This document shows positions 1-64,000 of a stretch of 64,000 bases of DNA, piece by piece; the stretch's first letter is position 1; the number at the start of each line of letters is the position of its first letter. A model generated the notes under the pieces. That model saw only the letters and a program-made list of their open reading frames with translations, searched no databases and was not told where the DNA came from. Both the position numbers and the translations under genes were made by a program. The DNA is taken from positions 1 through 64,000 of the forward strand of contig NZ_JAFMPR010000011.1 of the NCBI RefSeq assembly GCF_020667835.1, read 5' to 3'. This stretch comes from Roseibaca sp. Y0-43 (lineage in GTDB: Bacteria; Pseudomonadota; Alphaproteobacteria; Rhodobacterales; Rhodobacteraceae).

Positions 1-45
1 GCGCAGTTCCTCTGGATAACGTGTTCCGTTCTTCATCTTTCCCAT
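1..45 (-). CDS. IS3-family transposase OrfA, N-terminal fragment (runs off the window)
   Basis: The minus-strand ATG at 45-43 opens a frame reading MGKMKNGTRYPEELR up to the window edge. The RYPEELR stretch matches the usual start of IS3-family OrfA proteins, a helix-turn-helix DNA-binding subunit made with or without a frameshift fusion to the DDE-type OrfB. Only 15 codons are present, so neither the catalytic part nor intactness can be judged. The position 48 bases inside the putative terminal repeat is right for an OrfA start. Confidence 0.55.
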   Translation of the reverse strand, partial: MGKMKNGTRYPEELR

Positions 46-93
46 GACCCAGTATCCTTACTTCTGGGTCTCCGGCAAACAAGGGGCGGTTCA
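1..93 (-). mobile_element. One end of an IS3-family insertion sequence (rest lies outside the window)
   Basis: Read on the minus strand, the element begins at position 93 with TGAACCGCCCC, followed by TTTGCCGGAGACC. This resembles the terminal inverted repeat seen in many IS3-family elements. About 48 bases further in is a start codon for a peptide that looks like the N-terminus of an IS3 OrfA. The flanking bases after the end (94-96, ggt) would be the target duplication, but the other end is not visible. The element points away from the flagellar genes. Recognition rests on the repeat plus 15 codons, so the family call is moderately secure and the exact IS is unknown. Confidence 0.65.
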
Positions 94-477
94 GGTCGGT
101 GCCGTTGTCCGAGAGAGGCACTCCCTGTTGGGCCCGTTTTTCCTCCAAATCAGCCAACTACATCGCGCTGCGACTCTGCTAAGGCTCGTTGGCTGTGGAT
201 GTGGTTCGCCCACTTGCAGTTCCCTGCTTTCGGGCCTAGAGGCGTGAATTGTTCAACAACAAACGGTCTAAACGTGGGGCACCACTTGAATACACTCTGC
301 ATGTACCTGGCATGCGCTTTCGCGCAAGGTCGCGGCAAAATACCTCGTGCCCTTTTGCTCTTGCAAGGAACGAAACTTTACCGTGCATGACGGAACTGCA
401 TCTAGGATTGCGCTCCAATTTGCGTTCCTGATACGCAAAATGGCTTTTCTTGGGGGCTTTCGAGGTGCCACCGTTTG
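94..477. other. Gene-free stretch between IS end and flgI
   Basis: There is no convincing coding frame in these 384 bases: the short open frames overlap each other on both strands, lack ribosome binding sites and show none of the third-position GC bias of the neighbouring genes. Base composition is less GC-rich than the flanks. I found no tRNA, no clear rho-independent terminator for the flagellar operon that ends at 478, and no second copy of the IS terminal repeat. It may be remnant DNA next to the insertion. Confidence 0.5.
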
Positions 478-1584
478 TCACTGAACGATCAACTGTGCAT
501 GAAGGGCACCGGCCGCGTTGATGGTGTTCAGAATGTCGATCATGTCGCGCGGGTTTACACCTAGAGCATTCAAGCCCGCCACTATTTCCGATAGCGATGT
601 GCCACCTGTAACTTCCGCAAGCGCAACGGGAGGAGCGTCTTCCAGCTCTGCGGTGGTTCTGGGCACCACGATGCTTTCACCTTCGGCGAAGGGGTTGGGT
701 TGAACGACAAGCGGTGTTTCCTCAACCCGCAGGGTCAAGCCGCCTTGGGCGACTGCAACGCGGCTGATGCGAACGTCCTCGCCCATGACAATCGTGCCCG
801 ATCTTTGATCGACGACAACGCGCGCCCGGCTGGTCGGACGAATGCGCAGGTTCTCGATCCGTGCCAGCGCATGTGCCGTCGAACGCGCTTCGGTGCGCTC
901 TATGTTCAAAATGACTGTTCCCGGGTCTGTCATGCGCGCTGCGTTGCGCGAAAATTCGGCATTTATGGTTTGTTCAATTTGCAGAGCAGTCGAGAAATCC
1001 GGGACTTTCAAAGCGATGCGCACTTCCCTCAAGCTGTCCAAGGCGAAGTCGATTTCGCGCTCGACACGCGCGCCGCCTGGAATGATGCCTGCGGTTGGCA
1101 CCCCGCGGACCACTCTTGCGGCGTCCCCCTCTGCCGACGCGCCGCCGGCAATGATGCTTCCCTGTGCGACGGCATAGATGGTGCCATCTGCCCCGTTCAA
1201 GGGTGTCATGACCAAGGTTCCGCCCAACAGGCTGCTGGCATCGCCGATCGCCGACACTGTCACGTCTATTGTACCACCGGCCCGCGCGAACGGGGGCAGG
1301 CTTGCGGTTACGATGACCGCAGCGACATTCTTGGGACGGAACTGTTCGCCGGTAACGTTTACTCCCAGCCGTTCGAGAATATTCGACATGGTGTCTTCGG
1401 TGAAAGGTGCGTTGCGCAAGCCATCGCCCGTGCCGTTCAGCCCGACGACCAAGCCATAACCCAACAAGTCGTTCGACCGGACGCCGTCGAATTCCACGAT
1501 GTCTTTCAGCCTGACATTCGCATCCGCAAACCGCGGCGAAAGCAGGGCGACCATGGCGCAAAGGGCAATCAGGAAGGGTCTCAT
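478..1584 (-). CDS. flgI: Flagellar basal-body P-ring protein FlgI
   Basis: A 368-residue protein with an N-terminal signal peptide (hydrophobic segment ending near ADAN, residues 1-22), as expected for a protein exported to the periplasm by Sec to form the P ring around the flagellar rod in the peptidoglycan layer. Family signatures visible are VRLKDIVEFDGVRSNDLLGYG near the N-terminus, the GTGD turn, and the C-terminal LSEIVAGLNALGVNPRDMI. Length is normal for FlgI. The ATG overlaps the flgL stop (ATGA), so it is translationally coupled and is the last gene of the motB-flgE-flgK-flgL-flgI run. No flagellar gene follows inside the window; an IS end lies 384 bases downstream. Confidence 0.95.
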   Translation of the reverse strand: MRPFLIALCAMVALLSPRFADANVRLKDIVEFDGVRSNDLLGYGLVVGLNGTGDGLRNAPFTEDTMSNILERLGVNVTGEQFRPKNVAAVIVTASLPPFARAGGTIDVTVSAIGDASSLLGGTLVMTPLNGADGTIYAVAQGSIIAGGASAEGDAARVVRGVPTAGIIPGGARVEREIDFALDSLREVRIALKVPDFSTALQIEQTINAEFSRNAARMTDPGTVILNIERTEARSTAHALARIENLRIRPTSRARVVVDQRSGTIVMGEDVRISRVAVAQGGLTLRVEETPLVVQPNPFAEGESIVVPRTTAELEDAPPVALAEVTGGTSLSEIVAGLNALGVNPRDMIDILNTINAAGALHAQLIVQ

Positions 1585-2588
1585 CGCAGATACTCTGTCA
1601 GGGAAAGACGCGAAAGCCGGGCTGTGATCATGTAAAGGGCATCCAGACGCTGGGTGGCGGTTTCCAATGCCGTTGCGGTCTCATAGGGGTCGGCTGCGAG
1701 CAACTCTGTGCGAACTATTTGCAGCGAAGTGGCTTTTGCCTCGGCCTGCGTTCTTGCGGCCTCCACTCTGGCTTCGGTTGCCCCAATACGGGCTTGCAGG
1801 CCGACACGGGACGCGTCGGCACCCAATAGCGCGGTGGAACTGAGGCTTAGAAGTGAGCGCCGCTGCGCCGCCGTCAGCGAGGGGGCAAGCGTTTCGCCCA
1901 AAGCGCCGAGCGCAAGAGCCGCGAGCGTGTCGCGGATTGCGTCTTCCGTACCGGCCAGCTCCGGTCGCAGGGTGATCCCATCGCCAAGGTCGACGCCCGC
2001 GGTCGCGGAGGGGCCGCCAAGATAGGCGATCGTGTCAAAATCGCCGCCGCTGGCGAACCATGTGTTCACATGGTCCCGGATGTCGTTCACCGATGCTCCG
2101 GGCGGAAGCGATGCTTCCAGCGAGGTCAGAATGGTGTCGGGATCGGCAAAGGGGCGTTCTTGGCCAGAGGTGCCGGAAAACAGGAAGCGGCCGGCAATCT
2201 TGGTGTTCAGAGCACCGATCGCATCGGCAAAACCGGTGCGCGCGCGGGCAGTGGCTTCTGACATGACGAGGTTGTCCGCTCCTTGCGTGCTCATCTGGAA
2301 GTCGAGCGCAAGTGTTTGCGTGATGTCGCCCAAGCGGTCGAGCGCGTTTTGCTGGCCTGAAAGGATGGTCGACAAGAAATCGGAATTGGCGATATGCCGT
2401 TCCGAGAGGTGGATCCCGTGCTCGACATGGGCGAGACGGGTCAAAGCCCCGTTCAGAGCCTTTGATCTGTCGGCATATTGGCCGGACGCGAGCTGCTCTG
2501 TCAGTTGCGACACGGTGTTTCGCAGGGACGTGCCGGACCGTCGCAGCATAAGGGATTGCGCGATGTCAGCGGTGCCGAGTTGGAACAT
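1581..2588 (-). CDS. flgL: Flagellar hook-filament junction protein FlgL (HAP3)
   Basis: A 335-residue flagellin-like protein that caps the hook and joins it to the filament. The N-terminal helix region (SGTSLRNTVSQLTEQLASGQ) and the C-terminal coiled region (RIGATEARVEAARTQAEAKATSLQ) are the paired D0/D1 helices typical of FlgL and flagellin; no signal peptide is present because export goes through the flagellar type III apparatus. It starts one base after the flgK stop and its own stop overlaps the flgI ATG. The gene order is the standard one in Rhodobacterales. Confidence 0.92.
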   Translation of the reverse strand: MFQLGTADIAQSLMLRRSGTSLRNTVSQLTEQLASGQYADRSKALNGALTRLAHVEHGIHLSERHIANSDFLSTILSGQQNALDRLGDITQTLALDFQMSTQGADNLVMSEATARARTGFADAIGALNTKIAGRFLFSGTSGQERPFADPDTILTSLEASLPPGASVNDIRDHVNTWFASGGDFDTIAYLGGPSATAGVDLGDGITLRPELAGTEDAIRDTLAALALGALGETLAPSLTAAQRRSLLSLSSTALLGADASRVGLQARIGATEARVEAARTQAEAKATSLQIVRTELLAADPYETATALETATQRLDALYMITARLSRLSLTEYLR

Positions 2589-2589
2589 G

Positions 2590-4032
2590 TCAGATCTCCA
2601 GTAATTGGCGCAGCATGTCGTCTATGGTGGTCAGGACGCGCGCGTTGGCCGCATATGCTCTTTCGAGTTCGAGCAGGTCTTGCATCTGCGCGTCAGTATC
2701 GACGCCCCTGCTGGCGAGCGTTTCCTGTTTGGCTGTGTAGCTTGCTTGCGCATAGGCCAGCGCGCTTTCCGCACCAAGGCGCTTAGTCGCGACGCGTGAG
2801 AGGGTTTCAGAGATATTTTCTGCCATGGAAAGTGCGGGCAGACCGGGTCCGAGCGTGCGGGGATCTGACAGGGCATCTATCATCCGCGACAGGTTTGCCG
2901 GGTCGACGCTGGGGCCGGGCATGGCCGCATTCAGGCCGCTGCGCAGGCGCCAGAGGCTGGACGAATCTGCCGGGTCGATCATGGGCGTGATGCGCAGCGC
3001 TTGCGCCGCACCGGTGGGGTCGGCGGGAAAGGACGTGCCGCTGGTCAGGGTGAACAAGCCCAGCTCACCCGCCGCCAAGCTGGTATCGGCGTCCGGGCCG
3101 GCAAAGCGTGTCAACAGATCCATCGCGAGCCGGTCAAGGTCGCTTTGGGCTTGGGGGGCGATGGTGTCGCGGACAGCAAGATTGGCCCCAAGTTTGCCAC
3201 CGGCGAGAGTGCGATCCCCAAGCCCAAGTTCGCGCCCGTTGAGGGAGATGCTGGAAACTGCGCCAGAGCTTCGCGTATCGTCCGCGGCAATGCCGGGTGT
3301 CGCGGTGAAGCCGAATTCGGCCGCATCCAGATCGACAAGGATTTCGCCACGCGCGGTGACAAGCATAACCCTGTTATTGTCCCTCGGAATTTCGCTGACG
3401 GGCAAGAGTGTCGCAATGTCAGAGATCACGCGCTCGCGTTCGTCCATTAGGGCAAACGGGGTGCCGCCCAGCAGTGTCTGGCGCTGAATGTCCTTGTTCA
3501 GGCTGGCCACGCGCTCCAGCTGGGTGTTGAGCGTTGCGATGTCGGTTTCAACCGCCGTATCAGCCTGTTGGCGCATGGCTTGAATGTGCTGCCCTATCGC
3601 ATTGAACTTTGCGGCGATGCGCTCCGCGTCTTGGGCCACGGCTTGGAGCGCGGCAGGCGAATCGGGCGTCGTCGCAGCTTGATGCAGGTTTGCGTCCAAG
3701 CGGCTGAAAAGATCGTTGAGCGAGCCGGTTTCGCCCGGCAATCCGTAAGCCTGTTCAAGTTCCGAGAGCGCGGCCGTTTCGATTTGCGCCGATTGCCGGA
3801 CCGTGTCTGCGCTACGCACCGCAGCAAGCAAGACCGGGTCGACATCGCGAATAACGGCCCCGTTCCGCGCGACAGTCGATGCCCCGCCCGAGATTGTGCC
3901 GGTGGCAAGAGTGCTTCGCAGCCCATATCCTTCGATATCGGCATTCGCGAGGTTCTCGGCGACGACGCGGGTGCCCTGAGAGGTGAAGCGCAGGCCGCCC
4001 AATGCGATGTTGTTGGCAACTCCAAGGCTCAT
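2590..4032 (-). CDS. flgK: Flagellar hook-associated protein FlgK (HAP1)
   Basis: A 480-residue protein with the conserved flagellar rod/hook N-terminus (LRFTSQGTRVVAENLANADIEGYG) and C-terminal heptad-rich segment (LLELERAYAANARVLTTIDDMLRQLL), the signature pair of axial proteins assembled through the flagellar export gate. FlgK sits at the hook tip beneath FlgL. Lengths of FlgK vary; this one is on the short side but complete. It follows flgE by 30 bases and precedes flgL by one, consistent with one transcript. Confidence 0.93.
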   Translation of the reverse strand: MSLGVANNIALGGLRFTSQGTRVVAENLANADIEGYGLRSTLATGTISGGASTVARNGAVIRDVDPVLLAAVRSADTVRQSAQIETAALSELEQAYGLPGETGSLNDLFSRLDANLHQAATTPDSPAALQAVAQDAERIAAKFNAIGQHIQAMRQQADTAVETDIATLNTQLERVASLNKDIQRQTLLGGTPFALMDERERVISDIATLLPVSEIPRDNNRVMLVTARGEILVDLDAAEFGFTATPGIAADDTRSSGAVSSISLNGRELGLGDRTLAGGKLGANLAVRDTIAPQAQSDLDRLAMDLLTRFAGPDADTSLAAGELGLFTLTSGTSFPADPTGAAQALRITPMIDPADSSSLWRLRSGLNAAMPGPSVDPANLSRMIDALSDPRTLGPGLPALSMAENISETLSRVATKRLGAESALAYAQASYTAKQETLASRGVDTDAQMQDLLELERAYAANARVLTTIDDMLRQLLEI

Positions 4033-4062
4033 AGTCAGGTCACTCCGTCATGTCACTTTGTC

Positions 4063-5361
4063 TTAGCGCTTGATATTGTTGGTTTCCTGGAACATCTCGT
4101 CGACCGTCTGGATAACCTTGGCATTCGACGAATAGGCGCGTTGCGTCTGGATCAGGTTGGTCAGTTCTTCGGCCACGTCGGTCGCGGATTCCTGAAGCGC
4201 GAAGCCCACGAATTCGCCGACCGGGCCATCGCCTGCGTCCCACAGAAAGAAAGACCCGCTATCGCGAGAGACCTTGAAAGCCTGATCGTTCAGCGCGGTC
4301 AGGCCGTTGGGGTTCGGCACATCGACCAGCGGAATGCGGTAGAGGGTGCGGCGAAAGCCTTGGTCATAGACGGCATCGAGATTGCCATTCGCGTCGATCA
4401 TCAGGCCAATCAGGTTGCCCGCGCCGAACCCGTCCTGCGTGACGCCTGCGGGCGAGAAGGTCGAGCCGCGCTGGGACAACCCGCCGGTTTCGCCGATCGC
4501 ACCAAGTTCCATGGTGATCTGTTGCGCGCCGATCGTCAGGTCAATGCTGCCGGTGGTCCCGTCATAGGCCGGGGATGCGCCGACAGGCGTGACCGAGGCC
4601 AAGGTGCCGCCGGTGCCCGGCGCATCGCTGAAAACAAGGTCATATTCGCCGATCGTGGCCCCGCTGCCCTGGTCCACAATGCTCATACGCCACGAATTGG
4701 CCGCACCAGACGGCTGGAAGGACACATCAAGGGTTCCGGGCAAGCCCAACGTGTCGACATAGGCGACCGACAGGTAGGACGGATCCCCGGCGGCGCTTGG
4801 AAGCGTTTCGCTGGCCGGCAAGTTGACCGCCATGTTGATGGTGCTGGTCGGAAAAGAGGCCTGTTGGTTCACCCCCACCTGGATGGGCCGCAAGCCGGAT
4901 GCGTTGTCGCGCACATTGGGCGGGACCGTGCCGTCCTCGTTGGCGGGCCACCCCATCAGCACCAACCCGGCAGGGTTGCGCAGGAAGCCGTCGGCATCCT
5001 GTCGGAACGAACCAGTCGTGGTCAGCAACAGGGGCGCTGTGCCGTCCTGCAACTGCGCGCCCAGTTCGGACGTGACGGGCAAGAACCCGCGCCCGTTGAT
5101 GGCGATATCCGTGGGGTTTTGCGTGCCGATCAACGCGCCGCCTTGATCGACCAGCCGCAAGGTCGAGGTGCGCACACCCCCCGCGCTGTAAGCGCCTTGT
5201 CCTGCCAGCCCGCTGCCAATGACCATGGAGTGGAACGAGGTATGCGCCCGCCGGAACCCATAGGTCGCCGAGTTCGCGATATTGTCCGAAATGGTCGACA
5301 GCCGGGTGGCATTGGCACGCAAGCCGGAAATGCCTGCATTCAGGGAGGAAGTAATACTCAT
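4063..5361 (-). CDS. flgE: Flagellar hook protein FlgE
   Basis: A 432-residue axial protein. The N-terminal motif (SSLNAGISGLRANATRLSTI then SDNIANSATYGFRRAH) and the C-terminal heptad region (NLIQTQRAYSSNAKVIQTVDEMFQE) are characteristic of hook protein. The variable central domain (about residues 90-350) is rich in Gly, Thr and Ser. It polymerises into the universal joint between rod and filament. About 70 bases separate it from motB upstream; that gap contains an A/T-rich run in an otherwise GC-rich stretch and could hold a separate promoter, but I do not recognise a sigma-28 or sigma-54 box. Confidence 0.93.
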   Translation of the reverse strand: MSITSSLNAGISGLRANATRLSTISDNIANSATYGFRRAHTSFHSMVIGSGLAGQGAYSAGGVRTSTLRLVDQGGALIGTQNPTDIAINGRGFLPVTSELGAQLQDGTAPLLLTTTGSFRQDADGFLRNPAGLVLMGWPANEDGTVPPNVRDNASGLRPIQVGVNQQASFPTSTINMAVNLPASETLPSAAGDPSYLSVAYVDTLGLPGTLDVSFQPSGAANSWRMSIVDQGSGATIGEYDLVFSDAPGTGGTLASVTPVGASPAYDGTTGSIDLTIGAQQITMELGAIGETGGLSQRGSTFSPAGVTQDGFGAGNLIGLMIDANGNLDAVYDQGFRRTLYRIPLVDVPNPNGLTALNDQAFKVSRDSGSFFLWDAGDGPVGEFVGFALQESATDVAEELTNLIQTQRAYSSNAKVIQTVDEMFQETNNIKR

Positions 5362-5433
5362 GTCCGCTCCGTCGCGTTGATGATTCTTTCCCCGACTATC
5401 GCCCCGCGGTGTTAATTTCCCCCTAATGCCCCC

Positions 5434-6222
5434 CTAACGCCGGGTTTGCCGCAAAAGCACCAGTTCGATGCGGTTGTTTTCGGGGGCCATGGCATTGCCG
5501 GTATCGGCCAGCGAGCGGTCGGCGTGCCCGGTCACGCGGCGCAGCCTGTCCGGGGGGAAATCGCTGCCTTCGACCAGTTCGCGCATGGCTTGGGCGCGTT
5601 GCACGGTCAGCCGCCAGACCGGATTGTCACGCAGCACGGCGGGAAAGGATTGCGAATGCACCCCGATGGCCAGCGGGTTTTCGACAATCCGAATGGCGCT
5701 GGTGATGAGCGCGGTCAGGTGCACCAGAACCGGCCGCGGCTCTGCGCCATCCCCCTCGAACAGGGGCGCCCCGGCAAGGTCTGTCAGCTCGAACACCAGC
5801 CCTTCATCGGTCAGCTTGATGTTCACATGTTGCAAAAGCTGTTCGGCGAAGGCGCTTTCGCCGGCAAGTGCCGCGAATTGGTCGGCCACGTCTTGCAATT
5901 CTGCGGTTTCGGCCTGAAACGCTTCTGCGGTCGCGACCTCATCCGTGACAGAGGTGACGGTCGAGAGCGAGGCCCCGCCGAACGCGCCATCGCTGCCAGA
6001 GGAGGAACTGTCGAGCGAGAAGGTCGGCGTGAAATAATCCGCGATCCCCTTGCGCTCATCCTCGGAGACGGAGCCAAGCAGCCACAGCATGAGAAAGAAT
6101 GCCATCATGGCAGTCACGAAATCGGCATAGGCCACTTTCCAGGCCCCACCGTGATGCCCACCACCCGCGACAACCTTCTTGCGCTTGATGATGATCGGCC
6201 TGACATTGTCAGAACGGTCCAT
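5434..6222 (-). CDS. motB: Flagellar motor stator protein MotB
   Basis: A 262-residue stator subunit. The MotB plug/transmembrane motif is clear near residues 20-50 (GGHHGGAWKVAYADFVTAMM, then a hydrophobic run), with the conserved Asp in YADF that carries the proton. The C-terminal half is an OmpA/MotB peptidoglycan-binding domain ending in VTGHADRSLADTGNAMAPEN. I take the ATG at 6222, preceded by AGGTGG at good spacing; an in-frame GTG six bases upstream is possible. The partner motA is not in the window, so motB heads the visible part of the flagellar cluster. Confidence 0.9.
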   Translation of the reverse strand: MDRSDNVRPIIIKRKKVVAGGGHHGGAWKVAYADFVTAMMAFFLMLWLLGSVSEDERKGIADYFTPTFSLDSSSSGSDGAFGGASLSTVTSVTDEVATAEAFQAETAELQDVADQFAALAGESAFAEQLLQHVNIKLTDEGLVFELTDLAGAPLFEGDGAEPRPVLVHLTALITSAIRIVENPLAIGVHSQSFPAVLRDNPVWRLTVQRAQAMRELVEGSDFPPDRLRRVTGHADRSLADTGNAMAPENNRIELVLLRQTRR

Positions 6223-6392
6223 GTTCACCCACCTTTTTACCCAAGGACGACCCTAGCAGCCGGGTCTGAACAGAAGGTTAAGCTGTGCGCACAGGGTCAC
6301 GTTTTTGCCATTGCAGCCCGTGTTTCATGGCCGGGGGCTTACTTTTGGGCGCGAAACCGCTAAACTGGCGCAAAAGAAAAATCGAGGCAGAC

Positions 6393-6977
6393 ATGAGCAG
6401 AACATTCCTCGCCATCGCGTTCGCGGTGCTTCTCTCCGCATGTGGCGGCAAAGAATTCTCCGCCCCCCGCAACCTTGACGACGCCTGTGCCATGGCGTCG
6501 GAGCGCCCGCGCTATTTCGCGGCCATGCGCGCGACCGAACGCAAATGGGGCGTGCCGGTGGCGGTGCAGGCGGCGATCATCCATGCCGAAAGCCGCTTCA
6601 TCGGCGATGCGCGCACGCCGGTGCGCTACGCGTTGGGGATTATCCCGATGGGCCGCCAAAGTTCGGCCATGGGCTACAGCCAGGCGCTGGACGGCACATG
6701 GGACGAATACCGCCGCGAGACCGGCAACCGCCGCGCCGACCGCACCGATATTCGCGACGCGACCGATTTCGTGGGCTGGTATTCGAACAAGTCGCGCGAA
6801 CGCAATGGCATTGCGCTGAACGACGCGCGCAACCTGTATCTGGCCTATCATGACGGGCATACCGGCTTCTCGCGCGGGACGTATAATTCCAAGCCGTGGC
6901 TTCTGGATGTCGCCAATCGCGTGGCCACGCGCGCGGTCATGTATGACCAGCAATTGCGCACTTGCCGCCGCTGGTAA
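6393..6977 (+). CDS. Lipoprotein with lytic-transglycosylase-like (SLT) domain
   Basis: A 194-residue protein with a lipoprotein signal (hydrophobic residues 6-15 and lipobox LLSAC with the Cys near residue 17), so it should be anchored to a membrane from the periplasmic side. The mature part resembles the SLT family: ERKWGVPVAVQAAIIHAESRF places a Glu where the catalytic acid of soluble lytic transglycosylases sits, followed by GYSQALDGTWDEY. It probably cleaves peptidoglycan. It is divergent from motB, so a role in flagellar or general wall remodelling is inference only. An upstream in-frame ATG at 6285 is rejected because it would hide the lipoprotein signal. Confidence 0.8.
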   Translation: MSRTFLAIAFAVLLSACGGKEFSAPRNLDDACAMASERPRYFAAMRATERKWGVPVAVQAAIIHAESRFIGDARTPVRYALGIIPMGRQSSAMGYSQALDGTWDEYRRETGNRRADRTDIRDATDFVGWYSNKSRERNGIALNDARNLYLAYHDGHTGFSRGTYNSKPWLLDVANRVATRAVMYDQQLRTCRRW

Positions 6978-7538
6978 CTAGCCAAGCGCAATCCCGACTG
7001 CCGCGCCGCACAGGATCAGCGCCATGACACGGTTGGCCGCCCGCGCGTGGTGCGGCTGGCCCAAGAGCCATTGGCCCGCGATTGTCCACAGCGCGAAGGC
7101 CAGCGCGTTGTTCAGCGTGAAGATGGTGGCGACCTGCGTGATCCGGGCGGTGTCTGCCTCGGGGTATTGCGCGAAAAGCGTGGCCATGATGACCTAGGCC
7201 TTGGGGTTCAGCGCCAGCAGCGCCGCGCCATCGGTGGCGCGGGCGCGCGGGGCCATGGCGGCTTGCGGCGCACCGGCGCGCCACAGCGCCCGCGCCAGCC
7301 ACAGCATGTAAGCCGCGCCCGCATAGCGCAGCCAGCCCATCGCGAGCGGCCCCGCCAGCGCCAGCAGGCCAGCGCCGGTTGCAACGGCGGCCAGAAAGGT
7401 CGCGGCATGGTAGCCCGCGAAGGCGGGCCAAGCCGCGCGCCAGCCCGCGCGCGCGCCGAGTGCGGCAAAGAACAGGTTGCCGGGGCCGGGGCTATAGGCC
7501 AGCGGAAACAGGAAGATCAGCAGGTTCAGCGTGGACAT
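6978..7538 (-). pseudogene. LysE/RhtB-family amino-acid exporter, disrupted by an in-frame amber codon
   Basis: Starting at ATG 7538, the frame reads MSTLNLLIFLFPLAYSPGPG and continues with alternating membrane segments typical of the LysE translocator family. The frame stops at TAG 7194-7196 directly after LNPKA, then resumes in the same frame (VIMATLFAQYPEAD...) to a second TAG at 6978. In intact relatives the motif is NPKAW, so the stop replaces the conserved Trp (TGG to TAG), a single-base change. Without suppression the product would lack its last third. A sequencing error is possible. The second LysE-family gene in this window (57242) is intact. Confidence 0.8.
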
Positions 7539-7687
7539 GGCGCGGCTCTGTTCGGGCAGGGATATGCCGCGATAGCGCGCATCGCCCGCGCCACCGACCC
7601 GAAAGCTGCGCAAAATGCACCCGCGCGGCATTCCAATTCGCGGCATATGGCACTAGATCAGGCGCAAGGATGCAAAAGGATGATCTT

Positions 7688-9049
7688 ATGGCCGCGACCG
7701 ATCTGACCGCCCCGCTGGCGCCCTTGACGCAAGACCTGCTGCGCGCCGCGAAACAGGCGGGTGCCGATGCTGCCGATGCCATCGCGGTTGACGGGCGCTC
7801 TGTGTCCATCGACGTGCGCAAGGGCGGGCTGGAACAGGCGGACCGCTCGGAAGGGCTGGAAATCGGTCTGCGGGTGTTCGTGGGGCAGCGTCAGGCGTGT
7901 ATCTCGTCCTCTGACACCCGGCCAGAGACTTTGGCCGCCATGGCCGCGCGCGCCGTTGCCATGGCCCGCGAAGCGCCCGAAGACCCTTATGCCGGTCTGG
8001 CCGATAGCCGCCAGCTTGCCATGTTGCGCAGCGCCGAGGGGTTGGATCTGTGCGACCCCGCGCCCGAAACCGACCCCGCCAGCCTGCAAGAGGATGCCCG
8101 CCGCGCAGAGGCCGCCGCCTTGCAGGTCTCGGGCGTGACACAGGTGCAATCGGCCTCTGCCGCCTATGGCCAGCAAGCGATCTGGCTGGCCGCGACCAAC
8201 GGGTTCAGCGGCGGCTATGCGCGCACGTCCCGCCACATAAGCTGCGTGGCCATTAGCGGCGAGGGCACGGGGATGGAACGCGACTGGTGCGGCGAGGGCC
8301 GTGTCTACCAGTCCGACCTGCCCGCCCCCGAAGAAGTGGGCCGCCTTGCCGCCGAACGCGCCGTCGCGCGGCACGGGGCGCGCCGCCCCAAGACCGGCGC
8401 CTACCCGGTCCTCTATGACGAACGCGTCGCCAGTGGCCTGATCGGGCATCTGGTCGGGGCGATCAACGGAGCCTCGATCGCGCGCGGGTCTAGCTGGTTG
8501 CGCGACGCGATGGGAGAGCAGGTTCTGCCCAAGGGGCTGTCGCTGGTCGAAGACCCGCATCGCCGCCGCACCAGCGCCTCGCGCCCGTTCGATGCCGAAG
8601 GCTTGCAAACCCGTGCCCGCGATCTGGTCGCGGACGGGGTGCTGCAAGGCTGGGTGCTGGACCTGGCCTCTGCCCGCAAGCTGGGGATGCAGAGCACGGC
8701 CAACGCCATGCGCGGCACGTCCGCGCCCCCCAGCCCCGGTACCACCAACTGGGCGCTGACCCAAGGCAGCGCCACCCGCGAAGAGCTGATCGCGCAGATG
8801 GGCACGGGGCTGCTGGTGACGTCGCTGATCGGGTCCACCATCAACCCCAACACGGGCGATTATTCGCGCGGGGCAAGCGGCTTCTGGGTGGAAAACGGCG
8901 AAATCGCCTATCCGGTCAATGAATGCACCATCGCGGGCAACCTGCGCGACATGCTGGGCCGGATCATCCCGGCCAATGACGCGCGCACCCATCTAGCCCA
9001 TGTCGTGCCGTCTCTGCTGGTCGAGGGGATGACCCTTGCCGGTGACTGA
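7688..9049 (+). CDS. pmbA: TldE/PmbA-family metalloprotease subunit
   Basis: A 453-residue protein of the TldD/PmbA family. PmbA (TldE) is the non-metal subunit that pairs with TldD in a cytoplasmic protease that trims small peptides such as modified microcins and antitoxins. Visible family features are the N-terminal VDVRKGGLEQADRSEGLEIGLRV-type segment, the central DERVASGLIGHLVGAINGASIARG stretch and the C-terminal GLLVTSLIGSTINPNTGDYSRGASG. I chose ATG 7688 because AAAAGGA lies seven bases upstream; an ATG at 7670 is in frame. The stop overlaps the next gene. tldD is not in the window. Confidence 0.9.
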   Translation: MAATDLTAPLAPLTQDLLRAAKQAGADAADAIAVDGRSVSIDVRKGGLEQADRSEGLEIGLRVFVGQRQACISSSDTRPETLAAMAARAVAMAREAPEDPYAGLADSRQLAMLRSAEGLDLCDPAPETDPASLQEDARRAEAAALQVSGVTQVQSASAAYGQQAIWLAATNGFSGGYARTSRHISCVAISGEGTGMERDWCGEGRVYQSDLPAPEEVGRLAAERAVARHGARRPKTGAYPVLYDERVASGLIGHLVGAINGASIARGSSWLRDAMGEQVLPKGLSLVEDPHRRRTSASRPFDAEGLQTRARDLVADGVLQGWVLDLASARKLGMQSTANAMRGTSAPPSPGTTNWALTQGSATREELIAQMGTGLLVTSLIGSTINPNTGDYSRGASGFWVENGEIAYPVNECTIAGNLRDMLGRIIPANDARTHLAHVVPSLLVEGMTLAGD

Positions 9050-9842
9050 CGATCTGGCCCTTGTCACCCAGGCCGCGGAACTGGCGGGCCAGATCGCGCT
9101 GCGCCATTTCGGGCGCGCACCGCGCGCGTGGGACAAGGGGCAGGGCCAAGGCCCGGTGTCGGATGTCGATCTGGAAATCGACGCGGCGCTGCGTGATCTG
9201 CTGCTGGGCGCGCGGCCCGATTACGGTTGGTTGTCCGAGGAAACGCCCGACACGCCCGACCGTCTGAACCACGCGCGCATCTTCATCCTTGACCCGCTGG
9301 ATGGCACCCGCGCCTATCTGGACGGGCAAGACGGTTTTTGCCACCCGGTTTGCGTGGTGGAAAACGGCCAGCCAGTTGCCGCAGCGATCCATGTGCCGCG
9401 CCTTGGGCATACCTACAGTGCCGCGCGCGGGCAGGGGGCGTTTCGCAATGGCCAGCCTATCCGCGTGGGCGAGACGGTGGCGGGTGCCTCGGCGCTGGCC
9501 GCGCGCAGCCAGTTCGACGCCACGCATTGGCCCGGTGGCGTGCCCGACCTGACGCGCCATTTCCGCCCGGCGCTGGCGTGGCGCATGGCCCTTGTGGCCG
9601 AAGGCGCGTTCGATGCCATGCTGACCTTCAAACCCGCGTGGCACTGGGACATTGCCGCAGGCGCGCTGTTGGTAGCCGAAGCGGGCGGCGCCGTCAGCGA
9701 CGAGATGGGCGCGCCCCTTGCCTTCAACACCCTCGATCCGCGTGCGACCGGGGTGATTGCCGCCAACCCGGCCTTGCACGCGGCGCTGCTGGCGCGGCGC
9801 AAATCGGCATTGACGGATGCCCCCGCCCCGCGCGACGTTTAA
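9036..9842 (+). CDS. Inositol-monophosphatase-family phosphatase (CysQ-like)
   Basis: A 268-residue Mg2+-dependent phosphatase of the IMPase/FBPase/CysQ superfamily. The two metal-binding motifs are present: WLSEET (the Glu pair) and ILDPLDGTRAYLDG, plus the C-terminal WDIAAGALLVAEAGG. Substrate could be 3'-phosphoadenosine 5'-phosphate (CysQ) or an inositol/sugar phosphate; sequence alone does not decide. The start is probably TTG 9036, seven bases after GAGGGG; a GTG at 9042 is the alternative. Either start overlaps the pmbA stop, so the two genes are coupled. Confidence 0.8.
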   Translation: MPVTDDLALVTQAAELAGQIALRHFGRAPRAWDKGQGQGPVSDVDLEIDAALRDLLLGARPDYGWLSEETPDTPDRLNHARIFILDPLDGTRAYLDGQDGFCHPVCVVENGQPVAAAIHVPRLGHTYSAARGQGAFRNGQPIRVGETVAGASALAARSQFDATHWPGGVPDLTRHFRPALAWRMALVAEGAFDAMLTFKPAWHWDIAAGALLVAEAGGAVSDEMGAPLAFNTLDPRATGVIAANPALHAALLARRKSALTDAPAPRDV

Positions 9843-9870
9843 CGCCCATGGCACCAGAAGCAGGACGCGC

Positions 9871-11043
9871 GTGACTACCACCGCCACCGACCAGATGCAG
9901 GAGGCCGCCCTGCCCTTGCTGAAAGGGCTGGGCACCCCGCTGGTTTGGCTGCACTGCGACAGCCGCACCCGGCTGAACAAGTTCACCGCCCTGTCGGATG
10001 CCGTGTTGCAGGCGGATGAGGGGGCAGGTGTATTGCTGACCTATCCGCCCGATTGCCCGGCCCCGGTCGAAACCCCGCGCCGCCTGTCGGTGCCCTGCGC
10101 GGTCGATGCGCCGGGCTTCGTTCGCAAGGTTGCCAGCGCGGTTCCGGTCGCCGCCGCGCTGATCGCCGCCCGCAGCCTGTCGGGCGACATGATCGCGCAA
10201 TGGGTCAAGGCGGGCACACAGGTTTTCGTGGCCGATGTCGCGGTGCCGCGCGTGGCGGGCAGTTGGTCGCTTGCGCCGGGGCACACGCGGCGGGTGCTGA
10301 ACAAGCTGGCGCATGTCTTTCTGGCGTCCGAGCGGATGCGCGCGCCATGGCTGGCCGCTGGCCTGCCAGAGGAGCGGCTCAGCACCATCGGCACCCTCTC
10401 GCAAGCGCCGCTTGCCCTGCGCTGCAACGAGGCCGAGCGCGACGCCTTGGCCAGCGCGTTGCGCCAGCGCACCATCTGGCTGGCCGCAGGTGTGCCAGAG
10501 GCCGAGGAAGAGCTGATTATCGCGGTGCAGCAGGAAGCCTTGCGCGATTCTCACCGGCTGGTTCTGATCCTGCACCCGGCCGACCCGATGCGCGGGCCAG
10601 AGCTTCATGCCCGCGTCTCGACCCGGTTCAACGCGGCGCTGCGCTCGCGCGATGACTCGATCACGCCGGAAACGCAGGTCTATATCGCCGACACCGAAGG
10701 CGAGCGCGGCCTGTGGTATCGGCTGGCGGTGGCCTGCTACCTTGGCGGCAGTTTCACCGATGGCAGCAGCTTTTCCCCCATGGAGGCCGCGGCGCTGGGC
10801 TGCGCCATGGTGCATGGGCCAGAAGGCGGGCGCTATGGCGACGCGTTCGACCTGCTGACCGAGCGCCGCGCCACCCGTCGTATCACCCGCCCAGAGGCGC
10901 TGGGGCGGATGCTGCGCGCGGTGCTGCGGCCCGAGCAGGCGGCCGATATGGCCCATCGCGGCTGGCAGATCGTATCCGAAGGGGCAGAGGCCACAGAAAG
11001 CCTTGTCGCAGCCCTGCTTGCCCCCCCGGCGGAGGCGCGCTGA
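9871..11043 (+). CDS. WaaA-like (Kdo transferase family) glycosyltransferase, divergent
   Basis: A 390-residue protein whose C-terminal half carries a WaaA-type sugar-nucleotide region (YLGGSFTDGSSFSPMEAAALG, then GPEGGRYGDAFDLL), comparable to the GGS...HNPLEP block of 3-deoxy-D-manno-octulosonate transferases. The N-terminal block LVWLHCDSRTRLNKF sits where WaaA normally has WLHGASVGE; the catalytic Glu of that motif is not apparent, and the usual N-terminal membrane anchor is absent. It may be a paralogue with altered activity. It begins with GTG 9871 behind AGCAGGA and its TGA overlaps the lpxK ATG, so a lipid A/core role is likely. Confidence 0.7.
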   Translation: MTTTATDQMQEAALPLLKGLGTPLVWLHCDSRTRLNKFTALSDAVLQADEGAGVLLTYPPDCPAPVETPRRLSVPCAVDAPGFVRKVASAVPVAAALIAARSLSGDMIAQWVKAGTQVFVADVAVPRVAGSWSLAPGHTRRVLNKLAHVFLASERMRAPWLAAGLPEERLSTIGTLSQAPLALRCNEAERDALASALRQRTIWLAAGVPEAEEELIIAVQQEALRDSHRLVLILHPADPMRGPELHARVSTRFNAALRSRDDSITPETQVYIADTEGERGLWYRLAVACYLGGSFTDGSSFSPMEAAALGCAMVHGPEGGRYGDAFDLLTERRATRRITRPEALGRMLRAVLRPEQAADMAHRGWQIVSEGAEATESLVAALLAPPAEAR

Positions 11044-12032
11044 TGCAACCGCCCGGCTTCTGGTTTCGCCCGCGCTCTGTCTTGGCCAGTCTGCTGTCGC
11101 CCTTGGGTGCGGTCTACGCGGCGGCCACCGCGCGCCGGGTGGCGCAACCCGCCCGCTATGCGCCCGATGTGCCGGTGATCTGTGTCGGAAACCTGAATAT
11201 CGGCGGCACGGGCAAGACGCCGACGGTCATCGCGCTGGTGCAGATGTTGCAAGGCATGGGCGTGGCTGTGCATGTGCTGTCGCGCGGCTATGGCGGGCGG
11301 CTGAAAGGCCCGGTGCAGGTGATAGAGCGCAGCCACAGCGCCGATGATGTGGGCGACGAGCCGCTCTTGATGGCCGCCTTCGCGCCGGTCTGGGTGGGCC
11401 GCGACCGCGCGGTCACGGCACGCGCGGCGGTCGCGGCGGGGGCAGAGGCGCTTATCCTAGACGATGGGTTCCAAGACCCGGCCCTGCGCAAGGATCTCTC
11501 GCTTGTCGTGGTCGATGCCGCGCTCGGCTTTGGCAATGGCCGCGTGCTGCCCGCCGGTCCCTTGCGCGAACCGGTCGCTGCCGGGTTGCGCCGCGCCGAC
11601 ATGATCCTTGCGATCGGCGCGCCGCCGCAGATCGGGGCGTTTCGCGAAAGCACCGCATATACTGTGCCGGTTTTGGCCGCCGCGCTGAAACCCTTGCAGA
11701 TGGGGCTGTCTTGGCCCGGTCAGCGCGTGCTGGCCTTTGCCGGTATCGGGCGGCCAGAGAAGTTCTTCGCCACGCTCCGGGCCGAGGGCGCGGTGCTGCT
11801 GCGCGCCGAGGCGCTGAGCGATCACCAGCCGCTAAGCGAGGCGCTGATGAAACGGCTGGAGATAGAGGCCAAGGCACTCGGCGCGCAGATGGTCACGACC
11901 GAGAAAGACGCCGTGCGCCTGCCGCGCAGCTTTCGTCAGAAGGTGATGACCCTGCCTGTGCGACTGGACTGGGAGGATGAGAACGCGATCCGGGCGGCAC
12001 TTGGTAAAGTGCTTGCGTCCGACGCGCGCTAA
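11043..12032 (+). CDS. lpxK: Tetraacyldisaccharide 4'-kinase LpxK
   Basis: A 329-residue inner-membrane-associated kinase that phosphorylates the 4' position of the lipid A disaccharide. The P-loop is GNLNIGGTGKTP near residues 48-59; SRGYGG and LDDGFQDPALRKDLSLVVVD are LpxK signatures. The N-terminal hydrophobic segment (LASLLSPLGAVYAAATA) would be the membrane anchor. It overlaps the WaaA-like gene by one base (TGATG). Its TAA interlocks with the TAG of the convergent ycjF (12029-12032), leaving no room for a terminator. Confidence 0.93.
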   Translation: MQPPGFWFRPRSVLASLLSPLGAVYAAATARRVAQPARYAPDVPVICVGNLNIGGTGKTPTVIALVQMLQGMGVAVHVLSRGYGGRLKGPVQVIERSHSADDVGDEPLLMAAFAPVWVGRDRAVTARAAVAAGAEALILDDGFQDPALRKDLSLVVVDAALGFGNGRVLPAGPLREPVAAGLRRADMILAIGAPPQIGAFRESTAYTVPVLAAALKPLQMGLSWPGQRVLAFAGIGRPEKFFATLRAEGAVLLRAEALSDHQPLSEALMKRLEIEAKALGAQMVTTEKDAVRLPRSFRQKVMTLPVRLDWEDENAIRAALGKVLASDAR

Positions 12033-13015
12033 CCCCGGTCGAACAACCCGCTGACCGCGCGCGACACGATATTGCTGGTGCGTGGCTTTTGCGCGGCCAC
12101 GAAGGGCAGGGGGCGACAGACGCTCATCGCGGCAATCCCCAGTCGCGCGGTCAGCGCACCGTTCACAAGCCCTTCGCCGAAGCGGCGCGACACTTTCGAC
12201 ACCACCCCGCCAGAGGCGACCGATCCCAGCATATCCTCGCCCACCGCCACGGCGCCCGTCGCCAGCAGATGTGCCACCACCCCGCGCAGCAGGCGAATGC
12301 TGCCCAAAGCGCCCGCGCGCCCGCCGTAGATTTCAGCAATCCGGCGGATCATGCGCAGGTTCACCGCCATCGCCGCCACCACATCGACCAAGGCCAGCGG
12401 CAACATGGCGGTCAGCAGGGCCACTTGGCGCGCGGCGGCCTCGACCTCTGTGCGGGCGGCTTGGTCCAAGGGCACCAGAAGCGTGGTTTCCGACAGGTGC
12501 AGCAGCCCCTCGGCATCGGGCTGGTCCGGGGCAAGCTCTGCCAGCCGGTCGCGGTGCCAGCGCATCTCTGGCCGCGCGGCGTAAAGCGCTGATAGCTGGT
12601 TGGTCAGTCGCAGCGCAAGATCGCGGCTGTCGTCGCTGCGCGCGCGGTCTGCCAGTTGGCGCAAATCGTCCAGACGGCGCAGGCGGCGAAATCCCATCCA
12701 TTCGCGCAAGGCCACGCCCAAAGCGGCCAGCGCCACCAGCGCCAGAAGCCCGGTTGCGACCCAGCCCAAGGCCGGGTAACGCGCCAGAAGGCCGGTGGCG
12801 AAATCCCACGCGGCCAGCGACAGTGCCATCGTGAACAGCGCCAGCGCCGCCGCCCAGCCCATGCGCCCCAGCCATGTCATGCGCCGCCGTCCCAGCGCCA
12901 AGGTCGCCTGCATCGCCGCGCCGGTGGGCGGCGCATCTTCGGGCGGCTGGGGGGCCGTGGCGGGGGTGTCGGCGGGGGTGTCATCCAGCTCGAACAAAGT
13001 GGGGCCGCGGCTCAT
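12029..13015 (-). CDS. ycjF: YcjF/TIGR01620-family inner membrane protein
   Basis: A 328-residue protein with a Pro/Ala-rich cytoplasmic N-terminus (residues 1-45), two adjacent transmembrane helices (about 48-72 and 80-105) and a C-terminal domain with VALLTAMLPLALVDVVAAMAVN and a Gly-rich GEDMLGSVASGGVVSKVSRRFGEG stretch, matching the DUF697/YcjF family. Function is not established; it is nearly always next to the YcjX GTPase and both are linked to envelope stress in other bacteria. Start taken at ATG 13015, which overlaps the ycjX stop (ATGA). Confidence 0.82.
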   Translation of the reverse strand: MSRGPTLFELDDTPADTPATAPQPPEDAPPTGAAMQATLALGRRRMTWLGRMGWAAALALFTMALSLAAWDFATGLLARYPALGWVATGLLALVALAALGVALREWMGFRRLRRLDDLRQLADRARSDDSRDLALRLTNQLSALYAARPEMRWHRDRLAELAPDQPDAEGLLHLSETTLLVPLDQAARTEVEAAARQVALLTAMLPLALVDVVAAMAVNLRMIRRIAEIYGGRAGALGSIRLLRGVVAHLLATGAVAVGEDMLGSVASGGVVSKVSRRFGEGLVNGALTARLGIAAMSVCRPLPFVAAQKPRTSNIVSRAVSGLFDRG

Positions 13016-14433
13016 AGCATGTCTCCGATCAGGAATTGCGCGGCGCGGTCCAGCCGGATATGCGCCAGCCCGTCGCCGGGGCGGCGCGACAGCCCCACGG
13101 GGGCGAATTGCATCACCCCGAAATCGGCATCCAGCCATTTCGCCGCCCCGTCACGCGCAGGCCCGATCAGCGCCATCGGGTCATCCGGCAGATCGCCCGC
13201 GAAAAACGCCGCTTGTTTGCCGTTTTCCATCAGCGTGCCGCGCACGCAATCGAGGGTTTCGCCGCCGTGGCTGCGCTGGTCCTCCACCGTGGCGCGCACG
13301 GCGGCAATGGCCATGGCTTCGGTCCGGGCACCCGCGAAATCGGCCCGGTCGCGCGCTTGGCGCAACAGCGCCGCCATGATTGCGGTCAGCTTGGCGTGCT
13401 GGCTGTGGTGCAGATGGTCGGCCTTGGTCGCGGCGAACAGAATGCGTTCCACCCGCTTGCCGCCCAAAAGCCGCGTCAGCCACGCGTTTCGGCCGGGGCG
13501 AAAGGCCGACAGAAGTTCGGTCATGGTACGCCCCAGTTCGGCCACGGCATCCGGCCCGGCATGGACCGCGCCCAGCACGTCGGCCAGCACGATCTGGCGG
13601 TCTATCCGGGCGAAATGATCACGGAAGAAGGGGCGCACGACACGCGATTTATAGGCCTCGAACCGGCGCTCCATCTCGCGCCCCAAGCTGCCGCGCTGGT
13701 TGCTATGGGCCATGGGCGCAAAGGTCAGCGCGGGGCTTCCGGCCAGATCGCCCGGCAGCAGGAACCGCCCTGGGGAAATATCGGGCAAGCCCGCCGCGCG
13801 CGCCCCGCGCAGGTAGTCGGTGAAGCGGGCGGCCAAGTCTTGCGCGCGGGCTTCGTCATGGGGGGCGTCTGGGTCGATTTCGGCCAGCGCCGCCAAGTAA
13901 TCCTTCGCATAGTCGCGCCGGGGCAGGGCGGCCAGCAAATCGCTGCTCCACCCTGCGAAGGACTTGTCCAGCAGCGTCAGGTCCAGCAGCCATTCGCCCG
14001 GATAGTCGATAATATCCAGATATTGCACCCGCGCACCGCGCAACCCGCCCAGCACCCCGCCAGAGCGCACGCGAAACGACAGCCGCAGTTGCGACACCTG
14101 CCGCGTGCTCTCGGGCCAATGCGGGTTCGGCCCGGTCAGCGCGGCCAAGTGGCGCTCGTATTCAAAACGCGGGATCGTGTCGTCTGGCTGGGGTTGCAGG
14201 TAGGCGGCTTCTATCCGGCCATCGCTGACGGCCTGCAAGCCGCCCATGCGCCCCCGGTCCAGCAGGTTCGCCACCAGAGAGGTGATGAACACCGTCTTGC
14301 CCGCCTGCGACAGGCCGGTGACGCCCAAGCGCAGCGAATTGTCGAACATCCCGCCCGTGATCGCGTGGCCGATTTGCGATGTGGTTTCTTCCACCCCGCG
14401 CAACACATCGCCTGCAACTCGCCCGATACCCAT
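13012..14433 (-). CDS. ycjX: YcjX-family P-loop GTPase
   Basis: A 473-residue GTPase-like protein. The Walker A motif GLSQAGKTVF is near residue 40, a switch-II-like DYPGEWLLD near residue 138, and the base-specificity motif ATKADHLHHS near residue 325. It belongs to the YcjX (DUF463) family, which is co-transcribed with ycjF and behaves as a stress-response GTPase; the cellular target is unknown. Upstream on the same strand lies the GST gene after a short gap. Confidence 0.87.
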   Translation of the reverse strand: MGIGRVAGDVLRGVEETTSQIGHAITGGMFDNSLRLGVTGLSQAGKTVFITSLVANLLDRGRMGGLQAVSDGRIEAAYLQPQPDDTIPRFEYERHLAALTGPNPHWPESTRQVSQLRLSFRVRSGGVLGGLRGARVQYLDIIDYPGEWLLDLTLLDKSFAGWSSDLLAALPRRDYAKDYLAALAEIDPDAPHDEARAQDLAARFTDYLRGARAAGLPDISPGRFLLPGDLAGSPALTFAPMAHSNQRGSLGREMERRFEAYKSRVVRPFFRDHFARIDRQIVLADVLGAVHAGPDAVAELGRTMTELLSAFRPGRNAWLTRLLGGKRVERILFAATKADHLHHSQHAKLTAIMAALLRQARDRADFAGARTEAMAIAAVRATVEDQRSHGGETLDCVRGTLMENGKQAAFFAGDLPDDPMALIGPARDGAAKWLDADFGVMQFAPVGLSRRPGDGLAHIRLDRAAQFLIGDML

Positions 14434-14457
14434 CAGCCCCGCTTCCTTGTCTTTACC

Positions 14458-15096
14458 CTAGATAGGGGGTGCCGCGGCTTGGGGGAAGAGGCGGGGGGCA
14501 TCGCCCTCGGCCCAGACGGGGTGCTTGGCCATGACGGCGGCAAAGCGGTCAGAGGTCAGGAAACGGTCAAGCCATGCCTGAACGCGCGGCCAGGGCTGTG
14601 TGTCGAACCATGGCTTGTCGATGAACGCGAATTGCCGGACGAAGGGCAGCATGGCGTAGTCGGCCAAGCTGGGGCGGGTGAACAGCCAATCGCCCAAGGC
14701 ATCCTCCAGCGCGGCCAGATGCGTGCAGGCAGCATCCAGATGCGCGCCCGCGTCGTCGTCCGGGTAGCGGCTGGCGTATTTCACCCGGTCCAGAGCGTGT
14801 TTGAACGGGCCGTCATTGGGGGCAATCCAGTCGCGGCCGGCGTCGGGCATGTCCAGCCAGCCCTCGGGGTCGGACTGCCGCAAGGCCCAGAGCATGATGT
14901 CGAGGCTTTCGTCGATCACGCCCGCATCGGTTACAAGGCACGGCACGGTGCCAGAGGGCGAGGCCGCCAGAAACGCGGCGGGCTTGTCCCGCAACAGGAT
15001 TTCGCGCAGCTCAACCGCCACCCCGCTGGCCGCGAGCGCCAGACGCGCGCGGATGGCATAGGGACAGCGGCGAAAGGAATAGAGGATCGGGGTCAT
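14458..15096 (-). CDS. Glutathione S-transferase family protein
   Basis: A 212-residue two-domain GST. The N-terminal thioredoxin fold begins MTPILYSFRRCPYAIRARLAL, with CPYA at the active-site position, followed by SPSGTVPCLVTDAGVIDESLDIM, which contains the cis-Pro and the glutathione-binding E/S pair. The C-terminal helical domain follows. The CPYA motif suggests a Cys-type (omega/beta-like or glutaredoxin-like) GST. Physiological substrate unknown. It is divergent from the methyltransferase gene at 15186. Confidence 0.82.
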   Translation of the reverse strand: MTPILYSFRRCPYAIRARLALAASGVAVELREILLRDKPAAFLAASPSGTVPCLVTDAGVIDESLDIMLWALRQSDPEGWLDMPDAGRDWIAPNDGPFKHALDRVKYASRYPDDDAGAHLDAACTHLAALEDALGDWLFTRPSLADYAMLPFVRQFAFIDKPWFDTQPWPRVQAWLDRFLTSDRFAAVMAKHPVWAEGDAPRLFPQAAAPPI

Positions 15097-15185
15097 CCCG
15101 CCGGTCTAGCGCGCAGGCGGACAGATGCCAATTCAAAGACGCGCGGCGCTCTGCTAGAGAGGGCCAAACCCGGACTGGACCGCCC

Positions 15186-15803
15186 ATGCAAGACGCCGAT
15201 TTCTGGAGCAAGATGGCCCCGCGCTACGCCCGCGCCAAGATCGGGGATGTGGCGGGCTACGAGCGCAGCTTGCACCGGACACAGCCTTTCTTGCAGGGCG
15301 CGCGCGTGCTGGAACTGGGCTGCGGCACGGGGCTGACGGCGATGGCACTGGCCCCACATGCCGCAAGCTACCATGCCACCGATATTGCACCGGGGATGAT
15401 CGAGATCGCGCAGGGGCGGCTGGCCGAAACCCCGGTCGCGGGTTTGTCCTTTGCGGTCGCGCAAGCCGAGGATTTCGGGCCGGACCGCTTCGATGTCGTC
15501 TTTGCGCAGAACTACCTGCACCTGCTGCGCGACCTGCCGGGCACCTTGGCGCATATCTACGCGCTGTTGCCCAAGGGCGGGGTGCTGATCGCGAAGACCC
15601 CGGTGCTGGGGCAAGCGCCGTTCTATATCCGCTGGCTGGTGCCGATCCTGCAAGCGCTGGGCAAGGCGCCGTTCCTGACCATGGTCACGGCAGCGGATCT
15701 GGAGCGGGCGCTGACACGGGCGGGTTTTGCCTGCGCGCCCACCGAATGGCACGCAAGCAGCGGACGCGACCTGCGCGCCTTCATCGTGGCGCGCAAGGTC
15801 TGA
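15186..15803 (+). CDS. Class I SAM-dependent methyltransferase
   Basis: A 205-residue small-molecule methyltransferase. Motif I, VLELGCGTGLTAMAL, is near residues 40-54; DIAPGMIEIAQGRL provides the acidic residue for the ribose, and FDVVFAQNYLHLL is the motif IV region. The substrate cannot be inferred; the N-terminal FWSKMAPRYARAKIGDVAGYERSL is seen in UbiE/Methyltransf_11-like proteins of unknown role. It stands alone and is followed by a strong palindrome between convergent genes. Confidence 0.8.
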   Translation: MQDADFWSKMAPRYARAKIGDVAGYERSLHRTQPFLQGARVLELGCGTGLTAMALAPHAASYHATDIAPGMIEIAQGRLAETPVAGLSFAVAQAEDFGPDRFDVVFAQNYLHLLRDLPGTLAHIYALLPKGGVLIAKTPVLGQAPFYIRWLVPILQALGKAPFLTMVTAADLERALTRAGFACAPTEWHASSGRDLRAFIVARKV

Positions 15804-15808
15804 GGGGG

Positions 15809-15835
15809 TAGGGTGCGTGCTGAGCACGCACCCTA
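15809..15835. terminator. Perfect 12-bp hairpin between convergent genes
   Basis: The arms 15809-15820 (TAGGGTGCGTGC) and 15824-15835 (GCACGCACCCTA) pair completely around a three-base loop. It lies between the methyltransferase stop (15803) and the ilvE stop (15838), so it can serve both strands. There is no U-run. Palindromes of this composition recur between genes in many proteobacteria, so it could equally be a REP-like repeat. Confidence 0.6.
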
Positions 15836-15837
15836 CA

Positions 15838-16707
15838 TCAGGCGCGCACCAGTTCCTCGTAGCTTTTCGCCACGTCGCGGGTGATCTCGCCCACTTGAAA
15901 GTGATAGTCCCCGATCTGGCCCACCGGCGTCACTTCGGCGGCGGTCCCGGTCAGCCAGCATTCGCTGAATGTCTCCAGCTCTTCCGGCAGGATGTGGCGC
16001 TCATGCACGACCATACCCTTGTCGCGCAGCATGGCGATGACGGTCTGGCGCGTGATGCCGTTCAGGATCGCGTCGGGGATGGGCGTGTGCACCTCGCCAT
16101 CCTTCACGAAGAACACGTTCGCGCCGGTCGCTTCGGCCACGTAGCCGCGATAATCGAAAAACAGCGCGTCCGAGCAGCCTTTTTCCTCTGCCGCGTGTTT
16201 CGACATGGTGCAGATCATATACAGGCCCGCGGCCTTGGCAGCGGTCGGGATCGTCTCGGGCGACGGGCGGCGCCATTTCGCGATGTCGAGCTTTGCGCCC
16301 TGCATCTTGGCATCGCCATAATAGGCACCCCATTCCCACGCGGCCACGGCCAGGCGCACCGGGTTGCGACGGGCCGCGACGCCCATATCTTCGCCCGCGC
16401 CACGCCATGCGACCGCGCGCACATAGGCGTTGGTCAGGTTGTTGGCGGCCAGAACCTCGGCCTTGGCGGCGTCGATTTCTTCGGCGGTAAAGGGGATTTT
16501 CATGTCCAGCAGGCGGCCCGATTCAATCAGGCGCAGCGAATGCTCGTGCCCCTTAAAGATCTTGCCATCATAGCAGCGCTCGCCCTCGAACACCGAGGAC
16601 GCGTAATGCAGGGCATGGCTCAGGATATGCACATTGGCCTCGCGCCACGGCACCAGTTTGCCGTCCATCCATATAAACCCGTCCCTGTCGTCATATGCGC
16701 CGGCCAT
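15838..16707 (-). CDS. ilvE: Branched-chain amino acid aminotransferase
   Basis: A 289-residue fold-type IV PLP enzyme that transaminates Leu, Ile and Val. Family features: WREANVHILSHALHYASSVFEG near the N-terminus, the Lys in AAKAEVL/MSKHAAEEKG region, GYVAEATGANVFFVKDGEV, and C-terminal ECWLTGTAAEVTPV. Start set at ATG 16707 (MAGAYDDRDG) because GGAGG lies six bases upstream; an in-frame ATG at 16734 is less well placed. Divergent from petP across a gap of about 170 bases that must hold both promoters. Confidence 0.93.
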   Translation of the reverse strand: MAGAYDDRDGFIWMDGKLVPWREANVHILSHALHYASSVFEGERCYDGKIFKGHEHSLRLIESGRLLDMKIPFTAEEIDAAKAEVLAANNLTNAYVRAVAWRGAGEDMGVAARRNPVRLAVAAWEWGAYYGDAKMQGAKLDIAKWRRPSPETIPTAAKAAGLYMICTMSKHAAEEKGCSDALFFDYRGYVAEATGANVFFVKDGEVHTPIPDAILNGITRQTVIAMLRDKGMVVHERHILPEELETFSECWLTGTAAEVTPVGQIGDYHFQVGEITRDVAKSYEELVRA

Positions 16708-16875
16708 CGGTGCCTCCATGCCCAAAGTTTTCAAAAGTTGCGCAGATTAGGTCCGCTTCGGACATAAAGTTACGCGAATTCGCTTGATTGCTAGCGATTC
16801 GGTCTTGGAATGTCAACAAGGCTGACATAACATTGCTGAAAGAGTGATCGTAACGGCAATTTCGGTAGGCAAGGC

Positions 16876-17382
16876 ATGGTGCAACGCGGTCCAAACCCCG
16901 GTAGCGGCGAGAATCTGCTTTTCCTGACCGACGAGCAGCTGCGCAAAGGGATCGAGGCGATGTTCTTCGCCTATCGCGGCTTCACCGCCGACCCTGACCG
17001 CATTCTGGACGAATACGGCTATGGTCGCGCCCACCACCGCGCGCTGCATTTCATCAACCGCAGCCATGGCACGACGGTGAACAACCTTTTGACCACGCTG
17101 GGTGTGACCAAGCAATCGCTGAACCGCGTGTTGCGCGGGCTGATCGAGGACGGTCTGGTCGAGGCGCGCGTGGGCCGCACCGACCGGCGCGAGCGCAACC
17201 TGTTCCTGACCGACAAGGGGCAAGAGTTGGAGCGCAAGCTGGCCGAAGCGCAACGCGTGCGGATGCGCGCGGCCTATCGCGCGGCGGGGCCGCAGGCGGT
17301 GGCGGGCTTTCGGCAGGTGCTGGAAGCGATGATGGATGACGACATCCGCCAGACCTATCTGTCGCTGAAGGATGGCCGCTGA
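16876..17382 (+). CDS. petP: MarR-family transcriptional regulator, PetP-like
   Basis: A 168-residue winged-helix protein with a MarR domain (GRAHHRALHFINRSHGTTVNNLL, then VTKQSLNRVLRGLIEDGLVEARVGRTDRRERNLFLT wing). It overlaps the response regulator gene at 17382 (TGATG). In Rhodobacter capsulatus a MarR-like gene petP is paired in this way with petR; the pairing and lengths agree, so I use that name with moderate confidence. No pet (cytochrome bc1) genes are in the window. Confidence 0.75.
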   Translation: MVQRGPNPGSGENLLFLTDEQLRKGIEAMFFAYRGFTADPDRILDEYGYGRAHHRALHFINRSHGTTVNNLLTTLGVTKQSLNRVLRGLIEDGLVEARVGRTDRRERNLFLTDKGQELERKLAEAQRVRMRAAYRAAGPQAVAGFRQVLEAMMDDDIRQTYLSLKDGR

Positions 17383-18101
17383 TGCCGCAAGACACCGCCC
17401 CGCATCTGCTGATCGTGGATGATGACGAACGCATCCGCACCTTGTTGCAGAAATACCTTGTGCGCAACGGCTTCTGGGTGACGGCTGCGCGCGATGCGGC
17501 CCATGCACGACGGGTCATGGCCGGGCTGGCCTTTGACCTGATCGTGCTGGATGTGATGATGCCGGGCGAAGACGGTATGGCGCTGACCCGTGCCATCCGC
17601 AAGGACAGCGATGTGCCGATCCTGCTTCTGACCGCGCGGGCCGGGTCCGAGGACCGGATCGACGGGCTGGAGGCGGGCGCGGATGATTACCTGCCCAAAC
17701 CGTTCGAGCCGCGCGAACTGGTCCTGCGCATCAACGCGATCCTGCGGCGCAGCCCGACCGACACCGCCGAACCCATCCGCCCGCAATTGCTGATGATCGG
17801 CCCCTTGCGCTACGATCTGGAAAAGGGCGAATTGCGGCGGGGCGATGACCCCGTCCGCCTGACCCAGACCGAAGCGGCGCTGATGCGGCTTTTTGCTCAA
17901 CACCCCGGAGAGGTTCTGACCCGCGAGGCGCTGGTCGAGTATCTGGGCCGCGACCGCGCCCCCCATGGCGGCGAGGTGGGGCAAGAACGCGCGGTCGATG
18001 TGCAAATCACCCGCCTGCGCCGCAAGATAGAGAGCGACCCGAAATCGCCCCGCCACCTGCAAACCGTGCGCGGTGCAGGCTACATGCTGGTGGTGGAGTA
18101 G
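17382..18101 (+). CDS. petR: OmpR-family response regulator, PetR-like
   Basis: A 239-residue two-domain regulator. The receiver has the acidic pocket LLIVDDDERIR, phosphoacceptor Asp57 in LIVLDVMMPGEDG, and the Lys of DDYLPKPFEPREL. The C-terminal winged helix (LRYDLEKGELRRGDDPVRLTQ... RAVDVQITRLRRKIESDPKSP... VRGAGYMLV) is OmpR/PhoB type. No histidine kinase is next to it; its partner is the MarR-type petP. The R. capsulatus PetR homologue has been associated with respiratory and photosynthetic growth; the target genes here are unknown. Confidence 0.88.
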   Translation: MPQDTAPHLLIVDDDERIRTLLQKYLVRNGFWVTAARDAAHARRVMAGLAFDLIVLDVMMPGEDGMALTRAIRKDSDVPILLLTARAGSEDRIDGLEAGADDYLPKPFEPRELVLRINAILRRSPTDTAEPIRPQLLMIGPLRYDLEKGELRRGDDPVRLTQTEAALMRLFAQHPGEVLTREALVEYLGRDRAPHGGEVGQERAVDVQITRLRRKIESDPKSPRHLQTVRGAGYMLVVE

Positions 18102-18138
18102 GGGGCCTATCGGTGGGGCGATGTGCGCGGTTCGCGGC

Positions 18139-19401
18139 CTAAAGCGCCCGCCAGCCAATATCGCGGCGAAAGAACCCTTCAGGCCAGTCGATGCTGTCCA
18201 CCATCGCATAGGCGCGCGCCTGCGCTTCGGCGAGCGTTGCCCCGCGCGCGGTCACGTTCAGCACCCGCCCGCCATTGGCCAAGACTTGGCCATTCTCGGC
18301 GCGCGTGCCCGCGTGGAACACCATGTGAAAGCTGTCCTCGGCGCAATCCGCCAGCCCGCCGATCACGCTGCCCTTCGCGTAGCTGCCCGGATAGCCCTGC
18401 GCGGCCATCACAACCGTCAACGCATGGTCATCGGCCCAGTTGACACGGGCCTGATCCAGCCGCCCTTCGGCGCAAGCCAGCATCAGGTCCAGCGCCTGCG
18501 CACCCAGCCGCATCATCAAAACCTGGCATTCCGGGTCGCCGAAGCGGGCGTTGTATTCGACCAACCGCGCACGGCCGTTTTCAATCATCAGCCCGGCATA
18601 GAGCACCCCCAGATAAGGCATCCCGCGCCGCGCCATCTCTGCCATCGTGGGGCGCACGATCTCATTCAAGGCCTGCGCTGCAATCGCGTCCGTCAGCACC
18701 GGCGCGGGGCTGTAGGCGCCCATGCCGCCCGTGTTCGGACCGGTATCGCCCTCGCCCACGCGCTTGTGGTCCTGCGCGGTGCCGATGGGCAGACAGGTCT
18801 CGCCATCGACCAGCACGAAGAAAGACGCTTCTTCGCCCTGCATGAATTCCTCGATCACGACCTCGGCCCCGGCGCTGCCGAATTCGCCGCCGAACATGGT
18901 GTCGATGGCGTCCAGCGCCTCGTCCAGCGTCATGGCCACGATCACGCCCTTGCCCGCCGCAAGCCCGTCGGCCTTGACCACGATGGGCGCGCCTTGGGCC
19001 TGCACATAGGCGCGGGCAGAAGCGGCATCGGTGAAATGCGCATAACCGGCGGTCGGCGCATTCACGGCCGCGCAGATTTCCTTGGTAAAGGCCTTGGACG
19101 CTTCCAGCCGTGCCGCCGCAGCGGACGGCCCGAAACAGGTCACGCCCGCATCGCGCAGCCGGTCGGCCACGCCTGCCGCCAAGGGGGCCTCTGGCCCGAT
19201 GACGACGAAATCAATCGCCTCTTCCTCGCAAAAGGCCAGAACGGCAGAGCCGTCGCAAATATCCAGATCGGCGCAATCGGCAATCTGGTCCATGCCCGCA
19301 TTGCCCGGCGCGCAGATCAGCCGGTCGCATTTCGGGTTTTGCAGGATCGCCCATGCCAGCGCATGTTCACGCCCGCCGCTGCCCAGAACCAGGATATTCA
19401 T
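18139..19401 (-). CDS. purD: Phosphoribosylamine-glycine ligase PurD
   Basis: A 420-residue ATP-grasp enzyme making glycinamide ribonucleotide in purine synthesis. The N-terminus MNILVLGSGGREHALAWAI is diagnostic; the ATP-grasp core includes PIVVKADGLAAGKGVIVA and EFMQGEEASFFVLVDGE, and YNARFGDPECQVLMMRL is the metal-binding block. Length is normal. It is divergent from xseA, with start codons separated by about 77 bases. Confidence 0.95.
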   Translation of the reverse strand: MNILVLGSGGREHALAWAILQNPKCDRLICAPGNAGMDQIADCADLDICDGSAVLAFCEEEAIDFVVIGPEAPLAAGVADRLRDAGVTCFGPSAAAARLEASKAFTKEICAAVNAPTAGYAHFTDAASARAYVQAQGAPIVVKADGLAAGKGVIVAMTLDEALDAIDTMFGGEFGSAGAEVVIEEFMQGEEASFFVLVDGETCLPIGTAQDHKRVGEGDTGPNTGGMGAYSPAPVLTDAIAAQALNEIVRPTMAEMARRGMPYLGVLYAGLMIENGRARLVEYNARFGDPECQVLMMRLGAQALDLMLACAEGRLDQARVNWADDHALTVVMAAQGYPGSYAKGSVIGGLADCAEDSFHMVFHAGTRAENGQVLANGGRVLNVTARGATLAEAQARAYAMVDSIDWPEGFFRRDIGWRAL

Positions 19402-19478
19402 CGCGCGCCCTCTCTTGGCCTTTGCCTGCGCGCGTTCTAGGCTTGTCGGGCATCGGTGACAAGGATGACCCGCGCGAC

Positions 19479-21020
19479 ATGGACCTGATTGACGAACCGC
19501 CCAGCAACACGCCCGAATTTACCGTGTCAGACCTGTCGGGCGCGGTCAAACGCACGCTGGAAGGCGAATTCGGCCGCGTCCGCGTGCGCGGAGAGGTGGG
19601 CCGCGTCGTGATCGCGCGCACCGGCCACATGTATTTCGACCTGAAAGACGACCGCGCCGTGATCGCGGGCGTTAGCTGGAAAGGGCAGGTGGCCCGGATG
19701 CAGGTGCGCCCCGAAGAGGGGATGGAGGTTATCGCCACGGGCCGCCTGACCACCTTTGCGCCGCAGTCGAAATACCAGCTACAGGTCGAAAGCGTTGAGC
19801 CCGCAGGTGCGGGTGCACTGATGGCGATGCTGGATGCACGGCGCAAGGCGCTGGCCGCCGAGGGGTTGTTCGACGCGGGCCGCAAGCGCCGCCTGCCGTA
19901 TCTGCCACGCGTTGTGGGGGTCGTCACCTCGCCACAAGGGGCGGTGATCCGCGACATCCTGCACCGGCTAAGCGACCGCTTCGGCGTGCATGTGCTGGTC
20001 TGGCCCGTGGCGGTGCAGGGGCAGGCTTGCGCGCCGCAGGTGGCCAAGGCGATCGAAGGGTTCAACGCCTTGCCCAAGGGCGGCCCGATCCCGCGCCCCG
20101 ATGTGCTGATCGTGGCGCGCGGCGGCGGGTCCATCGAAGACCTGTGGGGCTTCAACGAGGAAATCGTCGTGCGCGCGGCAGCCGCCAGCGACATTCCCTT
20201 GATCTCTGCGGTTGGGCACGAAACCGATACCACGCTGATCGACCACGCGTCCGACCAGCGCGCGCCAACGCCCACGGCGGCGGCGGAGATGGCGGTGCCC
20301 GTGCTGGCCGATCTGCTGGCGCATATGGCCAATCTGGACGGGCGTCTGGTGCGGGGTGGGGCGCAAAGCGTGGCGCTGCGCCGCCAACGCCTGCGCGATC
20401 TGGGCCGCGCTTTGCCCCGGCCCGAAAACCTGCTTGCGCCCGCCATGCAACGCTTCGACCAATGGGCCGAACGGGTGCCGGGCAGCCTGCGCGCGGCGCT
20501 GCAAAGCAAACGGCAAGAGCTGCGCAGCGCAGGCGCTGGGCTGCGGCCCACCACGCTGCTGGGCCAGATCGCGCGCGGGCAGGACCGCTTGGGCGCGCAG
20601 GTCGCGCGCGCCGACCGCGCGGCGCTGGCGCGGCTGGAGAATGCGGGTGCGAAGCTGTCGCGCGCCGACCGGATGCGCCCCGACATGCTGACCGTGCCCA
20701 TCGCGCGCGGGGCCGATGCCTTGGCCAGCAACGCACAGCGCGCCGAGCGCGCGGCGAAAGCCCGGCTGGATACGCTTGGAACAAGGCTTGCGGCGCTTGA
20801 ACGCTTGCGCCAGTCGCTTGGTTACCCTGCCACGCTGAAGCGCGGCTATGCCGTGGTGCGTGATGATGCGGGGGGCGTTCTGACCTCTGCCAAGGCGGCG
20901 GGGCAGGCGGGTGCGCTGAAGGTGGAATTTGCCGATGGCGAGATTGACGCGCTGCCCGGCAAACGCCCCAAGCCCGCGAAGGGCGCAGCCCCCAAGCCCG
21001 AACAGGGTTCGCTTTTCTAG
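19479..21020 (+). CDS. xseA: Exodeoxyribonuclease VII large subunit XseA
   Basis: A 513-residue nuclease subunit. An N-terminal OB fold (FTVSDLSGAVKRTLEGEFGRVRVRGEV ... GHMYFDLKDDRAVI) is followed by the catalytic domain with VGVVTSPQGAVIRDI, DVLIVARGGGSIEDLWGFNEE and SAVGHETDTTLIDHASDQRAPTPTAAAE, then a long coiled-coil region rich in Arg and Ala. It degrades single-stranded DNA with XseB; xseB is encoded about 28 kb away at 49066. The TAG stop shares the four bases CTAG with the stop of the convergent TetR gene. Confidence 0.95.
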   Translation: MDLIDEPPSNTPEFTVSDLSGAVKRTLEGEFGRVRVRGEVGRVVIARTGHMYFDLKDDRAVIAGVSWKGQVARMQVRPEEGMEVIATGRLTTFAPQSKYQLQVESVEPAGAGALMAMLDARRKALAAEGLFDAGRKRRLPYLPRVVGVVTSPQGAVIRDILHRLSDRFGVHVLVWPVAVQGQACAPQVAKAIEGFNALPKGGPIPRPDVLIVARGGGSIEDLWGFNEEIVVRAAAASDIPLISAVGHETDTTLIDHASDQRAPTPTAAAEMAVPVLADLLAHMANLDGRLVRGGAQSVALRRQRLRDLGRALPRPENLLAPAMQRFDQWAERVPGSLRAALQSKRQELRSAGAGLRPTTLLGQIARGQDRLGAQVARADRAALARLENAGAKLSRADRMRPDMLTVPIARGADALASNAQRAERAAKARLDTLGTRLAALERLRQSLGYPATLKRGYAVVRDDAGGVLTSAKAAGQAGALKVEFADGEIDALPGKRPKPAKGAAPKPEQGSLF

Positions 21021-21652
21021 GTGCTGACGCCCATCCGGGCATAGAACCGTGCAAGTTCGGGCGCGGTGGCGCATTCCCCGCAGAAAATCTGCACATAGCC
21101 CGGCACGCGGGCGATGCGGGTGGCCAGATCCTCGCGGACCTGCATAGAGATATAGCCGATCTGCGTCAGATACACGGTGCGCGCCCGGACATCTGCATCT
21201 GTCGGCGCATATCCGAAACGCTGGAACAACCCGCGAATCGCGTCTAGCCGCGTGGCATCCGCAGCCTCGACCCTTGCCATGACGGCGTCTGATTGGTGCG
21301 CCCAACCGCGCACGGCAAAATCCAAACGCGGGTCGAACACGGTTTCGTCCTGAAACACGACGATCAGGTTCAGAATGCCCTCGGCAATGCTGGCGGCATA
21401 GGCATCGCAGGCGGCGATGAAAGCGCCGGTATTCTGCGCCTCCCACTCTGCCAGAAGCGCGTCCAGAAGCGCGGTTCTATCCTTGAAAAACCAGTAGAAA
21501 CTGGTGCGCGACAGGTCCAGTTTCGCGGCCAGGGGCTGGATTTTCACGGCGTCCAGCCCGCCGTCCAGAAAGGCTTGCCTGGCGGCAGCCAGCCACAGCT
21601 CGCGAGAGCCGCGCCAGCCGGTGGTTTTGTCCAGATCGCCCGATGTGTCCAT
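21017..21652 (-). CDS. TetR-family transcriptional regulator
   Basis: A 211-residue regulator. The helix-turn-helix lies at about residues 17-60 (SRELWLAAARQAFLDGGLDAVKIQPLAAKLDLSRTSFYWFFKDRTALLDAL). The C-terminal ligand domain is helical and unassigned. It is divergent from the demethylation module at 21773, which it most likely controls. I begin at ATG 21652, after which the helix-turn-helix is reached in the usual distance; an upstream extension to 21724 would run into the promoter region. Confidence 0.82.
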   Translation of the reverse strand: MDTSGDLDKTTGWRGSRELWLAAARQAFLDGGLDAVKIQPLAAKLDLSRTSFYWFFKDRTALLDALLAEWEAQNTGAFIAACDAYAASIAEGILNLIVVFQDETVFDPRLDFAVRGWAHQSDAVMARVEAADATRLDAIRGLFQRFGYAPTDADVRARTVYLTQIGYISMQVREDLATRIARVPGYVQIFCGECATAPELARFYARMGVST

Positions 21653-21772
21653 GCCCGCAGGATAGGCGCAGCGCGGCTTGCCAACAAGCCAAAATAGACA
21701 GCGCTGAACGAATACTTGACACAACTGAACATTTTACGGTTTGCTGCCCCAAACCCTTGCGGAGCCAGCGCC
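21653..21772. promoter_or_regulatory. Divergent promoter/operator region of the TetR gene and demethylation module
   Basis: This 120-base gap between divergent starts is less GC-rich than its flanks. It holds the palindrome CAGCGCTG near 21699-21706 and a perfect TTGACA at 21716-21721 reading toward the demethylation genes; no good -10 hexamer is seen at ideal spacing. A TetR operator would be expected here. Ribosome binding for the downstream gene is GGAG eight bases before ATG 21773. Confidence 0.4.
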
Positions 21773-23809
21773 ATGTCGACCGACCCCCTTCTCCAGCCCT
21801 ACCGCCTGAAGCACCTGACGCTGAAAAACCGGCTGATGATTTCCAGCCATGAACCCGCCTACCCCGAAGACGGGATGCCGAAGGACCGCTACCGCGCCTA
21901 CCATGTCGAGCGCGCCCGCGCGGGCGTGGGGCTGACCATGACGGCGGGGTCGGCCAGCGTGGCGCGCGACAGCCCGCCCGTGTTCAACAACATTCTGGCG
22001 TGGAAGGACGAGGTCGTCGGCTGGATGCGAAAGCTCGCCGATGAATGCCATGACCACGGCTGCGCGGTGATGATTCAACTCACCCATCTGGGCCGCCGCA
22101 CGCGCTGGGACAAGGCGGATTGGTTGCCTGTGGTGTCGCCCGGACACGAACGCGAACCGTCGCACAAGGCGTTCCCGAAAAAGGCCGAGGATTGGGACAT
22201 CGCCCGCATTATCGAGGATTACGCCGATGCCGCCGAGCGGATGCAGGCGGCGGGGCTGGACGGGATCGAATTGCAGGCCTATGGCCACCTGATGGACCAG
22301 TTCTGGTCGCCTTTGACCAACGATCTGGACGGCCCTTATGGCGGCAGCCTCGACAATCGCCAGCGGTTCACATTTGACACGCTGCGCGCCATCCGCGACC
22401 GCTGCGGGCCGGATTTCATCGTCGGCGTGCGCTACACGGGCGACGAAGACCTGCCCGGTGGCCTGACCCGCGACGACGGGTTGGAAATCTCGCGCCGGCT
22501 GAAAGACAGCGGCATGGTCGATTTCCTGAACGTGGTCAAAGGCCATATCGACACCGATGCGGGCCTGACCGATGTGATCCCGGTGCAGGGAATGCGCAGC
22601 GCGCCGCATCTGGATTTCGCGGGCGACATTCGCGCGGCCACGCAATTCCCCACCTTTCATGCCGCGAAAATTCAGGATGTGGCGACCGCGCGCCACGCCA
22701 TTGCCAGCGGCAAGCTGGACATGGTCGGCATGACCCGCGCGCATATGGCCGACCCGCATATCGTGGCGAAAATCCAGCGCGGCGAGGAAGACCGCATCCG
22801 CCCCTGCGTGGGCGCGAATTACTGTCTGGACCGCATCTATCAGGGCGGCATGGCGCTATGCCTGCACAACCCCGCCACAGGCCGCGAATTGGAGCAGCCG
22901 CATGTGGTGCCGAAAGCCGACTTGCCTCGCCGGGTGGTGGTCGTGGGCGCTGGTCCCGCCGGGCTGGAAGCCGCGCGCGTGGCGGCAGAGCGCGGGCATG
23001 ACGTGACGGTGTTCGAGGCTGCGAATGATCCCGGCGGCCAAGTGCGCCTGACCGCGCAAACGCCGCGCCGGGCAGAGATGATGCAGCTTGTCCAATGGCG
23101 GCAGATGGAATGCGAACGCCTTGGCGTGCGCTTCCGGTTCAACAGTTATGCCGATGCCGACATGGTGCAGGCCGAAAGCCCCGATGTCGTTGTCATCGCC
23201 ACGGGCGGATTGCCGCATACCGATGTGCTGGCTGCCGGGAATGAGCTGGTCGTTTCTGCTTGGGACATTCTGGCGGGCGACGTGGCCCCCGGCGAGAATG
23301 TGCTCATCTATGACGATGCGGGCGACTACCCGGCGCTGCAAGCGGCGGAAAAGATCGCCGCGACCGGTGCCAAGGTCGAAGTCATGACCCGCGACCGCAC
23401 CATTGTGCCAGAGGTGATGGCCATGTCGCTCACACCGTCCATGCGCATTTTGCAAGGGCTGGACGTGACCTTCACCGTCGCGTGGAAGCTGGAGGCCGTC
23501 GCCCGCGATGGCAACCACCTGCTGGCCCGGATCGGTAGCGATTACGGCGGTGTTGCGCGCGAGCGGCGGGTCGATCAGGTCGTCGTCAACCACGGCACGC
23601 GGCCCTTGGATGACCTGTATTTCGACCTGCGGCCCCTGTCGGTGAACCAAGGAGAGGTCGATTACGAAGCCCTCGTCGCAGGCACCCCGCAACAGGTTCA
23701 AAGGAACCCAGATGGCGCGTTCCAATTGTTCCGCATTGGCGATGCGGTCTCGGCCCGCAACACCCATGCCGCGATCTATGACGCGCTACGCCTGTGCAAG
23801 GCGATCTGA
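21773..23809 (+). CDS. OYE-type N-demethylase (DgcA / N-methylproline demethylase family)
   Basis: A 678-residue two-part flavoprotein. Residues 1-370 form an Old-Yellow-Enzyme-like FMN barrel (LKHLTLKNRLMIS, VMIQLTHLGRRTRW, FWSPLTNDLDGPYGGSLDNRQRF, DMVGMTRAHMADPHIVAKI). A Cys cluster follows (RPCVGANYCLDRIYQGGMALCLHN) that would bind a 4Fe-4S centre, then an FAD/NAD(P) domain (RVVVVGAGPAGLEAARVAAERGHDV). The ending NTHAAIYDALRLCKAI is typical of the dimethylglycine demethylase DgcA and of N-methylproline demethylase HpbA. With the Rieske oxygenase next to it, it should remove a second methyl group after the betaine is opened; dimethylglycine and N-methylproline are both plausible substrates. 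No DgcB gene is adjacent. Confidence 0.8.
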   Translation: MSTDPLLQPYRLKHLTLKNRLMISSHEPAYPEDGMPKDRYRAYHVERARAGVGLTMTAGSASVARDSPPVFNNILAWKDEVVGWMRKLADECHDHGCAVMIQLTHLGRRTRWDKADWLPVVSPGHEREPSHKAFPKKAEDWDIARIIEDYADAAERMQAAGLDGIELQAYGHLMDQFWSPLTNDLDGPYGGSLDNRQRFTFDTLRAIRDRCGPDFIVGVRYTGDEDLPGGLTRDDGLEISRRLKDSGMVDFLNVVKGHIDTDAGLTDVIPVQGMRSAPHLDFAGDIRAATQFPTFHAAKIQDVATARHAIASGKLDMVGMTRAHMADPHIVAKIQRGEEDRIRPCVGANYCLDRIYQGGMALCLHNPATGRELEQPHVVPKADLPRRVVVVGAGPAGLEAARVAAERGHDVTVFEAANDPGGQVRLTAQTPRRAEMMQLVQWRQMECERLGVRFRFNSYADADMVQAESPDVVVIATGGLPHTDVLAAGNELVVSAWDILAGDVAPGENVLIYDDAGDYPALQAAEKIAATGAKVEVMTRDRTIVPEVMAMSLTPSMRILQGLDVTFTVAWKLEAVARDGNHLLARIGSDYGGVARERRVDQVVVNHGTRPLDDLYFDLRPLSVNQGEVDYEALVAGTPQQVQRNPDGAFQLFRIGDAVSARNTHAAIYDALRLCKAI

Positions 23810-25159
<1,350 letters not shown>

Positions 25160-25164
25160 CGCCC

Positions 25165-26238
25165 ATGATCCCCATGCCGACCAAGGACAGCCCTGTCTGG
25201 TCCGACAGTGAAATGCTGGAATGCGTGGCGATCCTGCCAGAAGCGCCGGGGGTCAAGACCTTCGCCTTTCGTCCGCCCTCGGGGGCGATGTTCGTCTACC
25301 GCGCGGGACAATTCCTGACGCTGGACCTGCCGGTGCCGGGCGGCAATGTGCAGCGGACCTTCACGATCTCGTCCTCGCCCGTGACGGCGGCCTATGTGAC
25401 CATCACCGCCAAGGTTCAGCCGGGGTCGGTGGGCACGGCCTGGATGCATGAGCATCTGCAAGTGGGGATGCGCCTGCGCGCTTACGGGCCTGCGGGGCTA
25501 TTCCACCTGCCGCCGCAGCCCGATGGGAAATACCTGTTCATCTCGGCAGGCTCGGGTGTGACGCCGATGATGTCTATGGCGACCACGCTGTTCGAGCGCG
25601 GCGAAGACCCCGATATCTGCTTCATTCAATGCGCGCGGCGGCCCAGCGATCTGATCTTTCGACGGCGGCTGGAATACATGGCCTCGCGCGTGTCGGGGCT
25701 GGCCTTGCATTTCGTCGTCAGCCGCCCCGAACCCTACGAGGTCTGGACCGGTTATCGCGGGCAGTTCAACCAGTTGATGCTGGGGCTGATGTGCAACGAC
25801 TACCTGGACCGCGACGTGTTTTGCTGCGGGCCGGAAGGGTTCATGGACGCGGTTCGCGAGATCCTGATCTCGCTGGGCTATGACATGTCGCGCTACCATC
25901 AGGAATCCTTCCACGCGCCCGCCGAAACCGTGGCCGAGATCACCGAATTCGACGACCCGGTGCCCGATGACAGCGCGCCCGCGCAGATCGTGTTCGCCCG
26001 CTCTGGCGTGACGGCAGACTGCACCGAGGGCGACACGATCATGGAAATCGCTCGCGCCAGTGGTCTGGCGGTGGCGTCGGGCTGCAATTTCGGCCTGTGC
26101 GGCACCTGCAAAACCCGCAAATTGTCGGGCGAGGTGCATATGGTCCATAACGGCGGCATTACCGAGGACGATATAGAGGCAGGCTACATCCTGCCCTGCT
26201 GCTCGAAACCGATTGGACGGGTTGAGGTTGAGGCATGA
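25165..26238 (+). CDS. Hybrid FAD/NAD(P)-2Fe-2S reductase component (GbcB-like)
   Basis: A 357-residue electron-transfer protein for the Rieske oxygenase five bases upstream. An FNR-type FAD domain (RAGQFLTLDLPVPGGNVQRTFTISSSP) and NAD domain (LFISAGSGVTPMMSM, CCGPEGFMDAV) precede a C-terminal plant-type ferredoxin whose Cys ligands are in GCNFGLCGTCKTRK and LPCCSK. This order (reductase then ferredoxin) is that of GbcB and related betaine-oxygenase reductases. The stop is followed within two bases by a ParB-box palindrome. Confidence 0.85.
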   Translation: MIPMPTKDSPVWSDSEMLECVAILPEAPGVKTFAFRPPSGAMFVYRAGQFLTLDLPVPGGNVQRTFTISSSPVTAAYVTITAKVQPGSVGTAWMHEHLQVGMRLRAYGPAGLFHLPPQPDGKYLFISAGSGVTPMMSMATTLFERGEDPDICFIQCARRPSDLIFRRRLEYMASRVSGLALHFVVSRPEPYEVWTGYRGQFNQLMLGLMCNDYLDRDVFCCGPEGFMDAVREILISLGYDMSRYHQESFHAPAETVAEITEFDDPVPDDSAPAQIVFARSGVTADCTEGDTIMEIARASGLAVASGCNFGLCGTCKTRKLSGEVHMVHNGGITEDDIEAGYILPCCSKPIGRVEVEA

Positions 26239-26240
26239 CA

Positions 26241-26256
26241 TGTTTCACGTGAAACG
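26241..26256. promoter_or_regulatory. parS-like ParB-binding palindrome
   Basis: The 16 bases TGTTTCACGTGAAACG match the widely conserved ParB target TGTTTCACGTGAAACA at 15 of 16 positions, including the full 14-base palindrome GTTTCACGTGAAAC. Such sites cluster near the replication origin and are bound by ParB for chromosome segregation. It sits two bases after the reductase stop in a gap with no gene. ParB itself is not encoded in the window. Chance occurrence of this 14-base palindrome in 64 kb is unlikely. Confidence 0.75.
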
Positions 26257-26389
26257 CAAGCTATTGTTTTAAATATGAAAAATCTGTTTCCTTGGCGTCC
26301 GGTGCGTTTGGCTGCGCCCAAACCACTGCGCGGTCAGATTGTCTTGGATCACCCGAATCAGCATATCCCAAGGGATTACGGGACGGCTA

Positions 26390-26431
26390 CACGCGCACAG
26401 GGCGGTCAGGCTTGACGGCCCTGTGCGCGTG
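26390..26431. terminator. Long inverted repeat (14-bp stem), probable terminator between convergent genes
   Basis: Arms 26390-26403 (CACGCGCACAGGGC) and 26418-26431 (GCCCTGTGCGCGTG) are perfectly complementary, and the loop itself can extend the stem through GTCA/TGAC. It lies between the reductase gene (plus strand) and the small minus-strand gene at 26447. On the plus strand it is followed shortly by CTTTT. It could end either transcript. Confidence 0.6.
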
Positions 26432-26446
26432 CCGTGCTGCTGTCTT

Positions 26447-26707
26447 TTAGGAAATGCGCGTGTCGATGCTGTTGAGCCAGTCGAACACGTCCTGTTCCAG
26501 CGCACTCACTTGTTTGCCCTGCGTTTCAAGGTCTGCAACTTCCTTCTGGAGCACGCCTTGCAAGTATTCATAGCGCGCTTGCAGCTCTCCGCTGCTCAGG
26601 TTGTGACCGTCGTTCAGCCCCTGCTTGAAATCCAACTTTTGTCTGGCTTGTTCGATCTTGCTGCCGATCGCTTCCAGCTTTGCGTGAAGTTCATCTGTCG
26701 TTGGCAT
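26447..26707 (-). CDS. Small hypothetical coiled-coil protein
   Basis: An 86-residue, charged, probably all-helical protein (DELHAKLEAIGSKIEQARQKLDFKQG, then QARYEYLQGVLQKEVADLETQGKQV). A clear ribosome site (GGAAAGG) precedes the ATG. There is no signal peptide or membrane segment. I do not recognise the family; the heptad-like Leu/Ile pattern suggests a coiled coil. It is on its own, between the demethylation module and uvrC. Confidence 0.6.
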   Translation of the reverse strand: MPTTDELHAKLEAIGSKIEQARQKLDFKQGLNDGHNLSSGELQARYEYLQGVLQKEVADLETQGKQVSALEQDVFDWLNSIDTRIS

Positions 26708-26797
26708 GGGAACGCCTTTCCTTTGATTTCACCCGGAAAGACTACAGCCATTCCCTGAGCGGGGCCATAGCCGAAGGGTGGCGCGGTCAGTCAGAAA

Positions 26798-26850
26798 AGG
26801 GTGAGGACGAATGCTGTCCGCCGATCTTCTGCATCGACAGCCGTCACCCT
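26798..26850 (-). terminator. Candidate terminator downstream of uvrC
   Basis: On the minus strand AGGGTGA (26850-26844) and CTGTC (26840-26836) pair with GACAG (26818-26814) and TCACCCT (26804-26798), followed by TTTTCT. The stem is interrupted and the loop long, so this is a weak candidate; it starts 9 bases after the uvrC stop. Confidence 0.35.
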
Positions 26851-26859
26851 CTGCGCAAG

Positions 26860-28725
26860 TCACCGCTCGTTCAAATGGTCGTGGATCACCTGCGCCAGCG
26901 CGTCAGAGATGCCCGGCACCGCGCGCAGATCGGCCAGCCCGGCCCGCGTGACGGCCTTGGCAGAGCCGAAATGCGCCAGAAGCGCCTTTTTGCGACCCGC
27001 GCCCACGCCGGGAATGTCATCGAGCGGTGATGCCGTCAGCGCCTTGGCGCGTTTCGCGCGGTGGGTGCCGATGGCGAAGCGGTGCGCCTCGTCGCGCAGG
27101 CGCTGGACGAAATACAACACCGGGTCATTGTGGCGCAAAGCGAAGGGGCGTTGGCCCGCGCGGTGGAATTCTTCCTTGCCCGCGTCGCGGTCCACGCCCT
27201 TGGCCACGCCCACCATGGGAATATCGGCCACGCCCAGCTCTTCCAATATGCCCGCCACCGCCGACACCTGCCCCGCCCCGCCGTCGATCAGCAAAAGGTC
27301 GGGCCATGCGTCCGACTGGCGGTCGGGGTCTTCTTTTTGCAGGCGGGTGAAGCGGCGGGTCAGCACTTCTTTCATCATGCCGAAATCGTCGCCGGGGGTG
27401 ATACTCGTGTCCTTGATGTCGAACTTGCGATACTGGCTTTTGATAAAGCCCTCTGGCCCCGCCACGATCAGAGCGCCGACCGCGTGGCTGCCCTGGATAT
27501 GGCTGTTGTCATAGACCTCGACCCGGTTCGGCGCGGCGTCCAGCCCGAAGGCATCGGCCAGCCCTTGCAAAAGCTTGGCTTGCGCCGTGCTATGCGCCAT
27601 GCGGCGGGCAAGGCTTTCGCGGGCATTGCGCAGGGCGCCTGCGACCAGATCTGCCTTTTCGCCCCGTTGCGGCACAAGGATTTCCACCTTTCGGCCCGCG
27701 CGTTGGGCCAGAAGGTCGGCCATCAGGTCGGGTTCCTCCAGCCCGTGCGACAGCAAGATCTGCCGGGGCGGTTCCTTGCCGTCGTAGAACTGCGCCATGA
27801 AGGCTTCGAGGATTTCCGGCTCTGCCGCCCCTGCGCCGGTCGCCGGGTAGAAATCGCGATTGCCCCAGTTCTGGTTGGCGCGGATGAAGAAGACCTGCAC
27901 GCAGGCCTGCCCCTTTTCCAGGTGCAACGCGATCACGTCCGCCTCTGGCACGCCTTGGGGGTTGATGCCCTGTTGTTGCTGCACATTGGTCAGCGCGCGG
28001 ATGCGGTCGCGGAGTGCTGCGGCGCGCTCGAACTCCATCGCGTCAGAGGCGACCTGCATCTCTGCCGCGAGTTCCTTTTGCAGGTTCGTGTCCTTGCCCG
28101 ACAGGAAGCGTTCGGCGTCAAGCATGAGCGCGCCGTAATCTTCTTCCGAGATATAGCCCACGCACGGGGCCGAGCACCGCTTGATCTGGTATTGCAGGCA
28201 AGGCCGAGTGCGGCTGTTGAAAACGGAATCGGTGCAGTTGCGCAAAAGGAACACGCGCTGCAACTGGTTGAGCGTGCGGTTCACCGCGCCCGCGCTGGCA
28301 AAGGGGCCGAAATACTTACCCTTGGTCGACCGCCGCCCGCGATGTTTGCGCAATTGCGGATAGGGGTGATCGCGGGGCAGCAGGATATAGGGAAAGCTTT
28401 TGTCGTCGCGCAGCAGCACGTTGTAGCGCGGCTTGAGCTGCTTGATGAGGTTCTGCTCCAGCAGCAGCGCCTCTGTTTCGGTCTTGGTGGTCAGGAACAT
28501 CATCGAGCGCGTTTCGTCGATCATGCGCGCGATGCGGGCGGTGTGGCCCGAGGGGCGCGCATAGTTCGACACCCGCGCCCGCAGGTTCCGCGCCTTGCCG
28601 ACGTACAGCACTTCCGAGCGCTCGTTCAGCATACGGTAGACGCCGGGAGAATTGTCCAGCACCTTCAGGTAGGACTGGATGCAGGCATGGCCGGAAAGGG
28701 GTGTGTCCTGATCTGTGTCGGGCAT
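26860..28725 (-). CDS. uvrC: UvrABC excinuclease subunit C
   Basis: A 621-residue nucleotide-excision-repair nuclease. An N-terminal GIY-YIG domain ([28 protein letters not shown]) makes the 3' incision; then come the Cys-rich [21 protein letters not shown], a UVR domain ([26 protein letters not shown]), the RNase-H-like domain for 5' incision ([37 protein letters not shown]) and C-terminal helix-hairpin-helix repeats ([20 protein letters not shown]). Length is normal. An AT-rich gap with a DnaA box lies upstream. Confidence 0.96.
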
Positions 28726-29047
28726 TTCAAGCTGTATTGGGGTTGGCTGCGTGTCGGGGCGATTCTATGCCGCGCTGCACCGAAATCAAAGGCTGTTCAA
28801 CCGGAAACCTGTCCACGGAATCTGTGGATAACTTGGTGGATAGTCTTTGGAAGGCGGCGATTTTTCCTTGAGTCACAGGCGATTTCTTGCCGTGCCCAAA
28901 AAATAGGCACATAAATAAGCCTTTGAAAAGACGTGAAATATTTTTGGCACTGTTACAAGTCCTTGATAAACCATCGGTTTTGGTCGCAGTTTTGTGACGG
29001 TTTCGTGAGCGGTGCACAACTTGCGCGCTAAATGTCAGTTCTGGTTG
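28726..29047. other. AT-rich gene-free gap with a perfect DnaA box; candidate origin or DnaA-regulated promoter
   Basis: These 322 bases have no gene. The sequence TGTGGATAA at 28823-28831 is the exact complement of the DnaA box TTATCCACA; CTATCCACC on the minus strand (around 28834-28842) differs at two positions. From about 28900 to 28990 the sequence is markedly AT-rich (CAAAAAATAGG, AAATATTTTTGG). A parS-like site is 2.5 kb away. These are features of a replication origin, but one perfect box is few for an oriC. The gap must also carry the uvrC promoter. Confidence 0.4.
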
Positions 29048-29824
29048 TCATACCGGCGTGACATCGGGGGTTTGCCATGTCAGGTGCTGGCCCCCGTCGA
29101 TGCACAAAAGCTGGCCCGTGACGGCCTTGGCGTCGATGAAATAACCCAGCGCCGCGGTGATGTCGTCAAGGTTCGCGCCGCGCCCCAGAACGGTCGCGCG
29201 GCGGCTGGCGTCATAGACCTCTGCGCTCTGGTCATGGGCCTGTAGCGTCGGGCCCGGCCCGATGGCGTTGACGCGGACTTGGCCGCCCAGCTCTTGGGCC
29301 GCCATGCGGGTAAAGGCCCACAGCCCCATCTTGGCAATGGAATAGGTCATGTGCTGCGGCGTCAGCTTGCGCACCTTCTGGTCGATCATGTTCACAACCA
29401 GCCCTTGCGCCAAGGGTTCGCCCTGCGCATCGCGCGCGGGCGGCGGCACTTGCGCGGCGAAGGCCTGCGTCAGCACGAAGGGCGCGCGCAGGTTGCTCAT
29501 CATGTGCCGGTCCCAGTTTTCGCGGGTGGCGGTGGCAAGGCTGTCCTGTTCGAAGATCGACGCGTTGTTGACCAGCACGCTGATCGGCCCGCCCAAAGCC
29601 TGTGCCGCGTCTGGAATGATTGGCGCCAGCGCGGCCTCGTCCAACAGATCGGCCTGCACGCAGGTGGCGCGGCGGCCCATGGTGCGGATTTCATCGGCCA
29701 AGGCTTCTGCCTCTGCGCCGGAGTTGGCGTAGTGGATGGCCACGTCATAGCCGCGACCTGCCAGATACAGGCACATGGCGCGGCCCAATCGGCGCGCGCC
29801 ACCGGTGACTAGGGCGTTGGGCAT
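29048..29824 (-). CDS. SDR-family oxidoreductase, FolM/pteridine-reductase-like
   Basis: A 258-residue short-chain dehydrogenase. The cofactor motif is ALVTGGARRLGRAM; the NNAS motif is LVNNASIFEQD; the catalytic Tyr and Lys are in MTYSIAKMGLWAFT. The DQKVRKLTPQHMTYSIAK block and the shape of the N-terminus resemble FolM/PTR1-type reductases of dihydromonapterin or dihydropterins. The start at ATG 29824 gives the normal Rossmann N-terminus. The antiporter gene ends two bases before it on the same strand. Confidence 0.75.
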   Translation of the reverse strand: MPNALVTGGARRLGRAMCLYLAGRGYDVAIHYANSGAEAEALADEIRTMGRRATCVQADLLDEAALAPIIPDAAQALGGPISVLVNNASIFEQDSLATATRENWDRHMMSNLRAPFVLTQAFAAQVPPPARDAQGEPLAQGLVVNMIDQKVRKLTPQHMTYSIAKMGLWAFTRMAAQELGGQVRVNAIGPGPTLQAHDQSAEVYDASRRATVLGRGANLDDITAALGYFIDAKAVTGQLLCIDGGQHLTWQTPDVTPV

Positions 29825-29826
29825 TG

Positions 29827-30768
29827 TCAGGCTCCGGTTTGGACAAGAACCCACAGATAGCCCGCATAGGCCAGAAGCAAGACCACGCCCCAGACCCGCG
29901 TGATGGGGGCCGCGCGCCAGATGAAGGGGGCCAGCACCAGCGATGCACCCAGCATGACCCACAGGTCCAGGCGGAACATCTCTGGCGGGAAGGTCATGGT
30001 GCCGAACAGCCCCGCCGTGCCGATGATGAACAGCAGGTTGAACAGGTTTGACCCAACAATGTTGCCCAGCGCGACTCCGCCCTCGCGCCGGATGGCGGCC
30101 ATCACGGTGGCGGCCAGTTCCGGCAGCGACGTGCCCACGGCAACCAGCGTCAGCCCGATCAGCGCGTCCGAGACGCCCAGGTCACGCGCGATCGCCGTGG
30201 CCCCGGTGACAAGGAAATTCGCCCCCAGCGGCAGGCCGATACAGCCCAGCACAAGGAAAATCGCGATCTTGGGCCAGCCGATGCCGGGGTCCGCGCCTTC
30301 CAGCTCGTCCGGTTCGACCCGCGCTTTCAACCCGCGGCGAATGCTGTCAACCATGAAGAGCGTGAACGCCCCCAGCAGCACCAGCGCCTGCCATGTGCCG
30401 ATCTGCCCGGTGAAGGCCACGGCGATGAACAGGACCGATGCGCCGATCATGATGGCATAGTCGCGCGCAATATCGCGCCCCACCGCCATGGCAGAGATCA
30501 GCGCGGGCGCGCCCAGCACCAGCAGGATATTGGCAATGTTCGACCCCACAACATTGCCCAGCGCCAGCCCGCCCGCATCGGCCATGGCCGCGCGCACCGA
30601 CACCAGCAATTCCGGGGCCGATGTGCCAAAGGCCACGACCGTCATCCCCACCAGCAGCGCCGGAATGCCCAGCCGCAGCGACAGGTTCACCGCGCCTTTC
30701 ACCAGCAGATCGCCCGCAAGCAACAGGGCGACAAGGCCGCCCACGACCATCCCGAGATCAAGCAACAT
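29827..30768 (-). CDS. Na+/Ca2+ exchanger family membrane antiporter
   Basis: A 313-residue integral membrane protein of the CaCA superfamily (YrbG-like). The two alpha repeats are plain: VVAFGTSAPELLVSVRA with GNVVGSNIANILLVLG in the first half and VAVGTSLPELAATVMAA with GNIVGSNLFNLLFIIG in the second. Around ten hydrophobic segments are visible. It exchanges Ca2+ for Na+ across the inner membrane in characterised relatives. Only three and two bases separate it from its neighbours, so it belongs to the minus-strand run 31765-29048. Confidence 0.9.
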   Translation of the reverse strand: MLLDLGMVVGGLVALLLAGDLLVKGAVNLSLRLGIPALLVGMTVVAFGTSAPELLVSVRAAMADAGGLALGNVVGSNIANILLVLGAPALISAMAVGRDIARDYAIMIGASVLFIAVAFTGQIGTWQALVLLGAFTLFMVDSIRRGLKARVEPDELEGADPGIGWPKIAIFLVLGCIGLPLGANFLVTGATAIARDLGVSDALIGLTLVAVGTSLPELAATVMAAIRREGGVALGNIVGSNLFNLLFIIGTAGLFGTMTFPPEMFRLDLWVMLGASLVLAPFIWRAAPITRVWGVVLLLAYAGYLWVLVQTGA

Positions 30769-30771
30769 AGG

Positions 30772-30963
30772 TTATTGGTCCTTGCAGGTGCAATCGTCCT
30801 GCCCCAGCAGGAAACGACCACAGGTTTTGCATTTGCGGGGTTTGGGCAGCTTGGCACTGCGCAGCCGGTCCAGCGGCGTGCGGCGGTTGGGGTTCAGCCA
30901 TTTCTGAACCGCCCCCATCACGATCATGAACAACAGAAACCCGACAACGACTTTCAGCAACAT
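30772..30963 (-). CDS. Small membrane protein with C-terminal Cys cluster
   Basis: A 63-residue protein with one N-terminal transmembrane helix (LLKVVVGFLLFMIVMGAVQ) and a basic linker, ending in KCKTCGRFLLGQDDCTCKDQ. The CxxC plus CxC arrangement could bind zinc as a tiny ribbon. Its start (ATG 30963) follows the peptidase stop by four bases and it ends three bases before the antiporter, so it is embedded in an operon. No characterised family is recognised. Confidence 0.65.
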   Translation of the reverse strand: MLLKVVVGFLLFMIVMGAVQKWLNPNRRTPLDRLRSAKLPKPRKCKTCGRFLLGQDDCTCKDQ

Positions 30964-30967
30964 GGGC

Positions 30968-31765
30968 TTACAACCCGAACCGTGCGTAAAGCGCGCGTTC
31001 TTCCGACAGCGCCAGCGCGTCTTGCATCAGCGACAGGCCGAAGCGCGACAGGAAGGGGCGGCGCGGTCCATAGGCGCGGAATTGCACCTTGTCGCCGTAG
31101 CGGTCCTTCATGGTGGGCACCAGATGGCCGATGCCATCGGCCAGCCCCAGCTCGACCGCCTGCGCGCCCAGCCAGAATTCGCCGGTGAACAGGTCTTGCT
31201 CGGCCAGCTTCGCGCCGCGCCGGTCTTTGACCTGTGCGATGAAGTTCTGATGTATCTGGTCCAGCAACGTCTTTAGCCGCGCCACGTCCTCGGGCTTTTC
31301 GGCGCGGAACGGGTCTAGCTGCGACTTGGATTGCCCGGCGGTGTAGACCCGGCGTTCGACCCCGTAGCGCGCGATCAGGTCTTGCAGGCCGAAGCCCGCC
31401 GAGATGACACCGATGGACCCAAGAATGGAATTGCTGTCGGCATAGATTTCATCGGCGGCGGTGGCCAGCCAATAGCCGCCAGAGGCCGCCACATCCTCGA
31501 CAAAGGCGAAGACGGGAATGTCCTTTTCCGCCGCCAGCCGCCGGATGCGCGCGGCGATCAGCGCGCTTTGCGTGGGGCTGCCACCGGGCGAGTTGATGAC
31601 CAGCGCCACCGCCTTGGGCTTGCCGCGCTTGAAGGCAGTTTCAATGACGGGGGCAAGGGCCACGTCATTCAGCCGGCCCGCGCCGGGGCCGCTGGCGATC
31701 ATGCCTTGCAGACGGATCACGGCCACGCTGGGGGCCGTGTTCAGGAAGGGGATGAAACGTTTCAT
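30968..31765 (-). CDS. S49-family signal peptide peptidase (SppA/SohB-like)
   Basis: A 265-residue Ser-Lys protease of the crotonase fold. The nucleophile Ser is in EDVAASGGYWLATAADEIYA and the general-base Lys in YTAGQSKSQLDPF; VINSPGGSPTQSALI is the oxyanion-hole region. The length is that of a single-domain SppA. There is only a weak N-terminal hydrophobic stretch, so membrane attachment is unclear. I start at ATG 31765; the longer reading frame to 32209 overlaps the divergent LysR gene and is discarded. Confidence 0.85.
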   Translation of the reverse strand: MKRFIPFLNTAPSVAVIRLQGMIASGPGAGRLNDVALAPVIETAFKRGKPKAVALVINSPGGSPTQSALIAARIRRLAAEKDIPVFAFVEDVAASGGYWLATAADEIYADSNSILGSIGVISAGFGLQDLIARYGVERRVYTAGQSKSQLDPFRAEKPEDVARLKTLLDQIHQNFIAQVKDRRGAKLAEQDLFTGEFWLGAQAVELGLADGIGHLVPTMKDRYGDKVQFRAYGPRRPFLSRFGLSLMQDALALSEERALYARFGL

Positions 31766-31874
31766 GCCTTGGCAGATAGGGGGGTCATGCAGGGCCAGCA
31801 AGAGGGTGCGCCAGATTATCCGCTTGCGTGGCGAAATAGGCTCTGCCCATATGGCAGGGCGAGGAGACTGCCCT

Positions 31875-32774
31875 ATGCTCGACCGTCTGGAAATGTTCAT
31901 GGCGCTGGCCGCAGAGCGCCATTTCGGCCGCGCGGCAGAGAAATGCGGCATCTCGCAGCCCTCGCTCTCTGCCGGGATCAAGCAGCTAGAGGGCGAATTG
32001 GGCGTGCAGTTGGTCTGGCGCGGCTCGCGTTTTGAAGGGCTAACGCCAGAGGGCGCGCGCGTGCTGGACTGGGCGCGCCGCATCGTGGGTGATGCGCGCA
32101 GCCTGCGGCAGGAAATGCGCGCGGCGCGGCATGGGCTGTCGGGCAATCTGCGCTTGGGCGTGGTGCCGACGGCGCTGCCCATGGTGGCCGATTTGACCGG
32201 CCCCTTCATCGCCCGCCATCCCGGGGTGCAGATCGAGATCCTGTCGCGCAGCTCGGTCGAGATCTTGCAACAGATCGACGATCTGCAACTGGATGCCGGG
32301 ATCAGCTATCTGGACAACGAACCCTTGGGCCGCGTGGTGACAGAGCCGCTTTACACGGAACGCTACCTGCTTTTGACCGCCAAGACGCGGCCCTGCGCGG
32401 CCAAGTCGGAACTGGATTGGGCCGATCTGGCCGGTCTGCCCTTGGCGCTTCTGACAGAGGACATGCAGAACCGCCGCATCATCAACCATGAACTGCAACA
32501 AGCCGGCGTGCCGATTGCGCCGCGCATCGAATCGAATTCCATGATCGCGCTGGTCGCGCATGTGCTGACCGGCGAATGGGTCAGCGTGGTCAATGCCGAT
32601 ACCGCCGCGCTGTTTGCCGCGCGGCCCGAATTGGCGGCGGTTCCCCTGCGCGGGGGGCTGGGCGCGAAACATGTGGGCCTGATCGCGCCTTGGCGAGAGC
32701 CGCACACGCCCGTTCTGGCCGCCCTTCTGGCACAAGCGCGGCGCTTGTCGAAAGCGCGCGAGGGTGTGGCATGA
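31875..32774 (+). CDS. LysR-family transcriptional regulator
   Basis: A 299-residue LysR-type regulator with the N-terminal winged helix (MLDRLEMFMALAAERHFGRAAEKCGISQPSLSAGIKQLE) and a periplasmic-binding-protein-like effector domain (LRLGVVPTALPMVADLTGPFIARHPG...). The ATG has GGAG about eight bases upstream. Its TGA overlaps the ATG of bciA, so the regulator and the pigment enzyme are translated together. A role in controlling bciA or its own operon is inference. Confidence 0.88.
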   Translation: MLDRLEMFMALAAERHFGRAAEKCGISQPSLSAGIKQLEGELGVQLVWRGSRFEGLTPEGARVLDWARRIVGDARSLRQEMRAARHGLSGNLRLGVVPTALPMVADLTGPFIARHPGVQIEILSRSSVEILQQIDDLQLDAGISYLDNEPLGRVVTEPLYTERYLLLTAKTRPCAAKSELDWADLAGLPLALLTEDMQNRRIINHELQQAGVPIAPRIESNSMIALVAHVLTGEWVSVVNADTAALFAARPELAAVPLRGGLGAKHVGLIAPWREPHTPVLAALLAQARRLSKAREGVA

Positions 32775-33706
32775 AGGTGTTGCTGACAGGGGCCACGGGC
32801 ACGATCGGGCGCGCGGTGCTGGCGCGTTTGCAGGCCTGCGGGCATGACGTGACCTGCCTTGTGCGCCCCGGCAGCGCTTTGCCCGAAGATATGTCGCGGC
32901 TGGACGCGGATCTTGCGCGCGGCCCGCTCGCCCCGGACGCCTTGGCGGGCATAGAGGCGGTTGTGTCCTGCATGGCCTCGCGCTCTGGTGCGCCTGCCGA
33001 TGCGTGGGCCGTGGACCACGCCGCCAATCTGGCGCTGTTGCGCGCGGCGCAAGCGGCGGGGGTGGGGCAGTTCGTTCTGCTGTCGGCGATCTGCGTGCAA
33101 AAGCCGTTGTTGGAATTCCAGCGCGCGAAACTCGCGTTCGAGGCGGAGTTGCAAGCCTCTGGCCTGCGCCATGCCATCGTGCGCCCGACCGCGTTTTTCA
33201 AATCGCTCTCGGGGCAAGTGGCGCGGGTGCGCGCGGGCAAGCCGTTCCTGCTGTTCGGCGATGGGCGGCTGACCGCGTGCAAGCCGATCTCTGACCGTGA
33301 TCTGGCCGACTACATTGTGGGTTGCCTGACCGATCCCGACCGGACGGGCATTCTGCCCATCGGTGGGCCGGGTCCGGCGATCACCCCGCGCGAACAGGGC
33401 GTGATGTTGTTCCAGATGACCGGCCAGCCGCCCAAGTTCCGCAGCCTGCCCGTGGGGGTGATGGACGCGATCATCGGCGCGTTGTCAGCCGCCGGTCGCC
33501 TTGTGCCATCCCTGCGCGCCAAGGCCGAGTTTGCGCGCATCGGGCGCTATTACGCGACCGAATCCATGCTGGTCTGGGACGGCACCCGATATGACGCAGA
33601 CGCCACGCCCGAATATGGCACCGACACGCTGCACGACCATTACGCGGCCCTGTTGCGGGGCGAGGCGACGAGCGATCTGGGCGCACATGCGGTGTTCAAG
33701 GGCTAG
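32771..33706 (+). CDS. bciA: Divinyl (proto)chlorophyllide 8-vinyl reductase BciA
   Basis: A 311-residue NADPH-dependent atypical SDR that reduces the C8 vinyl group during (bacterio)chlorophyll synthesis. The nucleotide motif is LLTGATGTIGRAVL. Strong family blocks are AKLAFEAELQASGLRHAIVRPTAFFKSL, GRLTACKPISDRDLADYIV, LPIGGPGPAITPREQG, and ARIGRYYATESMLVWD. It lies outside any photosynthesis gene cluster here. Its presence implies the organism makes bacteriochlorophyll. The stop shares CTAG with the convergent gene. Confidence 0.9.
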   Translation: MKVLLTGATGTIGRAVLARLQACGHDVTCLVRPGSALPEDMSRLDADLARGPLAPDALAGIEAVVSCMASRSGAPADAWAVDHAANLALLRAAQAAGVGQFVLLSAICVQKPLLEFQRAKLAFEAELQASGLRHAIVRPTAFFKSLSGQVARVRAGKPFLLFGDGRLTACKPISDRDLADYIVGCLTDPDRTGILPIGGPGPAITPREQGVMLFQMTGQPPKFRSLPVGVMDAIIGALSAAGRLVPSLRAKAEFARIGRYYATESMLVWDGTRYDADATPEYGTDTLHDHYAALLRGEATSDLGAHAVFKG

Positions 33707-34311
33707 TTCAGGTCCGCCGGGCACTCTTCGTACAGCCCGATGATGTGCAGCGCGTTAGAGCACATGATCCCACCCCATTGATAGCCGCGCAGCCCTTCGG
33801 AATACTCGATCTCGAACCATTCATAGCCGTCGAACATGACGCCGCTGCGCGCGAGGATCGCCACCGGCTCGCCATATGGTAGGCTGTCGGTGCGGGCAAA
33901 GTCTGTGCCCGGCCCGGCCCGCACATTCCCCCCGAGCGAGAAATTCCCCATGGCCGACACGACCGTGTTGTGGCTATCCGCTGTCGCTTGGCACATGACC
34001 GGGGCCTGACCATCGAAGGACAGTTCGACATCCGACCCTTTGCCGCGCACCAAGAAATGGCCGATGGGCAGGGCAATGTCATAGCCAAAGCCGGACCCGA
34101 CAGGGGTTGGGGCCATCTCCAGCGCTTCGCTGTCCAGCATCAGGGTCGCGTTCTGTCCGGGCGTATGCGGGATGACCACCTGGATAGTGGGGCGATCAAG
34201 GCTGCCTTCGTCGCACATATAGACGGTGCCGGGGGGCACATCGCCTTGTGCAAGCGCAGGGGCAACGCAAGTGCAGGCAAGGGCTAGCGACAGGGGAATA
34301 AGGCGGATCAT
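33703..34311 (-). CDS. Secreted protein with MliC-like and SH3-like domains
   Basis: A 202-residue exported protein. A Sec signal (MIRLIPLSLALACTCVAPALAQ) is followed by a segment resembling the MliC lysozyme-inhibitor fold (VYMCDEG...GQNATLMLDSEALEM...VMCQA, about residues 28-108) and an SH3b-like domain (LGGNVRAGPGTDFARTDSLPYGEPVAIL...YEWFEIEY, about 125-185). Both domains suggest action at or near peptidoglycan in the periplasm. It is a single gene, convergent with bciA. Confidence 0.7.
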   Translation of the reverse strand: MIRLIPLSLALACTCVAPALAQGDVPPGTVYMCDEGSLDRPTIQVVIPHTPGQNATLMLDSEALEMAPTPVGSGFGYDIALPIGHFLVRGKGSDVELSFDGQAPVMCQATADSHNTVVSAMGNFSLGGNVRAGPGTDFARTDSLPYGEPVAILARSGVMFDGYEWFEIEYSEGLRGYQWGGIMCSNALHIIGLYEECPADLN

Positions 34312-34370
34312 GGCGTGGTGCTCCGGTTGGGATGGGGCAGCCTAGACGCATGCCCCCGGTTCACAAAGCC

Positions 34371-35777
34371 TTAGCTTGCATAGCGCGTGGCCCCGCGCCG
34401 CCGGGCATCGACCGGCTTGGACAGCACCACGGCGTTATGCGCGCGCTGATCGCACCCCACGCGCGGGCATGTCCGGCAGTTGATGCCGATGGGCACGGGC
34501 CGCGTCTGGCTGGCGCGCAGGCTTTCGGCATAGCCGATCTGGCCCGCGTGATCGACATCGCAGCCCATGGCGACGGCCAGGCGCACATCGGTTGCAGGGC
34601 GTGACAGGCTGGGGCGGTCCACGGTGCGGGCAAAAACGAAGAACTGGCTGCGATCGGGCATTTCCACGAATTGCGGCACGATCTGCCCCGGCGTGCGGAA
34701 CGAGGTATGCACATCCAGCCTTGGGCACGCGCCGCCATATTCGGCCAGATGGAAATCGGTCGCGTTGAAGCGCTTGGTCACGTTTCCGGCCTTGTCGATG
34801 CGCACGAAGAAGAATGGCACCCCCTGCGCGCCCGCGCGCTGCAAGGTGGTGGCGCGGTGGCACGCCTGCTCAAAACTGACGCCAAAGCGCGTGGCCAGAT
34901 GCGCGAAATCGTATTTCGACCCCAGCGCTTCGGTCAGAAAGGCGCTATAGGGCATCAGCACGGCGGCGGCGAAGTAATTGGTCAGTTCCACCCGGCAGCG
35001 CGCCAGCCCATGCGGGTCGGTGATGCGCGATTGCGACAGAAGCTTGTCCAGCAGGTCGGCATGTTCGATCAGCCCGGCCACATGAACAAGCTGGAAGACG
35101 CGGTTGGGATAGTCTAGCGCCTCTGACAGGCGTACCTCGCGCGTAACCTCGTCGTAATCGCGCAGGGTGTCGGGCATCTCTGCAATCGTGACCAGCCGGA
35201 CATGCAGGCCCAACCGGTCGCGCAGCAGCGCCTTCAGGGCGCTATAGGTGTCATCGGGCGCGACCTGTTTGCCGCCCCAGAAGGTGGCAGCAGCCGATTC
35301 GAGCACCGCGAAGTGATTCTGGTTGCGCCGGAAAAAGTTGTGGACGGCGGCTTCGGGCGAACTTGGCAGCACGTCGCCCGCATTCGTGCCGCTGGTCGCT
35401 AGCGCCATGAGTTGATCTGTCGCAGCCTGATAGGCGCGGTGCAGCGTCAGGAAAGACGCCACAAGGTCGGGACTGTGGATTTGCGCCGCGCGCAGTTGCG
35501 GCAAATCGGGGCGGTCGGCGTCGAACAGGTTGTCATGCAGCGCGGCGCGCAGGTCGGTCAGGGTGGCGGTGTCGTCATCTTCGGCAATGTCGCGCCATTC
35601 CACGCCATAGGTTTCGAATATCTTCAGCAATACCGGAACGGAAACCGATCTTTCGTTCTTTTCCAACAGGTTGACATAAGAGGTCGAAATTCCCAGCGCC
35701 CGCGCCATCTGGGCCTGCGTCTGTCCATGGTCCTGTCGCAACCGGCGCAAACGGGGGCCGATGAAGGTTTTTAGCAT
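34371..35777 (-). CDS. ScfR-family (short-chain fatty acyl-CoA) XRE-type regulator
   Basis: A 468-residue regulator with an N-terminal XRE helix-turn-helix (GPRLRRLRQDHGQTQAQMARALGISTSYVNLLEKNERSVSV), a large central domain of the ImmA/IrrE-like type, and a Cys-containing C-terminus (INCRTCPRVGCDQRA). This architecture is that of the RamB/PccR/MccR proteins, which sense acyl-CoAs such as propionyl-CoA. It is divergent from the malyl-CoA operon and four TGTAAA-type half-sites lie between them. I use ATG 35777; starting at 35801 would place the coding region over one operator half-site. The bound acyl-CoA is not known. Confidence 0.82.
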   Translation of the reverse strand: MLKTFIGPRLRRLRQDHGQTQAQMARALGISTSYVNLLEKNERSVSVPVLLKIFETYGVEWRDIAEDDDTATLTDLRAALHDNLFDADRPDLPQLRAAQIHSPDLVASFLTLHRAYQAATDQLMALATSGTNAGDVLPSSPEAAVHNFFRRNQNHFAVLESAAATFWGGKQVAPDDTYSALKALLRDRLGLHVRLVTIAEMPDTLRDYDEVTREVRLSEALDYPNRVFQLVHVAGLIEHADLLDKLLSQSRITDPHGLARCRVELTNYFAAAVLMPYSAFLTEALGSKYDFAHLATRFGVSFEQACHRATTLQRAGAQGVPFFFVRIDKAGNVTKRFNATDFHLAEYGGACPRLDVHTSFRTPGQIVPQFVEMPDRSQFFVFARTVDRPSLSRPATDVRLAVAMGCDVDHAGQIGYAESLRASQTRPVPIGINCRTCPRVGCDQRAHNAVVLSKPVDARRRGATRYAS

Positions 35778-35789
35778 ACCTTTGTATCC

Positions 35790-35842
35790 TGTAAAATTCA
35801 CATATTTACAAAATTTATATCATGTAAATCTTCGCATTTACA
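35790..35842. promoter_or_regulatory. Paired TGTAAA-N8/9-TTTACA operators between the ScfR gene and the malyl-CoA operon
   Basis: Half-sites TGTAAA (35790-35795), TTTACA (35805-35810), TGTAAA (35823-35828) and TTTACA (35837-35842) form two inverted repeats with spacers of 9 and 8 bases, in a distinctly AT-rich island. The first lies 13 bases upstream of the regulator ATG, the last 77 bases upstream of the aminotransferase ATG. The placement fits autoregulation plus control of the operon by the divergent ScfR-type protein. Confidence 0.65.
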
Positions 35843-35918
35843 GCAGGACGCGGAAAGAATTCACGATCCTGATTTTGTGCCGCATGGTTGTGTCATCGCG
35901 TTTGGGAGGACGCCTGCC

Positions 35919-37136
35919 ATGACCATCGGACAACGCCACCTGTTTTGCCCTGGCCCCACGCCCATTCCCGAAATGGTGCGCCGCGCCATGAATGTGCCCG
36001 CCGAAGACCACCGCGCCCCCGGCTTTGGTGATCTGGGCCGCGATATCGCCCAAGGCCTGCGCCAGATCATGCGCATGGAGGGCGGGCAGATGTTCCTCTT
36101 CCCCGGTTCCGGCACCGCCGCGTGGGAAGCCGCGATCACCAATACGCTCTCGCCCGGCGACCGGGTTCTGATGGCACGTCACGGCCATTTCTCGGAACTT
36201 TGGGCGCAGATGGCGGTTCGCCTTGGGCTGGATGTCGAGTTGATCGACGTCGCTTGGGGCGCGGGCATTCCGGTCAAGGAAATCGAGCGCCGCCTGGGTG
36301 CCGACAAGGATGACCGCATCAAGGCCGTCTTTGTCACGCATAACGAAACCGCGACCGGCGTCACCTCTGACGTGGCTGCCGTGCGCCGCGCGCTGGACAT
36401 GAATTTCCATGACGCGCTTCTGTTCGTGGATGGCGTGTCGTCCATCGGCTCTATCGAGTTTCGGATGGCCGACTGGGGCGTGGACCTTGCTGTCACCGGC
36501 AGCCAGAAAGGGCTGATGTGCCCGGCTGGCGTGGGTATCTTGGGCGTCAGCGACAAGGCTATGGAAGCTGCGAAACACGCCACCATGCGCCGCGCCTATT
36601 TCGAATTTGCCGACATGGTCCGCCTGCAAGCGGATGGGCACTTCCCCTATACGCCCCCCATTCCGCTGCTGCATGGAATGCGCGCGGCGGTCGATCTGCT
36701 GCTGGCCGAGGGCATGGATAACGTCATCGCACGTCATGCCCGCATGGCTGGCGGTGTGCGTGCCGCCGTTCAGGCCTGGGGGCTGGAGATGGTCGCCGAG
36801 CATGAAACGCTTTTCTCTGACACCGTGACCGCCATTCGCACGCCCATGCATATCGACGCGCGCGAGGTCATTTCCATCGCCCATGACGAACTCGGCGCCT
36901 CTTTCGGCGGTGGCTTGGGCCGTTTGGCGGGCCGGGTGTTCCGCATCGGGCATCTGGGCTGGGTGAATGAGGGCACCTTGGCCGGGGCGCTGTCGATGGC
37001 CGAAATGGCCATGTGGCGCGCGGGTATGGATATCGAACTGGGCGCGGGTCTTGCGAGCGCTCAACGCTATTGGTCCGACGGCAAGCGTCGCGACCGTCCG
37101 CGGGTCGTGGAAAGCACCCCGATCGCGGCTCAATAA
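35919..37136 (+). CDS. Class V aminotransferase: serine/aspartate-glyoxylate aminotransferase
   Basis: A 405-residue PLP enzyme of the alanine-glyoxylate/serine-glyoxylate group. Active-site features are the N-terminal HLFCPGPTPIP, FPGSGTAAWEAAI, VTHNETATGVTS, VDGVSSIG and the PLP Lys197 in GSQKGLM. It resembles SgaA of the serine cycle and BhcA of the beta-hydroxyaspartate cycle; the lack of other bhc genes and the adjoining malyl-CoA genes favour a glyoxylate aminotransferase that controls the fate of glyoxylate. GGGAGGA lies eight bases before ATG 35919. First gene of the operon. Confidence 0.82.
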   Translation: MTIGQRHLFCPGPTPIPEMVRRAMNVPAEDHRAPGFGDLGRDIAQGLRQIMRMEGGQMFLFPGSGTAAWEAAITNTLSPGDRVLMARHGHFSELWAQMAVRLGLDVELIDVAWGAGIPVKEIERRLGADKDDRIKAVFVTHNETATGVTSDVAAVRRALDMNFHDALLFVDGVSSIGSIEFRMADWGVDLAVTGSQKGLMCPAGVGILGVSDKAMEAAKHATMRRAYFEFADMVRLQADGHFPYTPPIPLLHGMRAAVDLLLAEGMDNVIARHARMAGGVRAAVQAWGLEMVAEHETLFSDTVTAIRTPMHIDAREVISIAHDELGASFGGGLGRLAGRVFRIGHLGWVNEGTLAGALSMAEMAMWRAGMDIELGAGLASAQRYWSDGKRRDRPRVVESTPIAAQ

Positions 37137-37159
37137 CATAACTCTGAAAGGGACATAGA

Positions 37160-38101
37160 ATGTCACACACACTGCACCCGCTTCGGCGGCAACGGCTGCA
37201 TCGTTCCGAACTGGCGGTGCCTGCGTCCAATATCGACATGGTGGTGAAAGCCGCTGACAGCGACGCCGATGTGGTGTTCCTGGACCTGGAAGACGCGGTC
37301 GCCCCGCCCGAGAAAGAGCAGGCGCGCAAGAACGCGGTCAAGCTGCTGAACGAAATCGACTGGGCGGCCAAGGGCAAGACCGTGTCGGTGCGTATCAACG
37401 GTCTGGACACGCATTACATGTATCGCGACGTGGTCGATATCATGGAACAGGCAGGCGACCGGGTGCACACGCTGCTGGTGCCCAAGGTCGGCGTTCCGGC
37501 TGACCTGTATATGGTCGAAGCCATGGTCAACCAGATCGAACAGGGTCGTGGCCTGAAGACCCGCGTGGGTCTGGAAGCGCTGATCGAAACCGCGCTGGGC
37601 ATGGCAAATGTCGAAGCCATCGCGCAATTCGGTGGCCGTCTGGAATGCCTGCATTTCGGCGTGGCCGATTACGCGGCGTCCATGCGCGCCCGCACCACCA
37701 ATATCGGCGGTCTGAATCCCGATTATCCGGGCGACCAGTGGCACGCCTCGATCACCCGCATGGTCGTGGCCTGCCGCGCCTATGGTCTGCGCGCGGTCGA
37801 TGGGCCGTTCGGCGATTTCTCGGATCCCGAGGGCTACAAGGCTGGCGCGCGCCGCGCGGCCGCACTGGGCTGCGAAGGCAAATGGGCCATTCACCCCAGC
37901 CAGATCGCGCTGGCGAACGAGGTGTTCAGCCCGCCCGAGGCCGAAGTCACCAAGGCGCACCGTATCATCGAAGAGCTGAAGAAAGCCGAAGCCGCAGGCA
38001 AAGGCGCCGCGTCGCTCGATGGCAAGATGATCGACGCAGCCTCCGAGAAGATGGCCCGCAACCTGATCGAGGTTGCCGAACAAATCGCAGCCCGTGGCTA
38101 A
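37160..38101 (+). CDS. mclA: Malyl-CoA / beta-methylmalyl-CoA lyase (MclA-like)
   Basis: A 313-residue Mg2+-dependent lyase of the HpcH/CitE family. Visible blocks: RLHRSELAVPASN, VVFLDLEDAVAPPEKEQARKN, VRINGLDTHYMYRDVVDI, LEALIETALGMANVEAIA, GVADYAASMRARTTNIGG, DGPFGDFSDPEGYKAGARR and KWAIHPSQIALANEVF. It is closer in these motifs to the serine-cycle MclA than to the typical Rhodobacter Mcl1. It cleaves malyl-CoA to acetyl-CoA plus glyoxylate and, in related enzymes, condenses glyoxylate with propionyl-CoA and cleaves citramalyl-CoA. It precedes mtkA by 22 bases. Confidence 0.88.
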   Translation: MSHTLHPLRRQRLHRSELAVPASNIDMVVKAADSDADVVFLDLEDAVAPPEKEQARKNAVKLLNEIDWAAKGKTVSVRINGLDTHYMYRDVVDIMEQAGDRVHTLLVPKVGVPADLYMVEAMVNQIEQGRGLKTRVGLEALIETALGMANVEAIAQFGGRLECLHFGVADYAASMRARTTNIGGLNPDYPGDQWHASITRMVVACRAYGLRAVDGPFGDFSDPEGYKAGARRAAALGCEGKWAIHPSQIALANEVFSPPEAEVTKAHRIIEELKKAEAAGKGAASLDGKMIDAASEKMARNLIEVAEQIAARG

Positions 38102-38123
38102 GCCCTGAGAGGGAGGAGAGACA

Positions 38124-39296
38124 ATGGATATTCATGAACATCAGGCCAAGGACATTCTGGCCAAATTCGGTGTCCCCGTGCCGCGTGGCGGTCTGGCCTA
38201 TTCGCCCGAACAGGCGGCCTACCAAGCGCGCGAAATCGGCCTGCCCGTGGTCATCAAGGCGCAAATCCACTCGGGTGGGCGCGGCGAAGCGGGCGGCGTG
38301 AAATTCTGCCGCACCGATGAAGAGGTGCGTGAATTCGCCGCCAACATCCTTGGCCGCCAGCTTGTGACCAAGCAAAGCGGTCCGGCGGGCAAGGGCGTCT
38401 ATCGGCTGTGGGTCGAAGCCGCGACCGATATCGCGCAGGAAGTCTACCTCGGCTTCGTTCTGGACCGGAAATCCGAGCGTATCATGATCGTGGCCTCTGC
38501 CGCGGGCGGGATGGAGATCGAGGATCTGGCCGAAAACGACCCTGACAGCCTTGTGCGCATGATTGTCGACCCGGCCACCGGCCTGTGCGACTTCGAGGCG
38601 CGCGAGCTGGCCTTCCGTCTGGGCTTGACCGGCAACCAGATCGGCCAGATGGTCAATACCCTGCGCGCCTGCTACCGCGCCTACCGCGATCTGGACGCGA
38701 CCATGGTCGAGATCAACCCGCTGGCCATCACCGGCTCGGGCGATCTGGTGGCGCTGGATGCGAAGATGAGCTTCGACACCAACGCCATGTTCCGCCGCCC
38801 CGAAGTGGCCGCCCTGCGCGACCTGAGCCAGGAAGACCCGCGCGAGGCGATGGCGGCAGGCTCTGGCCTGTCTTATATCGGCCTTGACGGTGACATCGGT
38901 TGCATCATCAACGGTGCGGGCCTCGCCATGGCCACGATGGACATGATCAAGCTTGCAGGGGCCGAACCCGCCAACTTCCTCGACATCGGCGGTGGTGCCA
39001 GCGCCGAGCGCGTCGTGACCGCGTTCCGTACGGTTCTGACCGACCCGAATGTCAGCGTGATCCTTGTGAACATCTTCGCAGGCATCAACCGCTGCGACTG
39101 GATCGCGGCAGGCGTCGTCCAGGCCTACAAGGAAGTCGGCATGACCATTCCCGTGGTGGTTCGCCTGGCGGGCACCAATGTCGAAGAAGGCCGCCGCATT
39201 CTTGAGACCGCCGATGTTCCGATCATCACCGCAGGCACCCTGGCTGAGGCCGCCGAGGCCGCCGTCAAGGCGCGCCCCAACGCTGCCGCTGCATAA
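38124..39296 (+). CDS. mtkA: Malate-CoA ligase beta subunit (MtkA-like)
   Basis: A 390-residue ATP-grasp subunit of the succinyl-CoA synthetase superfamily ([91 protein letters not shown]). The details [26 protein letters not shown] and the coupling to malyl-CoA lyase point to malate thiokinase rather than SucC. It activates malate (and perhaps succinate) with CoA and ATP. A sucCD pair would be expected beside the 2-oxoglutarate dehydrogenase genes, which are absent. Confidence 0.82.
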
Positions 39297-39311
39297 GAAA
39301 GGACTACCAGA

Positions 39312-40208
39312 ATGGCTATCCTGATTACTCCAGAAACCAAGATCATCGTGCAGGGCATCTCTGGCCGCATCGGTCAGTTCCACGCGCAGGAAATGATCGA
39401 AACCGGCACCAATGTCGTGGGCGGCGTAACGCCGGGTCGCGGCGGCACCACGGTGCTGGGCAAGCCCGTGTTCAACACCGTGCGCGAAGCGGTCGAGGCG
39501 ACCGGCGCCGATGCGTCGCTCATGTTCGTGCCCCCGCCCGTTGCCGCCGATGCAATGATGGAAGCGGCGGATGCAGGCATCCGCGTGGCCGTCAGCGTGG
39601 CGGATGGTATCCCCGCGCAAGACATGATGAAGGTCAAACGCTTCCTGCGCCGCTACAAGGCCGACCGCAAGATGCGCCTGATCGGGCCGAACTGCGCGGG
39701 CGTCATCAGCCCCGGCATCGGGTTCATGGGCATCATGCCGCCGCATATCTACATGCCGGGCCGCGTGGGCATCGTGGGCCGTTCGGGCACGCTGGGCTAT
39801 GAAGCCGCCAGCCAGATGAAGGCGCTGGGCATCGGCGTCTCGACCTCGGTCGGCATCGGCGGCGACCCGATCAACGGCTCCAGCTTCAGGGATATTCTTG
39901 AACTGTTCGAGAATGACCCCGACACCGATGCCGTGATGATGATCGGCGAAATCGGTGGCCCACAGGAAGCCGAAGCCGCCGAATATATCCGCGATCACAT
40001 GACCAAACCGGTCGCGGCCTATATCGCCGGTCTATCCGCTCCCAAGGGCCGGAAGATGGGCCATGCTGGCGCAATCATCTCTGCCTTTGGGGAAAGTGCG
40101 CAGGAAAAGGTTGTCATCCTTCAGGAAGCCGGCATCAAGGTCGCGCCGAACCCGTCCTCCATGGGGGCGACGGTGGCAGAGATTCTTGGCAAAAAGGCTG
40201 CTGCATAA
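39312..40208 (+). CDS. mtkB: Malate-CoA ligase alpha subunit (MtkB-like)
   Basis: A 298-residue CoA-binding subunit. The phosphorylated His is His251 in [32 protein letters not shown] and [15 protein letters not shown] are the CoA-binding and core blocks. The [33 protein letters not shown] stretch is characteristic of MtkB-type proteins and differs from ordinary SucD. With MtkA it makes malyl-CoA for the lyase encoded upstream. Its TAA overlaps the ATG of the next gene (TAATG). Confidence 0.82.
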
Positions 40209-41086
40209 TGCACCCCGAAGGGTATGAAACCAAGGACGTGGCCGACCCCCAAGCATGGGTCGGCCGCGTGGAAGAACACGAAGGCGCGCTGACGCCAAAT
40301 CTGGCCGGCATGATGGGCGCGACGCTCTCGCACGCATCGGCCCCGGCACATGATCTGCGCATCGGCGCGCCGCTGCCACCCTTGTGGCACTGGATCGCCT
40401 TCCCCGAATTCGTGCCGCTTGCCGAATTGGGCACGGATGGCCACCCGGCACTCGGGGGCTTTCTGCCGCCCTTGCCCTATCCGCGCCGCATGTGGGCGGG
40501 GGGCAATCTGGAATGGACGGGGGCGCTGGAAGTGGGCGAAACCCTGCACCGCCGCTCGGAAATTCTGGCCGTGACGGAAAAGCAGGGCACGACCGGGTCC
40601 ATGTATTTCGTCCGCGTGGGCCATGACCTGCATGGCAAGGCCGGGTCCATCCGCGAAGAACAGGACATCGTCTATCTGGACATGCCCGACGAATTCCGCC
40701 CGCCCCGCGCCATTCCCGCGCCCGACGCGCCCGATTTCCGAGAAGTGGTGCCCATGAACGAAGCGCGGCTGTTCCGCTTTTCCGCCGTGACCTTCAACGC
40801 GCACCGCATTCATTACGACATGCCCTATGCCCGCGAGGTCGAGAAATACCCGGCCCTGATCGTGCACGGGCCGATGCAGGCCTGCCTGCTGATGGAAGCC
40901 GCCTGCCGCCATACCCGGCAGACCCCCAAACGCTTCCGCTTCAAAGGAGTGCACCCGATGTTCCACATCGAAGACATGGCCGCCGTGGGCCAGATGGACC
41001 GAGGAGCACCCGCCGTGGACCTGTGCAGCGTTGCCGCCACCTCGAACCACCAGTGTATGCAGGCCCGGATGGAGTGGTCCGCATGA
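40208..41086 (+). CDS. meh: Mesaconyl-C4-CoA hydratase (Meh-like, MaoC/HTD2 family)
   Basis: A 292-residue double-hotdog hydratase. The N-terminal half is FAS1-like (WHWIAFPEFVPLAELGTDGHP, GGFLPPLPYPRRMWAGGNLEW) and the C-terminal half carries the putative catalytic block FNAHRIHYDMPYAREVEKYPALIVHGPMQA. Members of this family include the Chloroflexus enzyme that hydrates mesaconyl-C4-CoA to citramalyl-CoA. Direct coupling to the transferase gene at 41083 (ATGA) matches that pathway. Other HTD2-family members act on different enoyl-CoAs, so substrate is inferred from context. Confidence 0.78.
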   Translation: MHPEGYETKDVADPQAWVGRVEEHEGALTPNLAGMMGATLSHASAPAHDLRIGAPLPPLWHWIAFPEFVPLAELGTDGHPALGGFLPPLPYPRRMWAGGNLEWTGALEVGETLHRRSEILAVTEKQGTTGSMYFVRVGHDLHGKAGSIREEQDIVYLDMPDEFRPPRAIPAPDAPDFREVVPMNEARLFRFSAVTFNAHRIHYDMPYAREVEKYPALIVHGPMQACLLMEAACRHTRQTPKRFRFKGVHPMFHIEDMAAVGQMDRGAPAVDLCSVAATSNHQCMQARMEWSA

Positions 41087-42303
41087 GCGGCATCCTGAAG
41101 GGAATGCGCGTGGTCGAAGGCTCTGCCTTCGTCGCCGTGCCGCTGGCGGGCATGACGCTGGCGCAGATGGGGGCCGATGTCATCCGCTTCGACCGTGTCG
41201 AAGGGGGCTTGGATGCAGGCCGCTGGCCCGTGGCCAAATCCGGCGCCAGCATGTTCTGGGCGGGTATGAACAAGGGCAAACGCTCGATCGCGATCGACAT
41301 GAAACACCCGCGCGGGCGCGAGATCATCTCGGAACTGATCTGCGCACCGGGCGAGGATGCGGGCCTTTTCATCACCAACCTGCGCGTCAAGGGCTGGATG
41401 GATTACGAAACCCTCTCGGCCCGCCGCCCCGACCTGTGCATGGTCACATTGACCGGCGACCGCGCAGGCCGCCCGGCGGTGGATTACACCGTCAACCCGG
41501 CGCTGGGCTTTCCCATGGCCACCGGGCCAGAGGGCTCGACCGAACCGGTCGCCCATGCGCTGCCCGCATGGGATTGCATCGCGGGCAACATGGTCGTCTC
41601 GGCGCTTCTGGCGGCAGAGCGCAAGCGCCTGCGCCATGGCCATGGCTCTGCGGTCGATCTTGCGCTCAAGGATGTCGCCGCCGCCATGCTCGGCCATCTG
41701 GGTGTGATTGGCGAAGTCGAGGTCAACGGCATCTCGCGCCCGAAATCCGGCAACGCGCTCTACGGCGCTTACGGACAGGATTTTATCTGCGCCGACGGCA
41801 ACCGCGTCATGGTCATCGGCCTGACCGACAACCAGTGGCGCGGCTTGCAGAAAGTGACCGGCACGACCGAGGCGATAGCTGCGCTGGAAACCCAACTCGG
41901 CACCTCGCTCAAGGGCGAAGGCGCGCGCTGGGAACATCGCCACGCGATCACCGACGTGCTGCGCCCCTTCTTCGCCACGCGCCGCGTTGCCGATTTCGCC
42001 GAAGCGTTTGAAAAGGCGGGCGTCACCTGGTCGCAATTCCGCGACTTCAAACAGGCGGTGGCAGAGGACGAGGACATGTCCCTCGACAACCCGATGTTCA
42101 CCATGCTCGACCAGCCCGGCATCGGCCGCTACCGCGTGCCCGGCACGCCCATGTCCTTCAGCCACGACCCGCGCGAAGCCCCACGCCGCGCGCCCGTCCT
42201 TGGGGAGCATACCGAGGCGATCTTGGGCGATGTCCTGTGCCTGCCCGACAGTGAAATCGCCTCCCTCTTCGACGAAGGCGTGGTGAAGCAGGGCAAGCCC
42301 TGA
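41083..42303 (+). CDS. mct: Mesaconyl-CoA C1-C4 CoA transferase (Mct-like, family III)
   Basis: A 406-residue class III CoA transferase. The N-terminal VVEGSAFVAVPLAGMTLAQMGADVIRFD, FWAGMNKGKRSIAID and the C-terminal LDQPGIGRYRVPGTPMSFS fit the family closely, and Asp164 in LPAWDCIAG is the likely catalytic carboxylate. In Chloroflexus the homologous enzyme moves CoA intramolecularly from C1 to C4 of mesaconate (2-methylfumaryl-CoA isomerase). Last gene of the operon; a double hairpin follows. Substrate is inferred from sequence resemblance and from the meh neighbour. Confidence 0.78.
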   Translation: MSGILKGMRVVEGSAFVAVPLAGMTLAQMGADVIRFDRVEGGLDAGRWPVAKSGASMFWAGMNKGKRSIAIDMKHPRGREIISELICAPGEDAGLFITNLRVKGWMDYETLSARRPDLCMVTLTGDRAGRPAVDYTVNPALGFPMATGPEGSTEPVAHALPAWDCIAGNMVVSALLAAERKRLRHGHGSAVDLALKDVAAAMLGHLGVIGEVEVNGISRPKSGNALYGAYGQDFICADGNRVMVIGLTDNQWRGLQKVTGTTEAIAALETQLGTSLKGEGARWEHRHAITDVLRPFFATRRVADFAEAFEKAGVTWSQFRDFKQAVAEDEDMSLDNPMFTMLDQPGIGRYRVPGTPMSFSHDPREAPRRAPVLGEHTEAILGDVLCLPDSEIASLFDEGVVKQGKP

Positions 42304-42335
42304 CCCTTTCATCCTTGTCCAAATATCCTGGGGGA

Positions 42336-42375
42336 GTCCGACCCCGACACGGGGTCGGACGGGGGCAAAGCCCCC
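42336..42375 (+). terminator. Tandem hairpins after the malyl-CoA operon (possible repeat element)
   Basis: Arms 42336-42345 (GTCCGACCCC) and 42351-42360 (GGGGTCGGAC) form a 10-bp stem with a five-base loop; right behind it GGGGGC (42361-42366) pairs with GCCCCC (42370-42375) around AAA. The block is preceded by AAATATCCTGGGGG. Very similar intergenic blocks are common in Rhodobacterales genomes, so it may be both a terminator and a dispersed repeat. Confidence 0.6.
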
Positions 42376-42401
42376 TGAAAGATAGACTTGGGCGCAGCCC
42401 G

Positions 42402-43214
42402 CTATTCGGTCAGCACCAACAGCTCTGCCGTGACCAATACCGCATTCGCGCCCGCCGCCAGTCGTCCCTCGATCATCCGCCCGTCCAACCCGATGCTGGC
42501 GGCGTCGAGATCCGCCCCTTCCGGCCCGACACGGCCCGCTGTCAGCAAGATCTCGGTCGCGTAGCTCTCCAATGCCGCGCCGCCCACCATCCGGGTGCCG
42601 ATCAGGCTGCCCAGACCCATCACGCGGCCCGTCAGCCCCAGCCCGACCAGCGCCGCGCCAATATCCTGATTGGGCCGCAGCGTGACCAGATGCGCGGCTG
42701 TGCCACCTTCTGCGCCCGCCCGCGCCTCTGGCTGAAAAAGCGTAAACGCCGTTTCCGGGTCGGGCCGCGCCACAAGGCAGCCGCCCGTCAGCCCCCAGCC
42801 CGTGACCGTGCAGTCGCGGGCCAGAATCGCTTGGTCGGGCAGGATATGCCCCATATGCCGCGCGCCGCTCTCATCTTCCCAAATGCCATGGGTATGGGTA
42901 AACTGCGCGCCCTCTCGCCAGCCCAGATGGGTGCAGCCTTGCACGATCTGCGCGTCCGCGCCCATGTGGTGCGTGGCGCTATACCATGCGGCGTGTCCGT
43001 TCTGCGCGGGGCCGGGGATGACATAGGCAAGCGGGTCCATCGCGACATCGCGAAGTTCCAGAAACCCGCCATCGAAGGCGGCCAGTGCCTCTGCCACTGC
43101 CTGCCCGAAGGGCAGACCGCCGCGCAAGATCACCTCGACCGGGTGCGCCCGCACCGGCAACACGGTCGTGCGCGGGGCAAGCGCCGGGCCGGGATGGATG
43201 ACGCGGCGTATCAC
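42402..43214 (-). CDS. PPC/DUF296-domain protein of unknown function
   Basis: A 270-residue protein. The C-terminal part has the PPC (plants and prokaryotes conserved, DUF296) hallmark HTHGIWEDESGARHMGHILPD and a following Gly-rich strand (VTGWGLTGGCLV); the N-terminal half (RGGLPFGQAVAEALAAFDGGFLELRDVAMDPLAYV) may be a second copy of the fold. PPC domains form trimers, often with a metal site on the His cluster; enzymatic roles are poorly defined. Starts with GTG 43214 overlapping the ligase stop (GTGA), so it is tightly coupled to the acyl-CoA synthetase and thiolase. Confidence 0.7.
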   Translation of the reverse strand: MIRRVIHPGPALAPRTTVLPVRAHPVEVILRGGLPFGQAVAEALAAFDGGFLELRDVAMDPLAYVIPGPAQNGHAAWYSATHHMGADAQIVQGCTHLGWREGAQFTHTHGIWEDESGARHMGHILPDQAILARDCTVTGWGLTGGCLVARPDPETAFTLFQPEARAGAEGGTAAHLVTLRPNQDIGAALVGLGLTGRVMGLGSLIGTRMVGGAALESYATEILLTAGRVGPEGADLDAASIGLDGRMIEGRLAAGANAVLVTAELLVLTE

Positions 43215-44785
43215 GGCAATTGCCCGCGCGCGTCCAGTTCTTCGCGGATCATCTTCTTGGTGATCTTGCCATAGGCCGATTTCGGCAGCGCGTCCCAGAA
43301 CACCACGTGCCGCGGCAGCTTGTAGCGGGCAATCTTGCCCGACAACCAGTCCAGCAGGTCGGCCGGTTCGTCCCCGTTGCACACGCAGACCGCCATTCCC
43401 ACCTCGCCCCAGACCGGGTCGGGCACACCCAGCACCGCGACCTCGGAAATCGCGGGGTGCATCAGCAGCTTTTCCTCGATCTCGCGCGGGTAGATGTTCG
43501 ACCCGCCAGAGATATACATGTCTGACGCGCGCCCCGTCAGGTAGACGAAGCCCGCCTCGTCCATATGCCCCAGATCGCCCGTCAGGAACCAGCCATTGCG
43601 GAAGGATTTGGCATTGGCCTCGGGGTTGTTGAAATAGCCCGCGAACACGGCGGGGCCGATGACGGCAATTTCGCCCGTTTCACCGGGTGCCACCTCGCGC
43701 CCTTCGGCATCCTGTATCTGCACCTGCATCCCCGTGCGCGCAAAACCGCAGGTGCCGATGCGCATCGTGTCATCGTCGATGTGGTGATGGGCGGGCGGCA
43801 GCACGGTGATGTTGCCCGTCACTTCGCCCAAGCCGAAATACTGCACAAGCACCGGCCCCAGCTTTTCCAACGCGCGTATCTGGTCGGCGCGATACATGGG
43901 CGCGCCTGCGTAAACCACGTAGCGCAAGCTGGAATGGTCGTGCTGGTCCACGGCGGGGTGTTCGACCAGCAGTTTCACGATAGTCGGCACGGTGAACATG
44001 TTGGTCACGCGCCATTTCGCGACCAGCGCCCAAAGCTCATCCGGGTCGAATTTCGCGCCCGTGGGCAGGATCGTTTTCACCCCATGCGCCACTTGGCTAA
44101 GCTGGTGCACGCCCGCGCCATGCGACAGCGGGGCCACGACCAAAGACGCATCCTCCGGCCCCGTCGCGGGCATCAGGTCGCACAGGTGGTTGGTGATGAC
44201 GAAGGCCATCTGGCCATGCGTCAGCACCGCCGCCTTGGGCCGCCCCGTGGTGCCGGATGTGAAGAAGAACCAGCACGGGTCGTCGCGGTAGACCTCTGCC
44301 ACGGGTTGCGGCTGGCCCATGTGGGGGGCGATAAGTGTGTCGTAATCCGGGCCGAAACTGGCCGCGCCAATAGCGATGGTGGGCAGGTCGCAGGCGGATG
44401 CGTGCTCCGCGAATTCCGCCCCGCATAACAGCAGCTTCGCGCCCGACGATTGCGCAAGGAAGGCCACATCCTCGGGCGATTGGCGGAAATTGGCGGGCAC
44501 CCAGACCGCACCCGCGCGCCAGCAGCCGAACACCGCTTCGAACATCTGGTTGCAATTCGCCGATTGCACCAGCACGCGGTCGCCCTTGCCCACGCCATAA
44601 TCCTGCACCAACACGCGGGCAAAGGCGGTGGCGCGCGCTTCCAGCTCGGCCCATGTCCAGACCTGCGCGCCCCAGACCAGCCCGATGTCATCCGGCGCGC
44701 GCCGGGCGCTTTCCGTCAGCAGATGCGACAGGTTCATCACGCGGGTCGAGACGGGCGTCATGCCTTGTGACAGGTCCGTGCTCAC
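43211..44785 (-). CDS. Acyl-CoA synthetase (ANL superfamily)
   Basis: A 524-residue AMP-forming ligase. The P-loop-like motif is WFFFTSGTTGRPKAAVLTHG; the adenylate site includes YFGLGEVTGNI and LTGDLGHMDEAGFVYLTGRASDMYISGG; the C-terminal Lys lies in KSAYGKITKKMI. It activates a carboxylic acid to its CoA thioester; substrate unknown. GTG start at 44785 overlaps the thiolase stop (GTGA), and its own stop overlaps the PPC gene, making a three-gene coupled set. Confidence 0.87.
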   Translation of the reverse strand: MSTDLSQGMTPVSTRVMNLSHLLTESARRAPDDIGLVWGAQVWTWAELEARATAFARVLVQDYGVGKGDRVLVQSANCNQMFEAVFGCWRAGAVWVPANFRQSPEDVAFLAQSSGAKLLLCGAEFAEHASACDLPTIAIGAASFGPDYDTLIAPHMGQPQPVAEVYRDDPCWFFFTSGTTGRPKAAVLTHGQMAFVITNHLCDLMPATGPEDASLVVAPLSHGAGVHQLSQVAHGVKTILPTGAKFDPDELWALVAKWRVTNMFTVPTIVKLLVEHPAVDQHDHSSLRYVVYAGAPMYRADQIRALEKLGPVLVQYFGLGEVTGNITVLPPAHHHIDDDTMRIGTCGFARTGMQVQIQDAEGREVAPGETGEIAVIGPAVFAGYFNNPEANAKSFRNGWFLTGDLGHMDEAGFVYLTGRASDMYISGGSNIYPREIEEKLLMHPAISEVAVLGVPDPVWGEVGMAVCVCNGDEPADLLDWLSGKIARYKLPRHVVFWDALPKSAYGKITKKMIREELDARGQLP

Positions 44786-45951
44786 TTCACCCGCTCCATG
44801 ATGGACACGTAGTTGGTGACAGCCGCGCCGCCCATGTTGAACACGCCCGCCATGGTGGCGCCGCGGATCTGCATGTCACCCGCGTCATGCGTCAGTTGTT
44901 GCGCTGCCATGACATGCATCGACACGCCCGTGGCCCCGATGGGGTGGCCCTTGGATTTCAGCCCGCCCGACGGGTTGACCGGCAGGCGCCCGTCCTTGGC
45001 GGTAATGCCCTCGCGGATGACGCGGCCGCCTTGGCCCGGTTCCGCCAGCCCCATCGCCTCGTATTCCAGCAACTCGGCGATGGTGAAGCAATCATGCGTT
45101 TCCACCAGCGACAGGTCGTCGAGCGTGACGCCCGCCTGCGCCAGCGCCTTGGCCCAAGCCAGCCGCGCGCCCTTGAATTCCAGCACGTCGCGGCGCGACA
45201 GCGCCATGATGTCATTGGCATGGGCGCGGGCGCGGAATGCGATCGCACGGTTCAACCCCGCCGCCGTTTCCGCATCGGCCAGAACCAGCACCGCCGCGCC
45301 ATCGCTGACAAGCGAGCAATCGGTGCGCCGCAACGGCCCTGCCACACGCGGATTCTTGTCCGACACGGTGTTGCAAAATGCCACGTCGAAGGGTTTGCGC
45401 ATATGCGCGATGGGGTTCGCCATGCCGTTCGCGTGGTTCTTGGCGGCGATCATGGCCAGTTCTTCGGACTTGTCGCCATGGCGCTGGAAATAGCTGGCGG
45501 CGATCTGGCCGAACAGGCCCGCGAAGCCGCCGTCTACTTCGGCTTCCTCGGCGCGGTAGCTGGCCCCCAGTAGAATATCGCCCACCTCTGCCGTGGGCGT
45601 GGCGGTCATCTTTTCCGCGCCCACCACCAGCGCGATGCGCCCACGCCCGGATTCGATGAAATCCATCGCGCCGTGCAGCGCGGCCGATCCGGTCGCGCAG
45701 GCATTTTCATAGCGGGTCGCAGGGGTATGGGCGAAGCGCTCATCCGCCATCGCGACAAGCGCGCCTTGGAAATCCTGGCGCGAGAAACCGTTATTGTAGA
45801 CGCCCACGAAAATGCCATCGACATCTTCCGCGCCAATGCCCGCATGGTCCAGCGCCGGGGCAAGGGCAAGGGCCATCAGGGCTTCGGTGCTGTCGGCGTC
45901 GGATTTGCCGAAAGGGGTGTGGGACCAGCCCACGATCTGCGCGTTCGCCAT
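44782..45951 (-). CDS. Thiolase-family protein (acetyl-CoA acetyltransferase / SCP-x-like)
   Basis: A 389-residue thiolase-fold protein. The nucleophile Cys is in YENACATGSAALHGA, VETHDCFTIAELLEYEAMG and NPSGGLKSKGHPIGATGVSM are the family C-terminal blocks, and the ending GAAVTNYVSIMER is like SCP-x/lipid-transfer-type thiolases of unknown specificity. The usual second active-site CxG is replaced by NMGGAAV, as in the SCP-x-like branch that may lack classical thiolysis. First gene of the operon running 45951 to 42402; the HU terminator lies upstream. Confidence 0.82.
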   Translation of the reverse strand: MANAQIVGWSHTPFGKSDADSTEALMALALAPALDHAGIGAEDVDGIFVGVYNNGFSRQDFQGALVAMADERFAHTPATRYENACATGSAALHGAMDFIESGRGRIALVVGAEKMTATPTAEVGDILLGASYRAEEAEVDGGFAGLFGQIAASYFQRHGDKSEELAMIAAKNHANGMANPIAHMRKPFDVAFCNTVSDKNPRVAGPLRRTDCSLVSDGAAVLVLADAETAAGLNRAIAFRARAHANDIMALSRRDVLEFKGARLAWAKALAQAGVTLDDLSLVETHDCFTIAELLEYEAMGLAEPGQGGRVIREGITAKDGRLPVNPSGGLKSKGHPIGATGVSMHVMAAQQLTHDAGDMQIRGATMAGVFNMGGAAVTNYVSIMERVK

Positions 45952-46021
45952 GGTGTAACCTCCCGTTTGGGCCAGAGGTTAGACCGCGCCCCGCGCCTTG
46001 GCCAGAGCCGTGTGCGCATAG

Positions 46022-46054
46022 AAAAAGGCGGGCCGCTTGCGCAGGCCCGCCTTT
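46022..46054 (-). terminator. Rho-independent terminator of the HU gene
   Basis: Arms AAAGGCGGGCC (46024-46034) and GGCCCGCCTTT (46044-46054) form an 11-bp stem; on the minus strand the stem is followed by TTTTTC. It lies just after the HU stop (46073), with the right strength and U-run for intrinsic termination. Confidence 0.85.
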
Positions 46055-46072
46055 CGGGAAAGGATACAACCC

Positions 46073-46363
46073 TTAGCTGTTGACAGCGTCTTTCAGGGCT
46101 TTGGCGATCGTCACCTTCACGGCGCGGTCGGCTTCCTTGGTCATCGTCTCGCCGGTGGCGGGGTTGCGGACCTGACGCTCGGGGCGGGCGCGGCACATGA
46201 CCTTGCCGATGCCGGGCAGCGTGACCGCACCACCGGCCGAGACCTCGCGCATGACCAGCGCGGCAATGGCGTCCAGCGCGGCGTTTGCGGTTTTCTTGTC
46301 GGCGTCCATCTCTTCGGCCAGTGCGGCGACAAGCTGGGTCTTGGTCATCGGTTTCGCGGTCAT
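46073..46363 (-). CDS. hup: HU-family DNA-binding protein
   Basis: A 96-residue histone-like protein (MTKTQLVAALAEEMDADKKTANAALDAI, then VTLPGIGKVMCRARPERQVRNPATGE with the DNA-binding beta arm). It binds and bends DNA as part of the nucleoid. Start set at ATG 46363 with GGAG close upstream; the longer frame to 46543 would run through the amn terminator region. A strong terminator follows. Confidence 0.88.
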   Translation of the reverse strand: MTAKPMTKTQLVAALAEEMDADKKTANAALDAIAALVMREVSAGGAVTLPGIGKVMCRARPERQVRNPATGETMTKEADRAVKVTIAKALKDAVNS

Positions 46364-46499
46364 TCGTCTCTCCATCTCTCGGGTTCGCCGCGCCTCGCGC
46401 GGCTGTGAACTGTGTTGCGAGGCGCATCTAGCCTTGTTTTCACGCAGGTGACAATTCCCACAGGCGCAGAAAAAACCCTTTTTCTGGGGAAAACCACTG

Positions 46500-46536
46500 A
46501 AAAATGCCGGTTGACGGCGCTTTCCGTCGCGGCATT
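46500..46536 (-). terminator. Rho-independent terminator of amn
   Basis: On the minus strand AATGCCG (46536-46530) and the inner GACGG (46528-46524) pair with CCGTC (46517-46513) and CGGCATT (46509-46503), followed by a U-run (CATTTTTC). It is just downstream of the amn TAG at 46547 and upstream of the HU promoter. Confidence 0.75.
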
Positions 46537-46546
46537 CGGGCAAAAG

Positions 46547-48019
46547 CTACAAAAACGCGGTTTCGCTGAAGCTGCGCAGTTTCCGGCTGTGGATGCGTTC
46601 CAGCGGCATGTCGCGCAGCAATTCCATGGCGCGGATGCCGATCTGCAAATGCCGGGCGACCTGCGTCTTGTAAAAGCTCGATGCCATGCCGGGCAGTTTC
46701 AACTCGCCATGCAGGGGTTTGTCGGACACGCATAAAAGCGTGCCATAGGGCACCCGGAAGCGGAACCCGTTGGCCGCGATGGTCGCGCTTTCCATGTCCA
46801 GCGCGATGGCGCGCGACTGGCTGAGGCGCTGGACGGGGCCGGATTGATCGCGCAACTCCCAGTTGCGGTTGTCAATGGTGGCCACGGTGCCGGTGCGCAT
46901 GATCTGTTTCAGCGCATAGCCTTCCAGCTGCGTGACCTGCGCCACCGCGTCTTGCAGCGCGATCTGGATTTCGGCCAGCGCCGGGATCGGCACCCAGACG
47001 GGCAGATCGGCGTCCAGCACGTTGTCTTCGCGCAGGTAAGCATGTGCCAGCACGAAATCGCCCAAAGCCTGAGAGTTGCGCAGCCCCGCGCAATGCCCGA
47101 CCATCAGCCACGCATGGGGGCGCAGCACGGCGATATGGTCGGTCGCGGTTTTCGCGTTCGACGGGCCAACCCCGATATTCACGAGCGTGATGCCCGCGCC
47201 CTTGGCCCGCTTCAGGTGATAGGTGGGCATCTGCGGCAGGCGGGGCAGGGGAGGGATGTCGGCATCCGGGTCGGTGATGACCGCGTCACCCGGCGCGACA
47301 AAGGCGGTATAGCCGCTCTCGGGGTCGCGCAGCATGTCGCGGGCGAAGGCCTCGAATTCGTCGACATAGAACTGGTAGTTTGTGAACAGGATGTGGTTTT
47401 GGAAATGCTCGGGCGTGGTCGCGGTATAATGCGCAAGCCGCGCGAGCGAGTAATCCACACGCTGCGCCGTGAACAGCGCCAGCGGCAGCGACCCGTCGGC
47501 ATTGCGCACCCGGTCGCCATTGACGATGTCGTCATTCGTTGTGTCCAGATCGGGCACGTCGAATACATCGCGCAAGCTGAGCGCCATCTCACCGCCTTCG
47601 GGCAAGGCCACGTCCCCGCGCCCGGCCATGGCGAAATGCAGCGGAATCGGCGTCGAGGACGGACCGATGCTGACCGGCATGTTGTGGTTTTCCATCAACA
47701 GCGCGATCTGCTGGCGCAGGTAATGGCGGAACAGGTCTGGGCGGGTGACGGTTGTGGCATATTCGCCGGGTTCCGAAACATGCCCGAAGCTCAGCCGCGA
47801 ATCCACTTGGTCGAAGCGCGTGGTGACGAACCGAATCTCTGGGTAATAGGCCCGGTAGCGCCCTTTCGGCGCCGCGCCCTTGGCCAGATCGTTGAAGGCC
47901 GCGATCAGGAATTGCGTGGCGTCCTTGTATAGCGCCTCTAGCTTGGCCACCGCTGCATCGGGGTCGGTGAAGGTTTCATGTGGCGCATCTGGCGGCGTCA
48001 GGATGTCGGCAAAATTCAT
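46547..48019 (-). CDS. amn: AMP nucleosidase Amn
   Basis: A 490-residue enzyme hydrolysing AMP to adenine and ribose 5-phosphate. An N-terminal regulatory domain (about 1-170) precedes the nucleoside-phosphorylase-like catalytic part, seen in GITLVNIGVGPSNAKTATDHIAVLRPHAWLMVGHCAGLRNSQ and AIALDMESATIAANGFRFRVPYGTLLCVSDKP. Length is normal for the family. The start at ATG 48019 (MNFADILTPP) follows a GGA; the deacetylase gene diverges 114 bases away. Confidence 0.92.
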   Translation of the reverse strand: MNFADILTPPDAPHETFTDPDAAVAKLEALYKDATQFLIAAFNDLAKGAAPKGRYRAYYPEIRFVTTRFDQVDSRLSFGHVSEPGEYATTVTRPDLFRHYLRQQIALLMENHNMPVSIGPSSTPIPLHFAMAGRGDVALPEGGEMALSLRDVFDVPDLDTTNDDIVNGDRVRNADGSLPLALFTAQRVDYSLARLAHYTATTPEHFQNHILFTNYQFYVDEFEAFARDMLRDPESGYTAFVAPGDAVITDPDADIPPLPRLPQMPTYHLKRAKGAGITLVNIGVGPSNAKTATDHIAVLRPHAWLMVGHCAGLRNSQALGDFVLAHAYLREDNVLDADLPVWVPIPALAEIQIALQDAVAQVTQLEGYALKQIMRTGTVATIDNRNWELRDQSGPVQRLSQSRAIALDMESATIAANGFRFRVPYGTLLCVSDKPLHGELKLPGMASSFYKTQVARHLQIGIRAMELLRDMPLERIHSRKLRSFSETAFL

Positions 48020-48133
48020 ATCATGTCCAGTTCGGGCTTTGACGCAGATTGCCCCAAGCCCGCCCCCGCGACAAGCGGGCCGCCGCGTCAAATTGCGCTT
48101 CCCCCCTGCACGCCAATCGACTAGCGTTCGGGC

Positions 48134-49069
48134 ATGACAACCGCATTCTATACCCATGCCGATGGCGAGGCGCACCAGACCCCGCACGGACACCCCGAAT
48201 CGCCCGCGCGGCTGGCCGCGATTGCCGATGCCTTGGCCGCGCCCGAATTCGCAACCCTCGACCGCCATTCCGCGCCCATCGCCAGTGAAGAGCGCGTGCT
48301 TCTGTGCCACCCGCAAGCCTATATCGACCGCATTCGCCGCGCGCTGCCTGCGGCGGGCATATACCAGCTCGATGCCGATACACATGTGTCGAACATGTCC
48401 ATGCAGGCCGCCTTGCGCGCCGTGGGCGGGGCCTGTGCCGCCGTGGACCGGGTCATGGGCGGGCAGGCGGGAAATGCCTTTGTCGCCATGCGCCCGCCCG
48501 GCCACCATGCCGAAACGGAAAAACCGATGGGCTTTTGCCTGTTCGGCACCGTGGCGATTGCCGCGAAATACGCGGTGGAAATGCACGGGCTGTCACGCGT
48601 GGCGGTGGTGGATTTCGACGTGCACCACGGCAATGGCACGCAAGACCTGCTGTGGGACGAACGCCGCGCGCTGTTCATCTCCAGCCACCAGATGCCGCTA
48701 TGGCCCGGCACCGGCACACCTGACGAGCGCGGCGCGCATGGCAACGTGATGAACGTGCCGCTGAAGCCGGGCACCGATGGCGCGGCGTTCCGGCGTGTCT
48801 ATGAAGATGTTGTGCTGCCGCAACTTGACCGTTTCGCGCCCGAGATGGTCCTCGTCTCTGCCGGGTTCGACGCGCATCGTGACGACCCGCTGGCGCAGCT
48901 TGACCTGCTGGAAGAAGATTTCGCCTGGGTCACGGGCGCCCTGTGCGATGTGGCGGAAAAACATGCCCAAGGGCGGCTGGTTTCCGTGCTGGAAGGCGGC
49001 TATGACCTGCCCGCGTTGGGCCGTTCGGTCGCGGCGCATGTCAAGGTCTTGATGGAGCGATCCGCATGA
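48134..49069 (+). CDS. Histone-deacetylase-family (acetoin utilisation-like) amidohydrolase
   Basis: A 311-residue zinc amidohydrolase of the arginase/deacetylase fold. The active site is well kept: MRPPGHHAETEKPMGFCLF (paired His), VVDFDVHHGNGTQDLL (zinc Asp and His) and VLVSAGFDAHRDDPLAQ (second zinc Asp). Bacterial members deacetylate proteins, polyamines or other small amides; the substrate here is unknown. It overlaps xseB by four bases (ATGA), so it heads the xseB-ispA-dxs transcript. Confidence 0.87.
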   Translation: MTTAFYTHADGEAHQTPHGHPESPARLAAIADALAAPEFATLDRHSAPIASEERVLLCHPQAYIDRIRRALPAAGIYQLDADTHVSNMSMQAALRAVGGACAAVDRVMGGQAGNAFVAMRPPGHHAETEKPMGFCLFGTVAIAAKYAVEMHGLSRVAVVDFDVHHGNGTQDLLWDERRALFISSHQMPLWPGTGTPDERGAHGNVMNVPLKPGTDGAAFRRVYEDVVLPQLDRFAPEMVLVSAGFDAHRDDPLAQLDLLEEDFAWVTGALCDVAEKHAQGRLVSVLEGGYDLPALGRSVAAHVKVLMERSA

Positions 49070-49308
49070 GCAGCGAAACCCCGATTGACGAAATGAGCTT
49101 CGAGGCCGCCCTGGCCGAGCTGGAGCAGGTTGTCACCCGTCTGGAACGGGGCGACGTGCCGCTGGAGGATTCGATCACGCTCTATGAACGCGGCGCGAAG
49201 CTGAAAGCGCATTGCGAGGCGCGGCTGCAAGCAGCGCAAATGCGGGTGGAAGCGATCCGGCTGGCCGAAGATGGCACCCCGAAAGCGACAGAACCGTTCA
49301 ACCCATGA
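49066..49308 (+). CDS. xseB: Exodeoxyribonuclease VII small subunit XseB
   Basis: An 80-residue helical protein (FEAALAELEQVVTRLERGDVPLEDSITLYERGAKLKAHCEARLQAAQMRVE) that wraps XseA. The length and the signature LERGDVPLEDSI are normal. It overlaps the deacetylase and ispA genes by ATGA at both ends. Its partner xseA is at 19479. Confidence 0.95.
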   Translation: MSSETPIDEMSFEAALAELEQVVTRLERGDVPLEDSITLYERGAKLKAHCEARLQAAQMRVEAIRLAEDGTPKATEPFNP

Positions 49309-50180
49309 CCAGCTTTCCCGCCGCCCTGAGCGCCGCCGCCGAGACTGTCGAGGCGCGGCTGCAAGCCGAGATCGCAACCCTGCCCGCAAGCGTGGTACGC
49401 GACGCGATGGCCTATGCAGCGCTGGGCGGCAAGAAACTGCGCGGGTTTCTGGTGCTGGAAAGCGCGCGGCTGCACGGGATCGGGCCAGAGCAATCCGTGG
49501 CCGCCGCGGCTGCGATCGAAGCCATTCATGCCTATTCGCTGGTGCATGACGATTTGCCCGCCATGGATGACGACGACCTGCGCCGGGGCCAGCCCACGGT
49601 GCATGTGAAATGGGATGACGCGACCGCCATCCTGACCGGCGACGCGCTGCAAACGCTGGCTTTCGGGTTGCTCGCGCAGCCCGATGCCGCGCCGTCGGAT
49701 GCGGGGCGTCTGGCGCTTCTCGCGTCGCTTGCCCATGCCTCTGGCGGGGCGGGCATGGTGCTGGGGCAGGCGCTTGATATTGCCGCCGAAACCGCCACCA
49801 CGCCGCTCGATCTGGACGCGATCACGGCCCTGCAAGCGGGCAAGACCGGCGCGCTGATCGAATGGTCCGCCTGCGCGGGCGCGCGCATGGCCGGGGCCGA
49901 CCCCGCGCCGCTTGCCGCCTATGCGCAGGCGCTCGGTCTGGCGTTCCAGATTGCCGATGACATTCTGGATGTCGAGGGCGACGCCAAACTGGCCGGCAAA
50001 CGCCTGCAAAAAGACGCAGAGGCCGGCAAGGCCACTTTCGTGTCATTGCTGGGGCTGGACGGTGCGAAAGCCCGCGCGCTTGACCTGATCGCACAGGCAC
50101 AAACCGCCCTTGAGCCATACGGTCAACAGGCCGATCTATTGCGGGACGCGGCGCAATTCGTTATTGCCCGCAAGGCGTGA
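49305..50180 (+). CDS. ispA: Polyprenyl synthetase, farnesyl diphosphate synthase
   Basis: A 291-residue all-helical prenyltransferase. The two Asp-rich motifs are [20 protein letters not shown] and [25 protein letters not shown] is the Lys-binding N-terminal block. Together with xseB and dxs it forms the classic bacterial isoprenoid operon supplying quinone, carotenoid and bacteriochlorophyll side-chain precursors. The ATG overlaps the xseB stop (ATGA). Confidence 0.93.
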
Positions 50181-50211
50181 TCCCCCGCGCGACGCAAACA
50201 GGACCAAGCCG

Positions 50212-52128
50212 ATGCCCGATACCCCTCTTCTGGACAAGGTTCACAGCCCCGCCGATCTGCGCGGCATGACCGATGCCCAGTTGCGGCAAGTGGCCGATGA
50301 ATTGCGCGCCGACACCATTGCCACCGTGTCCGAAACCGGCGGTCATCTGGGTGCGGGGCTGGGCGTGGTGGAGCTGACCGTTGCGCTGCACGCGGTGTTC
50401 GACACGCCGCGCGACCGGCTGATCTGGGACGTCTCGCACCAGTGCTATCCGCACAAGATCATCACCGGCCGCCGCGACCGTATGCGCACCCTGCGCCAGG
50501 AAAACGGGCTGTCGGGTTTCACCAAGCGGTCTGAATCGCCCTATGACCCGTTTGGCGCGGCGCATAGCTCGACCTCTATTTCCGCTGCGCTGGGCTTTGC
50601 CGTGGCGCGCGATCTGGGTGGTGCGCCAGAGCCTGCCTTGGGCGATGCGATTGCCGTGATCGGCGATGGCGCGATCAGCGCGGGCATGGCCTATGAAGCG
50701 CTGAACAATGCCGGCCATTGGGGCAAGCGGCTGTTCGTGGTGCTGAACGACAACGAGATGTCCATCGCACCGCCGACCGGGGCCATGTCCAGCTACCTGT
50801 CGCGGCTTTATGCCGACAAGCCGGTGCAAGACCTGAAACAGGCTGTGAAGGGGGCGTTGTCCTTCATGCCCGGCCCCATTCAGGAAGGCGCGCGCCGGGC
50901 CAAGGACTTGCTGAAACACGCCACCGTCGGCGGCACCTTGTTCGAAGAACTGGGCTTCAACTATGTCGGCCCCATCGACGGGCACGATCTGGACCAGCTT
51001 TTGTGGGTGTTCCGCACGCTTCAGGCTCGCGCGGACGAACCCGTGCTGATCCATGTGCTGACCAAGAAGGGCAAGGGCTATGGCCCCGCCGAGGATGCCG
51101 AGGATCGCGGCCATGCCCGCGCCAAGTTCGACCTTGTGACCGGCAAGCAGCAAAAGGCCACGCCCAATGCGCCCAGCTACACCAAGGTATTCGCGCAAGC
51201 GCTGATCGACGAAGCCGACCGCGACGACAAGATCGTGGCCGTCACCGCCGCCATGCCCGACGGCACCGGGCTGGACCTGTTCGCCAAGGCGCACCCGTCG
51301 CGCATGTTCGACGTGGCGATTGCGGAACAACATGGCGTGACCTTTTGCGCGGGGCTTGCGGCGGGCGGCATGAAACCCTTTTGCGCCATGTATTCGACCT
51401 TCTTGCAGCGCGGCTATGACCAAGTGGTGCATGACGTGGCGATCCAGCGCCTGCCCGTGCGCTTCGCCATCGACCGCGCGGGGCTTGTGGGTGCCGATGG
51501 CGCGACCCATGCGGGCAGTTTCGACGTGGCCTATCTGGCGAACCTGCCGGGTTTCGTGGTCATGGCCGCCGCGGACGAGGCGGAACTGGTGCATATGGTC
51601 GCCACTGCCGTGGCGCATGACGATGGCCCCATCGCCTTCCGCTATCCGCGCGGCGAAGGCGAGGGCGTTGAAATGCCCGCGCGCGGCGTTCCGCTGGAAA
51701 TCGGCAAGGGCCGGATGATCCGCGAGGGCAGCCGCGTGGCGATCCTGTCCTTCGGCACCCGTCTGGGCGAGGTGCTGAAAGCCTGCGAGAGCTTGGGCGC
51801 GCAGGGGATTACCCCCACCGTGGCCGATGCACGCTTCGCCAAGCCCTTGGACCGCGAGTTGATCCTGAAACTCGCCGCCGAGCATGAGGCGCTGATTACC
51901 ATAGAGGAAGGCGCGGTCGGCGGCTTCGGCAGCCATGTCGCCCAGCTTTTGTCGGACGAAGGCGTGTTCGACCACGGGCTGAAATTCCGCTCCATGGTGC
52001 TGCCTGACATCTTCATCGACCAAGCCAGCCCCAAGGCCATGTATGACGTCGCCGCCATGAACGCGCCGCAGATCGTGGACAAGGTGCTGTCGGTGCTGGG
52101 CAAGGACAGTCAGGCGAAATCAGCGTAA
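50212..52128 (+). CDS. dxs: 1-deoxy-D-xylulose-5-phosphate synthase
   Basis: A 638-residue TPP enzyme starting the MEP isoprenoid pathway. Visible blocks: [54 protein letters not shown] (TPP-Mg motif), [14 protein letters not shown], the central [17 protein letters not shown] (catalytic Glu) and the C-terminal [11 protein letters not shown]. The ATG at 50212 follows AGGA. Thirty-one bases separate it from ispA. A hairpin follows the stop. Confidence 0.95.
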
Positions 52129-52133
52129 AGGGA

Positions 52134-52162
52134 AGCATCCGAGGGTGTGCGCCCCGGATGCT
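52134..52162 (+). terminator. Hairpin after dxs
   Basis: Arms AGCATCCG (52134-52141) and CGGATGCT (52155-52162), with GGG/CCC adding to the stem, directly after the dxs stop at 52128. No U-run follows, so its role in termination is uncertain. It is shared with the 3' end of the convergent acetyltransferase (stop at 52171). Confidence 0.5.
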
Positions 52163-52170
52163 CCGCCAGT

Positions 52171-52707
52171 TTACCAAAGTGCCGGGTCGTTCAGCGCGGG
52201 CACGCAGGTTGCGGCCCCCTGTAGCGGCGTCAGCTCGGCGTCTGTCAGCGATTGCGCCAGCCAACCTTCGGGATAGCTGAGCGGCAGGGGCGCTTGCGCC
52301 ATTGCCTCGTCAATCTGCTGATAGCCCACGCGCCCGTAGAAGTTGATGTCGCCATAAGTCAGCGCGACATCCACGCCCGCGCCGCGCAACTGCTCAAAGG
52401 CGTGGCGCAGCAGCTTCTGCCCCAGCCCCCTGCCTTGCTGCGCTGTCGCCACCGCCATGGGCGACAGGATGAACGCCCTGCGCGCATCTTCCGCGAAGCG
52501 CAGGCGGGTGAAGATGGCGCAGGCGTGCACGGTGCCCTCCTCCAAAGCAGAGAACACGAAAATATCCTCTGCGGGCGTGGTGGACAAAAGCGCCGTGACG
52601 AAATCGCCGATCACCGCACCTTCTTCCGCCCCTTCCGAAGCGGTGAAGGTGGCGCGGAACAGGTCGATGATGGCCTGCGGTTGGGCCATGTCTGTTGTAA
52701 ATTCCAT
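52171..52707 (-). CDS. GNAT-family N-acetyltransferase
   Basis: A 178-residue acetyltransferase. The acetyl-CoA site is SPMAVATAQQGRGLGQKLLRHAFEQLRGAGVDVALTYGD with the Q/RxxGxG/A motif QQGRGLG. Following GRVGYQQIDEAM is typical of the YhbS-like branch. Substrate unknown. The YjhX-type gene lies 12 bases upstream on the same strand, so the two may be co-transcribed. Confidence 0.82.
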   Translation of the reverse strand: MEFTTDMAQPQAIIDLFRATFTASEGAEEGAVIGDFVTALLSTTPAEDIFVFSALEEGTVHACAIFTRLRFAEDARRAFILSPMAVATAQQGRGLGQKLLRHAFEQLRGAGVDVALTYGDINFYGRVGYQQIDEAMAQAPLPLSYPEGWLAQSLTDAELTPLQGAATCVPALNDPALW

Positions 52708-52719
52708 CGGTTTTTTCCT

Positions 52720-52977
52720 TCAGCGTTGGTTCAGTTGCGCGCGCACGGCGTCTATGCCCTGGCGCGATACACGGTAAGGCTGCCCGTTTTGCGAGCGGAT
52801 GAAGCGCCGCCGTTTCAGGCGTAAAAACAGATCGAGCGTGCAGTCGGACAGCACGAAGCCGTCGCGGGTGAAGCAGGTGATCTTGCGTATCTTGCCACCG
52901 TCGCACCGTTCATGGTGGATGGCCCCGCCAAGGGCGAGTTCGTGCAAAACACGTTGTTCGTGCTTTGAGATATTCAT
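52720..52977 (-). CDS. YjhX-family (UPF0386) putative toxin
   Basis: An 85-residue protein (MNISKHEQRVLHELALGGAIHHE, CDGGKIRKITCFTRDGFVLSDCTLDLFLRLKRRRFI, NGQPYRVSRQGIDAVRAQLNQR) that matches the conserved layout of YjhX/UPF0386. In Escherichia coli YjhX is described as a topoisomerase-inhibiting toxin paired with YjhQ, an acetyltransferase. Here the downstream same-strand gene also encodes a GNAT acetyltransferase, which fits that arrangement. No functional test is possible from sequence. Confidence 0.75.
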   Translation of the reverse strand: MNISKHEQRVLHELALGGAIHHERCDGGKIRKITCFTRDGFVLSDCTLDLFLRLKRRRFIRSQNGQPYRVSRQGIDAVRAQLNQR

Positions 52978-53147
52978 CGGAGTGTCTCGATTTCGTGCAG
53001 ATGCAAAAACAGGTCACTCGGCACGCTGCCAGAGTGGCCTTTCGGTTTCGCGTCCCTCTAGCCGTTGGCCGGGAACGGGCTTATGCCCGGGTCTCTTGCA
53101 TAAAATCTCCGTCGCGCGGACATTCTTCCGCCGCGCCATACGAAAAT

Positions 53148-53174
53148 AGCCTTGGCGCAGGTTGACGCCAAGGC
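53148..53174 (-). terminator. Terminator after the DUF1150/Hsp20 genes
   Basis: Arms AGCCTTGGCG (53148-53157) and CGCCAAGGCT (53165-53174) pair perfectly over ten bases; read on the minus strand the stem is followed by ATTTTCG. It lies 40 bases after the DUF1150 stop (53215); a smaller GACGCC/GGCGTC hairpin sits at about 53201-53215. Confidence 0.75.
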
Positions 53175-53214
53175 TGCGGCTGTGAATTTGCTAGAAAACC
53201 CGACGCCTGTGGCG

Positions 53215-53439
53215 TCAATGCACGCTCACCGGCTCAAAGTCATTTTGGCGGGCCATGACAAACGCCATGGTGCGGTTCGTCACCAGCGCCAACTGGTCGC
53301 CTTCTTCGTGGTGGATGGCATACATCTCGTTCACACCGTGCAATTGCTCTCGGATATCGTCGGGCAGGTCGGCCACTTTCACGGGGCGGACATAGGCAAT
53401 CGGCTTGGTGCTGGTCAGGTTCGGGAATTTGGTGTTCAT
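53215..53439 (-). CDS. DUF1150-family protein
   Basis: A 74-residue protein (MNTKFPNLTSTKPIAYVRPVKVADLPDDIREQ, then NEMYAIHHEEGDQLALVTNRTMAFVMARQNDFEPVSVH). It matches the small DUF1150 proteins common in alphaproteobacteria next to small heat-shock genes. Function unknown. I start at ATG 53439, which has GGGAAG upstream; an in-frame ATG at 53454 is possible but would overlap the Hsp20 stop. Confidence 0.8.
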   Translation of the reverse strand: MNTKFPNLTSTKPIAYVRPVKVADLPDDIREQLHGVNEMYAIHHEEGDQLALVTNRTMAFVMARQNDFEPVSVH

Positions 53440-53450
53440 TGGCTTCCCTT

Positions 53451-53867
53451 TCACTTGCGATCTATGCGGATGATCTGGACGGTTTCCTCGGGCTCGTGAC
53501 GTTTCAGGTCGATATGCAGCAACCCATCACTTAGCGCCGCTTTTGCCACGTCCACCCCGTCGCCCAAGGCGAACACGCGCTGGAACTGGCGGGCGGCGAT
53601 GCCCCGGTGCAGGAAAACGCGGTCCTCTGACCCGGCATCGGTCTGCTGGCCGCGCACCACAAGCTGGCGGCCTTCCAGCGTGATCGACAGGTCATCCTCG
53701 CGGAATCCGGCCAGCGCCAGCGTGATGCGAAAGCTGTGCGGCCCGGTCACTTCGATGTTGAAGGGCGGGTAGCCGTCGGCCCCGTTGCGCGCCGTGCGCT
53801 CGACCAGCCGTTCCATCTGGTCGAACCCCAGCAAAAGCGGGTGCGACGGGAAGGTGAGTTTGCTCAT
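53451..53867 (-). CDS. Hsp20-family small heat-shock protein
   Basis: A 138-residue alpha-crystallin-domain chaperone that holds unfolding proteins in the cytoplasm. FNIEVTGPHSFRITLALAGFREDDLSITLEGRQLVVRGQQ and HRGIAARQFQRVFALGDGVDVAKAALSDGLLHIDLKR are the core beta-sandwich; the C-terminal IIRIDRK could serve as the I-x-I oligomerisation tail. Start at ATG 53867, AAGGA nine bases upstream. No CIRCE or sigma-32 box was recognised. The DUF1150 gene follows at 12 bases. Confidence 0.88.
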   Translation of the reverse strand: MSKLTFPSHPLLLGFDQMERLVERTARNGADGYPPFNIEVTGPHSFRITLALAGFREDDLSITLEGRQLVVRGQQTDAGSEDRVFLHRGIAARQFQRVFALGDGVDVAKAALSDGLLHIDLKRHEPEETVQIIRIDRK

Positions 53868-54045
53868 CTGCCATGTCCTTTCCAGCGTCCCTTGTCCAAG
53901 GCGACGGTGCGGCGGACCCCATGTCTGGCGGTCCCTTGCCCAAAGATATGGGTGCGGTGTGAACAATCTGCAAGCGCGCCCATCAAAGGCTTTTGTCGCG
54001 CAAGCATCCGGGCTAGTCTGGCGAAAAACAAGGCTGGTCCCGCAT

Positions 54046-54264
54046 ATGAACGCGCCCCATGAACTGACACATGAAGAGGTGTTGCGCCTGAAGCTGGAGG
54101 TGCTGCGCCAAAAGCACCGCGACTTGGACGAAGCGATTGCCGCCTTGCAGGCGCAGGGGCCGAACACGCAACTGACCGTGCAGCGCCTGAAAAAGGAAAA
54201 ACTTGTGCTGAAAGACCAGATTGCCCGGATCGAGGACGAATTGACGCCCGACATTATCGCCTGA
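54046..54264 (+). CDS. YdcH/DUF465-family small protein
   Basis: A 72-residue helical protein (LTHEEVLRLKLEVLRQKHRDLDEAIAALQAQG, QLTVQRLKKEKLVLKDQIARIEDEL) with the layout of DUF465 proteins: an HxxLD-like element and a KKEKLxLKDxI coiled-coil hairpin. Function unknown. It precedes purE by 59 bases on the same strand, a common arrangement in Rhodobacterales. Confidence 0.8.
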   Translation: MNAPHELTHEEVLRLKLEVLRQKHRDLDEAIAALQAQGPNTQLTVQRLKKEKLVLKDQIARIEDELTPDIIA

Positions 54265-54323
54265 AGGAATTGCGCCTTCATGCCTGCCTTGTATAAGGCG
54301 GCAATCAATGTCGCGGGGTAAAC

Positions 54324-54806
54324 ATGGCACAGATCAAGGTCGGGATCATCATGGGCAGCCAGTCGGACTGGCCCACCATGCGCGAGGCAGCGGCGATTCT
54401 GGATGAATTGGGCGTGGCTTACGAGTCGCGCATCGTCTCCGCCCATCGCACGCCCGACCGTCTGTGGGACTATGGGCGCGGTGCCGTGGCGCGTGGTTTG
54501 CAGGTGATTATCGCGGGCGCGGGCGGTGCGGCGCATCTGCCCGGCATGATGGCGTCGAAAACCCGTGTCCCGGTCATCGGTGTGCCTGTGCAGACGCGGG
54601 CGCTTTCGGGCGTCGATAGCCTGTATTCCATTGTCCAGATGCCACGCGGCTACCCGGTGGCGACCATGGCGATTGGCGGTGCGGCCAATGCCGGGCTGAT
54701 GGCGGCGGGTATTCTGGCGCTGCAAGACCCCGACCTCGCGGCGCGGCTGGATGCTTGGCGCGCGGCGCTGTCGGAGTCTATCCCGCAGGAGCCGTCCGAT
54801 GACTGA
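54324..54806 (+). CDS. purE: N5-carboxyaminoimidazole ribonucleotide mutase PurE
   Basis: A 160-residue class I Pur[17 protein letters not shown] carries the Ser/Asp pair, [18 protein letters not shown] the catalytic His, and [18 protein letters not shown] the phosphate-binding loop. It converts N5-CAIR to CAIR in purine synthesis and overlaps purK by eight bases. Confidence 0.95.
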
Positions 54807-55872
54807 AACCCTGCCGCAAGGCGCGACCATCGGCATTCTGGGCGGCGGCCAGTTGGGGCGGATGCTGTCGGCGGCCGCCAGCCGTCTGGGCTATCGCTGC
54901 CATGTCTATGACCCCGGTGCGAACCCGCCCGCGGGCGATGTCTGTGCGCAGGTCACAACCGCACCATGGGAGGATGTGGCGGCGCTGAACGCCTTCGCGG
55001 CCTCTGTCGACGTGATTACGTTCGAGTTCGAGAACATCCCCACCGCCACGCTGGACCTGCTGGAGGCCACGCGCCCCATCCGCCCCAATCGCCGCGCCTT
55101 GGCCGTGTCGCAAGACCGGCTGACCGAAAAGCAATTCCTGCGCGATCTGGGGTTGATGACGGCCCCGTTTGCGCCCGTGTCCGACGCGGAAAGCATGGCT
55201 GCCGCTGTCGCGCAGATCGGTGCGCCCGCAATCCTGAAAACCCGCCGTATGGGGTATGATGGCAAGGGGCAGGCGCGGATCATGGCGCCTGCGGATGCCG
55301 ACGCTGCCTTGGCCGAGATGGCCGGGGCGGATGCGATCCTTGAAGGGTTCGTGGACTTCAGTCACGAAGTGTCGGTGATTGCTTCGCGCGGTCTGGATGG
55401 CCGGGTGGCGGCCTATGATCCGGGCGAGAACCTGCATGAGGGCGGCATCCTGCGCCGCACCACCGTGCCCGCGCGGCTGACCGGGTCGCAGCGCGCCGAT
55501 GCGGTGCTGCTGGCCGGGCGCATCCTGAACGCGCTCGATTATGTCGGCGTCATGGGGGTCGAGCTGTTCGTCACGCAGCAAGGGCTGATCGTGAATGAAA
55601 TCGCGCCGCGCGTGCATAATTCCGGCCATTGGACGCAGAATGGCTGCACCGTGGACCAGTTCGAGCAACATATCCGCGCGATCACCGGGCTGCCTTTGGG
55701 CGACGGGCACCGCTATGCCGATGTGGTCATGGAAAACCTGATCGGTGACGATATGGACCGCGTGCCCGACCTGCTGACCGAGCGCGACGTGGCGCTGCAC
55801 CTATATGGCAAGCCAGAGCGCCGCGCGGGGCGCAAGATGGGCCACGCGAACCGGATTGTGTCGCGGGGGTAA
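54799..55872 (+). CDS. purK: N5-carboxyaminoimidazole ribonucleotide synthase PurK
   Basis: A 357-residue ATP-grasp enzyme making N5-CAIR from AIR, bicarbonate and ATP. The N-terminal [21 protein letters not shown] is the PurK signature; ATP-grasp blocks are [34 protein letters not shown] and [17 protein letters not shown] 54799 lies inside purE, so the two are translationally coupled. A GC-rich hairpin follows about 80 bases later. Confidence 0.95.
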
Positions 55873-55951
55873 CGTGTCGTGACAGCCGCTCGTCCCAGAG
55901 CCTGCGACGCCGGATAATTCCGTTGGAAGTTTCAAGCTCACTGAAAGTGAG

Positions 55952-55972
55952 GCCCCGGATCAGGTCCGGGGC
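55952..55972. terminator. GC-rich hairpin between purK and the ParA gene
   Basis: Arms GCCCCGGA (55952-55959) and TCCGGGGC (55965-55972) around TCAGG. It lies between convergent genes (purK stop 55872, ParA stop 55999). This CCCCGGA/TCCGGGG palindrome is a common intergenic motif in alphaproteobacteria. No U-run, so terminator function is uncertain. Confidence 0.55.
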
Positions 55973-55998
55973 GCGATGGGAAAAGGTGGCAGGCCTGC

Positions 55999-56640
55999 CT
56001 ATGCCTCGTCCAGCGCCGCCAACAACTCTGCCAGAAGCGCGTCCAACTCTGCGCGCAAGGCGGGGTTCGCGGCCCCCTCGGCGGCCCCCAGCCCTTCGCC
56101 CAGACTGGCGGCATAGGCCACGCGGTTGGCGATCTGCGTCTCGGCCAGTTGCGCGGCAAGCCCCTTGGCGGCCTCTGATATTTCGGCCCCCAGCTTGGTG
56201 CCCGCGCGGGCGCGGTTCAGCACCAGAAGCACCTCACGCCCCTCGCGGCGGGCAAGATCTAGCACGCCATCGGTCGCCCATAGATCGACATGGCTGGATG
56301 CGATCGGCACCACCACCAGATCAGCCGCGCGCAAAGCCGGGCGCAGGTCGCTGTCTGCCTTGGGCGGCGTGTCGATGATGACGAATTGCGCCATGTCGCG
56401 CAGCTTGCCGACCTCGTAGCCTACGCCCCAGGCCGATGCGGTGGAAAACTCCATCCCATCCGCGCGGCCCGCTTCGTGCCGGGTCATGAACCAGCGGCCC
56501 AACGACCCTTGCGGGTCGGTGTCCAGAAACGCGACCGACTGCCCCGCGCGGGCCAGCATCACCCCCAGATTGACGGCGAGCGTCGTTTTGCCCGACCCGC
56601 CTTTTTGCTGCGCGATGGTGATTACCTTGCCCTTGGTCAT
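55999..56640 (-). CDS. Orphan ParA-family ATPase
   Basis: A 213-residue deviant-Walker ATPase. IAQQKGGSGKTTLAVNLG is the P-loop, FLDTDPQGSLGRWF the A' motif and FVIIDTPPKADSDL the B motif. It is shorter than the chromosomal ParA of parAB and lacks a DNA-binding N-terminal extension; no parB is adjacent. Such orphans position cellular cargo (chemoreceptors, carboxysomes, storage granules) or act on plasmids; the cargo here is unknown. Confidence 0.82.
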   Translation of the reverse strand: MTKGKVITIAQQKGGSGKTTLAVNLGVMLARAGQSVAFLDTDPQGSLGRWFMTRHEAGRADGMEFSTASAWGVGYEVGKLRDMAQFVIIDTPPKADSDLRPALRAADLVVVPIASSHVDLWATDGVLDLARREGREVLLVLNRARAGTKLGAEISEAAKGLAAQLAETQIANRVAYAASLGEGLGAAEGAANPALRAELDALLAELLAALDEA

Positions 56641-56701
56641 GTCCCGCCCCTTTTGCTGCGGTGCAGCATAGCGTAAGGCCGCCGCGAATGCACGTCAAAA
56701 T

Positions 56702-57154
56702 TCAGGCGCGTTCATCCTTGGGCGAGCCCATGACAACCAGCGTGGTCAGCGTGTTCAGATAGGGGAACGCGCCCAGGTATTCAGTGTGGAAATGCTTGTA
56801 GGCGGGCAGGTCGCGCGCCTCGACCCGCAGCAGGTATTCGACTGTGCCGGTGATGTTGTGACACTCGCGCACTTGCGGCGCGGCGCGCATCAGGCGCTCG
56901 AACTCTGCCTGCGCGGCCTTGGTATGCTGCGACAGGCCCACCGTGACATAAGCGACAAAGCCGATCCCGGTCTTGGCCGGGTCCACCACGGCGCGATAGC
57001 CGGTGATGATGCCGCGCCGCTCCATATCCTGCACCCGGCGCAGACAGGCCGAGGGCGACAGGCCCACGCGGTCGGCCAGTTCCAGATTCGCGATGCGCCC
57101 CTCGCGTTGCAGGATGCGCAATATCTGTTGTGATTTATCGTCAAGATCGCTCAT
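56702..57154 (-). CDS. Lrp/AsnC-family transcriptional regulator
   Basis: A 150-residue regulator: N-terminal winged helix (LDDKSQQILRILQREGRIANLELADRVGLSPSACLRRVQDMERRGIITGYRA) and the RAM effector domain (VRECHNITGTVEYLLRVEARDLPAYKHFHTEYLGAFPYL). It is divergent from a LysE-family exporter, the usual layout for amino-acid-responsive control. Start placed at ATG 57154 (MSDLDDK); ATG 57175 is in frame but offers no better ribosome site. Confidence 0.88.
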   Translation of the reverse strand: MSDLDDKSQQILRILQREGRIANLELADRVGLSPSACLRRVQDMERRGIITGYRAVVDPAKTGIGFVAYVTVGLSQHTKAAQAEFERLMRAAPQVRECHNITGTVEYLLRVEARDLPAYKHFHTEYLGAFPYLNTLTTLVVMGSPKDERA

Positions 57155-57241
57155 CAATTGCGAAGATAGCGCCATACGCGCAAAGTTTGCAAGAATTACG
57201 CGCCATTCAGACGCTAGATTGCGTGAAACTGGAGCAGCCCC

Positions 57242-57838
57242 ATGACCATCGAGATTTTCGCCGCCCTTCTGACCTTCGCCTTCGTCACCGCCGTCACGCC
57301 GGGACCGAACAACGTCATGCTGATGGCATCGGGCGTGAATTTCGGCTTTCGGCGCACCATTCCGCATATGGTGGGCGTGGCCCTTGGCCATGCGTTCATG
57401 GTGTTTCTGGTCGGGATCGGGCTGATGGGGGCGTTCATCGGCTACCCGCCCTTGCAAATGGCGCTCAAGGTGGTGTCGGTGCTGTATATGCTGTGGCTGG
57501 CATGGAAAATCGCCACCGCCGTGCCGCCCTCTGGCACCAAGGTCGAGGGGCATCCGCTGACCTTCCTGCAAGCTGCCGCGTTTCAATGGGTGAACCCGAA
57601 GGCATGGATCATGTCACTGGCCGCCGTGGCGATTTATGCGCCGGATCAGCAATTCACTGCCGTGGCATGGGTGGCGCTGGGCTTTCTGAGCGTGGGTTGG
57701 CTGACAACGGTGATCTGGACCGCGGTCGGCGTCAGCCTGCGCCGCCTGTTGACCCGCCCCACATGGTTGCGTGTGTTCAACTACACGATGGCGGTGCTGC
57801 TGGTCGCCTCGCTCTACCCGGTGGTGTTTCAGGGCTGA
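57242..57838 (+). CDS. LysE/RhtB-family amino-acid exporter
   Basis: A 198-residue membrane protein with about six transmembrane segments. The N-terminal TAVTPGPNNVMLMASGVNFGFRRTIPHMVGVALGH is the family signature; FQWVNPKAWIMSL holds the conserved NPKAW motif that is destroyed in the pseudogene at 6978. Divergent from the Lrp regulator; 87 bases separate the start codons. Exports a neutral or basic amino acid, identity unknown. Confidence 0.87.
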   Translation: MTIEIFAALLTFAFVTAVTPGPNNVMLMASGVNFGFRRTIPHMVGVALGHAFMVFLVGIGLMGAFIGYPPLQMALKVVSVLYMLWLAWKIATAVPPSGTKVEGHPLTFLQAAAFQWVNPKAWIMSLAAVAIYAPDQQFTAVAWVALGFLSVGWLTTVIWTAVGVSLRRLLTRPTWLRVFNYTMAVLLVASLYPVVFQG

Positions 57839-57924
57839 AAGGCTTGCACCCTGTCAGGGCCGGGGCTAGTGTTTCCCTCGGCCCTGTGGCCCCACAAAAA
57901 CACACATATCCGTGGGAGGATACC

Positions 57925-58884
57925 ATGACATTCAAGACAACGGCCCTTGCGGCCGCAGTTGCGCTTTTGGCGGCACCTGTCGCGGCGCAGGAATTGTCCA
58001 TCGCGACGGGCGGCACCGGGGGCACCTATTTCCCCTATGGCGGCGGTCTGGCAGAAGTCATCAACAACCATGTCGAGGGCGCATCCGCCAGCGCGGAAGT
58101 GACCGGCGCGTCGGTGGAAAACGTGGCGCTGATTGCGCGCGGCGATAGCGACATTGCCATTGCGCTGGCCGATACCGTGTTCGGCGCCTATACCGGCACC
58201 GGCGCGTTCGAGGGCCGTCAGGTGGGCGAGCTGCGCGCATTGGCCTCGATCTACCCCAACGCGGTGCAGATCGTCACGCTGGCCGGTAGCGGCATCAGCA
58301 GCATCGAAGACCTGCGCGGCAAGCGCGTGTCGGTCGGCGCGCCCGGCTCTGGCACCGAAGTCAGCGCGCAGACGCTGCTGGCTGCGAACGGCATCACCTA
58401 TGAAGATTTCGATGAACAGCGCCTGAACTTCAACGAGACCGCCGATGCGCTGCGCGATGGCGACATCGACGCGGGCTTCTGGAGCGTGGGCCCGCCCACC
58501 TCGTCGATCCTGAACCTGGCGACCACGCGCGAGATTTCGATGATCGCGATGACGGAAGAGCAGATCGCCGCCGCCATCGCGGCAGAGCCGACTTTTGCCC
58601 CCTACACGCTGCGTGCGGGCCTGTATGAAGGCATGACTGATGGTGTGCCGACCATCTCCACACCCAATGTGCTGATCGTGCACGAGGATATGGACGAGGA
58701 ACTGGCCTATAACATCACCAAGGCGATGTATGAGAACGTGGCAGAGCTGATTGCCATCCATCCGGCGGCCAACGACACCACGCTGGAATTCTCGGTCGCG
58801 GCAACGCCCATCCCCTTCCACCCCGGCGCGCTGCGCTACCTGGAAGAAGTGGGTGCCGCCGTGCAGGATCGCCAACGCCCGTGA
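57925..58884 (+). CDS. TAXI-family TRAP transporter solute-binding protein
   Basis: A 319-residue periplasmic receptor with a Sec signal (MTFKTTALAAAVALLAAPVAAQ). The TAXI motif region ELSIATGGTGGTYFPYGGGLAEVIN is at the mature N-terminus, and LRGKRVSVGAPGSGTEVSAQTLLAANGI is the second conserved block. TAXI receptors bind glutamate, other dicarboxylates or related solutes; the ligand is unknown. GGGAGGA precedes ATG 57925. It is coupled to the DUF1850 gene and the permease. Confidence 0.9.
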   Translation: MTFKTTALAAAVALLAAPVAAQELSIATGGTGGTYFPYGGGLAEVINNHVEGASASAEVTGASVENVALIARGDSDIAIALADTVFGAYTGTGAFEGRQVGELRALASIYPNAVQIVTLAGSGISSIEDLRGKRVSVGAPGSGTEVSAQTLLAANGITYEDFDEQRLNFNETADALRDGDIDAGFWSVGPPTSSILNLATTREISMIAMTEEQIAAAIAAEPTFAPYTLRAGLYEGMTDGVPTISTPNVLIVHEDMDEELAYNITKAMYENVAELIAIHPAANDTTLEFSVAATPIPFHPGALRYLEEVGAAVQDRQRP

Positions 58885-59348
58885 GGCTGACGGCACTGGG
58901 GCGGCCCATGGTGGCCGCCCTTTTCCTGTGGCTGGCCGCGCCCGCTTGGGCCGACCCCATGCTTCAGGTGGTGGACCCTGCGGGCAAGGTGCTGGCAGAG
59001 CTGCCCTTTCCGCCCGAAGGCGAGATTTGCCTGAGCTGGGCGCATTCGGTGACGGGCGGGGCCGTGGCGGATTGTTTCGGCACCACATCGGGCCGCCTTG
59101 TCCTGCGCCGCAGCTACCTGCATGACTACGCCGCAGGTTTGGGAGAGGTTGCTGGCCGGGGCCGCGTGCTGCCTGCCGAGGGTGGCGGTTACTGGATTGT
59201 CGAGATTAATGAGCCCCTGCCCCCCACCGGCTTGCCCTTGCGTGTTGGCCCCGCCTTCGTGGGCCACAGCCTGACCAATGGCCGCGACACGATTGACCTG
59301 TCGGCTCTGGCCGCGAACCAGCGCGTCAGCTTGCGCGCCACAGACTGA
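58881..59348 (+). CDS. DUF1850-family TRAP-associated protein
   Basis: A 155-residue secreted or membrane-anchored protein (hydrophobic N-terminus MVAALFLWLAAPAWA) with a small beta-rich domain (CLSWAHSVTGGAVADCF, then FVGHSLTNGRDTIDLSAL). DUF1850 genes are found between TAXI receptor and fused permease genes. Role unknown. It begins with GTG 58881 overlapping the receptor stop (GTGA). Confidence 0.75.
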   Translation: MRLTALGRPMVAALFLWLAAPAWADPMLQVVDPAGKVLAELPFPPEGEICLSWAHSVTGGAVADCFGTTSGRLVLRRSYLHDYAAGLGEVAGRGRVLPAEGGGYWIVEINEPLPPTGLPLRVGPAFVGHSLTNGRDTIDLSALAANQRVSLRATD

Positions 59349-59365
59349 CCTGACGGGATAGACAG

Positions 59366-61396
59366 ATGACCCAGACCGACCCGCAAGATGTGATCCCGGA
59401 GTCTATGCGCTCTGCCGACCGTGTGCAGCCGCGCCCCGTATTATGGGCGATCACGCTGACGGGCGTGGCGCTGTCGCTGTTCCAGCTTTACACGGCAGGT
59501 ATCGAACCCCTTGGCCTGTTCTATCAGCGCACCGCGCATCTGGGGTTCATCCTGTTCCTTGCGTTCCTTCTGTTCCCGCTGACGGGCCAGTCGCGCCCGC
59601 GCACTTGGTGGGCATGGGTCATCGACGCGGGCTTTCTGGTCGCGTCGTTCCTGAGCGGGTTCTACATTATCTGGTATCTGGACGACATCATCGCCCGCGC
59701 GGGCTGGTGGACCACGGCGGATATTGTCGTGGGCATCGTCTGTATCGTCGCGGTGTTAGAGGCCAGCCGCCGCGCGGTGGGTTTCGGCCTGACGCTGATC
59801 GGGATCATCGCCATTCTTTACGCGCTTGCAGGCTCTCGGGGGGCGCTGCCGTGGCTGGGCGACATGATGCCGGGGATCTTGGCGCATCGCGGCGCCAGCG
59901 TGGACCGTCTGGTTGGCCAGCTTTACCTTGGCCAAGAAGGCATATTCGGCCTGCCCTTGGGCGTGGCTGCGACCTTCGTCTTCATGTTCGTTCTGTTCGG
60001 CGCATTCCTTGAAAAGACCGGCGCGGGCAAGTTCTTTATCGACCTTGCCTTTGCCGCGACGGGGCGCAAGCCCGGCGGGCCTGCGAAAGCGGCGGTCATC
60101 GCCAGCGCGGGCATGGGGTCGATTTCCGGGTCGGCCATCGCGAATGTGGTCACGACCGGGGCTTTCACCATCCCGCTGATGAAGAAGCTGGGCTACCGCC
60201 CTGCGCAGGCGGGCGGGGTAGAGGCGGCGGCATCCACCGGCGGGCAGATCACGCCGCCCCTGATGGGGGCAGGCGCGTTCCTGATCTCTGAATACACGCG
60301 CATTCCGTATATCGACATCGTTCTGGTGTCGATTTTCCCGGCGATCCTGTATCTGGGCACGGTCTACCTGTTCGTGCATATCGTCGCGATGAAGCAAGGG
60401 ATGCGCGGGCTGGACGCGGCGGAACTGCCGGTGGTCAAGCAAGTGCTGGCGGCAGGCTGGCAATTCATCGTGCCGCTGATCCTGCTGGTGGTGCTGCTGG
60501 TCAATAACATCTCTCCCATGCGGGTGGGGTTCTGGGCGATTATCTCTGTCATTGCCATGGCGGGGCTGCGGGGCGCTTGGGCGCTTTATGCCGACGGGCC
60601 AATGACGGGCGCACGCATCCGCGAGTCGGTCATGCGCGGCATCCGCATGATCTTTGAATCGCTCGAACTGGGCGCGCGCAACGCGGTGGCGGTGTCGATC
60701 GCTTGTGCAGTCGCGGGCATTATTGTGGGCGTTGTGGGCCTGACCGGGCTGGGGCTGAAATTCAGCTCCATGATGGTCTCGCTTTCGGGCGGGAATATCG
60801 TGATCGCGCTGGCGCTGGTGCTGGTTGCGTCGCTGATCCTTGGCTTGGGCCTGCCGGTCACGGCCAGCTATATCGTGCTGATCGTGCTTGTCGGCCCCGC
60901 GCTGAACACCGAATTCGGCATCCCACTTCTGATCGCGCATCTGGTGGTGTTCTGGTATTCGCAGGATAGCAACGTCACGCCGCCCGTGGCGCTGGCGGGC
61001 TTCGCAGGCGCGGCCATTGCCGGCGCGAAACCCATGGAAACCAGCGTTCAGGCGTGGAAATTCGCCAAGGGTCTGTATCTGATCCCGGCCTTCATGGTGT
61101 TCAACCCGGAACTTATCATGGGCGGCCCGGTGCCCTATGTGATCTGGACGGGCTTCAGCGCGGCGCTTGGCCTGATCGCCTTTGCCGCCACCATCGAGGG
61201 CTACCTCTTCGCCCCCATGAAAGCGTGGATGCGGCTGGCGCTGGTTCCGCCCATCATCGGGCTGTTCTGGCCCAGCTTTGCCGCTGAACTGGCGGGCGCT
61301 GCGGCGATCTTGGTGCTTTTGGGGCTTAACTGGATGGCGGGGCGTCAGGATCGGACAGTTCTTGCGCCAGAAACCGCTCGAACGCGTCCAGATTAA
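59366..61396 (+). CDS. TRAP transporter fused permease (TAXI type)
   Basis: A 676-residue membrane protein with about 16-18 hydrophobic segments: an N-terminal small-permease part (about 25-140) fused to a large DctM-like permease (KPGGPAKAAVIASAGMGSISGSAIANVVTTGAFTIPLMKKLGY, AAASTGGQITPPLMGAGAFLISEYT, GLGLPVTASYIVLIVLVGPAL). It uses ion gradients to import the solute bound by the TAXI receptor. Its last 71 bases overlap the convergent ArsR gene in antisense. Confidence 0.92.
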   Translation: MTQTDPQDVIPESMRSADRVQPRPVLWAITLTGVALSLFQLYTAGIEPLGLFYQRTAHLGFILFLAFLLFPLTGQSRPRTWWAWVIDAGFLVASFLSGFYIIWYLDDIIARAGWWTTADIVVGIVCIVAVLEASRRAVGFGLTLIGIIAILYALAGSRGALPWLGDMMPGILAHRGASVDRLVGQLYLGQEGIFGLPLGVAATFVFMFVLFGAFLEKTGAGKFFIDLAFAATGRKPGGPAKAAVIASAGMGSISGSAIANVVTTGAFTIPLMKKLGYRPAQAGGVEAAASTGGQITPPLMGAGAFLISEYTRIPYIDIVLVSIFPAILYLGTVYLFVHIVAMKQGMRGLDAAELPVVKQVLAAGWQFIVPLILLVVLLVNNISPMRVGFWAIISVIAMAGLRGAWALYADGPMTGARIRESVMRGIRMIFESLELGARNAVAVSIACAVAGIIVGVVGLTGLGLKFSSMMVSLSGGNIVIALALVLVASLILGLGLPVTASYIVLIVLVGPALNTEFGIPLLIAHLVVFWYSQDSNVTPPVALAGFAGAAIAGAKPMETSVQAWKFAKGLYLIPAFMVFNPELIMGGPVPYVIWTGFSAALGLIAFAATIEGYLFAPMKAWMRLALVPPIIGLFWPSFAAELAGAAAILVLLGLNWMAGRQDRTVLAPETARTRPD

Positions 61397-61682
61397 GCGC
61401 ATCATACTGGCCGAACGCCTGCATCCAGACCGACGCCTCGCGTAGGGCGTCGGGTTCCAGCTTGCACCATTTCACGCGACCGCGTTTTTCCTGGCTAATC
61501 AATCCGGCATTGGCAAGGATCGCCAAGTGCTTGGACACGGCGGCCAGCGACATGTCGAACGGCTCTGCCACATCGGTCACGGCCATGTCGTCTTCCAGAA
61601 GCATGGACAGAATGGCCCGCCGGGTCGGGTCCGCCAGCGCGGTAAAAACCTGGTCAAGCGATGGGGCGGGGCTGCTGCTCAT
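61326..61682 (-). CDS. ArsR-family transcriptional regulator
   Basis: A 118-residue winged-helix regulator (LDQVFTALADPTRRAILSMLLEDDMAVTDVAEPFDMSLAAVSKHLAILANAGLI, then RGRVKWCKLEP). The Cys in the wing is a possible sensor position but the ligands of classical metal sensors (ELCVCDL) are absent, so it is of the non-metal or SRPBCC-associated subgroup. It overlaps the permease 3' end. The ATG at 61682 leaves about 214 bases to the atp operon. Confidence 0.85.
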   Translation of the reverse strand: MSSSPAPSLDQVFTALADPTRRAILSMLLEDDMAVTDVAEPFDMSLAAVSKHLAILANAGLISQEKRGRVKWCKLEPDALREASVWMQAFGQYDALNLDAFERFLAQELSDPDAPPSS

Positions 61683-61840
61683 GCGCCTATCTTTCGCGGG
61701 CGCGGGAAAAGGTCAACTGATTGGTTGAATATGCTGCAAGCGCGAAATCCAGCGTTCGGGCACGGGCCGTGAATCGCGGCGAAGGACAAATCCGTTAATT
61801 TTCAATATCTTATGAAGCGGGCTGCCCCGCGTTTGCTTGC

Positions 61841-61869
61841 TTGACTCTGAAGCCCCCTCTGCATAGCTT
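61841..61869 (+). promoter_or_regulatory. Candidate promoter of the atp F0 operon
   Basis: TTGACT at 61841-61846 is a good -35 match; with a 17-base spacer the -10 position is TAGCTT (61864-61869), a weak match. ATG of atpI is 28 bases further with GGGAGAGGG immediately upstream, allowing a short leader. A single housekeeping-sigma promoter here is reasonable but not proven. Confidence 0.4.
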
Positions 61870-61896
61870 GCGCGCAACTTGTGACCGGGAGAGGGC

Positions 61897-62235
61897 ATGA
61901 CCGACAGCGACGAGCGTGAGCGCCTCAAGGCACTCGAGACGCGCATCTCGCAGGTTCGGGCCAAGCATGACCCAAAGCCGGCCGCGCAAGACCATCATTC
62001 CATGGCCCAAGTGGGCTGGCGCATGGTGATCGAACTGGTTACCGGCCTGCTTATCGGGGCCGGCATCGGATACGGGCTGGATTGGGTGTTCGACACCATG
62101 CCGCTGTTTCTGGTGCTGTTTACATTGTTGGGCTTCGCCGCCGGTGTGCAGACCATGATGCGCTCGGCACGCGAATTGGGCCTGAAAGCAGATCAATCGA
62201 CCCCGCCGCACGCGGGCGCGGACAAAGAGGACTAG
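61897..62235 (+). CDS. atpI: F0F1 ATP synthase assembly protein AtpI
   Basis: A 112-residue protein with a charged, helical N-terminus ([17 protein letters not shown]) and two transmembrane helices ([23 protein letters not shown] and [19 protein letters not shown]). AtpI helps assemble the c-ring or supplies Mg2+ during assembly. It heads the F0 operon and is followed four bases later by atpB. Confidence 0.87.
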
Positions 62236-62239
62236 AGCT

Positions 62240-62983
62240 GTGGCAGAAGAAAGTGGCGGCCTTCACATTGCGCCCATGGATCAGTTTCGGGTCGAATCGC
62301 TCTTTGGGGGCGACATCGCCTGGTATACGCCCACCAACGTTACGCTGTGGATGGCGCTGACCGTGGTTGCCGCCACCCTGCTGATGGTCTTCGGCGCACG
62401 CGGTCGCGCGATGGTGCCTAGCCGCGCACAGTCAGCGGCGGAAATGACCTACGGCTTCATCTACAAGATGGTCGAGGATGTCGCTGGCCACGATGCCGTG
62501 CGCTTCTTCCCGTATATCTTTACCCTTTTCATGTTCGTGCTGTTCGCGAACCTGCTGGGCCTGATCCCCTTCGCCTTTACCACGACCTCGCATATCGCGG
62601 TCACGGCGGTGCTGGCATTTACCGTGTTCTTTACCGTCACGGCGCTGGGTTTCATCCTGCACGGCACCAAGTTCCTGAAACTGTTCTGGGTCAGCAGCGC
62701 ACCCTTGGCCCTGCGCCCCGTTCTGGCGTTGATCGAGGTGATTTCCTACTTCGTGCGCCCCGTCAGCCATTCCATCCGTCTTGCAGGCGCGATGATGGCG
62801 GGTCACGCCGTGGCCAAAGTGTTCGCTGGCTTTGCTGCGGCACTCGGTGCCTTCTTCTTCCTTCCCATTCTGGCAGTGACCGCGCTTTATGCGCTGGAAC
62901 TGCTGGTGGCCGTTATTCAGGCCTATGTGTTCACCATTCTGACCTGCGTCTACCTGAAAGACGCGCTGCACCCGGCTCACTAA
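62240..62983 (+). CDS. atpB: ATP synthase F0 subunit a
   Basis: A 247-residue integral membrane subunit with five to six helices. The essential Arg is in [22 protein letters not shown], facing the c-ring; [22 protein letters not shown] is another conserved helix. It begins with GTG 62240 shortly after the atpI stop. It forms the two proton half-channels. Confidence 0.93.
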
Positions 62984-63036
62984 GGGCGCAAGGTCCGAAC
63001 CAAATCCAGCCAATTCCAACGTAAGGAGAAACGACT

Positions 63037-63273
63037 ATGGAAGGCGATATCGTACAAATGGGCGCTTATATCGGTGCTGGCCTCGCATGCTTGGGCATGG
63101 GTGGTGCAGGTATCGGTGTGGGCCACGTTGCTGGCAACTACCTGGCAGGCGCGCTGCGCAATCCGTCGGCTGCTGCTGGCCAGACCGCATTCCTGTTCAT
63201 CGGCATCGCGTTCGCAGAAGCACTGGGGATTTTCTCGTTCCTCGTCGCTCTGCTGCTGATGTTCGCTGTCTAA
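63037..63273 (+). CDS. atpE: ATP synthase F0 subunit c
   Basis: A 78-residue hairpin proteolipid ([68 protein letters not shown]). The proton-binding carboxylate is the Glu in FAEALG of the second helix, and the polar loop contains [11 protein letters not shown] precedes the ATG at good distance. The Gly-rich first helix is typical of proton-type c subunits. Confidence 0.96.
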
Positions 63274-63350
63274 GATCGTCCCGACGTATCCTTACGGCTG
63301 GCGGGGCGCGAGCGCGCCTCGCCGGTGTTTTCCGGGGTTAGGGGGATGAT

Positions 63351-63869
63351 ATGGCAGAGACTGCCGCTTCGGGGCCGGGTATGCCCCAACTGGATGTAAC
63401 CACATTCTCGAACCAGATCTTCTGGCTGGTCGTGGCCATGGTGGTTCTGTATTTTGTCATGTCGCGCGTGGCGCTGCCGCGTGTTGCCTCGGTTCTGGCC
63501 GACCGCCGGAGCGCGATCACCGCAGACATTGCGGCGGCAGAGGAATACAAGCTGAAAGCGCAGGAAGCCGAAGAGGCCTTCAAGAAGGCCGAAGCGGACG
63601 CCCGTGCCGAAGCCGCTCGTATCGTCGAGGCTGCGAAGGCAGAGATGCAGGAAGCGCTGAATGCGCAGATCGCCAAGGCCGATGCAGAGATCGCTTCCAA
63701 GTCGGCAGAGTCGGAAAAGCGCATTCGCGAGATCACCGCCAATGCGGTCGAGATGGTGAACGAGGTTTCTACCGACGTGACCAAGGACATTCTGGCGGCC
63801 TTCGACGTGAAAGCCGACGCGCGCAGCGTGAACGCCGCGGTGAAAGCCCAGATGAAGGGGGACGCATGA
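63351..63869 (+). CDS. atpF': ATP synthase F0 subunit b' (AtpF')
   Basis: A 172-residue peripheral-stalk subunit with one N-terminal membrane helix (NQIFWLVVAMVVLYFVMSRVALPRV) and a long charged coiled coil (residues 60-140, rich in Ala, Glu and Lys). The presence of two unlike b subunits (b' then b) is typical of alphaproteobacteria. GGGGGG lies upstream of ATG 63351. The stop overlaps the start of atpF. Confidence 0.92.
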   Translation: MAETAASGPGMPQLDVTTFSNQIFWLVVAMVVLYFVMSRVALPRVASVLADRRSAITADIAAAEEYKLKAQEAEEAFKKAEADARAEAARIVEAAKAEMQEALNAQIAKADAEIASKSAESEKRIREITANAVEMVNEVSTDVTKDILAAFDVKADARSVNAAVKAQMKGDA

Positions 63870-64000
63870 TGTTGCGGATTGCTATTCTGGCGTCGCTTGT
63901 GGCCAGCCCCGCGTTTGCGGCGGTCGAAGGCAAGCCCTTCTTCTCGCTCTACAACACCGACCTGATCGTTCTCGCCGCATTCCTCATCTTCTGCGGTGTG
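63866..64000 (+). CDS. atpF: ATP synthase F0 subunit b, N-terminal part (cut by window end)
   Basis: The frame from ATG 63866 (or 63869) reads MMLRIAILASLVASPAFAAV then EGKPFFSLYNTDLIVLAAFLIFCGV, which is a signal-like segment followed by the single membrane helix of subunit b. It overlaps the b' stop (ATGA). Forty-five codons are visible; the cytoplasmic coiled coil lies beyond the window. Confidence 0.85.
   Translation, partial: MMLRIAILASLVASPAFAAVEGKPFFSLYNTDLIVLAAFLIFCGV

What the first reader, a model, noticed from the sequence alone, without database searches (positions are those of the whole stretch)
34371..42303. Operon joining serine-cycle malate activation with the glyoxylate-assimilating half of the 3-hydroxypropionate bicycle
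Six co-oriented, tightly spaced genes encode a glyoxylate aminotransferase, a MclA-type malyl-CoA lyase, malate-CoA ligase beta/alpha, a Meh-type hydratase and an Mct-type CoA transferase. Gaps are 23, 22 and 15 bases and then two overlaps. In Chloroflexus, meh and mct belong to glyoxylate plus propionyl-CoA to pyruvate plus acetyl-CoA, with malate activated by a succinyl-CoA:malate CoA transferase. Here malate thiokinase would replace that transferase, and the aminotransferase gives a branch from glyoxylate to glycine. The predicted net route is malate plus propionyl-CoA to two acetyl-CoA and pyruvate. The mesaconyl-C1-CoA hydratase (mch) is not in the operon. I know of no described Rhodobacterales system with exactly this set, but I could not search.
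Basis: partly seen in the sequence, partly recalled or inferred. Interest (0 to 1): 0.78.

Follow-up and report, generated by a model that had tools for sequence, protein, structure and literature searches.

The report
Operon turning mesaconyl-CoA into pyruvate
A seven-gene locus in a photosynthetic bacterium of the Roseibaca group appears to join the malate-splitting part of the serine cycle to two enzymes that would turn an intermediate of acetate metabolism directly into pyruvate, a route that I found described only as an artificial carbon-saving design.

Summary
The operon is real. After start-site correction it is a divergent ScfR-type regulator (34371-35777, -) and sga-mclA-mtkA-mtkB-meh-mct (35919-42303, +). 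Mct keeps the catalytic residues of the intramolecular mesaconyl-CoA transferase. The seven-gene order recurs in 34 of 113 distinct mct loci. A 22-base operator-like box occurs in 34 of 34 of these, in 6 of 6 loci where the regulator faces meh-mct directly, and once in the window's genome. The first four genes match a serine-cycle-type cluster of Aminobacter, with hpr-gck replaced by meh-mct. The simplest reading: meh-mct drains mesaconyl-C1-CoA, from the ethylmalonyl-CoA pathway or from propionyl-CoA plus glyoxylate, to pyruvate and acetyl-CoA. Run from acetate the net is acetyl-CoA + HCO3- + 2 NADPH + UQ to pyruvate. Activities and direction are inferred.

The parts
34371..35777 (-). ScfR-family (short-chain fatty acyl-CoA) transcriptional regulator, RamB-like, divergent; probable start ATG at 35777
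   Evidence: PF09856 ScfRs 192 bits, PF06114, HTH; RamB model 347 bits, below its cut-off of 700
35823..35844 (+). Conserved operator-like box TGTAAATCTTCGCATTTACAGC between regulator and sga; a second TTTACA-rich stretch lies just 5' of it (by eye)
   Evidence: Only site in the window's genome at 3 or fewer mismatches, control 0; in 34/34 full operons, 6/6 regulator-meh-mct loci, 1/61 meh-mct-only loci; sequences
35919..37136 (+). sga: class V aminotransferase, serine/aspartate:glyoxylate type (probable start 35919)
   Evidence: BhcA model 542 bits, below 650; 56% identical and syntenic with the Aminobacter pAA01 copy
37160..38101 (+). mclA: malyl-CoA lyase of the 5UGR/Aminobacter type
   Evidence: 5UGR 394 bits; 77% identical to the Aminobacter CoA ester lyase
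38124..39296 (+). mtkA: malate-CoA ligase beta subunit
   Evidence: NF010647 661 bits over cut-off 604; own SucC is separate, C50, 538 bits, below cut-off
39312..40208 (+). mtkB: malate-CoA ligase alpha subunit
   Evidence: NF004230 417 bits; 70% identical and syntenic with the Aminobacter alpha subunit
40208..41086 (+). meh: MaoC/hotdog hydratase, mesaconyl-C4-CoA hydratase candidate
   Evidence: 8HUC and 8KHG (itaconyl-CoA hydratase) 194 bits; H199, I201, H202 and D204 kept in 126/126 homologues found
41083..42303 (+). [quoted passage not shown]
   Evidence: 7XKG 510 bits, 8APQ 495 bits; L43, R47, N99, D134, Y135, D164 correspond to Chloroflexus L43, R47, N100, D135, Y136, D165
42336..42360 (.). 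Inverted repeat GTCCGACCCCG-ACA-CGGGGTCGGAC behind mct, possible terminator
   Evidence: read by eye from the sequence; not scored by a tool

Best explanation
A regulated two-module operon. Module 2 (Meh, Mct, with a malyl/citramalyl-CoA lyase) takes mesaconyl-C1-CoA out of the ethylmalonyl-CoA pathway: Mct moves CoA from C1 to C4, Meh hydrates mesaconyl-C4-CoA to (S)-citramalyl-CoA, and MclA or Mcl1 cleaves it to pyruvate and acetyl-CoA. Starting from acetyl-CoA the net is acetyl-CoA + HCO3- + 2 NADPH + UQ to pyruvate, without a C4 intermediate or a decarboxylation. The same enzymes can take propionyl-CoA plus glyoxylate through Mcl1 and Mch run backwards. Module 1 (MtkAB, MclA, Sga) is the malate-splitting part of the serine cycle: malate + ATP + CoA to malyl-CoA to acetyl-CoA + glyoxylate, with transamination of glyoxylate to glycine. 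The ScfR regulator is predicted to sense a CoA ester and to act at one operator. Shown: gene content, homology, diagnostic residues, recurrence, conservation of the box, presence of ccr, mch and mcl1. Inferred: every activity, the direction, MclA or Mcl1 acting on citramalyl-CoA, the regulator's ligand and its binding to the box.
For: Mct has the pocket residues of the intramolecular transferase. ccr, mch and Mcl1 (599 bits to 4L9Y) are in the same genome. All 54 mct genomes of 390 have a CCR. In 18 of 51 genomes mct occurs without a malate-CoA ligase beta over the cut-off. Meh-mct is followed by a lyase in 5 of 79 named loci (copies 58-100% identical to the L070 copy); the L070 copy is nearest to 8KHL, an acyl-CoA lyase (192 bits). 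mch is in 1 of the 134 neighbourhoods fetched from other genomes, and that one is a Rubrivivax MAG, so in the Rhodobacterales Mch must come from elsewhere, as in the window's genome. The same regulator and box go with meh-mct with and without module 1. Module 1 is syntenic with Aminobacter sga-mclA-mtkA-mtkB-hpr-gck. Trees of the two modules disagree: one clade of operon copies is rejected for Mct+Meh (AU p 4e-59); in four loci Mct nests among stand-alone copies while their mcl-mtkAB group with other operons (SH-aLRT 99), so meh-mct was probably exchanged or recruited again at the same place. R. sphaeroides MCL forms citramalyl-CoA (PMC3832036, passages). Itaconyl-CoA hydratase also hydrates mesaconyl-C4-CoA (PMC12290011, passages). 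P. denitrificans RamB binds CoA esters of the ethylmalonyl-CoA pathway (PMC10370305, abstract and sections 5 and 7).
Against: No activity is measured. CCR is in 370 of 390 genomes, so its presence in all 54 mct genomes is weak (about 0.05 by simple arithmetic). Meh is nearest to itaconyl-CoA hydratases, and no Chloroflexus Meh was at hand to compare. Mct scores 526 against a cut-off of 725 in NCBIfam, and the CoA-clamping R75, F101 and R104 of Chloroflexus are K, L and K here. MclA and Mcl1 are nearest to malyl-CoA lyases; in R. sphaeroides MCL the citramalyl-CoA reaction was seen in the direction of synthesis with pyruvate in 200-fold excess (PMC3832036). ecm, mcd, epi and pcc were not looked for; the two neighbours of ccr that I identified are an acyltransferase and an RNase. 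One operon (L132, L051) has no meh in it. One stand-alone pair lies beside a propionate-CoA-ligase-like gene (L063), which favours the propionyl-CoA input.
Confidence: 0.55

Rival explanations
1. One reading: MtkAB and Mcl make glyoxylate from malate; glyoxylate and propionyl-CoA are joined by Mcl and Mch run backwards and converted to pyruvate and acetyl-CoA. It serves propionate or glyoxylate assimilation, as the glyoxylate half of the 3-hydroxypropionate bi-cycle does.
For: The enzymes are encoded, mch unlinked and Mcl1 unlinked; a propionate-CoA-ligase-like gene follows meh-mct in L063; a partial bi-cycle is proposed for co-assimilation in Kentron (PMC6593406, passages).
Against: 18 of 51 genomes with a close mct have no malate-CoA ligase beta over the cut-off; net glyoxylate consumption runs against the ethylmalonyl-CoA pathway of the same cell. 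That mch is outside the operon fits both readings.
Confidence: 0.25
2. A serine-cycle operon for C1 units (for example from glycine betaine methyl groups), with meh-mct as an accessory exit for carbon made by the ethylmalonyl-CoA pathway.
For: Module 1 is syntenic with Aminobacter sga-mclA-mtkAB-hpr-gck; glycine betaine monooxygenase-like genes at 23909-26238; a DUF4147/MOFRL glycerate-kinase-like gene at C22.
Against: No PEP carboxylase match in the window's genome; no hpr-gck in the operon; sga not found in 3 of 37 loci with mcl-mtkAB-meh-mct.
Confidence: 0.12
3. Meh and Mct belong to itaconate, mesaconate or methylsuccinate breakdown rather than to a central pathway.
For: Meh is nearest to itaconyl-CoA hydratase; a Limimaricola plasmid carries a related hydratase (41%) with an acyl-CoA dehydrogenase, a CaiB/BaiF CoA transferase and a CoA ester lyase.
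Against: No itaconate CoA transferase in the operon; Mct keeps the intramolecular pocket residues, so it should not activate free acids well; malate thiokinase and the aminotransferase have no place in that pathway.
Confidence: 0.06

Closest known systems
Glyoxylate-assimilating half of the 3-hydroxypropionate bi-cycle (Chloroflexi; also Kentron, Thiosymbion, Accumulibacter and others named in PMC6593406)
   Same: Mct, a Meh-type hydratase, an Mcl and an Mch, giving pyruvate + acetyl-CoA from mesaconyl-C1-CoA
   Different: No succinyl-CoA:malate CoA transferase in the operon; malate thiokinase instead; mch unlinked; an ethylmalonyl-CoA pathway is expected to supply mesaconyl-C1-CoA; Rhodobacterales are not among the taxa named in the passages of PMC6593406 that I saw
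Serine-cycle-type cluster of Aminobacter aminovorans pAA01 (sga-mclA-mtkA-mtkB-hpr-gck)
   Same: First four genes in the same order, 56, 77, 68 and 70% identical
   Different: hpr-gck replaced by meh-mct; ScfR regulator and its box in front; no PEP carboxylase match in the genome
Artificial 'reductive citramalyl/ethylmalonyl-CoA pathway' (PMC10521678, passages)
   Same: Same reaction sequence and net equation, acetyl-CoA + HCO3- + 2 NADPH + UQ to pyruvate
   Different: There a paper design; here a predicted natural gene set with its own regulator
RamB/ScfR control of acetate metabolism in Paracoccus denitrificans (PMC10370305)
   Same: ScfR-family regulator divergent from the operon it faces; paired boxes; in Paracoccus, CoA esters of the ethylmalonyl-CoA pathway bind the regulator
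   Different: Other target genes; below the RamB cut-off (347 against 700 bits); the letters of the Paracoccus motif were not seen by me

Membership tests
Intramolecular mesaconyl-CoA transferase (Mct) | Catalytic Asp165 and carboxyl-binding Arg47 and Tyr136 | tested here: met
   D164, R47, Y135; the same letter in 128 of 128 homologues of 55% identity or more that cover the columns (129 such loci, named and unnamed sets overlapping)
Intramolecular mesaconyl-CoA transferase (Mct) | Leu or Ile at position 43 narrowing the tunnel | tested here: met
   L43 in the window; among 128 homologues L in 112 and M in 16
Intramolecular mesaconyl-CoA transferase (Mct) | Outer CoA clamp R75, F101, R104 | tested here: not met
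   K74, L100, K103 in the window; I74 and E133 (a backbone contact) were not counted
Intramolecular mesaconyl-CoA transferase (Mct) | NCBIfam TIGR04253 cut-off | tested here: not met
   526 bits against 725
Mesaconyl-C4-CoA hydratase (Meh) | Similarity to Chloroflexus Meh | not tested
   no Chloroflexus Meh sequence was at hand; nearest solved relative is itaconyl-CoA hydratase
Malate thiokinase | Beta subunit over the malate-CoA ligase cut-off, separate from SucC | tested here: met
   661 against 604; SucC at C50 538 bits
Malate thiokinase | Activity with malate rather than succinate | not testable with these tools
   needs an enzyme assay
3-hydroxypropionate bi-cycle, glyoxylate half | mch present in the genome | tested here: met
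   C22; 438 bits to 4E3E and 414 to 8HGN; Pfam MC_hydratase
3-hydroxypropionate bi-cycle, glyoxylate half | Succinyl-CoA:malate CoA transferase in the cluster | tested here: not met
   malate-CoA ligase in its place; the rest of the genome was not searched for it
Ethylmalonyl-CoA pathway | crotonyl-CoA carboxylase/reductase | tested here: met
   616 bits against 378.55 at C53
Ethylmalonyl-CoA pathway | Malyl-/beta-methylmalyl-CoA lyase of the R. sphaeroides type | tested here: met
   C33, 599 bits to 4L9Y
Ethylmalonyl-CoA pathway | ethylmalonyl-CoA mutase and methylsuccinyl-CoA dehydrogenase | not tested
   not searched for
Serine cycle | PEP carboxylase | tested here: not met
   no PF00311 match in the window's genome; 7 of 14 control genomes ring
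Serine cycle | sga-mclA-mtkAB and glycerate 2-kinase | tested here: met
   window; DUF4147/MOFRL gene at C22; NCBIfam glycerate 2-kinase models match it below their cut-offs
Beta-hydroxyaspartate cycle | Aminotransferase over the BhcA cut-off | tested here: not met
   542 against 650; bhcBCD not searched for
ScfR regulators | PF09856 C-terminal domain with N-terminal HTH | tested here: met
Citramalyl-CoA lyase | Operon lyase cleaves citramalyl-CoA | not testable with these tools
   nearest to malyl-CoA lyases

The most novel reading that the evidence does not exclude
[quoted passage not shown] In the operon-bearing phototrophs the malate arm could close it into a light-assisted cycle: pyruvate plus CO2 to malate (a pyruvate carboxylase, not searched for, would be needed), then MtkAB-Mcl back to acetyl-CoA plus glyoxylate, fixing two CO2 per glyoxylate without RuBisCO.
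Probability: 0.3. Interest if true: 0.86.

Novelty: new variant of a known kind. Interest (0 to 1): 0.68.

Why it matters
PMC11599936 (passages) says that the natural acetyl-CoA assimilation pathways it lists lead to C4 compounds that must lose CO2 to give pyruvate, apart from oxygen-sensitive pyruvate synthase, and builds a synthetic bypass for that reason. PMC10521678 (passages) designs the very sequence predicted here as an artificial module. A natural, regulated version, with mct in 51 of 390 sampled genomes of the order, would supply natural enzymes for carbon-saving engineering and change how carbon budgets of these bacteria are drawn. It is directly testable: from the known Ccr, Ecm, Mct and lyase chemistry (my derivation), pyruvate made this way from [1-13C]acetate carries label at both C1 and C2, and label from bicarbonate goes into the carboxyl of acetyl-CoA.

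Tried and rejected
Rejected: BhcA and the beta-hydroxyaspartate cycle (aminotransferase under the cut-off); PEP-carboxylase serine cycle; itaconate cluster (no itaconate CoA transferase in the operon, Mct residues).

Uninformative: isocitrate lyase PF00463 at E <= 1e-60 rang in 0 of 390 genomes of the order, although Paracoccus, which has a glyoxylate cycle (PMC10370305), belongs to this order as I recall; the model or threshold may miss the type found here, so I draw no conclusion. The mct-CCR association (54 of 54 against 370 of 390) is too weak to use alone. The Fisher tests compare mct with mtkA in 390 genomes and include the 22 genomes in which both are linked; without these, mct not linked to mtk goes with mtkA in 11 of 29 against 64 of 339 (p 0.03). 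RuBisCO: one PF00016 match, a RuBisCO-like protein (best NCBIfam model a DK-MTP-1-P enolase, under its cut-off).

Dropped rows: the tree leaves out L171, L176, L177, L179, L181 and L182 (long branches or not Rhodobacterales) and meh-mct-only loci with under 3 kb held upstream of meh; it compares 40 operon rows with 38 others. Some meh-mct-only loci lie on short contigs (for example L108, L126, L127, L153) and may be cut operons. Named and unnamed sets overlap; one search removed copies by mct sequence. The AU group was named after the first tree had been seen. The linked/not-linked sorting of the 51 genomes is my reading, typed into.

Papers: PMC8307300, PMC6593406, PMC3832036, PMC12290011, PMC11599936, PMC9889269, PMC10521678 and PMC8262859 seen as passages only; PMC10370305 abstract and sections 5 and 7; PMC9813914 passages and section 17; all others as search listings only. 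Statements that something is not in print rest on the searches (open-licence PMC only; one classic paper on co-assimilation in Chloroflexus, cited in PMC11599936, was not read). Recalled, from no call: that 8KHL is the citramalyl-CoA lyase of P. aeruginosa; that 5UGR is from Methylobacterium; that 4E3E is from Chloroflexus.

Full report
What is there. The window is part of contig C2 of a 3.03 Mb genome (99.9% complete) in the same genus as G257, whose contig has the length (73,264) and mct position of Roseibaca ekhonensis CECT 7235. Six + strand genes, sga-mclA-mtkA-mtkB-meh-mct, run from 35919 to 42303, behind a divergent ScfR-family regulator at 34371-35777. Family assignments are in the parts list. 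The weakest is Meh, whose nearest solved relatives are itaconyl-CoA hydratases (194 bits); such enzymes also hydrate mesaconyl-C4-CoA (PMC12290011, passages). The strongest functional argument is Mct: the residues that PMC9813914 names for catalysis and the acyl and pantetheine pocket (L43, R47, N100, D135, Y136, D165 in Chloroflexus numbering) are kept, while the outer CoA clamp (R75, F101, R104) is not.

Genome context. The same genome has crotonyl-CoA carboxylase/reductase (C53, 616 bits), mesaconyl-CoA hydratase Mch (C22, 438 bits to 4E3E) beside an HpcH lyase of unsettled specificity (135 bits to 4L9Y), Mcl1 (C33, 599 bits to the R. sphaeroides enzyme 4L9Y; 48% identical to the operon MclA), a separate SucC (C50), photosynthetic reaction-centre genes (C50), a glycerate-2-kinase-like gene, no PEP carboxylase match, and one RuBisCO-like protein as the only RuBisCO match. 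Mesaconyl-C1-CoA should therefore be present whenever the ethylmalonyl-CoA pathway runs; ecm and mcd were not checked.

Recurrence. Of 390 genomes of the order, the window's own included, 54 have an Mct at E <= 1e-60 and 51 a copy of 60% identity or more, one of them partial. By my reading, 22 of the 51 have it linked to mtk genes; in 29 the link was not seen, several of them at contig ends. Of these 29, 11 have a malate-CoA ligase beta over the cut-off elsewhere and 18 have none. In 79 named loci 27 show all seven genes in order, 31 meh-mct only, 6 the regulator facing meh-mct with none of the other genes between, 5 meh-mct with a CitE-like lyase, and 10 other or cut arrangements. After removal of copies, 34 of 113 loci have the seven-gene set. 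Named carriers include Mameliella, Sagittula, Antarctobacter, Maliponia, Roseinatronobacter, Natronohydrobacter and Roseibaca. mch is found in 1 of 134 neighbourhoods from other genomes, a Rubrivivax MAG.

Regulation. A box TGTRAANTYTYGCRTTYACAGC lies between regulator and first gene. At 4 or fewer mismatches it is in 34 of 34 full loci (reversed control 2), 6 of 6 regulator-meh-mct loci (control 0), 3 of 3 loci without sga, 1 of 1 without mcl, 1 of 1 without meh, 1 of 61 meh-mct-only loci (control 1), 0 of 4 loci showing mtkB-meh-mct only, 0 of 1 showing mtkA-mtkB-meh-mct only (these five may be cut by contig ends) and 0 of 2 with mct alone. In the window's genome it is found once at 3 or fewer mismatches, with no control match. 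This suggests one dedicated regulator for meh-mct whether or not the malate module is present; binding is not shown.

How the operon was put together. Aminobacter aminovorans pAA01 carries an aminotransferase, a CoA ester lyase, malate-CoA ligase beta, a ligase alpha, a D-glycerate dehydrogenase and a DUF4147 gene in a row, the first four with 56, 77, 68 and 70% identity to the window's. The window's operon has meh-mct in the place of the last two. In the Mct+Meh data one clade of operon copies is rejected (AU p 4e-59). In the Mct tree four loci (L088, L089, L090, L094) nest among stand-alone copies, while their mcl-mtkAB group with the Mameliella and Sagittula operons (SH-aLRT 99). Meh-mct was thus probably exchanged or recruited again at the same place, which speaks for a functional link. 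The group was named after the first tree had been seen, so the p-value is descriptive.

Mechanism. [quoted passage not shown] Because meh-mct occurs without malate thiokinase, and in a few loci with its own lyase (the L070 copy 192 bits to 8KHL), this conversion looks like the core. In the window MclA or Mcl1 would be the lyase; R. sphaeroides MCL forms citramalyl-CoA from acetyl-CoA and a large excess of pyruvate (PMC3832036, passages). With the ethylmalonyl-CoA pathway as source the net is acetyl-CoA + HCO3- + 2 NADPH + UQ to pyruvate. PMC10521678 gives exactly this equation for a designed 'reductive citramalyl/ethylmalonyl-CoA pathway' (passages). PMC11599936 describes the natural oxygen-tolerant routes as yielding C4 compounds that are then decarboxylated (passages). 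I found no report of a natural version in the searches, which cover open-licence papers only. The malate module would add glyoxylate and acetyl-CoA from malate, with Sga drawing glyoxylate to glycine.

Verdict. Enzyme identities are likely (about 0.85, my estimate); the direction and physiological role are open (0.55 for the ethylmalonyl-CoA exit, 0.25 for the propionyl-CoA plus glyoxylate route).

Noticed in passing
window 21716-26238: Glycine betaine demethylation genes: an OYE/FadH-type flavoenzyme and GbcA- and GbcB-like subunits (509 and 340 bits, below cut-offs of 670 and 500), about 10 kb from the operon; a possible C1 and glycine source.
   Followed up: partly
L132 5744-11209 and L051 (Rhodobacterales bacterium HKCCE3408): Operon with sga-mcl-mtkA-mtkB-mct and the box but no meh in it and no regulator match in front; whether meh lies elsewhere was not searched.
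   Followed up: no
L063 1499-7982: meh-mct between an NADP malic enzyme-like gene and a propionate-CoA-ligase-like gene (both under NCBIfam cut-offs), which links the pair to propionate and pyruvate metabolism.
   Followed up: partly
L054, L056, L064: Operons in which no sga was found but regulator, box and mcl-mtkAB-meh-mct are kept; the leader region was not examined for a remnant.
   Followed up: no
L193 4296-7206 (plasmid pAKD34) and L192 2267-7206 (Azospirillum brasilense p4): Mct-like CoA transferases of 50-51% identity beside or near an acyl-CoA dehydrogenase, one pair on an IncP plasmid near transposases; the substrate may differ.
   Followed up: no
L177 and L179 (Rhizobacter and Rubrivivax MAGs): Clusters with three Mct-family genes in a row (two of them only 22-24% identical to the window's), an opposing meh and an Mcl-like gene; L179 also has mch (56%) nearby.
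   Followed up: partly
L188 1501-3641 (G000 C52): A RuBisCO-like protein next to a gene like the C-terminal half of transketolase, in a genome with reaction-centre genes and no other RuBisCO match.
   Followed up: partly
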